A stretch of 42,680 nt of DNA from a bacterium (lineage in GTDB: Bacteria; Myxococcota_A; UBA9160; UBA6930). Position 1 is the stretch's first letter. Each line of letters begins with the position of its first letter. The translations under genes and the position numbers were made by a program. Shown piece after piece: positions 1 to 42,680 of this stretch. Location of the stretch: positions 1 through 42,680 of the forward strand of contig JAAETT010000128.1 of the NCBI GenBank assembly GCA_024228115.1, given 5' to 3'. The notes beneath the pieces are model-generated. The model was not told the origin of the DNA. It worked only from the letters and a program-made list of their open reading frames with translations, and made no database searches.

Positions 1-62
1 GACCATTGCTGAAGCGTCGCCCGCTGGCTCTTGCTGAGGTGAATCTCGGCTGCGACCCGCAT
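1..62 (-). CDS. 5' end of a probable IS630-type transposase (partial)
   Basis: The minus strand reads from an ATG at 62 off the left edge without a stop, giving 20 codons that start MRVAAEIHLS and continue KSQRATLQQW. Hydrophobic-leader-then-(S/T)xxQRATLxxW is typical of IS630-family transposase N-termini, which introduce a helix-turn-helix domain. A GAGGGG ribosome-binding-like run lies 5 nt upstream of the ATG. Only the first residues are visible, so the DDE catalytic domain cannot be checked and the element boundary is not defined. It faces away from the next gene. Family assignment rests on short-motif recognition alone; any other HTH protein with a similar start is possible. Confidence 0.45.
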   Translation of the reverse strand, partial: MRVAAEIHLSKSQRATLQQW

Positions 63-176
63 CGTGCCCCTCTGGCCGTTCGCCGCGAGGGTAACGTGGA
101 TAGTCCAATAGTGCCCTTTATTTATGAATCATATCACTAGCAACACGTCTCGAGTCAACGAAGTGGAGATACCGCC

Positions 177-1358
177 ATGCGCACTGATCTTTGTGACCAA
201 TTCGGCATCGATGTCCCCATCTTTGCATTCAGCCACTGCCGGGATGTCGTTGCCGCCGTGACCAACGCCGGGGGGCTCGGCGTCCTGGGCGCTCTCGCCT
301 TCACGCCAGAGCAGCTCGAGATGGAGCTCGCATGGATCGATGAGAACACCGGTGACAAGCCCTACGGCGTCGACACCGTGATGCCCATGGGCCATATCGG
401 CAAGGAGACAGGTCTCGGAAAGAAGGGCGACGCAGAGGATGCCTTCGAGTTCAAGAAATTGATCTCGCCCGAGGTGACTGCGTGGATCGAGACCGTGCTG
501 GAGGAATATGAGGTTCCCCCGCTCCCCGAAGGCTACGAACCCGATTCCGGCATCGGGGGTGGTGAAGGGGGCTTGCTCGGCTGGACCGAAGGCGGCGGTT
601 GCAGTCATGTGGACGTGGCCTTCCGACACGAGCGCGTAAAGCTGTTGGTGAATGCGCTCGGTCCACCGCCCAAGGACATCATCGACCTGGCCCACCGCAG
701 TGGCGTGAAGGTTGCGGCGCTTACCGGCACGGTAGAGCACGCATTGCGCCAGCAAGAGCAGGGCGTCGACATCATTGTCGCTCAGGGTACGGAAGCAGGC
801 GGCCACACCGGCGAAATAGGCTCGATGGTGTTGCTGCCTGATATCGTCGATGCCGTCTCGCCCACGCCTGTGTTAGGCGCCGGAGGAATCGCCAGCGGCC
901 GCCAGGCCGCAGCGGCCATGGCACTCGGTGCCCAGGGCATCTGGACCGGCTCCGTATGGCTCGGTGTGCGGGAGGCCGATGTCTCCCCCCTCGTGAAACA
1001 GAAGCTCTACAAGGCTGGCCCGCGCGATGCCGTGCGCTCGCGCTCGCTCTCCGGGAAGCCCGCCCGACTGCTGCGCACGGCCTGGACCGAAGCCTGGGAG
1101 CGCGACGAGTGCCCCGGCACGCTTCCGATGCCGCTCCAGTACATGGCCTGCGCCGACGCCCAGACGCGAATCGGCCTGGCTGCACGAAAGCAGGGTTCCA
1201 AGGCACAGGAGCTGCTCGGCATGCCCGTTGGCCAGGTCGTGGGTCGCATGAACGAAGAGAAGAGTTCTGCGGAGGTGATCTACGAGTTCATCGACGAGTT
1301 CGTCGAGAGCGTGGCCAGGCTGCAAGGGATGCTCGACGCGGCAGAGGGCTCTCGCTGA
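177..1358 (+). CDS. NAD(P)H-dependent flavin oxidoreductase, nitronate monooxygenase (2-nitropropane dioxygenase) family
   Basis: A 393-aa TIM-barrel flavoprotein. The N-terminus (CDQFGIDVPIFAFS) and the FMN-phosphate segment around residues 201-214 (AQGTEAGGHTGEIGS), followed by LGAGGIASGRQAAAAMALGAQG, are hallmarks of the NMO/2-NPD family. Members oxidise alkyl nitronates or act as NAD(P)H:quinone or enoyl reductases, so the substrate cannot be told from sequence. Acidic residues 75-150 form an insertion not seen in short bacterial NMOs. The start ATG has GGAG eight bases upstream. It stands alone: the next gene starts 48 bp downstream in the same direction and could share its transcript. 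The protein has no signal peptide and should be cytoplasmic. Confidence 0.85.
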   Translation: MRTDLCDQFGIDVPIFAFSHCRDVVAAVTNAGGLGVLGALAFTPEQLEMELAWIDENTGDKPYGVDTVMPMGHIGKETGLGKKGDAEDAFEFKKLISPEVTAWIETVLEEYEVPPLPEGYEPDSGIGGGEGGLLGWTEGGGCSHVDVAFRHERVKLLVNALGPPPKDIIDLAHRSGVKVAALTGTVEHALRQQEQGVDIIVAQGTEAGGHTGEIGSMVLLPDIVDAVSPTPVLGAGGIASGRQAAAAMALGAQGIWTGSVWLGVREADVSPLVKQKLYKAGPRDAVRSRSLSGKPARLLRTAWTEAWERDECPGTLPMPLQYMACADAQTRIGLAARKQGSKAQELLGMPVGQVVGRMNEEKSSAEVIYEFIDEFVESVARLQGMLDAAEGSR

Positions 1359-1406
1359 GCGGTCGCCTTCGAGTAGACACCCGTTGAGTCTTCGGCGAGG
1401 GCACGG

Positions 1407-2483
1407 ATGATGCGGAGCAAGGGCTTGGATCTGGAGCGTACGCTGACGGCGTTCCGCTTTCAGACAGGCGTTTGCCGATATCTCGGGTCACCGTTCTACG
1501 GCGAGCTGCTGCAGGATGCCTACGACGATCTGGAGGCGGGCGGCCCGCTGCGAGATCTGGTCTGCGACTTCAACGGGGATCCCCTCCGTGGTTTTCTTCC
1601 ACTCCGGATTCTTGCGGGTGTGCACGCCCTGGTACTCGAGGGAGCTGCACCGGAACTCGCGGCCTTCTACCCGACGGTCGGAGGGAGAGCCGACGCCGCC
1701 GCAGCGTGGTCTTGCTTTCGAGCGGTCGTCGAGCAGCATGGCGACCGGATTCGTCCTTGGCTGGAGCAGACTCCGCAAACCAACGAGGTGCGACGTTGCG
1801 CAGGCCTGTTGGGTGGCTTCCTCCAGGTTGCCCAGCAGACACGGCTGCCACTGCGACTGCTCGAGATCGGCTGCAGCGCCGGGCTCAATCTTCAATGGAG
1901 TCGGTTCCGCTACGAGCTCGACAGCTGGAGCTGGGGAGATCCGAAGGCGAAGGTGCAGATTACGACGAGTTGGCAAGGCGAGGTTCCGCCTCTGGCCGCG
2001 GTCGAGGTGGAGATCTCCGAACGCCTCGGATGCGATGTTGCGCCGCGCCGGGTCGACAGCGCAGCCGCGGCGCGCGACCTCGAGAGTTTCATCTGGGCCG
2101 ATCAACCCGAGCGTCTGGCTCAGCTCCGCGCCGCCATCGAGGTTGCGCGGAGCGACCCTCCTCAGATCGAGCAGGCGTCGGCGGGCCAGTGGCTGCCCGA
2201 TCGGTTGGCCGAGCCGCAGGCAGGAGTCTGCAACGTCGTCTACCACTCTTCGGTATGGGACTATCTCAGCTCCGCTGAGCAGCAGACGATCCAGAGCGCG
2301 ATCGAGGCTCGAGGAGCGGATGCGACGAACGAGCGGCCCCTCGCGTGGCTGCGGGCAGAGGGTTCGACCGACGGCACCAGGATCGAGCTTCGGCTTCGCA
2401 GCTGGCCGGACGGTGGCGAAACGCTCCTCGGCGAGGGGCATCCCCATGGACGGGCGGTCGTTTGGCGCCCCGAGGCCGGGTAG
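1407..2483 (+). CDS. DUF2332 domain-containing protein
   Basis: A 358-aa protein matching the DUF2332 family over its whole length. It opens with RTLTAFRFQTGVCRYLGSPFY-like family start, has LRLLEIGCSAGLNL near residues 150-163, and ends with the conserved SSVWDYLS ... RPLAWLRAEG ... LLGEGHPHGRAVVW block. The LEIGCSAG segment looks like the motif I loop of a Rossmann-fold S-adenosylmethionine methyltransferase, so a methyltransferase activity is a reasonable inference, but the family function is unknown. The start ATG-ATG pair is preceded by GAGGG. The gene sits between the nitronate monooxygenase-like gene and trmL on the same strand, 36 bp before trmL. Confidence 0.85.
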   Translation: MMRSKGLDLERTLTAFRFQTGVCRYLGSPFYGELLQDAYDDLEAGGPLRDLVCDFNGDPLRGFLPLRILAGVHALVLEGAAPELAAFYPTVGGRADAAAAWSCFRAVVEQHGDRIRPWLEQTPQTNEVRRCAGLLGGFLQVAQQTRLPLRLLEIGCSAGLNLQWSRFRYELDSWSWGDPKAKVQITTSWQGEVPPLAAVEVEISERLGCDVAPRRVDSAAAARDLESFIWADQPERLAQLRAAIEVARSDPPQIEQASAGQWLPDRLAEPQAGVCNVVYHSSVWDYLSSAEQQTIQSAIEARGADATNERPLAWLRAEGSTDGTRIELRLRSWPDGGETLLGEGHPHGRAVVWRPEAG

Positions 2484-2519
2484 GGTCGCTACTCGCCGGG
2501 ACGTTCTAGACTGGCCCGC

Positions 2520-3014
2520 GTGGAAATCGTTCTCGTCGAACCGGAGATCCCCCAGAACACCGGATGTGCGGCTCGGCTTGCGGCGGCGACCGGTACACGG
2601 CTGCATCTGGTCGAGCCGCTCGGGTTTTCCCTCGATAGCAAGCATCTGAAGCGGGCGGGGCTCGACTACTGGCCCGACGTCGACATGACGGTGCATCCGG
2701 ACCTGCCGAGCCTGCTCTCCGCGTTGGCGGAGGTCGGACCTGCCGAGCCACGACTGCGCCTTCTCACAGCCCGCGGCGGATCGTCGATCTTCGAAGCGCC
2801 ATTCCGGGGCGACGAGATCCTGGTCTTCGGGGGCGAGTCGAAGGGGCTACCGCCCGCGTTGCTGCGGAAGTTCGCACCCCAGCGACTCACCGTGCCGATC
2901 CTGCCCGAGGTGCGCAGCCTGAACCTCGCGAATGTCGTATGCCTCGCGCTGTATACGGCCCTCGATCGGTGCGGTCGGCTACCTGCACCGTCGGAATCTC
3001 CGCCGATCGGCTGA
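2520..3014 (+). CDS. trmL: tRNA (cytidine/uridine(34)-2'-O)-methyltransferase TrmL (SPOUT family)
   Basis: A 164-aa SPOUT-class methyltransferase that 2'-O-methylates the wobble nucleotide 34 of tRNA-Leu isoacceptors using S-adenosylmethionine. Family motifs are present in order: VLVEPEIPQNTGCAAR at residues 4-19, LVEPLGFSLDSKHLKRAGLDYW around 36-57, the cofactor-knot segment VFGGESKGLP near 102-111, and PEVRSLNLANVVCLALY near 128-144. The length is normal for TrmL. The start is a GTG at 2520, because translation from it begins directly with MEIVLVEPEIPQNTG as in homologues. It ends 8 bp before the stop of the convergent dehalogenase gene. Confidence 0.93.
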   Translation: MEIVLVEPEIPQNTGCAARLAAATGTRLHLVEPLGFSLDSKHLKRAGLDYWPDVDMTVHPDLPSLLSALAEVGPAEPRLRLLTARGGSSIFEAPFRGDEILVFGGESKGLPPALLRKFAPQRLTVPILPEVRSLNLANVVCLALYTALDRCGRLPAPSESPPIG

Positions 3015-3021
3015 TCGCTGG

Positions 3022-4016
3022 TCAGGTGGACTTCACCCAGCTTGCGATGATGGTGGCGAGTTCGACTCCGCGGCCTTCCTGCAGGAAGTGGCCACCGCCC
3101 TCGATCGTGACATGAGGCTGTCCCTGGGCACCGGGAACACCACTCATGAAGGCCGCGGCGCCGCCGCCGGTCACCGGGTCGTTGTCACTGAAGGCGCAGA
3201 GGAGCGGCTTCTCCCAGGCCTCGAAGACTTTCCAGGCCGCCATCTGGGCCTCGCGGGAGGGATCGTCGGGCTGGGCATGGCCCGCGGTCCCATCTTGAAG
3301 CTCGGATCCGGAAACGGTGCGTCGTAGGCGGCCACTTCCTCCGGCGTCAGCGTGCGGCCATCGACCGAGCTCGCGACCATCATTCCGACCGGAACGTCTT
3401 CGGTCTCCCAGCACATCTTCTGCCAGTAGGCGAAGCTGCGCTCCGGAGTATCGCTGCCCTGTTTCGAGAGCTGGGCCATGACTTCGGGGATGGTCGGCGT
3501 GGGATCGTTGGCGCGAAAGCTCTTCACCCAGGCGACGCGTTCTTCGGGGATGTCCGCGGGCACGGGCAAACCCGTGTTCGCGACGACGACACGCGCGAAA
3601 CGCTCGGGCTTTGCGGCGACCATCCGCAGCCCGATCAGCCCTCCCCAATCCTGTCCGACGAGGGTCGCACCGCTGAAATCGTTCTGTTCGAGCCAGGCGC
3701 AGAGCCAATCGACCTGGCGTTGGTAGGTGATGTCTTCGCGAGCTGCCGGTTTGTCGGAGCGGCCGAACCCGACGAGGTCCGGCGCGATCACGCGCAAGCT
3801 GGCCTCGACCAACACCGGAATCATGTGCCGGTAGAGGTAGGACCAGGTCGGCTGACCGTGCATGCAGAGTACGATCTGCCCGTCGCGGGGACCTTCGTCT
3901 ACGTGATGGATGCGGAGGGTTCCAGCGTCGCCATCCGGTACTTCCGTGTAGTTCGGCTCGAACGGATAGCCGGGCAGATTCTGGAAGCGAGTGTCGGGGG
4001 TCCGCAGGGCCTTCAT
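3022..4016 (-). pseudogene. Haloalkane dehalogenase (HLD-I type) broken by a frameshift near 3272
   Basis: An alpha/beta-hydrolase that cleaves carbon-halogen bonds hydrolytically. Reading from ATG 4016 (MKALRTPDTRFQNLPGYPFE) gives the conserved start, the oxyanion segment MHGQPTWSYLYRHM, and the nucleophile elbow VGQDWGGLIGLR with the Asp nucleophile and halide-binding Trp. Frame is lost after GPRAMP at about 3273. The rest continues in another minus-strand frame from 3270 as PDDPSREAQMAAWKVFEAW, then AFSDNDP with the acidic residue and EGGGHFLQEG with the catalytic His, stopping at 3022. Family members usually have about six residues between the two segments, so a deletion of roughly 16 nt would explain both gap and frame. 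All catalytic residues survive but are in two frames. Either a true pseudogene or an assembly error. An upstream ATG at 4085 exists, but family alignment favours 4016. Confidence 0.85.
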
Positions 4017-4131
4017 GGATGAGCCTCTCGAGAAGTGTTGGCAGATGGCGTGCCACCCTATCTCGTTCCCAGGCTCGCTCGCCACATCGAGTGGCGACGA
4101 AAGTGCCGTCTCCCGGCATGCTCGGCCGGCG

Positions 4132-5178
4132 CTAGCAGCGACCCGCTTCGTCCGGGGAACTGAGCTCGCGGACCACGTAGAAGAGACAGTCGCTGGTGGC
4201 GATACCCGGGTCGGTCGTGATCATGATCGGGATGATCGGCCGTCGGGTCCGTAGTACGCCGTCTTGGAGCGAAAAATAGAAGGACGCCCGATCTCGTCCG
4301 TCCTCGTCGAGAAGTTCCAGGGGCCAGGCCTCGCCGCGCACGTAGCCCAGCTTGGTACCCACTTCGACGCTCTCGAAATTGTGTCGGTCGAGATCGGCCA
4401 GGATGGTCAGATCGGCCGACTCTTGCTTGCCGCGGTCTGCGTCGACCACGGCCAGGGAAGCTCCGGGGCGAATGCAGACGCGCATGGGCGTCGTGAGCAC
4501 CTGGACGTCCGGGCGTAGCCCCGGCTCGATCACCCGATCGTCTTCCAGGAAGCGGGTGAGCCCGCGAAGCGCGACGGCGTCTGCGGCGGGGTCGCCCGTT
4601 CGCCCGACCTCGATCGTCGCGCTGGGGATATCGCGCACCGCCTCCATCAGGGCGCCGAGCGTCAGGTGGCTCCAGACGAAACGGTTCCCGAACGGAGTGA
4701 CCAACTGCAGGGCTTCCGGAGAAGGCTCTACACCCACGCCATAGGGCGGGTTGTGGCCCGTGTTGTTATGTAGATCGATCAGCGCCTCGGGCTTCTTCTC
4801 GTAAGTGAGCTCGAGGATTTCGCGCGCGAGGTGGCCTTCCGCATCGTCCCAGGGACCGAGAAAACAGCGGTTGAGATCCCGTCGGCCGGGCAGGGTGCGA
4901 TGAGCGAAGCCCGGGCCGGCCAGCGCAGCTTCCACGTTGGCGACGATCAGGACAGTATCGACCGCCGGCTGGTGGCCATTGCGAAGCCAGGCATGGATCG
5001 CACGGGTGCCCGAAGGTTCATTGCCGTGCAGCAGCGTGGTCACGATCCGGGAGCGTGTTCGGTCCTTTCCTTTGACGTGGATTGCGGTGGGTCCGCCCAG
5101 CTTGCGCAGAAAGGATTCCGCTTCGGCGGGAAACCCGTCAGCGCTCGGTCGATCGATCTTCTGCAAGACGCCTTTCAC
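4132..5178 (-). CDS. Succinylglutamate desuccinylase/aspartoacylase (AstE/AspA) family zinc deacylase
   Basis: A 348-aa M14-like zinc hydrolase of the AstE/AspA family, which remove an acyl group from N-acyl amino acids. Zinc ligands are visible in TTLLHGNEPSGTRA (HxxE) and in LIDLHNNTGHNPP (His). The substrate-binding stretch between is GRRDLNRCFLG. The start is the GTG at 5178, which overlaps the stop of the upstream ligase in a GTGA; an open frame extends further upstream but only over the ligase coding region, so it is not used. The overlap implies translational coupling and a shared pathway: a ligase that makes an amide and a hydrolase that cuts one. The actual substrate is unknown. Residues 250-348 form a beta-rich C-terminal domain as in AstE/AspA. 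Confidence 0.82.
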   Translation of the reverse strand: MKGVLQKIDRPSADGFPAEAESFLRKLGGPTAIHVKGKDRTRSRIVTTLLHGNEPSGTRAIHAWLRNGHQPAVDTVLIVANVEAALAGPGFAHRTLPGRRDLNRCFLGPWDDAEGHLAREILELTYEKKPEALIDLHNNTGHNPPYGVGVEPSPEALQLVTPFGNRFVWSHLTLGALMEAVRDIPSATIEVGRTGDPAADAVALRGLTRFLEDDRVIEPGLRPDVQVLTTPMRVCIRPGASLAVVDADRGKQESADLTILADLDRHNFESVEVGTKLGYVRGEAWPLELLDEDGRDRASFYFSLQDGVLRTRRPIIPIMITTDPGIATSDCLFYVVRELSSPDEAGRC

Positions 5179-6659
5179 AGCTTCGGCTCCGGCCAGCTCG
5201 CGACCGGCTGGGCATCCTTCGAGTGCTGGCGGTAGCGCCGGAACATGTGGGTCAACGCATCGTTCCTGGGCATCGTCGCCTCGGCGCTGGCGAGCGCCCG
5301 ACGCTGCCAGGTGGCACCCGTCTGCCCGCTGCGCACCCGACACTCGAAGACTTCGAGCCAATGGGAGGAATCGTCCCGTTCTACGCCTGCGGCGTCGAGC
5401 CCTTGCTGGGCTCTGGGCAACAGGCTTTCGAGCAGCACCTGGGCCGAGTGGCTCTGGGCCGGTGCGCCCGGCTCCATGGGCCAACCCAGGTGCGCCGCCA
5501 GGCCGTCCCGGGCGGCCCTGTAGAAATCCCGATGCACGTCCTCGAAGGAGAGCCGTTCTGTCCAGGCGGCGATCTCAGGCGCCAGTGCGAGTGCCAGTCC
5601 AATCTGGAACGCGCAATTCGCGACCATGTCCACGATCGTCGGACCCGCCGGGAAGGCGCGCATCTCGATGCGAAGGTGCCCGCCCTCCGCGGGATCGAAG
5701 ATCGAGCGGTTCCAGCGCCAGACCGTTCCCTGGTGCAGGCGCAGTTCGGAAAGTGTCGGAACCCGCCCGGCGGCGAGGACGGCTTCGGGATCTTCGTTGC
5801 TTACGACCGGTAGGAGGACTGCATGACGTCGCACGTTCTCCTCGAAGAGTTCGAAGGCACGACCGATCCACGCGTTGCCGAAGGAGACGCGGGCAGGCTC
5901 GCCATCGCGCCCGCGCTCCCGCCGATGATCCACGGCTTGCTTGAACAACGCCACCCGCGTTTCGTCCCAGAGCCGCCGGCCGAGAAAGGTGGGCGAGTTT
6001 CCGGAGGCCGCGAGCACGAGGGGGGTCGTCAGCTGCACGGCGTTGTAGACCGAGGCGAAGTCGGCGGGGGCCACGCGCAAGTGGAGCTGCAACGAAGTCG
6101 CGGCTCCTTCGGAGGTGACATCGTGACAGCGCAGCTCCAGCTCATCCTCACCGCGAATCTGGAGCAGAAAGGGCTCGCGGCGCAGGCGTCGCAGGCTCGC
6201 GGAAAGGGCTCGAAAGCGAGGGGCTTCTGTCATCGCGTCCCTCGTGAGATCCGCTTCCGTCAAGGTCGGCAGGATGCCGATCATCGCTACCTGCGCATGG
6301 TGGAGCGCGGCGGCTCGCTCGATTTCTCGCAGCGAGTTGCGCATCTCATCGGCCAGGAAAGCAAAGGGCCGACCGGCCAAGGGACCGTGGCGTAGGTTGG
6401 ATTCCAGGTTGTACCGATTGAGCTCGACCGTGAGCCGCGGGTCCACGCTTTCCGCCAGGACATCCCGATTCAGGGGCAGGGGTCGGCCGGCCTCATCGAC
6501 CAGCGATACCTCCAGCTCGGCGCCGATCGATACCTCCCCCGCACCAAAGTCCGGCCTGGCAAGGAGCTGCTCCAGAACGTCGAGCGAGCGATCCAGGCGT
6601 TCCGAGAATCGCTGGTACTCGTCCTCGCTGAACGTCTCACGATTGATCTCGAGGCCCAT
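5175..6659 (-). CDS. Glutamate-cysteine ligase-like carboxylate-amine ligase (GCS2 family)
   Basis: A 494-aa enzyme of the GCS2 superfamily (plant/proteobacterial GshA, EgtA and YbdK-type ligases), which join a carboxylate, classically the gamma-carboxyl of glutamate, to an amine with ATP. The ATP/metal segment SIGAELEVSLVDEAGRP sits at residues 44-60, followed by ESNLRHGPLAG near 85-95. HLRVAPADFASVYNAVQL and RIEMRAFPAGPTIVDMVAN, the typical C-terminal part of the fold, follow. The protein is longer than YbdK (about 370 aa). It is first in a two-gene unit with the AstE/AspA-type deacylase and ends in its start codon. Whether it makes gamma-glutamylcysteine or a different amide cannot be decided; no glutathione synthetase gene is nearby. 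Confidence 0.8.
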   Translation of the reverse strand: MGLEINRETFSEDEYQRFSERLDRSLDVLEQLLARPDFGAGEVSIGAELEVSLVDEAGRPLPLNRDVLAESVDPRLTVELNRYNLESNLRHGPLAGRPFAFLADEMRNSLREIERAAALHHAQVAMIGILPTLTEADLTRDAMTEAPRFRALSASLRRLRREPFLLQIRGEDELELRCHDVTSEGAATSLQLHLRVAPADFASVYNAVQLTTPLVLAASGNSPTFLGRRLWDETRVALFKQAVDHRRERGRDGEPARVSFGNAWIGRAFELFEENVRRHAVLLPVVSNEDPEAVLAAGRVPTLSELRLHQGTVWRWNRSIFDPAEGGHLRIEMRAFPAGPTIVDMVANCAFQIGLALALAPEIAAWTERLSFEDVHRDFYRAARDGLAAHLGWPMEPGAPAQSHSAQVLLESLLPRAQQGLDAAGVERDDSSHWLEVFECRVRSGQTGATWQRRALASAEATMPRNDALTHMFRRYRQHSKDAQPVASWPEPKL

Positions 6660-6746
6660 CGCGGGTGGAGAGTAGCCACCCGCGGCGCCAGGTCAGGCAG
6701 GAAGGAAACCGTTTGCGGCGGGACTTGATTTCCTCGCCAGTGGGCC

Positions 6747-7070
6747 TCAGTCGGCGTCGCCCCAATCCTCGGCCCAGCGCACGAGGGGGCGGAGCGCGCG
6801 CCCGAGCGAATGTCCCGTTTCCGTGAGGGCATAGCCCCGATCTGTCTTCTCGATCAGTCGCGCCTCGCGCAACTCACGGAGCCGGGTGTTCAACACGGTG
6901 GGCGAGATGTCGTCGCAGCGCCCCCGAAGCTCCCGGAAGGTCAGCGGAGCTTCGCCCAGCTCCCAGAGCACGCGCAGGGCCCAGCGTCGTCCGAGCAGAT
7001 CGAAGGCCGCCATGATCGGCCGGCCCGTGCGCGAGCCATGAACGCGCTGGCCAGGGCGGGGCGCGCTCAT
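6747..7070 (-). CDS. HxlR-family winged-helix transcriptional regulator
   Basis: A 107-aa DNA-binding protein. The HxlR domain covers most of its length: FDLLGRRWALRVLWELGEAPLTFRELRG, then ISPTVLNTRLRELREARLIEK, the wing DRGYALTETG, and the closing ALRPLVRWAEDW. No cysteine lies at the usual N-terminal redox-sensing position of YodB/CatR/QorR-type members (the only Cys is in RGRCDD in the recognition region). It is divergent from the carboxymuconolactone decarboxylase-like gene, with a 92-bp spacer holding an inverted repeat, so it probably controls that gene and itself. Confidence 0.9.
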   Translation of the reverse strand: MSAPRPGQRVHGSRTGRPIMAAFDLLGRRWALRVLWELGEAPLTFRELRGRCDDISPTVLNTRLRELREARLIEKTDRGYALTETGHSLGRALRPLVRWAEDWGDAD

Positions 7071-7089
7071 GCGTCTGGAGACAGGCTTG

Positions 7090-7108
7090 CGCTACTAAAA
7101 ATGTAGCG
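7090..7108. promoter_or_regulatory. Candidate HxlR operator palindrome
   Basis: CGCTAC (7090-7095) and GTAGCG (7103-7108) form a perfect 6-bp inverted repeat with a 7-bp A/T-rich spacer, TAAAAAT. It lies between the divergent HxlR gene (start 7070) and the decarboxylase-like gene (start 7163). The TAC-N7-GTA core resembles the spacing described for YodB-type HxlR regulators. A further GCTAC at 7127-7131 may be a second half-site. Function is inferred from position and symmetry only. Confidence 0.5.
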
Positions 7109-7162
7109 TATGATGTATCGCTCCATGCTACGGAAATCATAGCGCTCCCCATCGAGGTTCTC

Positions 7163-7711
7163 ATGCCCCGGATCGAGCCTGTCGAAGCCCCTTATGCCGA
7201 GGACGTTGCCCCCATTCTCGAGGCGATGATGCCTCCGGGCATCGAGCCCTTGCGCCTGTTTCGGGTCATCGCGAAGAACTCGCGCATCCTTGGGAAGATC
7301 AAGAACTCGAACCTGCTCGATCGCGGATCCATCGAACGACGCGACCGAGAACTCGTGATTCTTCGCACCACCGCGCGCTGCGGGTCGGAATATGAGTGGG
7401 GTGTTCACGTTCTGTTCTTCGGCAAGCGCTTCGGGCTCACAGAAGAGCAGATCGCGGCGACCCGCACCGGAAGCGGCAACGAGAGCTTCTGGTCCGAGCG
7501 GGATCGGGCGTTGCTCGGACTCGTCGACGAACTCCACGACGGAGCCGCCGTCTCGGAACCTCGCTGGCAGACGTTGCGAGGCTACTTCGATGAGGTCCAA
7601 CTCGTGGAGCTCGTCACGCTCACGGGCTTCTACCACACGATCTCGTTCCTCACGAACGCGTTCGAGATCGATCTCGAAGCCGGAAGCACGCGCTTTCCCG
7701 AGCTGACCTGA
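7163..7711 (+). CDS. Carboxymuconolactone decarboxylase (CMD)/AhpD-like family protein
   Basis: A 182-aa all-helical protein. The CMD core is seen in the block ELVILRTTARCGSEYEWGVHV (residues 57-77), followed by FFGKRFGLTEEQIAATR, and by VELVTLTGFYHTISFLTNAFEI at 151-172. The AhpD CxxC redox pair is absent: only one Cys lies in the TARCGSEYEW motif, so alkylhydroperoxidase-type disulfide chemistry is unlikely. The start is the ATG at 7163 with GAGG eight bases before it. It is divergent from an HxlR regulator across a palindrome and is probably its target. The exact reaction is not predictable. Confidence 0.82.
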   Translation: MPRIEPVEAPYAEDVAPILEAMMPPGIEPLRLFRVIAKNSRILGKIKNSNLLDRGSIERRDRELVILRTTARCGSEYEWGVHVLFFGKRFGLTEEQIAATRTGSGNESFWSERDRALLGLVDELHDGAAVSEPRWQTLRGYFDEVQLVELVTLTGFYHTISFLTNAFEIDLEAGSTRFPELT

Positions 7712-7722
7712 GGCAGGTGGTC

Positions 7723-8541
7723 TCAGGGATCCGTCTCCCGGCGTTCAGGGGCGCCGCAGCGTCTCTCGACGCGGGCGGCCGGGTCCTGGCGATAGAAAGC
7801 CTGGAGGATCTCGTAGAGGTCCGCATGGCGTTTGCGCATCGAAATCGGCTGGTCGAAGAAGAGCTCAGTGGCGACGGCGAAGAACTCGGCCTCGTTGGTG
7901 GCGCCATACACATCGAGCAGGCTGCGCTGGTCTTTCTCAGCGCGTTCGCGCAGGCTTCGGTACTCCCGCTCACATACTTCGATCCAGCGCTGGTACTCGG
8001 CCCGGCTCTCAAGGGGCGGGGTGCCGTCCACTCCGCCATCTCGCATATCGAGTTTGTGGGCGAATTCGTGGAACACGACGTTATGCCCTCGTCCCGGGTG
8101 GCGGGTCTGATGTTCGACGGCGTCCCACACCAGGATGACAGGTCCGCGCAGCTGGGCTTCCCCGAGAATGGGAATCGGCCCTCGCACTTCCCCTCGCGGG
8201 ATCTCGAAAGCGCCCGGGTGGCGCTCGGGGATGACCACCGTAGAGGGGTAGACCAGGATCGAGCGAACATTCTTGTAGAGATCGTGGGAGCGCCCGAGGA
8301 TCAGCAGACAGGCATTGGCTGCAATCGTCACGCGGATCTCGTCGTCGAGGCTGAGGCCCCCGCACCCCTCCCATTTCTTCTCCGCAACGAAGATCCGGGT
8401 CAGATCGCGAAGCCGTCCCCGCTCCGCTTCGTCGAGCCAGGCATCATGGGCGAGATTGTGTGAGATGAGCTCCTCCCATCCATCGGGGAAGGGCTGCTCG
8501 AGGAGCTTCCTGCGGCGGCGATCGCGGAACCAATGCAACAC
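7723..8541 (-). CDS. mtfA: Zinc-dependent peptidase MtfA (M90 family)
   Basis: A 272-aa cytoplasmic metallopeptidase. E. coli MtfA (265 aa) titrates the glucose repressor Mlc and is a zinc aminopeptidase. The zinc motif HEFAHKLDM (HExxH) is preceded by the family segment PGRGHNVV. The third ligand region EFFAVATELFFDQP follows, and the C-terminus ends with YEILQAFYRQDPAARV. Upstream parts such as LTRIFVAEKKWEGCGGL are also family-typical. The start is taken as GTG 8541, giving LHWFRDRRRRKLLEQPFP, which matches the usual family beginning; longer frames run into arginine/proline-rich sequence. The convergent decarboxylase-like gene ends 11 bp away. Confidence 0.88.
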   Translation of the reverse strand: MLHWFRDRRRRKLLEQPFPDGWEELISHNLAHDAWLDEAERGRLRDLTRIFVAEKKWEGCGGLSLDDEIRVTIAANACLLILGRSHDLYKNVRSILVYPSTVVIPERHPGAFEIPRGEVRGPIPILGEAQLRGPVILVWDAVEHQTRHPGRGHNVVFHEFAHKLDMRDGGVDGTPPLESRAEYQRWIEVCEREYRSLRERAEKDQRSLLDVYGATNEAEFFAVATELFFDQPISMRKRHADLYEILQAFYRQDPAARVERRCGAPERRETDP

Positions 8542-8596
8542 GACGCTGTAGAGCGTAGCCCCCGGGCGTCGGCGCACCCGGCCGCTGGCTCGACGC

Positions 8597-8887
8597 CTAC
8601 GCACCCTCCGGGCGGGTCGCGTTGGATGGGAAGCGTGCTCGGTACCAGGCCGGAGGGAAGAAGGTGAGCCAGTAGGCGCAGATGGTCGCGATCCCAAAGG
8701 CGGACGTGACGAGCATCGAGATGGACCTTGCGGAGATTTCTCCCGCGGAGCCTGGCTCGTAGCCAAGGAAGACGGGTGCGTTCACTGTCCAGACCGACGC
8801 GACCGTACAAAGCGAAGCGATCGCCCAGAGCAGGAAACGGTTCGCAACGAGCGGTTCTGCGAGGCCCAACGCGACGCGCTTCCGCAT
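8597..8887 (-). CDS. Small two-helix membrane protein, unknown function
   Basis: A 96-aa protein read from ATG 8887. Two hydrophobic helices are visible at about residues 17-37 (FLLWAIASLCTVASVWTVN) and 57-79 (SMLVTSAFGIATICAYWLTFF), followed by a short polar tail PPAWYRARFPSNATRPEGA. It lies 55 bp upstream of mtfA on the same strand and could be co-transcribed with it. Its start is only 11 bp from the divergent DsbD-alpha-like frame, which leaves little room for two promoters. No family is recognised, and a longer frame from 8959 is possible but would overlap the divergent gene. Confidence 0.55.
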   Translation of the reverse strand: MRKRVALGLAEPLVANRFLLWAIASLCTVASVWTVNAPVFLGYEPGSAGEISARSISMLVTSAFGIATICAYWLTFFPPAWYRARFPSNATRPEGA

Positions 8888-8897
8888 GAGCTGAGTT

Positions 8898-9341
8898 GTG
8901 GCCCTCGCGAGCGCAGCCGAGACCCGGGCGAGTGATGCGATCCGTCTGCCCCGCAGCAAGGACCATGTGAGCGCACGGCTTCTGGGCGTTGGCGGCGAAG
9001 AGGGTCAGGAACTCGTCATTCGAATCACGATGGACGAGGGCTGGCACGTCAACGCCAACCCGGCTTCCCTGCCGGCTCTCCTGCCCACGACGATCGAAGC
9101 CCTGAAAGGCGGTCCGGTCGGAACCATCGAGTACCCGCCGGGTCGGAGTTTCCGGCCGGAGTTCGCCGAGGACGCCATCCAGGTGTACGACGGCACGATC
9201 CTGGTGCCTGTGGCGTTCGAGGATGGCATCGTCCGGCCCGACCATCTGGCCCTTCGCATCCAGGCCTGCGATGAGCTTCGCTGCTTGCCGCCGGATCGCG
9301 TCATCGTGAGCCGAGCGAAGGCAGCTTCCGAAACGCCGTGA
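8898..9341 (+). CDS. Orphan DsbD alpha-like (thiol:disulfide interchange N-terminal) domain protein
   Basis: A 147-aa frame (GTG 8898; an alternative GTG at 8967 has AAGGA four bases before it) encoding a single DsbD N-terminal-like beta domain. It contains DEGWHVNANPASLPALLPT, YPPGRSFRPEFAEDAIQVYDG, and IQACDELRCLPP. In DsbD the alpha domain carries a Cys pair that passes electrons to periplasmic partners; here a C-x4-C pair is in CDELRC. There is no signal peptide, no membrane domain and no thioredoxin domain. The domain also occurs at the C-terminus of some thioredoxin-like proteins, so this may be a truncated remnant of one whose front half is lost. Periplasmic function without a signal is doubtful. 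Confidence 0.65.
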   Translation: MALASAAETRASDAIRLPRSKDHVSARLLGVGGEEGQELVIRITMDEGWHVNANPASLPALLPTTIEALKGGPVGTIEYPPGRSFRPEFAEDAIQVYDGTILVPVAFEDGIVRPDHLALRIQACDELRCLPPDRVIVSRAKAASETP

Positions 9342-9480
9342 CCACGGTCATCCGGGCCTTTTCCTGCTTCGGATGGAAGAGGCGGCTCAGGCCACGATTC
9401 AGCCCTATATGGGGGTGGTATTATTTCTTGTACGTTGCTACCCCTGCTGATTCCGGGCAGCTTTTTCCGAAGGGACCCCC

Positions 9481-11139
9481 ATGAACCCCCCTCTTTTGGC
9501 GCCTCCGCTCCAGTCGAGTCTCGATCCTCGTTCTTCCGATTTTCAGGAGAACCGGGCTGCGATGCTCGAGAAGCTGGCCGAGATCGACGGCCTGCTCGAT
9601 CAGGCGGAAGCCGGCGGGGGAGCTCGCCACCACGAGCGCCTGGCCAAACGCGGAAAGCTCCCGGTTCGGGAGCGGATTACCCTGGCCCTCGATCCGGACA
9701 GCCCGTTCCTCGAGATCAGCCCGCTGGCGGCGTACAACTCGTCCTACACGATCGGCGGCGGAGCGGTGATGGGGATCGGCGTCATCGCCGGGGTCGAATG
9801 CGTGATCTTTGCCAACGATCCCACCGTGCTAGGCGGTGCACTCACGCCCTATGTGAGCAAGAAGTGGATGCGCGCGCTCGAGATCGCCCGCGACAACCAC
9901 ATTCCCTATGTGAGCTTCGTCGAGTCGGCGGGTGCCGACCTGCGCGTAAAGACGGGCGGCGGGGATGACGGAGGCCAGGCGGCCGTCTCGGCACGGATCG
10001 ATCACTTCGCGGAATCCGGCCGCTTCTTCTACGAGATGATCGAGCTCTCGAAGCTGGAGATCCCCACGGTTTGCGTGGTGTTCGGTTCGTCGACGGCCGG
10101 AGGTGCCTACCAGCCCGGCATGTCCGACTACAACATCGTCATCAAGGAACAATCCAAGATCTTTCTTGCGGGCCCGCCCCTGGTGAAGATGGCGACCGGC
10201 GAGGAATCCGACGACGAAACCCTCGGCGGTGCAAAGATGCATGCAGAGGTGTCGGGGCTTGGCGAGTACCTTGCCGAGGACGAGCGCGATGCGCTTCGCC
10301 TTTGTCGCGAGGTCGTTTCCCATTTGAACTGGCGAAAACCCGGCCCGCCACCGAGTCTGCAATCCGACGAGCCGGTGCTCGATCCGGAAGAGTTGCTGGG
10401 CATGGTCAGCCCGGATCTGCGACGGCCCGTGGACGTGCGCGACGTCATCGGGCGGGTCGTGGATGGCTCACGCTTCGAGGAGTTCAAGCCCCGCTACGGC
10501 ACGACCCTGGTATGTGGTTGGGCTTCGCTTCAGGGCTATCCGGTGGGCGTTCTCGGCAACAACGGAGTGCTGAACCCACAGAGCGCCGAGAAGGCTGCGC
10601 ACTTCATCCAGCTGAACAACCAGATCGACGTGCCGCTTCTCTTCCTGCAGAACCTGACTGGTTTCGTGGTGGGCAAGGAAGTCGAGCAGGCGGGCATCAT
10701 CAAGAAGGGCTCGCAGATGCTCAACGCCGTGACGAACTCGACGGTGCCCCACCTGACCGTGATCATCGGCGCGTCCTACGGCGCGGGCACCTATGCGATG
10801 TCCGGTCGCGCCTTCAACAACCGCTTCACCTTCATCTGGCCGACCGCGAAGATCGCCGTCATGGGGCCGAAGCAGATCGCCGGGGTGATGTCGATCGTAC
10901 GAAGGGCAAGGGCGGCGCGCCTGGGCGAAGAGTTCGACGAGGAAGCGGACGCTCAGCTCGTCGCGGCCGTCGAGGCGATTCAGGAAAAGGGTTCGCTCGC
11001 GCTCGAGGCCACCGGCACGATCAGCGATGACGGCATTCTCGACCCTCGAGACATGCGTACGGCCCTCGGGATCTGTCTCTCGGTGGTGCGCAACGCTCCA
11101 GTCGAGGGTGCGGACGGTTACGGAGTATTCAGGCTGTGA
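9481..11139 (+). CDS. Acyl-CoA carboxylase carboxyltransferase subunit (methylcrotonyl-/geranyl-CoA carboxylase beta type)
   Basis: A 552-aa biotin-dependent carboxyltransferase that moves the carboxyl group from biotin to an acyl-CoA. Both crotonase-like halves are complete. The first has RIDHFAESGRFFYEMIELSK and the CoA/carboxyl-binding GSSTAGGAYQPGMSDY. The second has GNNGVLNPQSAEKAAHF, LQNLTGFVVGKEVEQAG and IIGASYGAGTYAMSGRAF. The C-terminus YGVFRL is like AtuC/LiuB-type subunits. The start ATG has GAAGGGA upstream in a 139-bp leader. Its stop overlaps the next gene's GTG. The partner genes (biotin carboxylase, AtuA-like) favour a geranyl-CoA or related branched substrate over leucine breakdown, but the beta subunit alone does not prove it. 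Confidence 0.9.
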   Translation: MNPPLLAPPLQSSLDPRSSDFQENRAAMLEKLAEIDGLLDQAEAGGGARHHERLAKRGKLPVRERITLALDPDSPFLEISPLAAYNSSYTIGGGAVMGIGVIAGVECVIFANDPTVLGGALTPYVSKKWMRALEIARDNHIPYVSFVESAGADLRVKTGGGDDGGQAAVSARIDHFAESGRFFYEMIELSKLEIPTVCVVFGSSTAGGAYQPGMSDYNIVIKEQSKIFLAGPPLVKMATGEESDDETLGGAKMHAEVSGLGEYLAEDERDALRLCREVVSHLNWRKPGPPPSLQSDEPVLDPEELLGMVSPDLRRPVDVRDVIGRVVDGSRFEEFKPRYGTTLVCGWASLQGYPVGVLGNNGVLNPQSAEKAAHFIQLNNQIDVPLLFLQNLTGFVVGKEVEQAGIIKKGSQMLNAVTNSTVPHLTVIIGASYGAGTYAMSGRAFNNRFTFIWPTAKIAVMGPKQIAGVMSIVRRARAARLGEEFDEEADAQLVAAVEAIQEKGSLALEATGTISDDGILDPRDMRTALGICLSVVRNAPVEGADGYGVFRL

Positions 11140-13082
11140 GCTTCTCGACTCTCTTGATTGCCAATCGGGGTGAGATCGCCCGCCGCGTGATTCGCACGGC
11201 TCACGACATGGGGATCCGCTGCGTTGCCGTGTACGTGGCTGCTGATCGGGATGCACCGCATGTTGCCGATGCGGACGAGGCGGTCTGTCTTCCCGGCTCC
11301 TATCTGGATGGCAAGGCGATTCTGGAAGCCGCTCAGTTGACCGGTGCCGGCGCGGTCCACCCGGGCTACGGCTTCCTCTCGGAGAATGCCGGCTTCGCTG
11401 CCGATGTCGTCGCTGCGAACCTCACCTGGGTGGGTCCTTCCCCGGACGCGATCGCGCAGATGGGCGACAAGCTCGAGGCCCTGGCACTGGCTGAGCGGGC
11501 GAACGTGCGGACGCTTCCCAGCAGCAAGGATCTCGGCGCGGCGGATGCCGTTGGCTTTCCTCTGCTCGTCAAGGCGGCCGCCGGGGGTGGCGGCAAGGGC
11601 ATGCGGATCGTCTCGAAGCCCGGGGATCTCGAAGAGGCCGTCGCGGCGGCTCAACGGGAGGCAGCCAGCGGGTTCGGTGATGATCGGGTCTTCCTCGAGC
11701 GCTACGTGTCCCATGCTCGGCATATCGAGATCCAGATCCTCGGTGATGCCCATGGCGGCCTCGTCCATCTGGGTGAGCGCGAATGTTCGATCCAACGTCG
11801 GCATCAGAAGATCCTCGAGGAATCACCGTCGCCCCGGGTCGATGCGGCCCTTCGAGAAGAGATGGGAAGTGCGGCGTTGCGTCTGGCCGAGACCCTTGGC
11901 TATCAGAGCGCGGGAACGGTCGAGTTCCTGTTGGATGACGACACGGGCGAGTTCTTCTTCCTCGAAGTCAATACCCGCCTCCAGGTGGAGCATCCAGTGA
12001 CCGAGGCCGTGACCGGAATCGATCTGGTGCGTGAGCAGCTGCGCATCGCACGAGGCGAGAGCCTTGGCTACGACCAGGCCGATGTCAGCTTCAACGGGTC
12101 GGCCGTCGAGGCGCGATTGTACGCCGAGGATCCGGCGAACGACTTCCTGCCGGAGACGGGCCAGTTGGTTGCCTTCACGCCAGCCGCCTCGCCCGAGGTC
12201 CGCTGGGATTCCGGCGTGATCGAGGGCACGGTCGTTGGTACGGAATTCGATCCGATGCTGGCCAAGGTGATCGCCCACGCACCCACCCGAATCGAAGCCG
12301 CCAGCCGCTTGGCCCTGGCTCTCGAACGCACGCATCTCGGTGGGGTGACGACGAACAGGGATTTCCTGGCTGCAACCCTGCGGACCGCGGAGTTCCTGGC
12401 CGGTGATACCACCACGGATTTCATTGAGCGAGTGGGCCCTGCGCGCTCGCTCGACCTGGACGAGGAGGAGACCGACCGCTTGGCTCGGGTGGCCGCACTC
12501 TGGATCCAGGCCATGAACCGGAGCGAGGTCCAGGTGTGGGCAGAGATACCGAGTGGTTGGCGAAACGCCCGCATGCCCGATCAGCGGGTGTGTCTGCGCA
12601 GCGGGGAGCGCGACATCGAGGTCAGCTATCGACGCCTCAGAGACGGCAGCTTCCGGTTCTCGGATGGCTTGCTCGCCCGAGTCTGCTCGTTCAGCCCGAG
12701 CGAAATCGATGTCGAGATCGACGCCAGGCGAAGCCGGGCTCGGATCACGCGAGGGGAGGATTTCCTGATCGTCCACGGTCCGCGCGGAGATCTGAAGCTC
12801 GTTCTGCTGCCCCGCTTCGAGATTCCCGGCCGGGAAGATGCCGCAGGCGGATTCGTTGCGCGGATGCCCGGCAAGGTCATCGACCTGCGCGTCGAGGTGG
12901 GCGATGTCGTCGAGGCCGGGCAGACCGTCGTCGTGCTCGAGGCGATGAAGATGGAACATCCGATGAACGCCACGGAAGACGGAATCGTGCGTGAAGTGCG
13001 TGTTGCCCTGGGTGACCAGGTAGAGAGCGGAGCCGTGCTGCTCGTGGTCGAACCCGCTTCCGGCGAAGAGGAAACGACATGA
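11136..13082 (+). CDS. Acyl-CoA carboxylase biotin carboxylase/biotin carrier (alpha) subunit
   Basis: A 648-aa alpha subunit that carboxylates its own biotin with ATP and bicarbonate. Order of domains: biotin carboxylase N-domain from residue 1 (LIANRGEIARRVIRTAHDMG), ATP-grasp with KAAAGGGGKGMRIV near 146-159, HARHIEIQILGDAHG, then VNTRLQVEHPVTEAVTGIDL near 282-301. A connecting region follows, and a C-terminal biotinyl domain has VVVLEAMKMEHPM with the biotinylated Lys at 605. The GTG start (11136) overlaps the upstream stop in GTGA, and the stop overlaps the next ATG in ATGA. Length and order match AtuF/LiuD/MccA proteins. It works with the upstream carboxyltransferase. Confidence 0.92.
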   Translation: MSFSTLLIANRGEIARRVIRTAHDMGIRCVAVYVAADRDAPHVADADEAVCLPGSYLDGKAILEAAQLTGAGAVHPGYGFLSENAGFAADVVAANLTWVGPSPDAIAQMGDKLEALALAERANVRTLPSSKDLGAADAVGFPLLVKAAAGGGGKGMRIVSKPGDLEEAVAAAQREAASGFGDDRVFLERYVSHARHIEIQILGDAHGGLVHLGERECSIQRRHQKILEESPSPRVDAALREEMGSAALRLAETLGYQSAGTVEFLLDDDTGEFFFLEVNTRLQVEHPVTEAVTGIDLVREQLRIARGESLGYDQADVSFNGSAVEARLYAEDPANDFLPETGQLVAFTPAASPEVRWDSGVIEGTVVGTEFDPMLAKVIAHAPTRIEAASRLALALERTHLGGVTTNRDFLAATLRTAEFLAGDTTTDFIERVGPARSLDLDEEETDRLARVAALWIQAMNRSEVQVWAEIPSGWRNARMPDQRVCLRSGERDIEVSYRRLRDGSFRFSDGLLARVCSFSPSEIDVEIDARRSRARITRGEDFLIVHGPRGDLKLVLLPRFEIPGREDAAGGFVARMPGKVIDLRVEVGDVVEAGQTVVVLEAMKMEHPMNATEDGIVREVRVALGDQVESGAVLLVVEPASGEEETT

Positions 13083-14833
13083 AGGATCCGGTACGCATCG
13101 CGAACTGCTCGGGCTTTTTCGGAGATCGCCTCTCCGCTGCAAAGGAGATGGTCGAAGGCGGCCGCATCGATGTGCTCACGGGCGACTGGCTCGCCGAGTT
13201 GACCATGCTGATCCTCGCCCGCACGCAGGCCAAGCGCCCCGGCGGTGGTCATGCCCGCACCTTCGTGATGCAGATGGAGCAGGTGATGGGTACCTGTCTC
13301 GACAAGGGCATCAAAGTGGTTTCGAATGCGGGTGGTCTCGATCCGGAAGGCTGCGCCGAGGCGGTCGCGGAGGTCGCCAAGAAGCTCGGCCTGCATCCGA
13401 AGATCGCCTTCGTGCGCGGTGACGATCTGATGCCTCGTATGGCGGAACTGGTTGCCGCCGATCAACTGCATCATTTCGAGACCGGCGAGCCGATCAAGGA
13501 GGCCAGCTTCCTGACGGCCAACGCCTACTTCGGATGTTGGGGGATCGTCGATGCGTTGAACCGTGGGGCGGATATCGTCATCACCGGCCGCACGACCGAT
13601 GCCGCGGTCGTCTGCGGTCCGGCTGCCTGGCATCACGGGTGGAGCCGCACGGATTGGGATGCCCTGGCGGGTGGCGTGACCGCGGGCCATGTCATCGAGT
13701 GTGGCACCCAGGCGACGGGAGGGAACTATGCGTTCTTCACCGAGGTTCCTGGCCTCGTTCGCACCGGTTTTCCCTGGGCAGACGTCGCGGCCGATGGATC
13801 GACGGTGATCGGCAAGCACGAGGGCACCGGTGGCGAAGTGTCGATCGGAACCGTCACGTCGCAGCTTCTCTACGAGATCGGCGGGCCGGAGTATTTCGGG
13901 CCGGATGTGACCACCCGTTTCGACACCATCGAACTCGAACAGGTGGGGCCGGATCGTGTGCGGATGCATGGCATCCAGGGAGAACCTCCGCCCGCGACCT
14001 TGAAGGTTTGCCTCAACCGGGCCGGCGGATTCCGCAATGACATGAACGTCTGCCTGACCGGTCTCGATATCGAGGCGAAGGCGAAGCTCGTCGAAGAAGC
14101 CTTCTGGGAGGCTTGCCCCTACGGGCCTGAAGACTATGCGCAGGTGACGACCCGGCTCGTTCGCACCGACAAATCCGATCCGGAGACGAACGAGCAAGCC
14201 GTTGCCTTGTGGCGCATCAGCGCGAAGGACCCGGATGAGAAGAAGGTGGGCCGCGCGTTCTCGAATGCAATGGGCGAATTGGGCCTGTCCACGATTCCGG
14301 GCTTCTTTGGTGTCGGTGGCGGCCCCGCCGCCGGGCGGCCCTTCGGCGTCTACGAGCCGGCCCGGATTGCTGCTGAGTTGGTTCCCCAGGAGGTGGTGAT
14401 ACTCGGTTCGGAGAGCGGAGAAATCTCCTCGGTCGTGCCCAGACCGGACGTTCGGGTCGAACCGACCCCAGGCCCCGAAGCTGCGCGGCCGGAAGGCGAG
14501 ACGAGGCGTGCGCCTCTTGGCGTCGTGTTCGGCTCTCGCTCGGGCGACAAAGGTGGCAACGCCAACCTCGGCGTATTCGCGCGCAGTGACGAAGCCTGGG
14601 CATGGCTCGATGCCTTCCTCACCGAAGAACGCCTGCGCGAGCTGCTACCCGAGGTCGCGCCGCTACCGATCGATCGCCATCGGTTGGCTTCCCTGCGGAG
14701 CATCAACTTCGTCATCCATGGTCTGCTCGAGGAGGGTGTCGCCGCCTCGACGCGGCAAGATGGCCAGGCCAAGAGCCTCGGCGAATGGTTGCGAGCTCGG
14801 GTCGTCGATCTACCGGTGGCCCTGCTCCCGTGA
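13079..14833 (+). CDS. AtuA-like acyclic terpene utilization protein (DUF1446 plus C-terminal ferredoxin-like fold)
   Basis: A 584-aa protein. The DUF1446/AtuA domain spans about residues 5-445: IANCSGFFGDRLSAAKEMV, VSNAGGLDPEGCAEAVAEVA, NAYFGCWGIVDAL, DIVITGRTTDAAVVCGPAAW. The C-terminal domain (about 480-584) starts with VVFGSRSGDKGGNANLGVFAR and matches the AtuA-associated ferredoxin-fold module. In Pseudomonas, atuA is needed for growth on citronellol and geraniol and sits with the geranyl-CoA carboxylase genes; its biochemical role is unclear. Here it follows the two carboxylase subunits by an ATGA overlap. No atuB/D/E/G/H-like genes (dehydrogenase, hydratase, acyl-CoA dehydrogenase) are in this window. 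Confidence 0.85.
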   Translation: MKDPVRIANCSGFFGDRLSAAKEMVEGGRIDVLTGDWLAELTMLILARTQAKRPGGGHARTFVMQMEQVMGTCLDKGIKVVSNAGGLDPEGCAEAVAEVAKKLGLHPKIAFVRGDDLMPRMAELVAADQLHHFETGEPIKEASFLTANAYFGCWGIVDALNRGADIVITGRTTDAAVVCGPAAWHHGWSRTDWDALAGGVTAGHVIECGTQATGGNYAFFTEVPGLVRTGFPWADVAADGSTVIGKHEGTGGEVSIGTVTSQLLYEIGGPEYFGPDVTTRFDTIELEQVGPDRVRMHGIQGEPPPATLKVCLNRAGGFRNDMNVCLTGLDIEAKAKLVEEAFWEACPYGPEDYAQVTTRLVRTDKSDPETNEQAVALWRISAKDPDEKKVGRAFSNAMGELGLSTIPGFFGVGGGPAAGRPFGVYEPARIAAELVPQEVVILGSESGEISSVVPRPDVRVEPTPGPEAARPEGETRRAPLGVVFGSRSGDKGGNANLGVFARSDEAWAWLDAFLTEERLRELLPEVAPLPIDRHRLASLRSINFVIHGLLEEGVAASTRQDGQAKSLGEWLRARVVDLPVALLP

Positions 14834-15480
14834 AAAGCGGGGAGCCGCAGCGAGCGTATCGCCGTTTCCCCGGCCTTCGCGCGCCGAAGCCCCTGCTTTC
14901 GCCCGATGCCGAACGCCGGCTCACGGCACGCCAGCTCGAACTCCTCGACGAGCTTCAGCAGCTGGTCGCGAAGGAAGAACTCGCGGGCCTGACGATCGCG
15001 CAGATCGCTGCCGAAGTCGGCTGCTCGTTGCGGACGCTGTATGGCATCGCGCCTAGCAAGGAAGAGCTCGTGCTGACGGTCGTCGACCGCCGGTTGCATC
15101 GGATCGGTCGTCGCGCGATCGAGGCGCTCGACGAATCGCTATCGCCCCTCGCTGCGCTGCGGGCTTATCTGCGAGTGGTCAACGAGGCCGTGTTGCCGGA
15201 GGCCGCGTCCTTCTCCGAGCATTTCGGCCTCGTGCCGGGCGCGAAACGCCTGCTCGATGGCCACGAGAACTACGTCATGGCTGTCACCCAGCGATTGCTC
15301 GAGCAAGCGGCCGCCGAGGGAGAGATCCGGGCAATCGACGCAGCGCCCGTTGCGCACGTTCTGGGCGGGTTGGGTAGAGAATGCGCCCGCTCGGAAGTGG
15401 CGGAGCTTTCTGCCGCGCCGCCGAAGGAGACCGCGGACGCCATCGCGGAGATCTTCCTCCGGGGTCTCGAAAAGGACTGA
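14830..15480 (+). CDS. TetR-family transcriptional regulator
   Basis: A 216-aa regulator. The helix-turn-helix is in LTIAQIAAEVGCSLRTLYGIAPSKEELVLTVVDRRL (about residues 49-84), followed by a helical ligand-binding domain ending FLRGLEKD. The GTG start at 14830 overlaps the AtuA-like gene's stop in GTGA, so it is the fourth gene of the operon and translationally coupled. TetR proteins usually repress the operon they sit in and respond to an acyl-CoA or other small molecule; autoregulation of the carboxylase operon from the region before 9481 is an inference. No clear palindrome could be fixed there. Confidence 0.87.
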   Translation: MKSGEPQRAYRRFPGLRAPKPLLSPDAERRLTARQLELLDELQQLVAKEELAGLTIAQIAAEVGCSLRTLYGIAPSKEELVLTVVDRRLHRIGRRAIEALDESLSPLAALRAYLRVVNEAVLPEAASFSEHFGLVPGAKRLLDGHENYVMAVTQRLLEQAAAEGEIRAIDAAPVAHVLGGLGRECARSEVAELSAAPPKETADAIAEIFLRGLEKD

Positions 15481-15528
15481 GCGCGCCCGTCCCGCAGGCG
15501 GAGCATCGCTGGCGGTAGATGCGGTACC

Positions 15529-15568
15529 GTGGGGTCTCTGCCCCACTACCCCCCCCCCCCAGGAAGGG
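15529..15568 (+). promoter_or_regulatory. GC hairpin, C12 homopolymer and ribosome binding site upstream of the exported FG-GAP protein
   Basis: GTGGGG (15529-15534) pairs with CCCCAC (15541-15546) across TCTCTG. It is followed by a run of 12 cytosines (15549-15560) and by AGGAAGGG (15561-15568) five bases before the ATG at 15574. Homopolymeric tracts of this length are prone to slippage. Here it would alter the length of the 5' leader between hairpin and ribosome binding site, not the reading frame. Confidence 0.7.
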
Positions 15569-15573
15569 CCTTC

Positions 15574-18500
15574 ATGCGCATCCTGTTCCTGCTCGTCTCC
15601 ATCTTCTTCTTCGTGGAGGCGGCAGCCGCAGACGTCCCCTTTCCCACCTGTGCCGATTCCAGCTGCAGCAATCCGCGGGATTTCGGGTCCTACCTCTTCC
15701 TCGCTCCCGGACAGCTGCCGGACGATTTCAACCCGGCGGCGGGAAGCTCATGGAAATACAACCCGGGAAGCGGGATGGATGTGGTCTCCGCGTGGCAGAT
15801 CTCGACGGGTCGACCCGACGTGGTGGTCGCCGTGCTCGATAGCGGAATTCGCTGGCACGCCCGGGACGTCGCCCGAAAGGTCGCACTGAACCGGCGCGAG
15901 CTTCCCTTGCCTTCCGGCTGTGCAGTGCACGATTGCAATGGCGATGGTTTCGTTTCGGTCGACGACTATGCGGGAATCCCGGACGCGAATGGCAACGGTC
16001 TCCTCGACGGGCAGGATCTCATTCTGGCCTACTCGGATGGCATCGACGATGACCGCAACGGTTTCGTGGATGACATCGCCGGCTGGGATTTCGCCGACGA
16101 TGACAACGACCCGGAAGATCTCGTCGACTATGGGCATGGAACGGGTGAAGCCGAGGACAGCACAGGCGAGGCGAACAATGGCAGCGGGATGCCCGGCGTC
16201 GCACCCAACGTTCTCTTCATGCCCTTGAAGGTCGCGGATAGTTTCGTTGCTTTCGGTACGGATTTCGCCCAGGCCGTGGTCTACGCCACCGAGAATGGCG
16301 CCGCCGTCGTCCAGGAGGCGCTCGGCTCGATCGGCGCCTCGCCGTCGAGCCAGGCCGCAATCGATTTCGCCTACCGGCGCGGCGTGCCGGTCATGGCCAG
16401 CGCCGCCGACGAGTCGAGCCGTCACCACAATTTCCCCGCGGTTCTCGATCATACGATCTGGTTGAATTCGATCGTGCACGGCGATGGCGACATCGTGGAG
16501 CAAGAGGACGAATACGACCTGTTGAACGGCTGCACGAACTTCGGTGGACGCGCCTGGGTCGCCATTTCTTCCAATTCGTGCAGTTCCGAAGCCACGGGGC
16601 GGGGTGCAGGGCTGGCAGCGCTACTCGTCTCTCACGGGCGCAACCTGGTCGATGCGGGTCTGCTCAGCCCCTATCCGGGATTGACCGATCGCACGCCGTT
16701 CTCCGCAGAGGAGATCCGCCAGCTGTTGCGCCGCTCCGCTCTGGATATCGATCACTCGGCGGATCTCTTCGACATCTCGATCAACCCGCTGTTTCAATCC
16801 GTGCTCTCTGCGCCCTTGCTCGGGTTGTTCTTCGGGTCGGAGCGTTATCCCACCCAGTCCGGTTGGGACCAGTTCACCGGGTACGGGAAACCCGATGCCG
16901 GCCGATTGCTTGCGATCGGTGCCAGCGACATCCCGCCCGAGGCCGATCTTTCCGGTGGGCTGCGCTGGTTCGACAGCGTAGATCCTGTGCAGTCACCGGA
17001 GACCCTTGTGCTGGGTTCCGCTGCCGCCGTTCGCGCTGGCGGCAGCTTCGACTATCTGCTCGAGGTGGGCTGTGGCGTGCAGCCTACGAGCTTCCACGAG
17101 ATCGGCCGAGACAGTGCGGATGAGCCGCTTCTCCGCGAAGACCTGGCCGTATGGCATCCGGCGGTGACCGCCGAGGCCTGCGGATTCGATCCTGCTGCCA
17201 CCATCGACGATCCGGATGCGCATACCGTCACGCTTCGCCTGCAAGTGACAGATCGTCGCGGGCTCGTGGGAGAGGATCGCCGCACCGTGGCGATTCATAC
17301 CGACAGCGCACTCGCCTTCCCCGCAGTCGCTCTCGGAAGCTCCGCGGAAGGATCGCCCGCTCTCGCGGATCTGAATCGCGATGGCGTCCTCGACATCATC
17401 TATGGAACTGCCGATGGCTCGGTCCACGCCTGGCGAGGGGATAGCGGCGAAGAACTCGAGGGCTTCCCGGTTCGCACGCCAGCGCTCCCAGTGCATCGGG
17501 GCCGTGCTTTCAAGAACCGCGAAGTTCCGGTGCCCCACGAGATGATCCTGGCGGCTACGGCCGCCGACGATCTCGATGGCGACGGCAGGGTCGATGTGGT
17601 CGTCGCGACGGTCGAGGGCCGCGTCTTCGTGTATGACGATCATGGCCGTCTGCGCCGAGGTTTCCCGGTCTCGACAGATTCCGCATTCTCCGATCCTGTC
17701 CATCGCGACCCGCTGAACGATACGGATCCCGGGATCTTCGCCGCGCCTACCCTGGTCGACCTGGATGCGCCGGGTCCGGAACCACAGCTCGAGATCGTGG
17801 CCGCGGCCATGGACGGCCACCTCTACGCGTGGCGCGCGAATGGTGAGGTTGTCGACGGCTTCCCGGTCCGCATCGCCGATACGACGAAGGTGGATATCGA
17901 TCCCGCAACCGGGCATGCAACGGCCCGGGCGGCCGGTGTCCAGGAGCGCGGTGCCAAGTTGATTGGCTCACCTGCGGTAGGCGATCTCGACGGGGACGGG
18001 CGAGCCGAGATCCTCGTGCCTAGCAACGAAGAGTACGCTGGCGAGCCGAACGGCTTCGTCCGAGAGGGGACGCTCCTGCAGCTTCTCGCAGCACTCGATG
18101 TCGGCCTCGATTTTGATTTCTCGAGCCGCCTCTACGCCGTGAAAGCAGAGGGCAAGCGGAGCGCGGGTGGGCCGTTCCTGGCGGGCTGGCCCGTGCGCGT
18201 TCCCCTGCTCGTGCCCGGCCTGCTGCCGACGATTGGAACCGGTGCGCCTGGCTCTCCCGCATTGGCCGATCTCGATGGCAACGGTCGAGTCTCGACAGCG
18301 TTCTTCTCGACGGCCGGCCCGGCGATGCTATGGGGGCCAGATGGCCTGCCACGGCTCGGTGACGTGGGCGGCATTCCGCGGGCATTCGCGGTCGACTTCC
18401 TGCCGGTTGGATTTCCGGTCGTCCCCTCGACGGCAGTTTCCGGGGATGCACCGTTCTTCCCCGCGGTCGGGTCCGGGGCCTTCGGTGATCTCAATGGTGA

Positions 18501-19290
18501 CGGGCGGCCGGAGTATGCGGCGCCCACATTCGGGCTGCGCAAGCTCTTCGATACGGCGGGTCCCGCTCTCCAGACGTTCGGAGACCACCAGATCACCGCC
18601 TGGGATCCAGCGACTGGAAGTTTGCTGCCGGCCTTTCCGAGTGTGATGGACGATCTGATGTTCCTGACGTCGCCCTCCATTGCGGATGTGGATGGCGACG
18701 GCACGCCGGAAATCCTCCAGGGCAGCGGCGCCTACATGGTGCGCGCATTTCGCGAGGACGGCAGCCAGGCGCCCGGTTTCCCGAAATTCACCCATGGCTG
18801 GTTGATTTCGGCGCCGACGGCCGGTGACGTGGATGGGGACGGCTTGATCGAACTCGTAGCCGCCACCCGAGAAGGCAATCTCTATGTCTGGAACACGCCA
18901 GCCGCGGCGACGGAGGCTGCGATCCCGTGGCAGGGCTTTGGTCGCGATCGTCGCAATACCCAGAACCACGATTCCGGCGTGTCTCCTCTCGCGATCCCAC
19001 GTGGGCCGGCGGATGGCCTCGCCTGGGAGATCGAAGCCCTGCAACAGACGATCCAGGTCTGGAAGGGGAGCAGCCTCGAGCGCCAGTTGAAGAAGCAGGC
19101 GCGGAAGGGGCTGAAGGCGCCGCTTCGTTTGCTGCGTCGCGGCAGGCTCGACATCGCGGCGGATCTCCTCGCGGCTCTGGCCGAGAGCCTGGCAGAGGGA
19201 GGAGCGGTCGAGGTGCTCCCGGACTTGCTTGCGAGCATCCACACCCTTTCCGAACAGGCAGCCGAGGCGGCTGGGGGAACGGACTCCTAG
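15574..19290 (+). CDS. Large exported protein: degenerate subtilase (S8) domain plus eight FG-GAP/VCBS-type repeats
   Basis: A 1238-aa protein from ATG 15574, chosen because AGGAAGGG precedes it and it starts a clear signal peptide (MRILFLLVSIFFFVEAAAA). The subtilase-like part covers about 60-460: VVVAVLDSGI with Asp89, YGHGTGE with His188, and NSCSSEATGRGAGLAALL, where Ser338 aligns with the catalytic Ser, but the usual Pro of GTSxAxP is missing. The oxyanion Asn is replaced by Asp279 (ASAADES). An Asp/Asn-rich insert at 110-185 resembles calcium-binding loops. FG-GAP repeats with DxDGDG cores begin near 593, 660, 726, 798, 893, 969, 1034 and 1079, many ending in GFPV. The last 100 residues are helical and Arg/Leu-rich. 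Probably a cell-surface or secreted beta-propeller protein; protease activity is uncertain. Confidence 0.85.
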   Translation: MRILFLLVSIFFFVEAAAADVPFPTCADSSCSNPRDFGSYLFLAPGQLPDDFNPAAGSSWKYNPGSGMDVVSAWQISTGRPDVVVAVLDSGIRWHARDVARKVALNRRELPLPSGCAVHDCNGDGFVSVDDYAGIPDANGNGLLDGQDLILAYSDGIDDDRNGFVDDIAGWDFADDDNDPEDLVDYGHGTGEAEDSTGEANNGSGMPGVAPNVLFMPLKVADSFVAFGTDFAQAVVYATENGAAVVQEALGSIGASPSSQAAIDFAYRRGVPVMASAADESSRHHNFPAVLDHTIWLNSIVHGDGDIVEQEDEYDLLNGCTNFGGRAWVAISSNSCSSEATGRGAGLAALLVSHGRNLVDAGLLSPYPGLTDRTPFSAEEIRQLLRRSALDIDHSADLFDISINPLFQSVLSAPLLGLFFGSERYPTQSGWDQFTGYGKPDAGRLLAIGASDIPPEADLSGGLRWFDSVDPVQSPETLVLGSAAAVRAGGSFDYLLEVGCGVQPTSFHEIGRDSADEPLLREDLAVWHPAVTAEACGFDPAATIDDPDAHTVTLRLQVTDRRGLVGEDRRTVAIHTDSALAFPAVALGSSAEGSPALADLNRDGVLDIIYGTADGSVHAWRGDSGEELEGFPVRTPALPVHRGRAFKNREVPVPHEMILAATAADDLDGDGRVDVVVATVEGRVFVYDDHGRLRRGFPVSTDSAFSDPVHRDPLNDTDPGIFAAPTLVDLDAPGPEPQLEIVAAAMDGHLYAWRANGEVVDGFPVRIADTTKVDIDPATGHATARAAGVQERGAKLIGSPAVGDLDGDGRAEILVPSNEEYAGEPNGFVREGTLLQLLAALDVGLDFDFSSRLYAVKAEGKRSAGGPFLAGWPVRVPLLVPGLLPTIGTGAPGSPALADLDGNGRVSTAFFSTAGPAMLWGPDGLPRLGDVGGIPRAFAVDFLPVGFPVVPSTAVSGDAPFFPAVGSGAFGDLNGDGRPEYAAPTFGLRKLFDTAGPALQTFGDHQITAWDPATGSLLPAFPSVMDDLMFLTSPSIADVDGDGTPEILQGSGAYMVRAFREDGSQAPGFPKFTHGWLISAPTAGDVDGDGLIELVAATREGNLYVWNTPAAATEAAIPWQGFGRDRRNTQNHDSGVSPLAIPRGPADGLAWEIEALQQTIQVWKGSSLERQLKKQARKGLKAPLRLLRRGRLDIAADLLAALAESLAEGGAVEVLPDLLASIHTLSEQAAEAAGGTDS

Positions 19291-21566
19291 GGAGCCTCCC
19301 CCCAGCGAAAGCCCAGCCGGATGCCGAACCGGCGCGGCGGAAGCAGCCCCAGGCCAACCGGAAAGCTGCCTGCGAACTCCGGCAACACGCTGCGCCGGGC
19401 ATAGACCACATCGTTCTCCAGGTTCTCGACGAAGATCTCCGCGGAGAAACGCTCGCTCGTATCCATCCAGATCAAGCGCAGATCCGTCGACGTCGTGGCA
19501 TTGCGACGATCCGAATCCAGGTTGAATGGGCGAAGGAAGCTCGCGTCCGTCCAGGTGAACTCCGCCACGGGACGGAGGCTGCCGTAGGAACCGAGAGAGA
19601 AAGCGTAGGTCGTGAAGATCGATGCCTTCCAGCGGGGTGCGTCCTGCAACTGGTTGCCCGCGAGATTGCTCTGCCCGTTGAAGGTCGTACCCGGAACCGC
19701 AGCGGGGCAACCCGGCTCGGAAATCGCGAAGAACTGGGCAGGATCGTCCGAGCAGAACTCATCGAATGTCGCATCCAGATGTGCAGCAGAGATTTCCACC
19801 TGCCAACCCGGAAGTGGCTCGAGAGAGAGGCTGGCTTCGACGCCCCAGATCGAAGCCTCGGCGGCGTTCTCGGTGAGGACCTGCAACCCCTTGATCTGCA
19901 ATACCTGGAGATCGTCATAGCTGCTCGAGAAGGCAGTGAGGCCAAGCTGGACGCGGCCCCCGAAGAAGTGACTGCGGCTCCCGATCTCGATGGTCTCGAC
20001 GAGTTCCGGGTCGACGGCATTGGTGGTGCCCGTAGCGACCACGAGTTCGAGAAGCCCCGGTTTGTAGCCGCGCGCCCATTTTGCGTAGAGAAGGTGTCCA
20101 GGGCTCAACTGCCAGCGCAGGCCAGCCTCGCTGGTGACCTCCTCGAAGGAAGCGTTTCCATCCAGGCGCCCGCCGGGAGAGAGCGCTCCGGGCACGATGC
20201 TCTCCATGACCCGGGATCGGTCCCGATTCCAGCGTACGCCTCCGAAGAGCTCGATGTCCGGTCCGCGTTCCAGGAATGCGAAGGGGCGAACGCCGCCGCT
20301 TGCGAATACCGCGAAACCTCGCTCACGGATTCGGGAATCGACATCGAAAGCGCCGAAGGAGGTCAGGTTCCTCGAGGCTTCGTTGGCACGGTCCTCGAAC
20401 GCAAAGACGCCTAGCAAAGCGTGGAAACGTCGTTCCGCCTGGTCGGTTGCCAGCCGCGCCTCGCCTGTCCAGGTGGTGGCGCGGCTCTCCAGGGATCCAT
20501 CGGCAACGACGAGTTCGGTTCCGTCGACGTCAAAGATGCTCTCCTGCTCACGCCGTTCCCAGCCGCCGAGTAGCGTGAGTTGCGGTCGGCCGAGGGCGGC
20601 CAAGGTGGGGAGGCGCCAGCTGAGCTCGCCATCGACTGCACGCACGCGTAGAATCGGCTCGCCAAGCTCGGTGGATCGGCTGCGCACCTTCAACTCGTCA
20701 CTCGAGACCGGCGCTGCGCCAGCAAACGGGTCGGTGGGGAAGACACCGAAGGGTGTCGCCACGGCACCAAGCGGAAATACCCGGGTAGCGGGTCGTCCCT
20801 GGAGGCCCAGGGCTTTCGAGCGATGGTAGTGGGCGCGAAGCTCGGCGGAGAAGTCGTCACCGAGATGCGATGTGAGGATGGCTCGTGCGGAGAAATCGTC
20901 GCCGTTCTCCGGGTCTCGGCTGCTGCGAAGCAGGGGGTTGTCCTGAAATCCGTCGGCACGCTCCCGTTGCACGGAGATGCGAGCAAGCAGACGCTCGTCG
21001 CCTTTCCCGAGCAGCGGGAGGTTCAGTCCGCCGCGGAAGAGGACGGCATCCGGGCGCGATCCCGTGACGTCACCGAACGCTTCCCAGCCCGAATGGGGGC
21101 GCCGCCAACGGAGATCCAATGCTCCGGCCGTTGCCGAACGCCCGTATACGGTTCCCGAAGGCCCGCGCACCAATTCGAGTCGCTCCAGGTCGTAGAACTG
21201 TCCAAGCAGCGAGAGCTCGCCAGCCGGCTTGAAGATTCCATTCACATGTTCGGCTACGGGGGAAGCCAAACCACCGGGCGAGCCGGACACCTGGCTCGGC
21301 GCGATGCCGCGAATGGCAATGGGCCCGTTCTCGCCCTGGATCTCCACGTTGGGCACATGGGAGAGGAAATCGGACAGGCGCTCCACGCTGCGAAATCGGA
21401 TCTCCTCCCGGTCGAGTGTGACGAGCGACGCAGGGACCGCCTGTTCTTCGACCGGTTGGACACGCTTCGTGATGTGCAGGGTAATCGCGGCCGGATTCTG
21501 CTCGGAAGTCCCTTCATCGGCGTGGGAAGGAGAGGCAAGCAGAAGGACGAAGATGAGCCAGTACAT
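19287..21566 (-). CDS. TonB-dependent outer-membrane receptor
   Basis: A 759-aa outer-membrane beta-barrel that imports a ligand using TonB energy. A short signal peptide (MYWLIFVLLLASPSHA) is followed by a plug domain: SLVTLDREEIRFRSVERLSDFL, VPNVEIQGENGPIAIRGIAPS, and LERLELVRGPSGTVYGRSATAGALDL. The barrel includes the typical GYKPGLLELVVATGT ... VDPELVETIEIGSRS block near 525-550 and VEISAAHLDATFDEF; the C-terminal strand is RFGIRLGFRWGEAP. The plug pattern is like receptors for vitamins or organic ligands; the ligand is unknown. It lies 18 bp after the octaheme cytochrome gene on the same strand and is probably co-transcribed. Its stop codon overlaps that of the convergent FG-GAP gene within CTAG (19287-19290). 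Confidence 0.9.
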   Translation of the reverse strand: MYWLIFVLLLASPSHADEGTSEQNPAAITLHITKRVQPVEEQAVPASLVTLDREEIRFRSVERLSDFLSHVPNVEIQGENGPIAIRGIAPSQVSGSPGGLASPVAEHVNGIFKPAGELSLLGQFYDLERLELVRGPSGTVYGRSATAGALDLRWRRPHSGWEAFGDVTGSRPDAVLFRGGLNLPLLGKGDERLLARISVQRERADGFQDNPLLRSSRDPENGDDFSARAILTSHLGDDFSAELRAHYHRSKALGLQGRPATRVFPLGAVATPFGVFPTDPFAGAAPVSSDELKVRSRSTELGEPILRVRAVDGELSWRLPTLAALGRPQLTLLGGWERREQESIFDVDGTELVVADGSLESRATTWTGEARLATDQAERRFHALLGVFAFEDRANEASRNLTSFGAFDVDSRIRERGFAVFASGGVRPFAFLERGPDIELFGGVRWNRDRSRVMESIVPGALSPGGRLDGNASFEEVTSEAGLRWQLSPGHLLYAKWARGYKPGLLELVVATGTTNAVDPELVETIEIGSRSHFFGGRVQLGLTAFSSSYDDLQVLQIKGLQVLTENAAEASIWGVEASLSLEPLPGWQVEISAAHLDATFDEFCSDDPAQFFAISEPGCPAAVPGTTFNGQSNLAGNQLQDAPRWKASIFTTYAFSLGSYGSLRPVAEFTWTDASFLRPFNLDSDRRNATTSTDLRLIWMDTSERFSAEIFVENLENDVVYARRSVLPEFAGSFPVGLGLLPPRRFGIRLGFRWGEAP

Positions 21567-21584
21567 GGCGCCTGAAGATTGCAG

Positions 21585-23873
21585 CTATTCCAGCTCGCGC
21601 ATCAGCGCCCGGGCATTCGGGTCATCGGGTCGAAGTGCGAGGAGCTTTGCCGCGTAGCTGCGTGCGGTGTCGGAATGGCCCGCATCCCGGTGGAGAGTGG
21701 CAAGAGCGACCAGCAGGTCCAGGTTGCCCGGATGTCGCTCGTGAGCGCCCGCGAGAACCTTCAGTGCGGTCTCCAACTGGCCGGTCGAACTCAATGCGAT
21801 GCCATGGGCGTAGGCGTAGCGGGGATTCTCGGGGGCCAACTCGGCAGCGTGTGCCAGTGAAACGAGGGCCTCATCCAATGCTCTCCGGCGTGCAAGCAGA
21901 AGGCCGAGGGCATGATGCACGTCGGCATTGTCAGGAAACAAGCCGACGGCTTCCCGCAGGAGTCGTTCGCTCTCGTCCTCACGGCCGCGGGTGCGATGGT
22001 GTTCCGCCAGGTTGACGTAGCCGGGCAGGAACCAGGGTCCAATGCGCAAGGCCGTCTCATAGGCTTGCTGGGCCGCATCGCGCTCACCGAGGTGATCGTT
22101 CAGGAGGCCCAGGTTCACGTGGCTCTCAGGTCGCTCGGCACTCAGCAACTGCGCTTGCCGATACTCATCGAGTGCCGCGTCAAAAGGCTTGGCAGCTCGC
22201 GGGTCGGTGATCTCCCGTCGCATGGGTGCGAGAGCGCGGGCCGCCTCGATTCGCACTGCCCGCGATTCATCTCGCAACAGGCTCTCGAGCGCAAGCCAAC
22301 GATCCTGGGGTGGAAGTGATTCTGCCGCGCTGGCTGCAGCCAATCGCACGAGCGGCGATGGATCCCGCAGCCCGGCGTGCAGGCTCGGCAGCGAGGCGGC
22401 ATCGAGCTGGGAGCCGAGCAAGCGGAGGGCCGAAGCGCGCAGGATCGAGGATCGTTCCGGATCCTTCGCGAGAGCGGCCAGGGCGGCCGCCGCACCCGGC
22501 AACAGGCGCCGGCCCGCGTGCAGTACTTCGCCCGGATGGACGCCCGGGTTCACGGAGCTTCCGTTCCAGCTGGCGATCGTCTCGCTCGCCCAGCCAGGGC
22601 TTCGATCCGCATGGCAACTCGTGCACGGATCCGGTGCCCCGATCTTCTCGCTCACGTCGGGCCGCGGCACGCGAAAGCCATGATCGCGTCGGTCGTCGAC
22701 GACCATATACGTACTCGTTGGCATATGGCAGGCGATGCAACTGGCCCCAGCCGTGGCGGGTTCGTGGTGATGGTGCACCGATGTGGCGAAAGCTCCCGGT
22801 CGATGGCAACCCGCGCAGACCGCGTCGGGCTCCTCGATTCGGAGGCTGTGGGGATCGTGGCAATCACTGCAGGTCACGCCTGCCGCATACATGCGACTCT
22901 GCACGAAGGAACCCCAGACGTAGACTTCGTCCAGGATCTGGCCGTCGGCGTGATACAAGCCTTCATCCAACAATGCGGGCCGGGCGTGATTCAGGAACGC
23001 GTCGCCAGGTTCGGCTTGTGAAATCCGGGTGCGACGCGAGTGACACGGGGCACAAACGTCGAGTTCCCCGTTCCGACTCAACCTCCCATGGAGTTCGACT
23101 GGGGACGTCGCAATGCGGCTGGCGATTCGAGCGCCTTCCTGGAACTCCCACTTGCGCTCGCTTCCGAGGGTGACTTCGAGGCCTTGATCAGCCAACGCGG
23201 CATCGGCACCGGCGTTGGCCCACGCGATATGCGCCCCGCCTCGCCCATGACAGGCTTCACAAGCGACATCGAGCTCGGACCACCGCGTGTCGAATCGATC
23301 CTCCTCGAGCCGGTAGCCCTTCTCGAGGTTCGTCGAGTGGCAATCGGCGCACATGGCATTCCAGCTTCCCGCCGGACCCGTCCAATGCAGGATGTCGCCC
23401 GGTGGGATCTCCTCTTCCGGATGGAGGTGGAACCAGCGCTGCCCCCCAGCGGTTGCGGGTCGCGAATCCCATGCCACACCGAGCGCGTGCAGCCGACCGC
23501 CCGGGAGTCGAACCAGGTGTTGCTGAAGTGGCTCAGCACCAAACGTGTAGGCGATTTCGAAGTCCTGGACCGCGCCGTCGGGCCCTGCTGTCTCGACGAA
23601 GAACGCCTCGCCTTGCCGGTAGAAGCGGAAACGCTCACCGCGATGCTCGAAAGCCACATCACCAAAATCACCGAGGACATTCCCCGGCCGGGCTTCCTGC
23701 ATGGCAAGATCGTGATGGGAGCCGCGCCAGCGCTCCGTTTCCTCCGGGTGACAGCTCGCGCAGGCCTCCGCGCCAACGTACTCCGCGGTGGGTTCAGGAG
23801 CCTGAGTGGCCTGGTCAGGAGAACCGCAAGCGAGCGCGGTCAGGAAAATCGAGGTGAGCTGGAGCCGGTTCAC
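21585..23873 (-). CDS. Octaheme c-type cytochrome with HEAT and TPR repeats
   Basis: A 762-aa exported protein. After a signal peptide with possible lipobox (LTALAC, Cys16), eight CxxCH heme-c motifs follow at about residues 38, 175, 205, 274, 335, 353, 379 and 417 (CASCH, CADCH, CEACH, CAPCH, CSDCH, CAGCH, CIACH, CTSCH). Residues 465-560 form HEAT-type repeats (LRASALRLLGSQLD, SPLVRLAAASAAESL, SRAVRIEAARALA). Residues 575-760 are tetratricopeptide repeats (ESHVNLGLLNDHLGERDAAQQAYETALR and similar). The heme spacing resembles cytochrome c554/multiheme CxxCH domains. It suggests a periplasmic or outer-membrane electron carrier with a protein-interaction scaffold. Upstream of the TonB receptor by 18 bp. 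The reaction is unknown. Confidence 0.88.
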   Translation of the reverse strand: MNRLQLTSIFLTALACGSPDQATQAPEPTAEYVGAEACASCHPEETERWRGSHHDLAMQEARPGNVLGDFGDVAFEHRGERFRFYRQGEAFFVETAGPDGAVQDFEIAYTFGAEPLQQHLVRLPGGRLHALGVAWDSRPATAGGQRWFHLHPEEEIPPGDILHWTGPAGSWNAMCADCHSTNLEKGYRLEEDRFDTRWSELDVACEACHGRGGAHIAWANAGADAALADQGLEVTLGSERKWEFQEGARIASRIATSPVELHGRLSRNGELDVCAPCHSRRTRISQAEPGDAFLNHARPALLDEGLYHADGQILDEVYVWGSFVQSRMYAAGVTCSDCHDPHSLRIEEPDAVCAGCHRPGAFATSVHHHHEPATAGASCIACHMPTSTYMVVDDRRDHGFRVPRPDVSEKIGAPDPCTSCHADRSPGWASETIASWNGSSVNPGVHPGEVLHAGRRLLPGAAAALAALAKDPERSSILRASALRLLGSQLDAASLPSLHAGLRDPSPLVRLAAASAAESLPPQDRWLALESLLRDESRAVRIEAARALAPMRREITDPRAAKPFDAALDEYRQAQLLSAERPESHVNLGLLNDHLGERDAAQQAYETALRIGPWFLPGYVNLAEHHRTRGREDESERLLREAVGLFPDNADVHHALGLLLARRRALDEALVSLAHAAELAPENPRYAYAHGIALSSTGQLETALKVLAGAHERHPGNLDLLVALATLHRDAGHSDTARSYAAKLLALRPDDPNARALMRELE

Positions 23874-23956
23874 GGCCGAGGATTAGCACGAAACCGCGTA
23901 TCTGCTCGGGAGCTCGACGTTGGGGCAGAGGCCCCGCATCTCCCCAGCATGACATC

Positions 23957-24226
23957 TTGGACTTGCCCAAAATGTTCGACATCGACCCGGTGCAAGTCGG
24001 CATCCTTGTGAAGCGGGCGCGAACGTTCTGCTGGCTCCGCCCCCGCCGCGGCTGTGTCGCGCTCTCGTTCAAGCTCTCCCGCCCCCTCGCCGATCGGCGA
24101 GTGCGCAAGAGTCTCCAGACTTCCGCGAATCGCATGGCTCATTTCGTCGATCTGGTTTCGCCCGACGAGGTCGATGATCAGATCCGCGATTGGCTGGCGG
24201 AGGTCTACCTGGATTTGCCTATCTGA
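23957..24226 (+). CDS. DUF5655-type domain protein, probably with a damaged N-terminus
   Basis: An 89-aa frame whose body matches the C-terminal half of DUF5655 proteins: VGILVKRARTFCWLRPRRGCVALSFKL, TSANRMAHFVDLVSP, and DEVDDQIRDWLAEVYLDL. Many DUF5655 proteins open with a zinc-ribbon-like W-T-C-P-K-C segment; here a peptide MTSWTCPKC starts at ATG 23949 but in a frame that stops at 24011, so the two parts are out of register. This suggests a collapsed gene or simply a chance match. No strong ribosome binding site is seen before 23957. Function of the domain is unknown. The LysM lipoprotein gene follows on the same strand. Confidence 0.6.
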   Translation: MDLPKMFDIDPVQVGILVKRARTFCWLRPRRGCVALSFKLSRPLADRRVRKSLQTSANRMAHFVDLVSPDEVDDQIRDWLAEVYLDLPI

Positions 24227-24288
24227 AGGCTGGTCCCGGCACGATTGAGGTAGAATCCATGTACTCGAGTGGAGTCCGGAGACATAAG

Positions 24289-25080
24289 ATGGCGTCGCCC
24301 AAGAAACAGCTGGCTCGCTCGGCTCGAACCGGAGCCGCGATTCTGGTGTTCTTCACCACGGTGTTGGCGTGCGCCACGAAACCCGTGGCTCCGGCGGAAC
24401 CGGTGACGCAGCCCGAACTCTCGGCTCCCGTCGTTCTCTACACGCGCTACGAGGTGGTTCGAGGAGACATGCTCTCGTCGATCGCGCAGAACCACGGCAT
24501 CACCCTCGAAGCGCTGCTTGCGGAGAATCCAATCGACGACCCGCGCAAGCTCGAGATCGGCCGGGTGCTTCGTATTCCCGTTGCCGACTCCCAGATACAG
24601 CCTTCGGAGTTCGATGATGGTTTCACGCCTGAGGTCGACAGGGTGGTCGCCGAGTCTCCGGCGTCCGACTCTCTGGAATCCGAGCCTGCGGCCTCCGACT
24701 CTCTGGAATCGGAGCCTGCGGCCTCCGATTCGCCAACTCCCAAATCCCCGGCTGAGCCCGGAGAGATCACGGACCTCATCGACCTGGCTCAGAGGCAGCG
24801 CCAGGACGAGGACTACGCAGGGGCACTCGAGACGTTGACACTCGCAGAGGAAGCCGCGGTGGCGCTCCCCGAAGACGAGGACTCGCGGAGTACCCGAGCC
24901 CAGATCGCGCTGACGGCTGCCATGGTGGAACTCGGCCGTGGCGATGATGCCGGTGTCGTGCAGCGCTTCAGTCAAGTACTGACGCTGCTTCCGTACTACG
25001 CCCCGGCTCCCGGCGTCTTCTCCCCCCATGCCCTCGAGCTGCTCGAGCAGGCGCGGGAAGAGGTCGCATACCGACGTTGA
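24289..25080 (+). CDS. LysM-domain lipoprotein
   Basis: A 263-aa exported protein from ATG 24289 with GGAG seven bases before it (an upstream ATG at 24259 is possible). A lipoprotein signal runs to VFFTTVLAC. A single LysM peptidoglycan-binding domain follows (YEVVRGDMLSSIAQNHGI, then NPIDDPRKLEIGRVLRIPV). Residues 110-155 are a low-complexity Ser/Glu/Pro/Ala linker built by a 30-bp tandem repeat. The C-terminal part (about 160-263) is helical and tetratricopeptide-like (QRQDEDYAGALETLTLAEEA). It would sit on the inner face of the outer membrane and bind the cell wall. Its stop is two bases from the stop of the convergent acyltransferase gene. Confidence 0.85.
   Translation: MASPKKQLARSARTGAAILVFFTTVLACATKPVAPAEPVTQPELSAPVVLYTRYEVVRGDMLSSIAQNHGITLEALLAENPIDDPRKLEIGRVLRIPVADSQIQPSEFDDGFTPEVDRVVAESPASDSLESEPAASDSLESEPAASDSPTPKSPAEPGEITDLIDLAQRQRQDEDYAGALETLTLAEEAAVALPEDEDSRSTRAQIALTAAMVELGRGDDAGVVQRFSQVLTLLPYYAPAPGVFSPHALELLEQAREEVAYRR
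24661..24732 (+). repeat. 30-bp tandem repeat in the lipoprotein linker
   Basis: Units at 24661-24690 and 24691-24720 differ at only a few bases and a third partial unit follows to about 24732. Each encodes ASDSLESEPA. The repeat stays in frame, so copy-number changes would lengthen or shorten the linker without breaking the protein. Confidence 0.9.
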
Positions 25081-25082
25081 CG

Positions 25083-26504
25083 CTAGGGAGCGGGCTCGAG
25101 CGCCTGCTCCAATAGCTCGTCGAAGGACGCCTGGAGGCACTCGGCGTAGAAGCCGGGATCGGGGAGCATCTTGCGGCATGCGGTGACCGAGATGCTGATG
25201 CGACCCGAACAACTGAAGACCGGGTGGATGATGCCCATGCCGTCCAGCACCGGCCCCATTCCGTAGAGGGCGCACATCTTCGCCCCGGTGAAGTAGAGCG
25301 GGATCTGCGGGCCCGGCACATTCGTGACGACGGTATTGCAGAAGGGCTTGACGGAATTGGCAAGGCCGAGGCGCGTGTACAGCCGCGCTGCCAATCCGAC
25401 CAGCGTGCCGGGCAGGAATTGCGCCACATCGGTCATGGTCTGGGCACCGATCGCCTCTGCCGTCTTCTTGGAAGCCTTCGTGCCGCGCTGCATCTTGCGC
25501 AGACGCTCGAGCGGGTCGCCCTCGTCGGTGTAGAGGGTCACTGACATGGCCGAGATCCGATTGCCTGCGCTCCCGGCCTCGTCATCGGAGCGGACGGAGA
25601 TCGGTGCCATCGCGACCAGGGGTTCGTCCGGAAGCTCACGATGGAATTCCAGGTACTTTCGAAGCGCACCGCCACAGACGGTGAGGATCACGTCGTTGAC
25701 GGTGGCGCCTGGAATTCGCTTGCGGATGTCACGAATATCCTGCAGAGAGAAGTTCCGGCCTTCGACGACCCGATGGCTGGAGATGGTGCCGTTGAAACGG
25801 GTGCGCGGAACATCCTTGATCTCATCCATCTCGTCTTCGGGTGAGCCGCGGAAGAAGTTCGCCACGCCCGGGATGGTCTGGCCGGCAACACGGACGAAGT
25901 TGAAAGGGCTACGGATGTTGTTGAGCGTGGTGCGAGCCGCCATTTCCAGGTAGGTGGGCTCGCGCTCCGGTATCCACTCTTCGTCCGGCGGCGCGGGCTC
26001 GGCATTCGGAGACGTATCGTGAATGGCCCCGGCAAGCTCAGCGCCGGAGACGCCGTCGATCGCTGCGTGGTGGATCTTCGTCATCACCGCGAAGCTTCCA
26101 GGAGGCATGCCTTCGACGTTGTCGAGGCCTTCGATCACATACATTTCCCAGAGCGGGCGGGAGAGATCCATGGGCCGCGAGTGGATCCGCGCCACCTGGA
26201 TGCAGAGCTGTCGCCAATCGCCCGGGTGGGGAAGTGCGATATGACGCACGTGGAATTCGAGATCGAATTCCGGGTCCTCCAGCCAGTAGGGATGGTCGAG
26301 ATTCATCGGTGCGTAGACGAGCTTCTGACGGAAGCAGCGCGCCAGATGCAGTCGACTCTCGACGTTCGCGAGGATCTGCTTGAAGGTGACGCGGCCGCCC
26401 GGCGCCGTCGATTGGTCGTAGATCGTGAAGGAGCCGATGTGGTTGGGCGCGTTGGCGGTCTCGAAGTTGAGAAACGAAGCATCCATCCCTGAGAGCTGCT
26501 GCAT
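25083..26504 (-). CDS. Wax ester synthase/diacylglycerol acyltransferase (WS/DGAT family)
   Basis: A 473-aa acyl-CoA-dependent O-acyltransferase that esterifies fatty alcohols or diacylglycerol into storage neutral lipid. The catalytic HHxxxDG motif is present in MTKIHHAAIDGVSGAEL. The start MQQLSGMDASFLNFE, RPLWEMYVIEGLDN and the C-terminal PFCNTVVTNVPGPQIPLYFTGA are family blocks. The ATG at 26504 has GGAGG six bases upstream. It lies 46 bp downstream of the amidase gene on the same strand, so the two may be one transcript. A second WS/DGAT at 32850-34256 shares the architecture but is clearly divergent. Substrate preference is not predictable. Confidence 0.92.
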   Translation of the reverse strand: MQQLSGMDASFLNFETANAPNHIGSFTIYDQSTAPGGRVTFKQILANVESRLHLARCFRQKLVYAPMNLDHPYWLEDPEFDLEFHVRHIALPHPGDWRQLCIQVARIHSRPMDLSRPLWEMYVIEGLDNVEGMPPGSFAVMTKIHHAAIDGVSGAELAGAIHDTSPNAEPAPPDEEWIPEREPTYLEMAARTTLNNIRSPFNFVRVAGQTIPGVANFFRGSPEDEMDEIKDVPRTRFNGTISSHRVVEGRNFSLQDIRDIRKRIPGATVNDVILTVCGGALRKYLEFHRELPDEPLVAMAPISVRSDDEAGSAGNRISAMSVTLYTDEGDPLERLRKMQRGTKASKKTAEAIGAQTMTDVAQFLPGTLVGLAARLYTRLGLANSVKPFCNTVVTNVPGPQIPLYFTGAKMCALYGMGPVLDGMGIIHPVFSCSGRISISVTACRKMLPDPGFYAECLQASFDELLEQALEPAP

Positions 26505-26550
26505 CGGAATCCTCCCGTCGCGCCGGCGACCTCCCCATCCTACACCGGAT

Positions 26551-28011
26551 CTACTCCCCGTAGCCGGGGGGCGCCACGAAGCCGCCGATGGCCGCTTCCG
26601 CCAACCTTGCGAACTCGATCGGTGTGCGGTCCTCCAGGTAGGGTCCGATCAACTGCATTCCGACGGGGAGACCGTCCTCCGCCTGGCCTACGGGGACGAT
26701 TGTGGCGGGCAGGTAGGCCACCGTGGCGAGCCCCGCCCAGAAGAGCTGGGTCATGTACGAGATCTGCTCGTCGTCGACTCGCAGCATGCGCGTCGGGATC
26801 GGGCTGTGATCGTGCGGAAAGGCGGTCGTGGGAGAGATCGGGCACAACAGGAGATCGAAGGCCTCGAAGAACTCGGCCCAGCGAACGCGAAGCTGCTCGC
26901 GGCGCTCGTTGTCCGATAGCCAGGCTCGGTGAGGGCCGACGCTCCCCCGGATCATGAGCGCCTCCGGGCTGTTGTCGTCCGGTGCCAGGTTGGCCGCGGC
27001 GGCCTCCATGTCCTTGATGACGTTGGGTGGAAAACCTGTCCCCATTACGCCGTAGAGGAGCCGCGTGTAGAGCTCGTGGCTCGTCTCGAAGTCGATTTTC
27101 GGAAGTGCGGCTTCATCGATCGTGACTCCGGCCGCCGCGACGGCATCGGCGGCGGCTCGGATGCAGCCGCGAACGGCGCTGGATACAGGGTGGCCCGGAA
27201 GATCGAGGAGCAGCCCAACGCGGAAATCCTCCAGACGCTGATGGCGGGGGGCAGGCAGTTCGAGGCGCCAGGCGGTCGCATCCTCCTTGAACGGGCCGGA
27301 CAGCACGTCCATGGCAAGGGCGAGATCGTCGGCCGCGCGGGCAAGGGGGCCTAGCACGGCGAGATCTGCCCGGGACCGTTGGCCCGGGGGGCCGGGGACA
27401 TGGCCGCGCCCGGACACGATTCCGTAGCTGGGCTTGTGGCCGTACACACCGCAGAAGTGCGCCGGGTTCCGAATCGAACCACCGATGTCGCTGCCCAGCT
27501 CGAGGGGTGTGAAGCCCGCAGCCAGCGAGGCCGCCGAGCCCCCGCTCGAGCCTCCGGGGCCGCGCTCCGTGTTCCATGGGTTGTTCGTCGTCCCGTAGAC
27601 GTCGTTGTAGCTCTGGAAATCGCCAGCGTAGAGCGGCAGATTGGTTCCACCGAAGATGATGGCCCCTGCGTCCTTCAACCGGCGAATGGTGTCGGCATCC
27701 TCGGTCGGGACGTGGCCCGAAAGCTCGGGAGCACCGGAGGTCGTCGGTTGGCCCGCGACCTCGATGCATTCCTTCACGGTCATCGGCAGGCCGTGCAGGG
27801 GGCCCCAGGACTCGCCGCGGGCTCGGGCCGCGTCCGCCTCGCCAGCACGCTCTCGCGCTTCGTCCGACGCCAGGGTGACGACAGCGTTCAGCTCGCCGTT
27901 CCAGCGCTCGATCCGGGCAAGCAACAGATCGAGAAGCTCCAGGCTGGTCAGTTCGCCGCGGTCCATGGCCGCCAGCAGTTCGGTCGCGGATCGGTAGGCC
28001 CATGCTGCCAT
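26551..28011 (-). CDS. Amidase signature family amidase
   Basis: A 486-aa serine amidase that hydrolyses C-N amide bonds. The Ser-cisSer-Lys machinery is visible: Lys in LPMTVKECIEV, the cis-Ser region RGPGGSSGGSAASLAAG, and the nucleophile in GSDIGGSIRNPAHFCG. The C-terminal ATIVPVGQAEDGLPVGMQLIGP is also typical. The ATG at 28011 has AGGAG eight bases upstream; a GTG at 28014 immediately before is also possible. It is divergent from the glutathione peroxidase gene with 64 bp between starts. The substrate is unknown; Glu-tRNA amidotransferase is unlikely because no GatB or GatC is adjacent. Confidence 0.9.
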   Translation of the reverse strand: MAAWAYRSATELLAAMDRGELTSLELLDLLLARIERWNGELNAVVTLASDEARERAGEADAARARGESWGPLHGLPMTVKECIEVAGQPTTSGAPELSGHVPTEDADTIRRLKDAGAIIFGGTNLPLYAGDFQSYNDVYGTTNNPWNTERGPGGSSGGSAASLAAGFTPLELGSDIGGSIRNPAHFCGVYGHKPSYGIVSGRGHVPGPPGQRSRADLAVLGPLARAADDLALAMDVLSGPFKEDATAWRLELPAPRHQRLEDFRVGLLLDLPGHPVSSAVRGCIRAAADAVAAAGVTIDEAALPKIDFETSHELYTRLLYGVMGTGFPPNVIKDMEAAAANLAPDDNSPEALMIRGSVGPHRAWLSDNERREQLRVRWAEFFEAFDLLLCPISPTTAFPHDHSPIPTRMLRVDDEQISYMTQLFWAGLATVAYLPATIVPVGQAEDGLPVGMQLIGPYLEDRTPIEFARLAEAAIGGFVAPPGYGE

Positions 28012-28075
28012 CACTCATTCTCCTGTCTTCCACACGCAATGTGGTAGCGTGCAGTTTCACTCAGCGGGGCACCTC

Positions 28076-28549
28076 ATGGCCAGCATGTACGAATTGAAGG
28101 CGAACGCCATCTCCGGTGAAGAGATCGCTCTCTCCCAGTTCGAAGGGCAGCTCAGCCTGGTCGTCAACGTCGCCAGCCAGTGAGGCCTGACTGGCCAGTA
28201 CGCAGGTCTGCGTACCCTCCATCAGAACACCGACGGTCTCACGGTCATGGGCTTCCCCTGCAACCAGTTTGGAGCCCAGGAGCCCGGCACGAACGAAGAG
28301 ATCCTCGAGTTCGCGCGCTCCAAGTACGAGATCGATTTCCCGATGTTCGCCAAGATCGATGTGAACGGGGAGTCGGCCTCCGACCTCTACCGATTCCTCA
28401 AGGCTGGCAATCCGGATGAGGAAGGCAAGGAGGAGATCGCTTGGAACTTCACGAAGTTCCTGGTCGGAAAGGACGGGCAAGTGATCGCCCGCTACGGGCC
28501 GACGACGACGCCCGAAGACATCGGGGCGGGGCTGGCCGAGCACCTCTGA
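28076..28549 (+). CDS. Selenocysteine-containing glutathione peroxidase (in-frame UGA)
   Basis: A 157-aa thiol peroxidase read through the TGA at 28181-28183 as selenocysteine 36. Before it: MASMYELKANAISGEE and VVNVASQ; after it: GLTGQYAGLRTL, then GFPCNQFGAQEPG with catalytic Gln68, FPMFAKIDVNG, and IAWNFTKFLV with Trp123-Asn124, completing the tetrad. The UGA falls exactly where the family has Cys or Sec (NVASxUGxT). The resolving Cys of thioredoxin-dependent bacterial GPx is replaced by Ala80 (LEFARSKYE), as in selenium-type enzymes using an external thiol. A SECIS-like hairpin lies downstream of the UGA. Gene finders would call only a truncated 100-aa product from 28247. Sec machinery (selA-D) is not in this window. 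Confidence 0.9.
28181..28183 (+). other. Selenocysteine codon (UGA, residue 36)
   Basis: This TGA replaces the peroxidatic Cys codon in the conserved N-V-A-S-x-(C/U)-G-L-T motif. The reading frame is open and conserved on both sides for the full family length, which argues against a nonsense mutation. A stem-loop starts 14 nt after it. Confidence 0.88.
28198..28215 (+). promoter_or_regulatory. Bacterial SECIS element
   Basis: GTACGCA (28198-28204) pairs perfectly with TGCGTAC (28209-28215), closing a GGTC loop. The apical GCAGGUCUGC is the same as the apical part of the E. coli fdhF SECIS, the known SelB-binding hairpin. The loop starts 21 nt after the UGA, against 18 in fdhF, which is within the known range. 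It is inside the coding sequence, as bacterial SECIS elements are. Confidence 0.85.
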
Positions 28550-28595
28550 TCGGCTGATGGGGGTGCTGGAGGCCTTCTACCGCTAGGATCGGTCG

Positions 28596-29060
28596 ATGGC
28601 AGCACGCAAGAGCGCGAGCAAGGTGACGAAGAAGGCCGCCGGCACGAAGAAGCCCGCGGCGAAAAAGGCTGCACCCAAGAAGGCAGCAACGAAGAAGGCT
28701 GCGACCCAGAAGGCTTCCGCCACGAAGAAGCCCGCGGCAAAGAAGGCTACGGCCAGGAAAGCCGCACCGAAGAAGGCAGCGGCCAAGAAGGCTGAAGCCA
28801 CGGAACCGGCCGCGAAGAAGCCGGCTGCCAAGAAAGCCGCCGGGAAGGGGGCCTCCGTCAAGGACGTCCACATGGGGCACATCTTTGCCCTGAAGCCCCG
28901 GGTCGACAAATCCTTTCGCCAGGAGGATCTCCGGAGAGCGAAGGAACTGCTCATCGACGAGGCCTACGAGAGCCCTGAGGCTGCGGCTCGAGCGCTCGCC
29001 GAAAGAGCACTCGAGCTGACGAGAAAAGGCCCGCCGAAGCGGGGCTTCAACAGCCGCTGA
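28596..29060 (+). CDS. Histone H1-like lysine/alanine-rich protein with a unique C-terminal domain
   Basis: A 154-aa basic protein. Residues 1-85 are built of KKA/KPAAKKA-type repeats (at least ten), as in bacterial histone H1-like and AlgP-type nucleoid or polyphosphate-binding proteins. Residues 86-154 are not low-complexity: VKDVHMGHIFALKPRV, FRQEDLRRAKELLIDEAYESPEAAARALAERALEL, ending KGPPKRGFNSR. That half is helical and not recognised by me. The start ATG follows the glutathione peroxidase stop by 46 bp on the same strand. Likely DNA- or RNA-binding by charge; the C-terminal domain could be a partner-binding module. Expression level and role are unknown. Confidence 0.75.
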   Translation: MAARKSASKVTKKAAGTKKPAAKKAAPKKAATKKAATQKASATKKPAAKKATARKAAPKKAAAKKAEATEPAAKKPAAKKAAGKGASVKDVHMGHIFALKPRVDKSFRQEDLRRAKELLIDEAYESPEAAARALAERALELTRKGPPKRGFNSR

Positions 29061-29078
29061 GCCCGCTGGCCGTTGCCA

Positions 29079-29510
29079 TCAGCTCCCGAGCTTCGAGTAG
29101 TCGACCGTGCGCCATCGCTCCGGTGCCATGACGAAGACGACGCTTTCGTCATTTCCGGAGTTCGCCACGTACTGATCGCCAAATTCCTTGCCGAGGTAGC
29201 GATGAGCCATCGGGCGGGAATCCCGTTCGCGTTCACCGGGACGGGTTTCGGTGATGGCACCCTCGACACTCACATACTGATAGGGCGGAACCTCCGTCTG
29301 GGCGCATAGCGAGAAGCGCCCGGCGGCTGCCAGGGCCCGGCCCTTCTGGGAATCCTCGCCGGTAAGTACCCAAAGGCCTTTTTCCGGCGTGTAGTCGTAC
29401 CAGATGGGAACGCATAGGGGCGCAGCATCCTGGCGTTCGATGCTGATGATCCCGACGTGCAGATCCATCAGGAAGGCCTCGCGTTGGGTCTTGCTCATGC
29501 GAAGGGACAT
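29079..29510 (-). CDS. Pyridoxamine 5'-phosphate oxidase-like (split beta-barrel) flavoprotein
   Basis: A 143-aa protein of the PNPOx-like FMN/F420/heme-binding split-barrel group. The start is ATG 29510 with GGAG upstream (MSLRMSKTQREAFLMDLHVG), because upstream sequence lacks family similarity. PLCVPIWYDYTPEKGLWVLTGEDSQKGRALAAAGRFSLCAQTEVPPY is the cofactor-binding barrel, and SVEGAITETRPGERERD closes it. It is convergent with the histone-like gene (19 bp) and divergent from the beta-lactamase-fold gene. Members reduce or oxidise diverse small molecules; cofactor and substrate cannot be set from sequence. Confidence 0.8.
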   Translation of the reverse strand: MSLRMSKTQREAFLMDLHVGIISIERQDAAPLCVPIWYDYTPEKGLWVLTGEDSQKGRALAAAGRFSLCAQTEVPPYQYVSVEGAITETRPGERERDSRPMAHRYLGKEFGDQYVANSGNDESVVFVMAPERWRTVDYSKLGS

Positions 29511-29620
29511 TGGGGCTCCGAGGGCGCGGGGGATGTTCGGCCGCATGCGATCGGCTCTGCACATCCTAGGCCTTGTCTCCCGCTCCGGTCTACCCCAGCA
29601 TGGCGGCAAGGGAGGGCAGG

Positions 29621-30754
29621 ATGGACATCCAGGGATATTGTGATTCGCGCTTCGAAGCTGTTCGCCAGGCATTCTCGGCGAATTTCGAAGGAGGGAACGA
29701 AGTCGGTGCTTCTGCCGCCGTGACGTTGGATGGCGTCCCGGTGGTAGACCTCTGGGCCGGTGATGCGGATTCCGACGGGCGACCTTGGCAGGAGGACACG
29801 ATCGTCAACGTGTACTCGACGACGAAGACGATGGCCGGGACGTGCATGTTGATGCTGGCCGATCGCGGCAGCCTCGAATTCGATGCGCCCGTGGCGACGT
29901 ATTGGCCTGAATTTGCAGCGAATGGCAAGGCGGGAGTGTTGGTCAAGCACGTCATGAGCCATAGCGCCGGGCTCTCGGGCTTCGACCCGCCGCTCGAAAC
30001 GGCGGCTGCCCTCTACGATTGGGACGCAGTCGCATCCCGTCTGGCAGCGCAGACGCCATGGTGGACGCCCGGCGATGGCTCGGGCTACCACGCCGTGACG
30101 CAGGGTTTCCTGCAGGGCGAGATCATTCGGCGGGTCACGGGCAAGAGCATCGGCGCCTTCTTCCGTGAAGAAGTGGCCGAGCCCTTTGGCGCGGATTTCC
30201 ATATCGGTCTCGACCCAGTTCATGACGAGCGTGTCGGTGAACTGATCCCGCCTGGTTCCAGCCCGAACGCCGCGCAGGGGGATCCAGACTCCATCGGCGT
30301 GCGCACGATGACCAGCTGCCCGATCACCGGGAAAGAGCCGCGGACCTCGGCCTGGCGCCGTGCCGAGATTCCCGCGGCCGGAGGGCAGGGCAACGCGCGC
30401 TCCGTGGCGCGCGTGCACTCGGCTCTCGCTTGTGGTGGCGAGGTCGATGGCGTGCGGCTGCTTTCCGAGGCCGGGGTGGCGCGTGCCCTCGAGGAGCAGA
30501 CCCAGGGAAAGGACCGGGTGCTAGGCGTACCGATCCGCTTCGGAATGGGCTTCGGTCTGGTCGATCCGACATTCCCACTCAGCCCGAACCCGCGGACCTT
30601 CTTCTGGGGTGGCTGGGGCGGTTCTCTCGCGGTGATCGATCTCGACGCCCGGATGTCGGTCGCCTACGTCATGAACAAGATGGCCGCGAACATCATGGGT
30701 GATGTTCGCGGCGGCAGTATCGTGCTTTCGGCGTACAAGGCATTGGAAGCCTAG
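29621..30754 (+). CDS. Serine hydrolase of the beta-lactamase/EstB family
   Basis: A 377-aa protein with the penicillin-binding/class C beta-lactamase fold. The SxxK motif is VYSTTKT (Ser66, Lys69) and the tyrosine motif is GYHAVTQGFLQGEIIRR (Tyr156). The C-terminal HGG-like region is FFWGGWGGSLAVI. YHA rather than YxN is common in EstB-type esterases, so hydrolysis of esters rather than beta-lactams is more likely. The ATG 29621 has a GGGAGGG-type ribosome binding site; an earlier ATG at 29573 would overlap poorly conserved sequence. No signal peptide is visible, so it is probably cytoplasmic. Confidence 0.88.
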   Translation: MDIQGYCDSRFEAVRQAFSANFEGGNEVGASAAVTLDGVPVVDLWAGDADSDGRPWQEDTIVNVYSTTKTMAGTCMLMLADRGSLEFDAPVATYWPEFAANGKAGVLVKHVMSHSAGLSGFDPPLETAAALYDWDAVASRLAAQTPWWTPGDGSGYHAVTQGFLQGEIIRRVTGKSIGAFFREEVAEPFGADFHIGLDPVHDERVGELIPPGSSPNAAQGDPDSIGVRTMTSCPITGKEPRTSAWRRAEIPAAGGQGNARSVARVHSALACGGEVDGVRLLSEAGVARALEEQTQGKDRVLGVPIRFGMGFGLVDPTFPLSPNPRTFFWGGWGGSLAVIDLDARMSVAYVMNKMAANIMGDVRGGSIVLSAYKALEA

Positions 30755-30815
30755 GGCCAACACAAGGAGGCTGGCTTCGAAGGGCTATGAGGGCTTCAAC
30801 CTGGCCTGAGTTCGT

Positions 30816-32321
30816 TCAGTGGCTTGCGCGGAGAGCTTGTCCCGGAGTCGCGTCTTCCACGAGCGCGTCATCGCGCACGACGAAGGCGCCGCCCACCAAC
30901 ACGTGGGGAATCCCTTCCGATGGCTGATGGGGGTCTTCGAAAGTCGCGCGGTCGCGAACGGTCGCCGGGTCGAAGACGACGAGGTCCGCATCGGCACCGA
31001 CCCGGATTCGGCCCTTGTTCTGCATGGCCGGGACGAACGTCTCGAGGCGCCGCGCCGGATCCAGGGACATCTTGCGCACGGCGTTCATCAGGTCGAGGGC
31101 TTGACGCTCTCGGACGTATTCAGCCAGCACACGAGCACGTGTGCCCGCGCCGCGCGGGTGCGGGCTCGCGCCCAGCATGGGCATGCCATCGGAGGCGATC
31201 ATCGTCAACGGGTGGGAGACAGCGGCCGCGACCATCTCGGGCTTCATGAAGTGGAGGATCACCGTGCCGCCCTTCTTTCGGTAGCGGGCGAAGCTCTCCG
31301 CCGTGAGTCGTTCGCCCGTCGCCGCCCATTGGAGATCGCCGTAGTCCACGCCTCGTTTTTCCTGCCAACCTTCGTCGAAGAGCACGGACTCCAGGGCGGT
31401 CGAACCCGCGGTGTAGGGATACGCCTCGACCGTGACGTCCATGCCCTCTGCCCGTGCCTCTTCGATGCGTTCCAGGTATTCGACGACCGCGTCCTGGCTC
31501 GAGCTGTTGACGTGCACCACGTGCAACGCCGCACCCGTCTGGCGAGCAAAGCCCAGAACCTCTTCGAGGGGCTTTGTATCTAGTGGACTGTCCTGCATCG
31601 GCAGGTGGACGAAGCAGGGCACGCCGCGCTCGGCAGCCAGCTCGAAGACCGCACTGATTTCCGGGCCGTCGGCGCCGGGGGTGTAGGCGAGTCCCATTCC
31701 GATCCCGATCGCCCCCTGGTCGAGCTCTTCGGCAAGGGCCGCCACGATGCGGTCGCGATGTTCCCGGTCGGCGACGACGTACCCATAGATCGGCGAAGAG
31801 AAAGCCCAGACCCGAAAGCCGGTCCACAAGAGACGTAGCCCGCGCTCCATCGTGCGTGCGGTCAGGAAATGTTCGAGCTTGACTCCGTCGAAGACGAAGG
31901 CACGCGCCGGAATATGTCCGGCGGAGGCACCGAAGTGGACGCGGGCACGGCCCTCGCGTCGTGCAAGGAAGCCGTCCAGATGGTGGACGCCCGCTTCGAG
32001 TTCGAGGGCAGAGGTGACACCGTCTCGAGCGAGGAAGTCGTAGCTGCGCGGCTCCTGACCGTGGATATGCAGATCGATGAATCCCGGCGCCACCGTCAGA
32101 CCAGAGACGTCGACGACCTGGGTGCCCACGAGCGGCGTTTCAGAGATCGCGCCGATGCGGCCCTCGCGGATGCCGATCCATCGAACGGCATCGAGATTCG
32201 ATTCCGGGTCGAGGACCCGCCCGCCCGCAAGTACGAGTTCCCACCCGGCTTCGGCCGAGGCTCCGGCCGGGCCGGACAAGAGGAGGAAAACGAGGCCGAG
32301 GAGTCGTAGTTGACGCATCAT
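30816..32321 (-). CDS. Exported D-aminoacylase-like amidohydrolase (N-acyl-D-amino-acid deacylase family)
   Basis: A 501-aa metal-dependent hydrolase of the amidohydrolase superfamily. A signal peptide (MMRQLRLLGLVFLLLSGPAGASA) directs export. The first metal ligands are in APGFIDLHIHGQEP (HxH), further ligands in VPCFVHLPMQD and HVVHVNSSSQDAV, and the catalytic Asp in MIASDGMPMLGASP. The C-terminal beta domain ends with GADADLVVFDPATVRDRATF, typical of D-aminoacylase/dihydroorotase-like proteins. Family members release amino acids from N-acyl-D-residues. Export suggests action on wall- or environment-derived compounds. The start codon has no strong ribosome binding site; ATG 32321 and ATG 32318 are adjacent. 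Divergent to the next gene. Confidence 0.87.
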   Translation of the reverse strand: MMRQLRLLGLVFLLLSGPAGASAEAGWELVLAGGRVLDPESNLDAVRWIGIREGRIGAISETPLVGTQVVDVSGLTVAPGFIDLHIHGQEPRSYDFLARDGVTSALELEAGVHHLDGFLARREGRARVHFGASAGHIPARAFVFDGVKLEHFLTARTMERGLRLLWTGFRVWAFSSPIYGYVVADREHRDRIVAALAEELDQGAIGIGMGLAYTPGADGPEISAVFELAAERGVPCFVHLPMQDSPLDTKPLEEVLGFARQTGAALHVVHVNSSSQDAVVEYLERIEEARAEGMDVTVEAYPYTAGSTALESVLFDEGWQEKRGVDYGDLQWAATGERLTAESFARYRKKGGTVILHFMKPEMVAAAVSHPLTMIASDGMPMLGASPHPRGAGTRARVLAEYVRERQALDLMNAVRKMSLDPARRLETFVPAMQNKGRIRVGADADLVVFDPATVRDRATFEDPHQPSEGIPHVLVGGAFVVRDDALVEDATPGQALRASH

Positions 32322-32368
32322 CCCGGAAGTCTCGCACGTTCGTGAGGCGCTTGGAGGCAGGAGGCCCG

Positions 32369-32827
32369 ATGACAGAACGAGACCGACGAACCCTGGTGGC
32401 CCACGGTGCACTCGTCTTCCTGGTCGGGCTGATGGCGGGTCTACCCTTCGGCTTCGAGATCCTCGGCAGGGTCGAACTCTGGCCGATCCCGGGTGGCTTC
32501 GATTTCGATCCGCCCGGAGACGTGCGCGGTTGGAGAATGGCCCATCTCGAAGGGATCCTGAACGGCATGCTTCTGTTCGGCGTCGCCGCGGCGGCGCCGC
32601 TTCTTCAGCTCGGCCCCCGCGGCGCGGCATGGGTGACGAAGGGTCTGCTCGTGTGTGCATGGGGGAACGTCACCGCGTCCTGGATCGGCCCGCTCTCGGA
32701 GACCCGCGGGCTGGCATTCAGCGGTGTGAGCTGGAACAGCCTCGTCTACCTGCTCTTCATCGCCGCGATCATCGGAGTCGTCGGTGCCATGGTGGCGATC
32801 TACGCCGGAGCCCGACAGGAGCGTTGA
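32369..32827 (+). CDS. Four-helix membrane protein, possibly hydroxylaminobenzene mutase (HAB)-like
   Basis: A 152-aa integral membrane protein from ATG 32369, preceded by AGGAGG. Helices at about residues 11-28, 61-80, 90-108 and 124-146. The segment MAHLEGILNGMLLFGVAAAAPLLQLGPR (helix 2) resembles the AHLEG-xx-NG signature of hydroxylaminobenzene mutase and styrene-oxide isomerase-like proteins, but I cannot confirm catalytic residues. Those enzymes rearrange hydroxylaminobenzenes or epoxides inside the membrane. Divergent from the amidohydrolase and convergent with the second acyltransferase. Treat the family assignment as tentative. Confidence 0.6.
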   Translation: MTERDRRTLVAHGALVFLVGLMAGLPFGFEILGRVELWPIPGGFDFDPPGDVRGWRMAHLEGILNGMLLFGVAAAAPLLQLGPRGAAWVTKGLLVCAWGNVTASWIGPLSETRGLAFSGVSWNSLVYLLFIAAIIGVVGAMVAIYAGARQER

Positions 32828-32849
32828 GCGTCGGATGGGTCTTCCGGGC

Positions 32850-34256
32850 TCAGGCGATGGCGGTGACTTCGTCGATACCGGCTTCGATGCACTCGAGAAG
32901 ACCGTCCGGATCGGGGACCGCGTGGCGATCCGTGTTGATTCCAAGCTGGAGTTGGCCGTCGTAGCTGAAGAGCGTCACGTTGACGGCGGCGCCGGCCATG
33001 GGACCAAAGGGGAACATCTGCTCGATGCGCGCACCGCCGGTGTAGACGGGAAAGCGCGGGCCGGCCACGTTGCTGGTCACGAAGTCGACGGATTTCATCA
33101 TGCCACTGACGAACGAGGTGGCCGCCACGACACCCAGTCGGTTGATCGCGCCTGAGACCTCGTCCATCAGGGGAAGAGCGGGCTCCGACCGCTGGTCGCG
33201 TACCAGCTTCCGGATGGCCCTCATGCGTTTTTTCGGATCCGCGATCCCGATCGGTACATCGAAACGGGCCGGGACGAATTGGTTGCCGGCCTTCTTGCCT
33301 TCGTCGCCCTCGCGGATGTTGATCGGCATGTTCATGCGCAGGGCTTCCACGGGACGTCCATGCCCCTCGTGGTAGAGGCGCAGGCCGCCCGCAATGGCGG
33401 CTACGAATGCGTCGTTGAGCGTTCCGTCCACAGCCTTGGCCGCAGCGCGTAATGCGTCGAAGGAGACCAGGAGCGCATCGAGGTGGATCGAGAACGAGCG
33501 TTCGGTCCAGAGTGGAGAGTGCGGCTCGGTCGCGGGCTTGACCAGCCGGCCCACTGAGCTCGCCGTCTCAGCCATCTTGCGGGCGGCGCCGGTGGGATCC
33601 TTCGCCGCTTCCCAAAGGCCCCTGCCAAGGGCCTCGCTCAGCTTCAGGCCGCGTTCGGTGGCGGTCTTCACCCGATGTTGCACCGCGGACGCCAGCTGCT
33701 CCATTTCCGTGGCACGGTGCCAGGCGTCCGGGCCCTCGGCCAGGGTTCGCGGCCGGTCCCAACCGGGCTCCGGATCTCGGGAGCGCTCGATCAGGGAGTT
33801 GGTCATGCGGATCATTCCGACGCCATCCGAGATCGCGTGATGGATCTTCATGATCACGCCCGCGCGCCCGCCTTCGAGGCCTTCTACGAGATGGAACTCC
33901 CAGAGCGGACGGTCCTTGTCGAAGGCCTGGGATCCGATCGGTGCGGCGAGGTCGAGTAGATCCCGAAGGTCGCCTTCGCCGGGCGCGCGCAGGCGCCGCA
34001 CATGATAGGTGCGGTCGAAGAGCGGGTCCTCTTCCCAGCGCGGTGTCGCCACGCCCAGTCCATCAGCGACGACCCGTTGGCGAAGCCGCGGGATCGTGTC
34101 GACAGCACGGTCGAAGGTGGCCTCGAAGCGCTCCAGATCCGGCGAGCGGTCGAGGATCCAGACACTCAACACCGTAGAGCGTAAGATCGGATCGCGTTCG
34201 ATGTTCCACATCAACGCGTCGCCGTCGCTCATCCACTCTTCGTAGGTTACCGCCAT
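32850..34256 (-). CDS. Second wax ester synthase/diacylglycerol acyltransferase (WS/DGAT family)
   Basis: A 468-aa O-acyltransferase from ATG 34256 (MAVTYEEWMSDGDALMWNIE). The HHxxxDG motif is in MKIHHAISDGVGMIRM and the C-terminal family block is SVDFVTSNVAGPRFPVYTGGARIEQMFPFGP. DRPLWEFHLVEGLEGG is the equivalent of the first copy's RPLWEMYVIEG. A central insertion (about 185-260) is longer than in the copy at 25083-26504. It may make storage wax esters or triacylglycerol, or may esterify other alcohols; the two copies may differ in substrate. Its ribosome binding site lies inside a GC hairpin directly before the ATG. Confidence 0.9.
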   Translation of the reverse strand: MAVTYEEWMSDGDALMWNIERDPILRSTVLSVWILDRSPDLERFEATFDRAVDTIPRLRQRVVADGLGVATPRWEEDPLFDRTYHVRRLRAPGEGDLRDLLDLAAPIGSQAFDKDRPLWEFHLVEGLEGGRAGVIMKIHHAISDGVGMIRMTNSLIERSRDPEPGWDRPRTLAEGPDAWHRATEMEQLASAVQHRVKTATERGLKLSEALGRGLWEAAKDPTGAARKMAETASSVGRLVKPATEPHSPLWTERSFSIHLDALLVSFDALRAAAKAVDGTLNDAFVAAIAGGLRLYHEGHGRPVEALRMNMPINIREGDEGKKAGNQFVPARFDVPIGIADPKKRMRAIRKLVRDQRSEPALPLMDEVSGAINRLGVVAATSFVSGMMKSVDFVTSNVAGPRFPVYTGGARIEQMFPFGPMAGAAVNVTLFSYDGQLQLGINTDRHAVPDPDGLLECIEAGIDEVTAIA

Positions 34257-34258
34257 GG

Positions 34259-34275
34259 GGGGCCTCCGAGGCCCC
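34259..34275 (-). promoter_or_regulatory. GC hairpin that covers the ribosome binding site of the second WS/DGAT gene
   Basis: On the minus strand GGGGCCT and AGGCCCC pair over a three-base loop, ending two bases before the ATG at 34256. The only Shine-Dalgarno-like run, GGAGG, spans the loop and 3' arm, so folding would block ribosome entry. This could act as a passive translation limiter or a switch. Seen in sequence; regulation is inferred. Confidence 0.5.
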
Positions 34276-34365
34276 ATTGTAGGACAGGAGGCGGAAGCGG
34301 CGGCGAGAAACATCCCCAGCCCCGTTTTCGTGGCCTATCGGAAGGAGGCTTTTCGCGGGGCCCGC

Positions 34366-35784
34366 CTAGACGGTGGACGAATAGCGCCGAGGCGCATCCT
34401 CGGAGGTCTTCAAGTAGGCGTCGAAGGTCATGGCCAGGGGTCGCAGGAAGAGACGGCCTCCAGGCGTGACGCGGTATCCGCCGCCGTCCGCTTCGAGCAG
34501 GCCATCCGTCACGAAGCCTTCGAGCTCCCGGTCGAGCCCTGGAACGCGCTCGCGGAGGGCGACGCCGAAGGTGTTGGTGAAAGCGTCGTCGGAGATGCGG
34601 CCTGCGCACAGGAGCATCCGAATCAGCCAGCGACGTTCCACGTCGTCGTCGCTGAGCACCATTCCCCGAACGATCGGGAGGCCGCCCTGGTCGATCTTCT
34701 CGGCCCAGGCGTCCGGGTCCTTCTCCGATTGCGCGTACTCGCGGCCAAGCTCGGAGATCCCACTCGGGCCGAAGGCAAGAAGGGCGTCGCCGGCGGCCAC
34801 CGTGTAGCCCATGAAATTCCGGGTCAGGCGTCCCTCGTTTGCGGCGATGGCAAGGCTGTCATCCGGGAGCGCAAAATGGTCCATGCCCAGGTAGCGGTAG
34901 CCTGCCCCGCATAGACGCTCGATCGCAGCGGCGAAGATGCCAAGCCGAAGATCGGGGGTGGGCAGATCCTTCTTCTCGAAGCTGCGCTGGGCCTTGGAGA
35001 TCCACGTGACGTGCGCGTAGCCGTACAGGGCGATCCGATCGGGCCGAAGCTCCAGTACCTGGCGGAGGGTCTCCTGGAACGAATCGACGTTCTGCTCTGG
35101 CAGCCCGTAGATCAAGTCGAAGTTGATGCCCTTCGCTCCGAGTTTGCGCGCGCGGTCCACGAGAGCCGCCAGGCGTTCCGGGCGCGAATGGCGATTGATC
35201 GCCTGTTGTACTTTCTCGTCGAGATCCTGGACGCCAAAGCTCACGCGGTTGAAGCCGCGGGCCATGAGCAACTTGAGCTGCTCTTCCTGTGTACGGCGGG
35301 GGTCGAGTTCGATGCTGCGCTCGGCGTCGGCCTCGGGAGGAAAACGAGAGTCGATGATTCCGATCAGCCGGTCGAGTTCGTGGGTGCGTAGAAAGTTGGG
35401 ACTGCCACCTCCAATGGCCAACTGAACCTGGGGGCGCTCGGAGCCCAGCGCATCGGCGACCCGGTCGACTTCCCGTTCGATCCGGTCCAGGAAGGGCCCG
35501 GCAATCTCGTGATCTTGCGTAATCGTGCGATTGCAGGCGCAGAACGAACAGAGCCGCTCGCAGAAGGGGACGTGCACGTAGAGGGAGACGCTGCGGGCGT
35601 CACAGGTCGCCAGCGCGCTTCGATAGTCCTCGGGCCCGAAATCGGTGCTCCACTCGGGGACCGTGGGGTAACTCGTGTAGCGAGGCCCCGGCCCGCTATA
35701 GCGTCGAATCAACTCACGGAGCCGGGACGGTTCCGGAATCGTGCTTCCAAGCTCGGAGGGGCCAGGGCGCAGATCAGCCTGCAT
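34366..35784 (-). CDS. hemN: Oxygen-independent coproporphyrinogen III oxidase HemN (radical SAM)
   Basis: A 472-aa radical-SAM enzyme that converts coproporphyrinogen III to protoporphyrinogen IX without oxygen in heme synthesis. The 4Fe-4S motif is VHVPFCERLCSFCACN (Cys75, Cys79, Cys82, and Cys84 as in HemN's CxxxCxxCxC). RYTSYPTVPEW near the N-terminus, QLAIGGGSPNFL, and GFNRVSFGVQDLDEKVQQAINR are family blocks; YGYAHVTWISKAQRSF fits the HemN YAHxPW region. The C-terminal HemN domain includes GYRYLGMDHFALPDD and FMGYT. Real HemN features (the fourth Cys and the YAHV block) distinguish it from HemW. ATG 35784 is chosen over 35829 by family start; no clear ribosome binding site is seen. The window also carries an octaheme protein that needs heme. 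Confidence 0.93.
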   Translation of the reverse strand: MQADLRPGPSELGSTIPEPSRLRELIRRYSGPGPRYTSYPTVPEWSTDFGPEDYRSALATCDARSVSLYVHVPFCERLCSFCACNRTITQDHEIAGPFLDRIEREVDRVADALGSERPQVQLAIGGGSPNFLRTHELDRLIGIIDSRFPPEADAERSIELDPRRTQEEQLKLLMARGFNRVSFGVQDLDEKVQQAINRHSRPERLAALVDRARKLGAKGINFDLIYGLPEQNVDSFQETLRQVLELRPDRIALYGYAHVTWISKAQRSFEKKDLPTPDLRLGIFAAAIERLCGAGYRYLGMDHFALPDDSLAIAANEGRLTRNFMGYTVAAGDALLAFGPSGISELGREYAQSEKDPDAWAEKIDQGGLPIVRGMVLSDDDVERRWLIRMLLCAGRISDDAFTNTFGVALRERVPGLDRELEGFVTDGLLEADGGGYRVTPGGRLFLRPLAMTFDAYLKTSEDAPRRYSSTV

Positions 35785-35929
35785 ATTGGAGGGACGCCAA
35801 CGCAAGCGGCATGCCCGGCTCGGGGGCACTCCGGGCAGCCCGGGTCCTCATTCTGGGGCGATGTGGCTGATGGAAATGGGGCAATTTGGTTCACGTATGG
35901 GTCGAAAGGTGTCGCTTCTGGCAGGCAGG

Positions 35930-36271
35930 TCAATTGTTTCCGGGGCCGCCCGAGGCGAAGAACACCAGCAGGGTGATGTCCTCGACGATCTCGACGAAGG
36001 AGTGCTCGGAAGTGGCACGGACATAGAGGATCGAGCCTCGCTTGACGTCCTGCTCCTCACCATCGACGCGGAGGCGGGCGCGGCCGTCGAGGACGAAATA
36101 GACCTCGTCCTCATCATGGGGGCCCTGGAGGTCCTTGGCGCCGGCCGCCAGGCGGTAGATGCCGCACGACAGGGACGGTACGCGCAGGAATTCCTTGTAG
36201 GGCGTACCGCTGGTTTCGAGGTTTTCGACCACGTCCTCCACTTCGAAGACACGCCAGACCGGCTGCGACAT
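35930..36271 (-). CDS. Cupin-fold protein
   Basis: A 113-aa single-domain cupin. Motif 1 is GPHDEDEVYFVLDGRARLRV (His and Glu metal ligands) and motif 2 is KRGSILYVRATSEHSFVEI (His ligand). ATG 36271 has AGGAG eight bases before it. Small cupins are dioxygenases, isomerases or sensor domains; the substrate is unknown. It lies between the exported VWA gene and hemN on the same strand, with 145 bp to the hemN start. No partner gene indicates a pathway. Confidence 0.85.
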   Translation of the reverse strand: MSQPVWRVFEVEDVVENLETSGTPYKEFLRVPSLSCGIYRLAAGAKDLQGPHDEDEVYFVLDGRARLRVDGEEQDVKRGSILYVRATSEHSFVEIVEDITLLVFFASGGPGNN

Positions 36272-36379
36272 CGATGCTTCTCCTGTGAGTGGGCGGGTAT
36301 CCTAGGCCAAGATCGAGCGGCCATGGTACGGGATGGGCCTCGCGCTCGGAGCGTTCGCGGCTTCTTCGGAAGTGGAACC

Positions 36380-38488
36380 CTAGTGGGCGCGAGCTCGAGG
36401 CACGTCATCCTGGGTTTCCCGGTCGGCGTTGGGCCCGCTTGCGGGACGCTTTTCGACTTCGATCTGCAGTTCCTTGCGCATCTGGGCGGCGCGTCTCACG
36501 GCGGCATCCCGTTCGCGTTCGATCTCGATCACCAGGTCTTTTCGAATCCGTTCGACTCTCTCGAACTCCAGGGCTTCCAGTCGGCCGCGGAGCAGATCTC
36601 CGCGCCGGCCCACCAACTCGGCGGGTACCGGGGGCTCCTGCGCGGCTTTGGCGTGCACGAGGGTTCGCTCCTCTCGGGCTTCCTCGCCCTTCTGGGTGCG
36701 TACGCGCACGCTTAGGAGATTCTCGCCCTCGGCGAGGGGTACGAGGGCTTCCCAAGTTCCGTCTGCGTGGAGTGTCACCTGGTGCGCGAAGCGTCCGGTC
36801 GTCTCGTTTCGCACTTCGACCCGTTCGATCCGCGCAAACTGGAGGGTGTCGACGAAGCGCGAGAGCCGCCCGGGGTCTCGTACGGGGGTGAAGCGCCCGT
36901 CCGTGATCGCCGCCATCTCCACCGTCGAGATCGGGCCAGCGAGGGCCTCCGGGCCGATCGCGAAGGAGTAGATCTGCACACCCGTTCGCCGGGCGCGGCC
37001 CGCCGCGTCGAGAACTGCGCGCACGTTGGCCCCGTCCGAATCCGGAACCGGCAGGGTGGGTTGGCCGTCCGTGAAGAAGAGGACGACCTTCTGGCTCTCC
37101 GGGTCCGCACGCGAGAGCGAGCCGGGCAGGCCTAGCAACTCCAGCACGGCGTGGTCGACCCCCGCGGCCATATGCGTTCCTTCCGCGACGCCCGGCACGA
37201 CGAGCTCTCTCAGTGCGCGCTCGATACGGGCTACGTCTGCCGTGAGTGGTTCCACGGTCAGGGCGGCACGTTCGATGTGCACGACGCCACGGCCCAGCCC
37301 CGGGGACGCCGACACGTCACCTCCGAAAACGATCAAGCCGACCCGTGTCCGCCCGGGGTCGAGTCCCGCGAGCACCCGGCTTGCAGCGGCGGCTTCGGCA
37401 GCGAGAATCGTATCTCCCGGGTCACTGCTTCGTCCGTCGCGTTCAGGAAGCGGTCTCCCTACGACGCCGTCTCCATCGACGTCATTGCCCGCGGGATAGG
37501 CCGTCGAGCCGGAGACATCGAGGGCAATCACGAGGTCGAAATTCTGGCGACCGCTTCCCGAGGCGGTGGCATGACCGGCGAGAAACGCCGTGCCCGAATC
37601 TCCGATCTGGCTCCCGGGCGGAGGGTGCTCGATCACCACCGCGGGGGGAGCCGGCGCCATGGCAACCTGTTGTTCGAGCTTCTTGGCGGCTGCCAGGACT
37701 TCAGCCCGGGTTCGCTCCGGTGCCTGGTCGCCGTGGGCCGACCCCGTGGCGACCCGACGTCGCGCAAGGGGGCTGTTGGCGGCGCTCGCCTGGGGCGCGC
37801 CTGTCGAGAACAGTCGTCCAAGGCCCTTTTCGTAGGGCTGGGCGATGGCCTCCTGGGCTCCGAGGATCGGCCCGACTCCGACGCGCCAGCCTCCACCGGC
37901 CGGCCAGGCCGCTTGAAGCAGGCCGATGACGCGATCCGTCCCCGCTTCGAGTACGGGGGCTCCGCCCCAACCCCGCAGGTCGGGCAGACCCTCGAGATCG
38001 ATCTCGATTCTCTCGGGTTCGCTGCGGATGACCGTGCCCGGCAGCCGTTCGGTCTCCCCGAGACCGACGATGAGGATTCGATCGCCACGGGCTGGCAGGT
38101 CGACGGCCGGTGTGAGCACGCGCACGCCAACCGGCGGCGCCTCGAGCGCGAAGACCAGATAGTCATCGCGAAGCGTCGCCCCCGGTGCGTGATAGGCGCG
38201 CCCCGGCGCCGCGAAGAAGCGACGAGATCGTCCGATCGACGCTCCTCCAGAAGCGGTGTGGAAGGAGACCTCGACCGATTCAGCCAACTGGGTGCGGTCG
38301 AAGGAATGGGCGGCGCCGACTGCGACCGTGCCATGGGCGCCAGGCAGGAAGAAGACGTTTCCGGCCGTGCCCCCGCCCCGCAAATGAGAGCTGGCCACCA
38401 TGGGGCCCGCACTCGTGGCGTTCCCTTCCGCGACAGCTTGGATGGTGCCGGCGACGAGAAACGCGAAACCGAACAGGAGGGCGCGCAT
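36380..38488 (-). CDS. Exported protein: inactive trypsin-like domain plus von Willebrand factor A domain
   Basis: A 702-aa protein from ATG 38488 with signal peptide MRALLFGFAFLVAGTIQAVA. Residues 30-215 resemble a trypsin-like S1 fold: VGAAHSF holds the His position (His61) and RDDYLVFALE the Asp position (Asp109), but the GDSGGP motif reads GWGGAPV, replacing the nucleophile Ser with Gly175. Residues 316-520 are a VWA domain with an intact MIDAS (DVSGST, Asp324/Ser326/Ser328), a calcium-loop-like insert DVDGDGVVGRP, and VVLFFTDGQPT. Residues 520-630 are a beta domain; the C-terminus is a charged coiled coil. Likely a metal-dependent adhesion or scaffold protein in the periplasm or outside. 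Upstream sequence 38489-38932 is non-coding or shadow. Confidence 0.83.
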   Translation of the reverse strand: MRALLFGFAFLVAGTIQAVAEGNATSAGPMVASSHLRGGGTAGNVFFLPGAHGTVAVGAAHSFDRTQLAESVEVSFHTASGGASIGRSRRFFAAPGRAYHAPGATLRDDYLVFALEAPPVGVRVLTPAVDLPARGDRILIVGLGETERLPGTVIRSEPERIEIDLEGLPDLRGWGGAPVLEAGTDRVIGLLQAAWPAGGGWRVGVGPILGAQEAIAQPYEKGLGRLFSTGAPQASAANSPLARRRVATGSAHGDQAPERTRAEVLAAAKKLEQQVAMAPAPPAVVIEHPPPGSQIGDSGTAFLAGHATASGSGRQNFDLVIALDVSGSTAYPAGNDVDGDGVVGRPLPERDGRSSDPGDTILAAEAAAASRVLAGLDPGRTRVGLIVFGGDVSASPGLGRGVVHIERAALTVEPLTADVARIERALRELVVPGVAEGTHMAAGVDHAVLELLGLPGSLSRADPESQKVVLFFTDGQPTLPVPDSDGANVRAVLDAAGRARRTGVQIYSFAIGPEALAGPISTVEMAAITDGRFTPVRDPGRLSRFVDTLQFARIERVEVRNETTGRFAHQVTLHADGTWEALVPLAEGENLLSVRVRTQKGEEAREERTLVHAKAAQEPPVPAELVGRRGDLLRGRLEALEFERVERIRKDLVIEIERERDAAVRRAAQMRKELQIEVEKRPASGPNADRETQDDVPRARAH

Positions 38489-38547
38489 CACGGAGAACAA
38501 TACCCCGCCCCGTCGTCGTGGCCCGCCAACCGTTCTCGGGATCTTCG

Positions 38548-39024
38548 CTACTCGCCCAGCGTCGCCGAAGTGTCTCGCAGCGCCGGTCCCAGGCGCACTT
38601 CGACATCGTGTGGATCCAGGCGCTCGCCACATTCGGAACAACTCGGCTCCGCATGTATGATGTGCCCGCAGCTTCGGTGTAGGTGCTCGATGGGTTTGCC
38701 GCGGCCATCGTCGTGCCAGCGGTCGCCCCAACGCACGAGCGCCATCATGACCGGATAGAGATCCAGGCCTTTCCTGGTGAGTCGATACTCGTCGCGCGGT
38801 GGACGCTCCTGGTAGCGGTGGCGCTCCAGGATCCCCGCAGCCACCAGCTTTTCCAGGCGATCGGCTACCAGGTTGCGCGAAGCTCCGGTGCGCTCCACGA
38901 AATCCTTGAAGCGTCGGGTGCGCAGGAAGCACTCCCGCAGGACGAGCAGGCTCCAGCGGTCGCCCACCTCCCCCAGCGCTCGGGCAATGGAGCAGGTCTG
39001 GCTGCCGATTTCATCCCATTTCAT
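38548..39024 (-). CDS. HxlR-family regulator with a C-terminal zinc-ribbon-like tail
   Basis: A 158-aa winged-helix regulator. The HxlR domain is residues 10-100: TCSIARALGEVGDRWSLLVLRECFLRTRRFKDF, GASRNLVADRLEKLVAAGILER, DEYRLTRKGLDLYPVMMALVRWGD. Unlike many HxlR proteins it has a C-terminal extension with a CxxH-like then CxxC pattern (HRSCGHIIHAE, then CSECGERLDPH) that could bind zinc; this form occurs in a subset of HxlR proteins. It is divergent from the molybdopterin oxidoreductase gene over 65 bp holding repeated TTTCA/TGAAA sites and probably controls that operon. The N-terminal TCSIA Cys could be redox-active, as in YodB-like members. Confidence 0.9.
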   Translation of the reverse strand: MKWDEIGSQTCSIARALGEVGDRWSLLVLRECFLRTRRFKDFVERTGASRNLVADRLEKLVAAGILERHRYQERPPRDEYRLTRKGLDLYPVMMALVRWGDRWHDDGRGKPIEHLHRSCGHIIHAEPSCSECGERLDPHDVEVRLGPALRDTSATLGE

Positions 39025-39054
39025 GGTTGTGAAAGGAGATCATATATGGTTTCA
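39019..39054. promoter_or_regulatory. Candidate HxlR operator: alternating TTTCA/TGAAA sites
   Basis: TTTCA (39019-39023), TGAAA (39030-39034) and TTTCA (39050-39054) alternate in the divergent spacer between the HxlR gene (start 39024) and the molybdopterin oxidoreductase (start 39090). The outer pair TGAAA-N15-TTTCA is flanked by matching G/G positions; the middle holds CATATATG. The first site overlaps the HxlR start codon, which would allow autoregulation. Inferred from symmetry and position. Confidence 0.4.
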
Positions 39055-39089
39055 TTTTGCAACTCACTCCAAGGCGCCCAGGAAACCTC

Positions 39090-41444
39090 ATGAACGACGT
39101 TGCCCAGGTCGATCCCTCCGTCTCGAAGACGCCGCTTCCGCTCGATGCGAAGGGCCTCTCCACCGTCTGCGTCCTGTGCAGCCACAACTGCGGGATCCAG
39201 ATCGATGTGAAGGGAGGGAAGATCGAGAAGGTCCGGGCCGACGAGACGAACCCGATCTCCAAGGGCTACATCTGCAACAAGGGCTTCAGTGTCGCGCGCT
39301 ACGCGCACCATGAGCAGCGCACCCAGCATCCGCTGCGACGCCGCGCGGACGGTTCCTTCGAGCGCATCGATTGGGATACGGCGATCCGCGAGATCGGCGA
39401 GAAGCTCTCCACCATCCGGGAGGAGCACTCGCCGCGGGCCATTGCCCTGGCGGGTGTCGGGGGCCAGGCCAATCACATGGATGGCAACTACGCGTTGTCG
39501 TTCCTGAGCGGGTTGGGTTCACCCTGGTGGTTCAACGCGTTGGGCCAGGAAAAGACGCAACACTTCCTGGTCGACCAGTGGATGTTCGACTCGCCGCCGC
39601 AGAACTGGTTCCACCCCGATATCGAGAACACGAAGCTGTTGCTCGCGTTGGGGACGAACCCCCGGATCTCGAATCGTGGGCATAATGCCAACGACACCTT
39701 CAAGCGTTTCTCGGAGAACCCGGACCAACGCATGATCGTCGTGGACCCGAGGGAGACCGAGACCACCCGTCAAGCAGATCGCCATCTCAAGACGAAGCCC
39801 GGAAGCGACGCTTTTCTCCTGCTCGGGATCGCCGCGACGCTGACGACCAGTGAAGGGTTGGCCGATGCGGCATTCATCCAGGCCCACACCAGGGATTTCG
39901 ACGTCCTGCAGAAGAGCCTGGCCGAGGTCGACGTCGCTGAGATGGCCGAGCGTAGTGGCATCACGCTGGATGAGCTGCAGGGCGTGACCCAGGAGCTGGC
40001 CAGCTCCGATTCGGCCGCGATCATGTTCGATCTGGCCGTCGAGCAGCTGCCCCACTCAACGCTGATCTCGTATCTGATCCGGGTGATCTCTTCCCTTACC
40101 GGAAACGCGGTTCAACCGGGTGGGAACCTCTTCATGGAAACCCAGGCGCCGCCCGAGTGGAGCCCGAAACGTTGGGCGCCGCTTCCGGCCACCCGCGAAG
40201 CGGGGATACGGGGCATTGCCGCAATCGGCGGTTTCCCGATGTACTCACCGACGCTGCTCTCGGAGGAGATCACGGTCGACCATCCGGAGCGCATTCGCGG
40301 GCTCATCGTGGAGGGAGCCAATCCGATCCTCTCGTACTCGGACGCAAACGCATTTCGAGAGGCGCGCAAACAGCTCGATCTCCTGGTCGTGATCGACCCG
40401 GCCATGACCGAAACGGCCCTGCTGGCGGACTACGTGTTGCCGACGCCGTGTGGGTACGAAAAATGGGAGACATCGGGCTTTCCGCGCTCGTCGTCCTCGG
40501 TCTTCCTCCAACTGCGGCCGCCGATCATCCCGGGACCCGAGGAAGCGCTGCCCGAGCCCGAGATCTACGTCCGGCTGGCCGAGGCGATGGGTCTCGTCCG
40601 GGAGGTCCCGGCGGAACTCTGCGAGCTGGCCCCGGCCGGAACTACGGCCGAGGGTGCCGCTGCGATCTTCGGGAAGGTGCAGGAGCTGGCGACGAGCCGC
40701 ACCGAGATCCTTTTCTGGGGTTACCGCAGTCTCGGGGCAGAGCTGGCAGCGCCCTCCTTGATCGCGATCTGGGTGACGGCTCTGCAGAATGCCTTCGGCC
40801 GGCGCGATTCCGTCGTGCGCAGCTTCGGTGAAACCTGGAAGGACGTCGGGCCGTTCGAGTTGGCGATGGAGATCTATCGCAGGGTGCTGGAGCATCCGGA
40901 AGGCGTCGAGATCGCCCGTACGGTTCCGGCGGGCGAGGCGTTCGACGCATGCGTCGGTTGGGAAGACAAGAAGATCCGTCTGGCGCCCGAGGACATGCTG
41001 CCCGAGATCGCTCGTGCGATCGACACACCGCTGCCGACCGACCCGGAATACCCCATGGTGCTGGCGAGCGGTCTACGCACGAGATGGAATTGCAACACGG
41101 TCCAGCGCGATCCGAAATGGCGAAAGGGCCGCGGCCCTCATTGCTCGTTGCACCTGGCTCCTGCAGATGCGGCGCGGCTCGGCATCGAGGAAGGCGAGCA
41201 GGTACGGCTTGCGACGAAGCGGGGGGCCGTCGAACTGCCTGCGGCCGTGGACGACCGGCTCCAGGCGGGCCATGTGTGGGTCCCGAATGGCTTCGGCATG
41301 GCATACCCGAGTGGGCCCGGCGGTGAGTTGGAGGTTCAGGGTGCCAACTTGAACGAAATCTCGGATGCAGCCGACCGGGATCCGATCACGGGCTGCCCCC
41401 ATCACAAGTACACCCTTTGTCGCGTGGAGAAAGCTGCAGCGTGA
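39090..41444 (+). CDS. Molybdopterin-dependent oxidoreductase (DMSO reductase/formate dehydrogenase superfamily)
   Basis: A 784-aa protein. An N-terminal 4Fe-4S domain has Cys27, Cys30, Cys34 and Cys62 (VCVLCSHNCGIQI, GYICNKG). The bis-MGD fold includes GVGGQANHMDGNYALSFL, LALGTNPRISNRGHNANDTF, VVDPRETETTRQADRHL, and the C-terminal MoCo-binding domain with HCSLHLAPADAARLGIEEGE and WVPNGFGMAYPSG. The region that normally provides a Cys, Sec or Ser Mo ligand (near ALGQEKTQHFLVDQWMF) has no obvious Cys; the ligand cannot be assigned. No Tat signal is visible, so it may be cytoplasmic. ATG 39090 has AGGA upstream. It overlaps the LLM oxidoreductase by 4 nt, so the two should act on the same pathway, but the substrate is unknown. 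Confidence 0.88.
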   Translation: MNDVAQVDPSVSKTPLPLDAKGLSTVCVLCSHNCGIQIDVKGGKIEKVRADETNPISKGYICNKGFSVARYAHHEQRTQHPLRRRADGSFERIDWDTAIREIGEKLSTIREEHSPRAIALAGVGGQANHMDGNYALSFLSGLGSPWWFNALGQEKTQHFLVDQWMFDSPPQNWFHPDIENTKLLLALGTNPRISNRGHNANDTFKRFSENPDQRMIVVDPRETETTRQADRHLKTKPGSDAFLLLGIAATLTTSEGLADAAFIQAHTRDFDVLQKSLAEVDVAEMAERSGITLDELQGVTQELASSDSAAIMFDLAVEQLPHSTLISYLIRVISSLTGNAVQPGGNLFMETQAPPEWSPKRWAPLPATREAGIRGIAAIGGFPMYSPTLLSEEITVDHPERIRGLIVEGANPILSYSDANAFREARKQLDLLVVIDPAMTETALLADYVLPTPCGYEKWETSGFPRSSSSVFLQLRPPIIPGPEEALPEPEIYVRLAEAMGLVREVPAELCELAPAGTTAEGAAAIFGKVQELATSRTEILFWGYRSLGAELAAPSLIAIWVTALQNAFGRRDSVVRSFGETWKDVGPFELAMEIYRRVLEHPEGVEIARTVPAGEAFDACVGWEDKKIRLAPEDMLPEIARAIDTPLPTDPEYPMVLASGLRTRWNCNTVQRDPKWRKGRGPHCSLHLAPADAARLGIEEGEQVRLATKRGAVELPAAVDDRLQAGHVWVPNGFGMAYPSGPGGELEVQGANLNEISDAADRDPITGCPHHKYTLCRVEKAAA

Positions 41445-42487
41445 AGACGGCCATCGGCGCAGGGGGCGCAGGCTCCGGCGGGAAGCGGGATTTCGATCGC
41501 ACGGTGGCCTTCGCCGTGGAGGCGGAGAAGCTCGGGGTCGATCAGGCGTGGACAGCGGAGGCCTGGGGCCTCGATGCGGTCAGTACGCTGGCCTTTCTGG
41601 CAGGCCACGTGAAGCGTATGACACTTGGCACGGGAATCATGCAGGTGAGTGCGCGGGCGCCTAGCATGACGGCCATGACGGCGCTGAGCATGGCCGCATT
41701 GACGGGGGATCGTTTCATCCTCGGTCTCGGCAACTCCGGGCCGCAGGTCGTGGAGGGCTTGCAGGGCGAACGCTTCTACAAGCCCCTCTCCCGGATGCGC
41801 GAGGTGATCGAAATCGTGCGCATGGCTTGCCGCGGAGAAAAGCTGGAGCACCAGGGTGAGCACTACGTGTTGCCGCGTCCGGGAGGCGAGGGCAAGGCAT
41901 TGCGGATCTCCCAGCCACCGAACGAGAACCTGCCGATCTGGTTGGCCACGCTCTCGCCGCGAGCCCTGGCGCTGACCGGTGAATTGGCGGATGGCTGGCT
42001 CGGTACCTCTTTCGTTCCGGAGCGCGCCGAAGCCCATCTGGAACATCTGCGTCGCGGCGCGGAGAAGGCGGGGCGGAGCCTCGACGATCTGACGCTATGC
42101 GTCGGTGCAGCAGTGGCCTTCACCGACGATCCCGCGCCTTTCGTGCAGCGGGCGAAGCCGCAGATGGCATTCACCCTTGGCGCGATGGGTTCCGCAAAGA
42201 CGAATTTCTACAACGACGCCTACAAGCGCAGTGGCTTCGAGGATGCGGCCAACGAGGTCCAGCAGCTCTGGGTGGCCGGAAAGCGCGAAGAAGCGGCCAA
42301 GGCCGTTCCCGACGCCATGATCGAGCAGACGTGCTTGTTCGGAAACGAAGCGCATGTGGCCGAGCGCATCGCCTTGTATCGAAAGGCCGGAATCGGCGTC
42401 TTGCGCCTCGACCCTCATGGCGAAACTGCCGGCGACAAGCTCGACACCCTGGGCCGAGCCGTCGATCTCGTGGGTTCAGCCGGCTAG
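41441..42487 (+). CDS. LLM class (luciferase-like monooxygenase) flavin-dependent oxidoreductase
   Basis: A 348-aa TIM-barrel enzyme of the bacterial luciferase/F420-dependent LLM group. Blocks: AEKLGVDQAWTAEAWGLDAVSTLAFLAG, KRMTLGTGIMQVSARAPSMTAMTALSMAALTGDRFILGLGNSGPQVVEG, PLSRMREVIEIVRM, and PIWLATLSPRALALTGELADGWLGTSF. The GTG start at 41441 overlaps the stop of the molybdopterin oxidoreductase. The flavin could be FMN or F420; the sequence does not settle it and no F420 synthesis genes are nearby. The C-terminus (DLVGSAG then TAG) is the first of three 29-bp tandem copies. Cytoplasmic. Confidence 0.9.
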   Translation: MKTAIGAGGAGSGGKRDFDRTVAFAVEAEKLGVDQAWTAEAWGLDAVSTLAFLAGHVKRMTLGTGIMQVSARAPSMTAMTALSMAALTGDRFILGLGNSGPQVVEGLQGERFYKPLSRMREVIEIVRMACRGEKLEHQGEHYVLPRPGGEGKALRISQPPNENLPIWLATLSPRALALTGELADGWLGTSFVPERAEAHLEHLRRGAEKAGRSLDDLTLCVGAAVAFTDDPAPFVQRAKPQMAFTLGAMGSAKTNFYNDAYKRSGFEDAANEVQQLWVAGKREEAAKAVPDAMIEQTCLFGNEAHVAERIALYRKAGIGVLRLDPHGETAGDKLDTLGRAVDLVGSAG

Positions 42488-42547
42488 CCGTCGAACGCGT
42501 GGGCTCTGCCGGTTAGCCGTCGAGTTCGTAGGCTCTGCCGGCTAGCC
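42461..42547 (+). repeat. Three tandem 29-bp copies of the LLM gene's 3' end
   Basis: Units at 42461-42489, 42490-42518 and 42519-42547 follow GTCGA-N4-GTRGG-N-TC-N-GCCGG-Y-TAGCC. Each contains the stop TAG. Because 29 is not a multiple of three, copy 1 ends the gene's own frame (VDLVGSAG, stop at 42487), and copies 2 and 3 offer VERVGSAG and VEFVGSAG with stops at 42516 and 42545 in the two other frames. There are no spacers, so this is not CRISPR. Confidence 0.92.
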
Positions 42548-42591
42548 CCAATCCGTCATTGGATCCGGGCCCCTGAGGGTATCGGTCCGGG

Positions 42592-42680
42592 TCAGGCGGC
42601 GAGTTGTTCGATGGCCCGATTGAATCGTTGGCGGGTGGAGGCCTCGGCAGCGATCCGCAGCTCGGCGCGCCCCTGAGGCC
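42592..42680 (-). CDS. 3' end of an unidentified minus-strand gene (partial)
   Basis: An open frame enters from the right edge and stops at 42592 (TGA on the minus strand). Its visible C-terminus is PQGRAELRIAAEASTRQRF followed by NRAIEQLAA. The amphipathic, charged helix with good coding character suggests a real protein end rather than a chance frame, but 28 residues are too few to name a family. It is convergent with the LLM gene, with the third 29-bp repeat between them. Confidence 0.45.
   Translation of the reverse strand, partial: PQGRAELRIAAEASTRQRFNRAIEQLAA

Follow-up and report, generated by a model that had tools for sequence, protein, structure and literature searches.

A glutathione peroxidase gene with a predicted selenocysteine codon and SECIS hairpin in a Myxococcota genome, and loss of the resolving cysteine in its clade

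The window analysed here, a stretch of 42,680 nucleotides (contig JAAETT010000128.1), carries on its plus strand a glutathione peroxidase (GPx) gene with an in-frame TGA. Read-through translation of 28076-28549 gives a protein of 157 residues, followed by a TGA stop codon at 28547-28549. This product matches the GSHPx family (PF00255) from end to end (profile positions 1-108 of 108) with 129.6 bits against a curated cut-off of 27, in agreement with the original prediction of a full-length GPx. ORF calling with table 11 yields only the frame 28247-28549 at this locus, reproducing the 100-residue fragment that standard gene finding had been expected to report. Elsewhere in the window, two wax ester synthase/diacylglycerol acyltransferases are encoded on the minus strand (25083-26504 and 32850-34313), which suggests storage lipid metabolism, and a molybdopterin oxidoreductase related to the formate dehydrogenase alpha subunit, without internal TGA, is encoded on the plus strand (39162-41426). 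No Rfam match was found within the window. The features of the GPx locus are:

28076..28549, plus strand: Sec-containing glutathione peroxidase gene, predicted from the read-through translation, PF00255 and full-length TGA homologues
28181..28183, plus strand: in-frame UGA, Sec36 at the peroxidatic position, from the alignment and from TGA versus TGC/TGT homologue loci
28198..28215, plus strand: putative bSECIS hairpin with a 7-bp stem and GGUC loop, from the fold, near-invariance, paired changes, synonymous-site constraint and a CM match
28201..28201, plus strand: 5' base of a covarying SECIS pair, in the third position of the Tyr42 codon (C; U in L039 and L046)
28212..28212, plus strand: 3' base of the same pair (G; A in L039 and L046, changing Arg46 to His)
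28259..28261, plus strand: Cys62 in an FPCNQF motif, the sole Cys codon of the protein besides Sec36
28277..28279, plus strand: Gln68 of the catalytic tetrad, kept in 36/36 Sec and 65/65 Cys forms
28313..28315, plus strand: Ala80 at the position of the resolving Cys, from the alignment with Cys homologues
28442..28447, plus strand: Trp123-Asn124 of the catalytic tetrad, from the alignment

Alignment confirmed that the TGA lies in the GPx frame at the peroxidatic position, and likewise the earlier assignments of Gln68, Ala80, Trp123 and Asn124, along with Sec36 and Cys62. Codon 36 is TGA at 39 of the homologue loci and TGC or TGT at 65. The tetrad U36-Q68-W123-N124 is complete in the window GPx and is conserved in Sec and Cys forms alike, and the UxxT motif reads U-GLT. 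The gene would encode a GPx4-type peroxidase, short and presumably monomeric. Its likeness to animal GPx4 extends to the short monomeric type, the Sec, the Gln/Trp/Asn tetrad and the lack of a classical resolving Cys. In comparison with solved structures, GPx4 chains score about 120–126 bits, and the closest structure is 2p5q, a glutathione peroxidase 5, with 149 bits. A clear difference is the position of the SECIS element, which lies within the coding region in the window gene, whereas animal GPx4 has an eSECIS in the 3'UTR.

The hairpin sequence GTACGCA-GGTC-TGCGTAC at 28198-28215 is exactly the perfect 7-bp hairpin with a GGTC loop described originally, and folding confirms it at -9.5 kcal/mol, with none of 200 shuffled sequences being equally stable. 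Its 4-nt GGUC loop begins 21 nt after the UGA, and together with the 7-bp stem this agrees with the published bSECIS geometry (loop of 3–9 nt, stem of 4–16 bp, a G in the first two loop positions, and the loop 16–37 nt after the UGA; PMC13188914). Among the 832 TGA triplets on both strands of the window, only that of the GPx gene has, 16–37 nt downstream, a hairpin with a GG tetraloop and a stem of 7 bp or more. The element had been called fdhF-like, and this description is valid for the top 10 nt only. These 10 nt, the apical GCAGGTCTGC, form a GGUC loop closed by a GCA/UGC stem and agree letter for letter with E. coli fdhF, in which the shared GCAGGUCUGC is also read in the same Ala-Gly-Leu phase (checked on NC_000913.3). 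Below the apical stem, however, the E. coli fdhF SECIS has a bulged U, whereas the window hairpin is a continuous helix of 7 bp, and the stem is 100% paired across 31 distinct sequences. The distance from UGA to loop also differs, being 18 nt in E. coli fdhF.

Several observations point to selection on this hairpin as RNA. Over 34 sequences, codons 41–46 are almost frozen as CAG TAY GCA GGT CTG CRT, including GCA, GGT and CGT, which are minority codons elsewhere in the Sec GPx genes. Mean codon entropy at residues 41–47 is 0.19, whereas the remaining conserved residues in these genes reach 1.10 (p about 8e-5) and the hairpin columns in Cys homologues 1.51. All stem pairs are retained in the 31 distinct sequences, the pair 28201-28212 being C-G in 28, U-G in one and U-A in two. 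The latter two, L039 and L046, combine a silent change in the Tyr codon with a matching Arg46 to His replacement, such that the RNA pair was preserved while the protein had to change. These two sequences are sister tips in the GPx tree (support 87/78), and the U-A double change may therefore be a single event. RNA structure here overrides protein sequence.

The prediction that a Sec machinery should be encoded elsewhere in the genome was borne out, as selA, selB, selC (tRNA-Sec) and selD were all found in the draft assembly (6.4 Mb, 700 contigs, 97% complete). SelA scores 455 bits, and SelB, from an ORF of 646 residues, scores 286 bits and has an additional match at the C-terminus. SelD (353 bits) has an in-frame TGA of its own in the context TCGUAAKIGP. 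There are two selD genes, L013 (G000:C360, minus strand) and L014 (G000:C99), one of which is a TGA selenoprotein gene and the other a frame without internal stop. The tRNA-Sec, identified by two programs, has a UCA anticodon and scores 71 bits, above the Rfam threshold. In addition, a formate dehydrogenase alpha subunit (FdhA) has an in-frame TGA in the context AATUHAPTVAGL. Together with the sel genes it supports Sec decoding independently of GPx. At this fdhA locus (L138, G000:C573, minus strand; TGA at about locus position 3130), a hairpin containing GGUC follows the TGA at 18 nt and shares the Ala-Gly-Leu phase of E. coli fdhF. A search of the genome with a CM of the GPx SECIS recovered GPx itself with 63.7 bits, the next best hit reaching 15.1 bits (E 0.35). 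As no second gene with a GPx-type SECIS was found in this genome-wide search, the SECIS elements of SelD and FdhA differ from that of GPx, apart from the GGUC loop of FdhA. A binning error is possible in principle in a draft of 700 contigs with the machinery genes on other contigs, but selA is present in nearly all relatives of the same order. A second GPx-like gene in this genome (L002, G000:C85:22200-22514) is a Cys form with Cys80 and without the tetrad Gln and Trp-Asn.

We consider it almost certain that the GPx with UGA 28181 is a Sec enzyme, made with the organism's own SelA, SelB, SelC and SelD, directed by the hairpin, acting through the tetrad and most likely dependent on an external thiol for its reduction. 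The sequence data argue strongly for Sec incorporation, and suggest SelB binding, peroxidase activity and the type of reductant. According to this model, UGA 28181 would be decoded as selenocysteine by the organism's own SelA/SelB/SelC/SelD, with SelB and Sec-tRNA binding the hairpin 28198-28215 just 3' of the UGA. The Sec36-Gln68-Trp123-Asn124 site would reduce hydroperoxides, and an external thiol would most likely reduce the oxidised selenium. Glutathione is the probable candidate, and the genome has the genes for its synthesis. External-thiol reduction is favoured because the usual resolving Cys is gone and because the window protein has no Cys besides Sec36 other than Cys62. GshA (GCS2, 218 bits) and GshB (220 bits) are encoded in the genome, consistent with a one-Sec mechanism in which glutathione or a different small thiol serves as the reductant.

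An alternative reading accepts the Sec enzyme, but has it reduced through an internal selenenylsulfide, for instance with Cys62, or by thioredoxin instead of glutathione. Cys62 is indeed kept in 36/36 Sec forms, one or two additional Cys residues occur in many members of the clade (in the window protein, none), and bacterial Cys-GPx can accept thioredoxin (PMC8614756). However, Cys62 is equally kept in 64/65 Cys forms, where Cys80 is the resolver, and so need not act as a resolver in the Sec forms. Thioredoxin-dependent 2-Cys GPx is marked by the resolving Cys80, which the window GPx lacks, and the glutathione synthesis genes also speak against this alternative, which we therefore consider unlikely, albeit with a real chance of being correct.

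The distribution of the TGA form bears on the Sec reading as a whole. In a comparison set of 148 genomes, comprising the source genome and relatives, a TGA GPx was found in 35, all of them SelA-positive (35/35), and in none of the 38 SelA-less genomes; the association has a Fisher p of about 1e-5, in a test that takes no account of shared ancestry and is inflated by it. The TGA homologues in related genomes are full-length and mostly 55–69% identical. A pseudogene or sequencing error, in which the TGA would be a nonsense change and the gene dead or misread, would be in line with the normal role of TGA as a stop and with the short fragment from standard ORF calling. Yet the TGA is kept at the same codon in 35 genomes with the frame intact on both sides, at mostly about 55–69% protein identity, which excludes a sequencing error or lone nonsense mutation. 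In addition, the synonymous sites of the hairpin are frozen and the TGA form is restricted to SelA-carrying genomes, and this explanation was rejected as having practically no chance of being right. A changed genetic code that assigns UGA to a standard amino acid (Trp, Gly or Cys) would also let the frame continue past the TGA, but it was dismissed as wholly improbable since the GPx gene itself stops at TGA 28547, a genuine tRNA-Sec with the anticodon UCA is encoded in the genome, and internal UGAs in the families searched occur only at the known Sec positions of GPx, SelD and FdhA. With the machinery genes present and the TGA conserved, the original interpretation as a Sec-GPx is supported.

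In a named collection, nine TGA loci were identified (one of them, L128, from a congener already counted), all in SelA-positive genomes, two of which have a partial SelA at contig edges. They include loci from Acidimicrobiia, Pseudomonadales and Planctomycetota bins. The Sec-GPx of three Acidimicrobiia loci (L060, L062, L063) and of the Pseudomonadales locus (L061) share the SECIS of the Myxococcota clade. The Acidimicrobiia members also fall inside the Myxococcota-centred Sec clade of the GPx tree, which together with the shared SECIS suggests horizontal transfer to this group. Gene and SECIS were likely transferred together to Acidimicrobiia and Pseudomonadales, the alternative being a binning error. 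Viral contigs contained no GPx relative. The plasmid relatives are all less than 60% identical, and the one inspected, a match in Photobacterium without annotation, is of the Cys type. No conserved neighbourhood was found in loci with about 1.5–3 kb flanks, the flanking amidase, histone-like and PNPOx genes being shared with the closest congener only, and the GPx locus thus gives no sign of a conserved operon. The gene directly downstream of GPx (28596-29060, plus strand) encodes a Lys/Ala-rich histone H1-like protein (HC2, below cut-off).

Family tree analysis of 101 GPx sequences groups 34 Sec forms in one monophyletic clade (support 100/98), with a pair of Planctomycetota Sec forms placed separately, which implies two changes of the Sec label. 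The loss of the resolving Cys, noted originally for the window GPx (Ala80), was found to be true of the entire clade, as Cys80 is present in 65/65 Cys homologues and in 0/34 of the large Sec clade. The Planctomycetota Sec-GPx (L105:3091 and L112:3091) retain Cys80 and have an unrelated hairpin, CCUGC-AGUU-GCAGG. The large Sec clade, centred on Myxococcota, appears as a parallel to animal GPx4. We tentatively propose, as a scenario with somewhat less than an even chance, that this bacterial Sec-GPx lineage arose independently of animals, first acquiring Sec and then losing the resolving Cys, and thereby passing from a thioredoxin-type to a glutathione-type one-Sec enzyme, with the Planctomycetota lineage as a younger parallel at the intermediate stage.

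Bacterial Sec-GPx have been reported from the Sargasso Sea and GOS metagenomes (PMC1088965, PMC2398784), and a 2026 review (PMC13188914) lists a bacterial Sec-GPX-like family (PF00255, UxxT) among the high-confidence predictions. The earlier statement that Sec-GPx is uncommon in bacteria has to be qualified, since the family had already been described as predicted in these papers. The window GPx resembles this family in its Sec at the peroxidatic position, UxxT motif, in-frame bSECIS directly downstream and bacterial flanking genes, and differs in belonging to a mainly Myxococcota clade, from which the gene has probably passed to Acidimicrobiia and Pseudomonadales. No description of a Myxococcota-centred Sec clade or of resolving-Cys loss was found in the literature on this family, nor any relevant paper on Sec-GPx in Myxococcota, where the single hit was a study of potato fields. 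As judged from titles and abstracts, no paper on a coupled loss of this kind in bacteria was recognised. PMC8614756 argues for a specifically animal gain of Sec in GPx and for a resolving Cys as a feature of bacterial GPx. To the rule on the resolving Cys, as worded there, the Myxococcota-centred clade is an exception, and it complicates an animal-only gain of Sec.

The replacement of Cys by Sec becomes testable in these lineages, as Sec and the resolving Cys are mutually exclusive in the large clade and occur together in the Planctomycetota lineage. Since ordinary gene finding cuts such genes short, many environmental Myxococcota may have a peroxidase that goes unnoticed.
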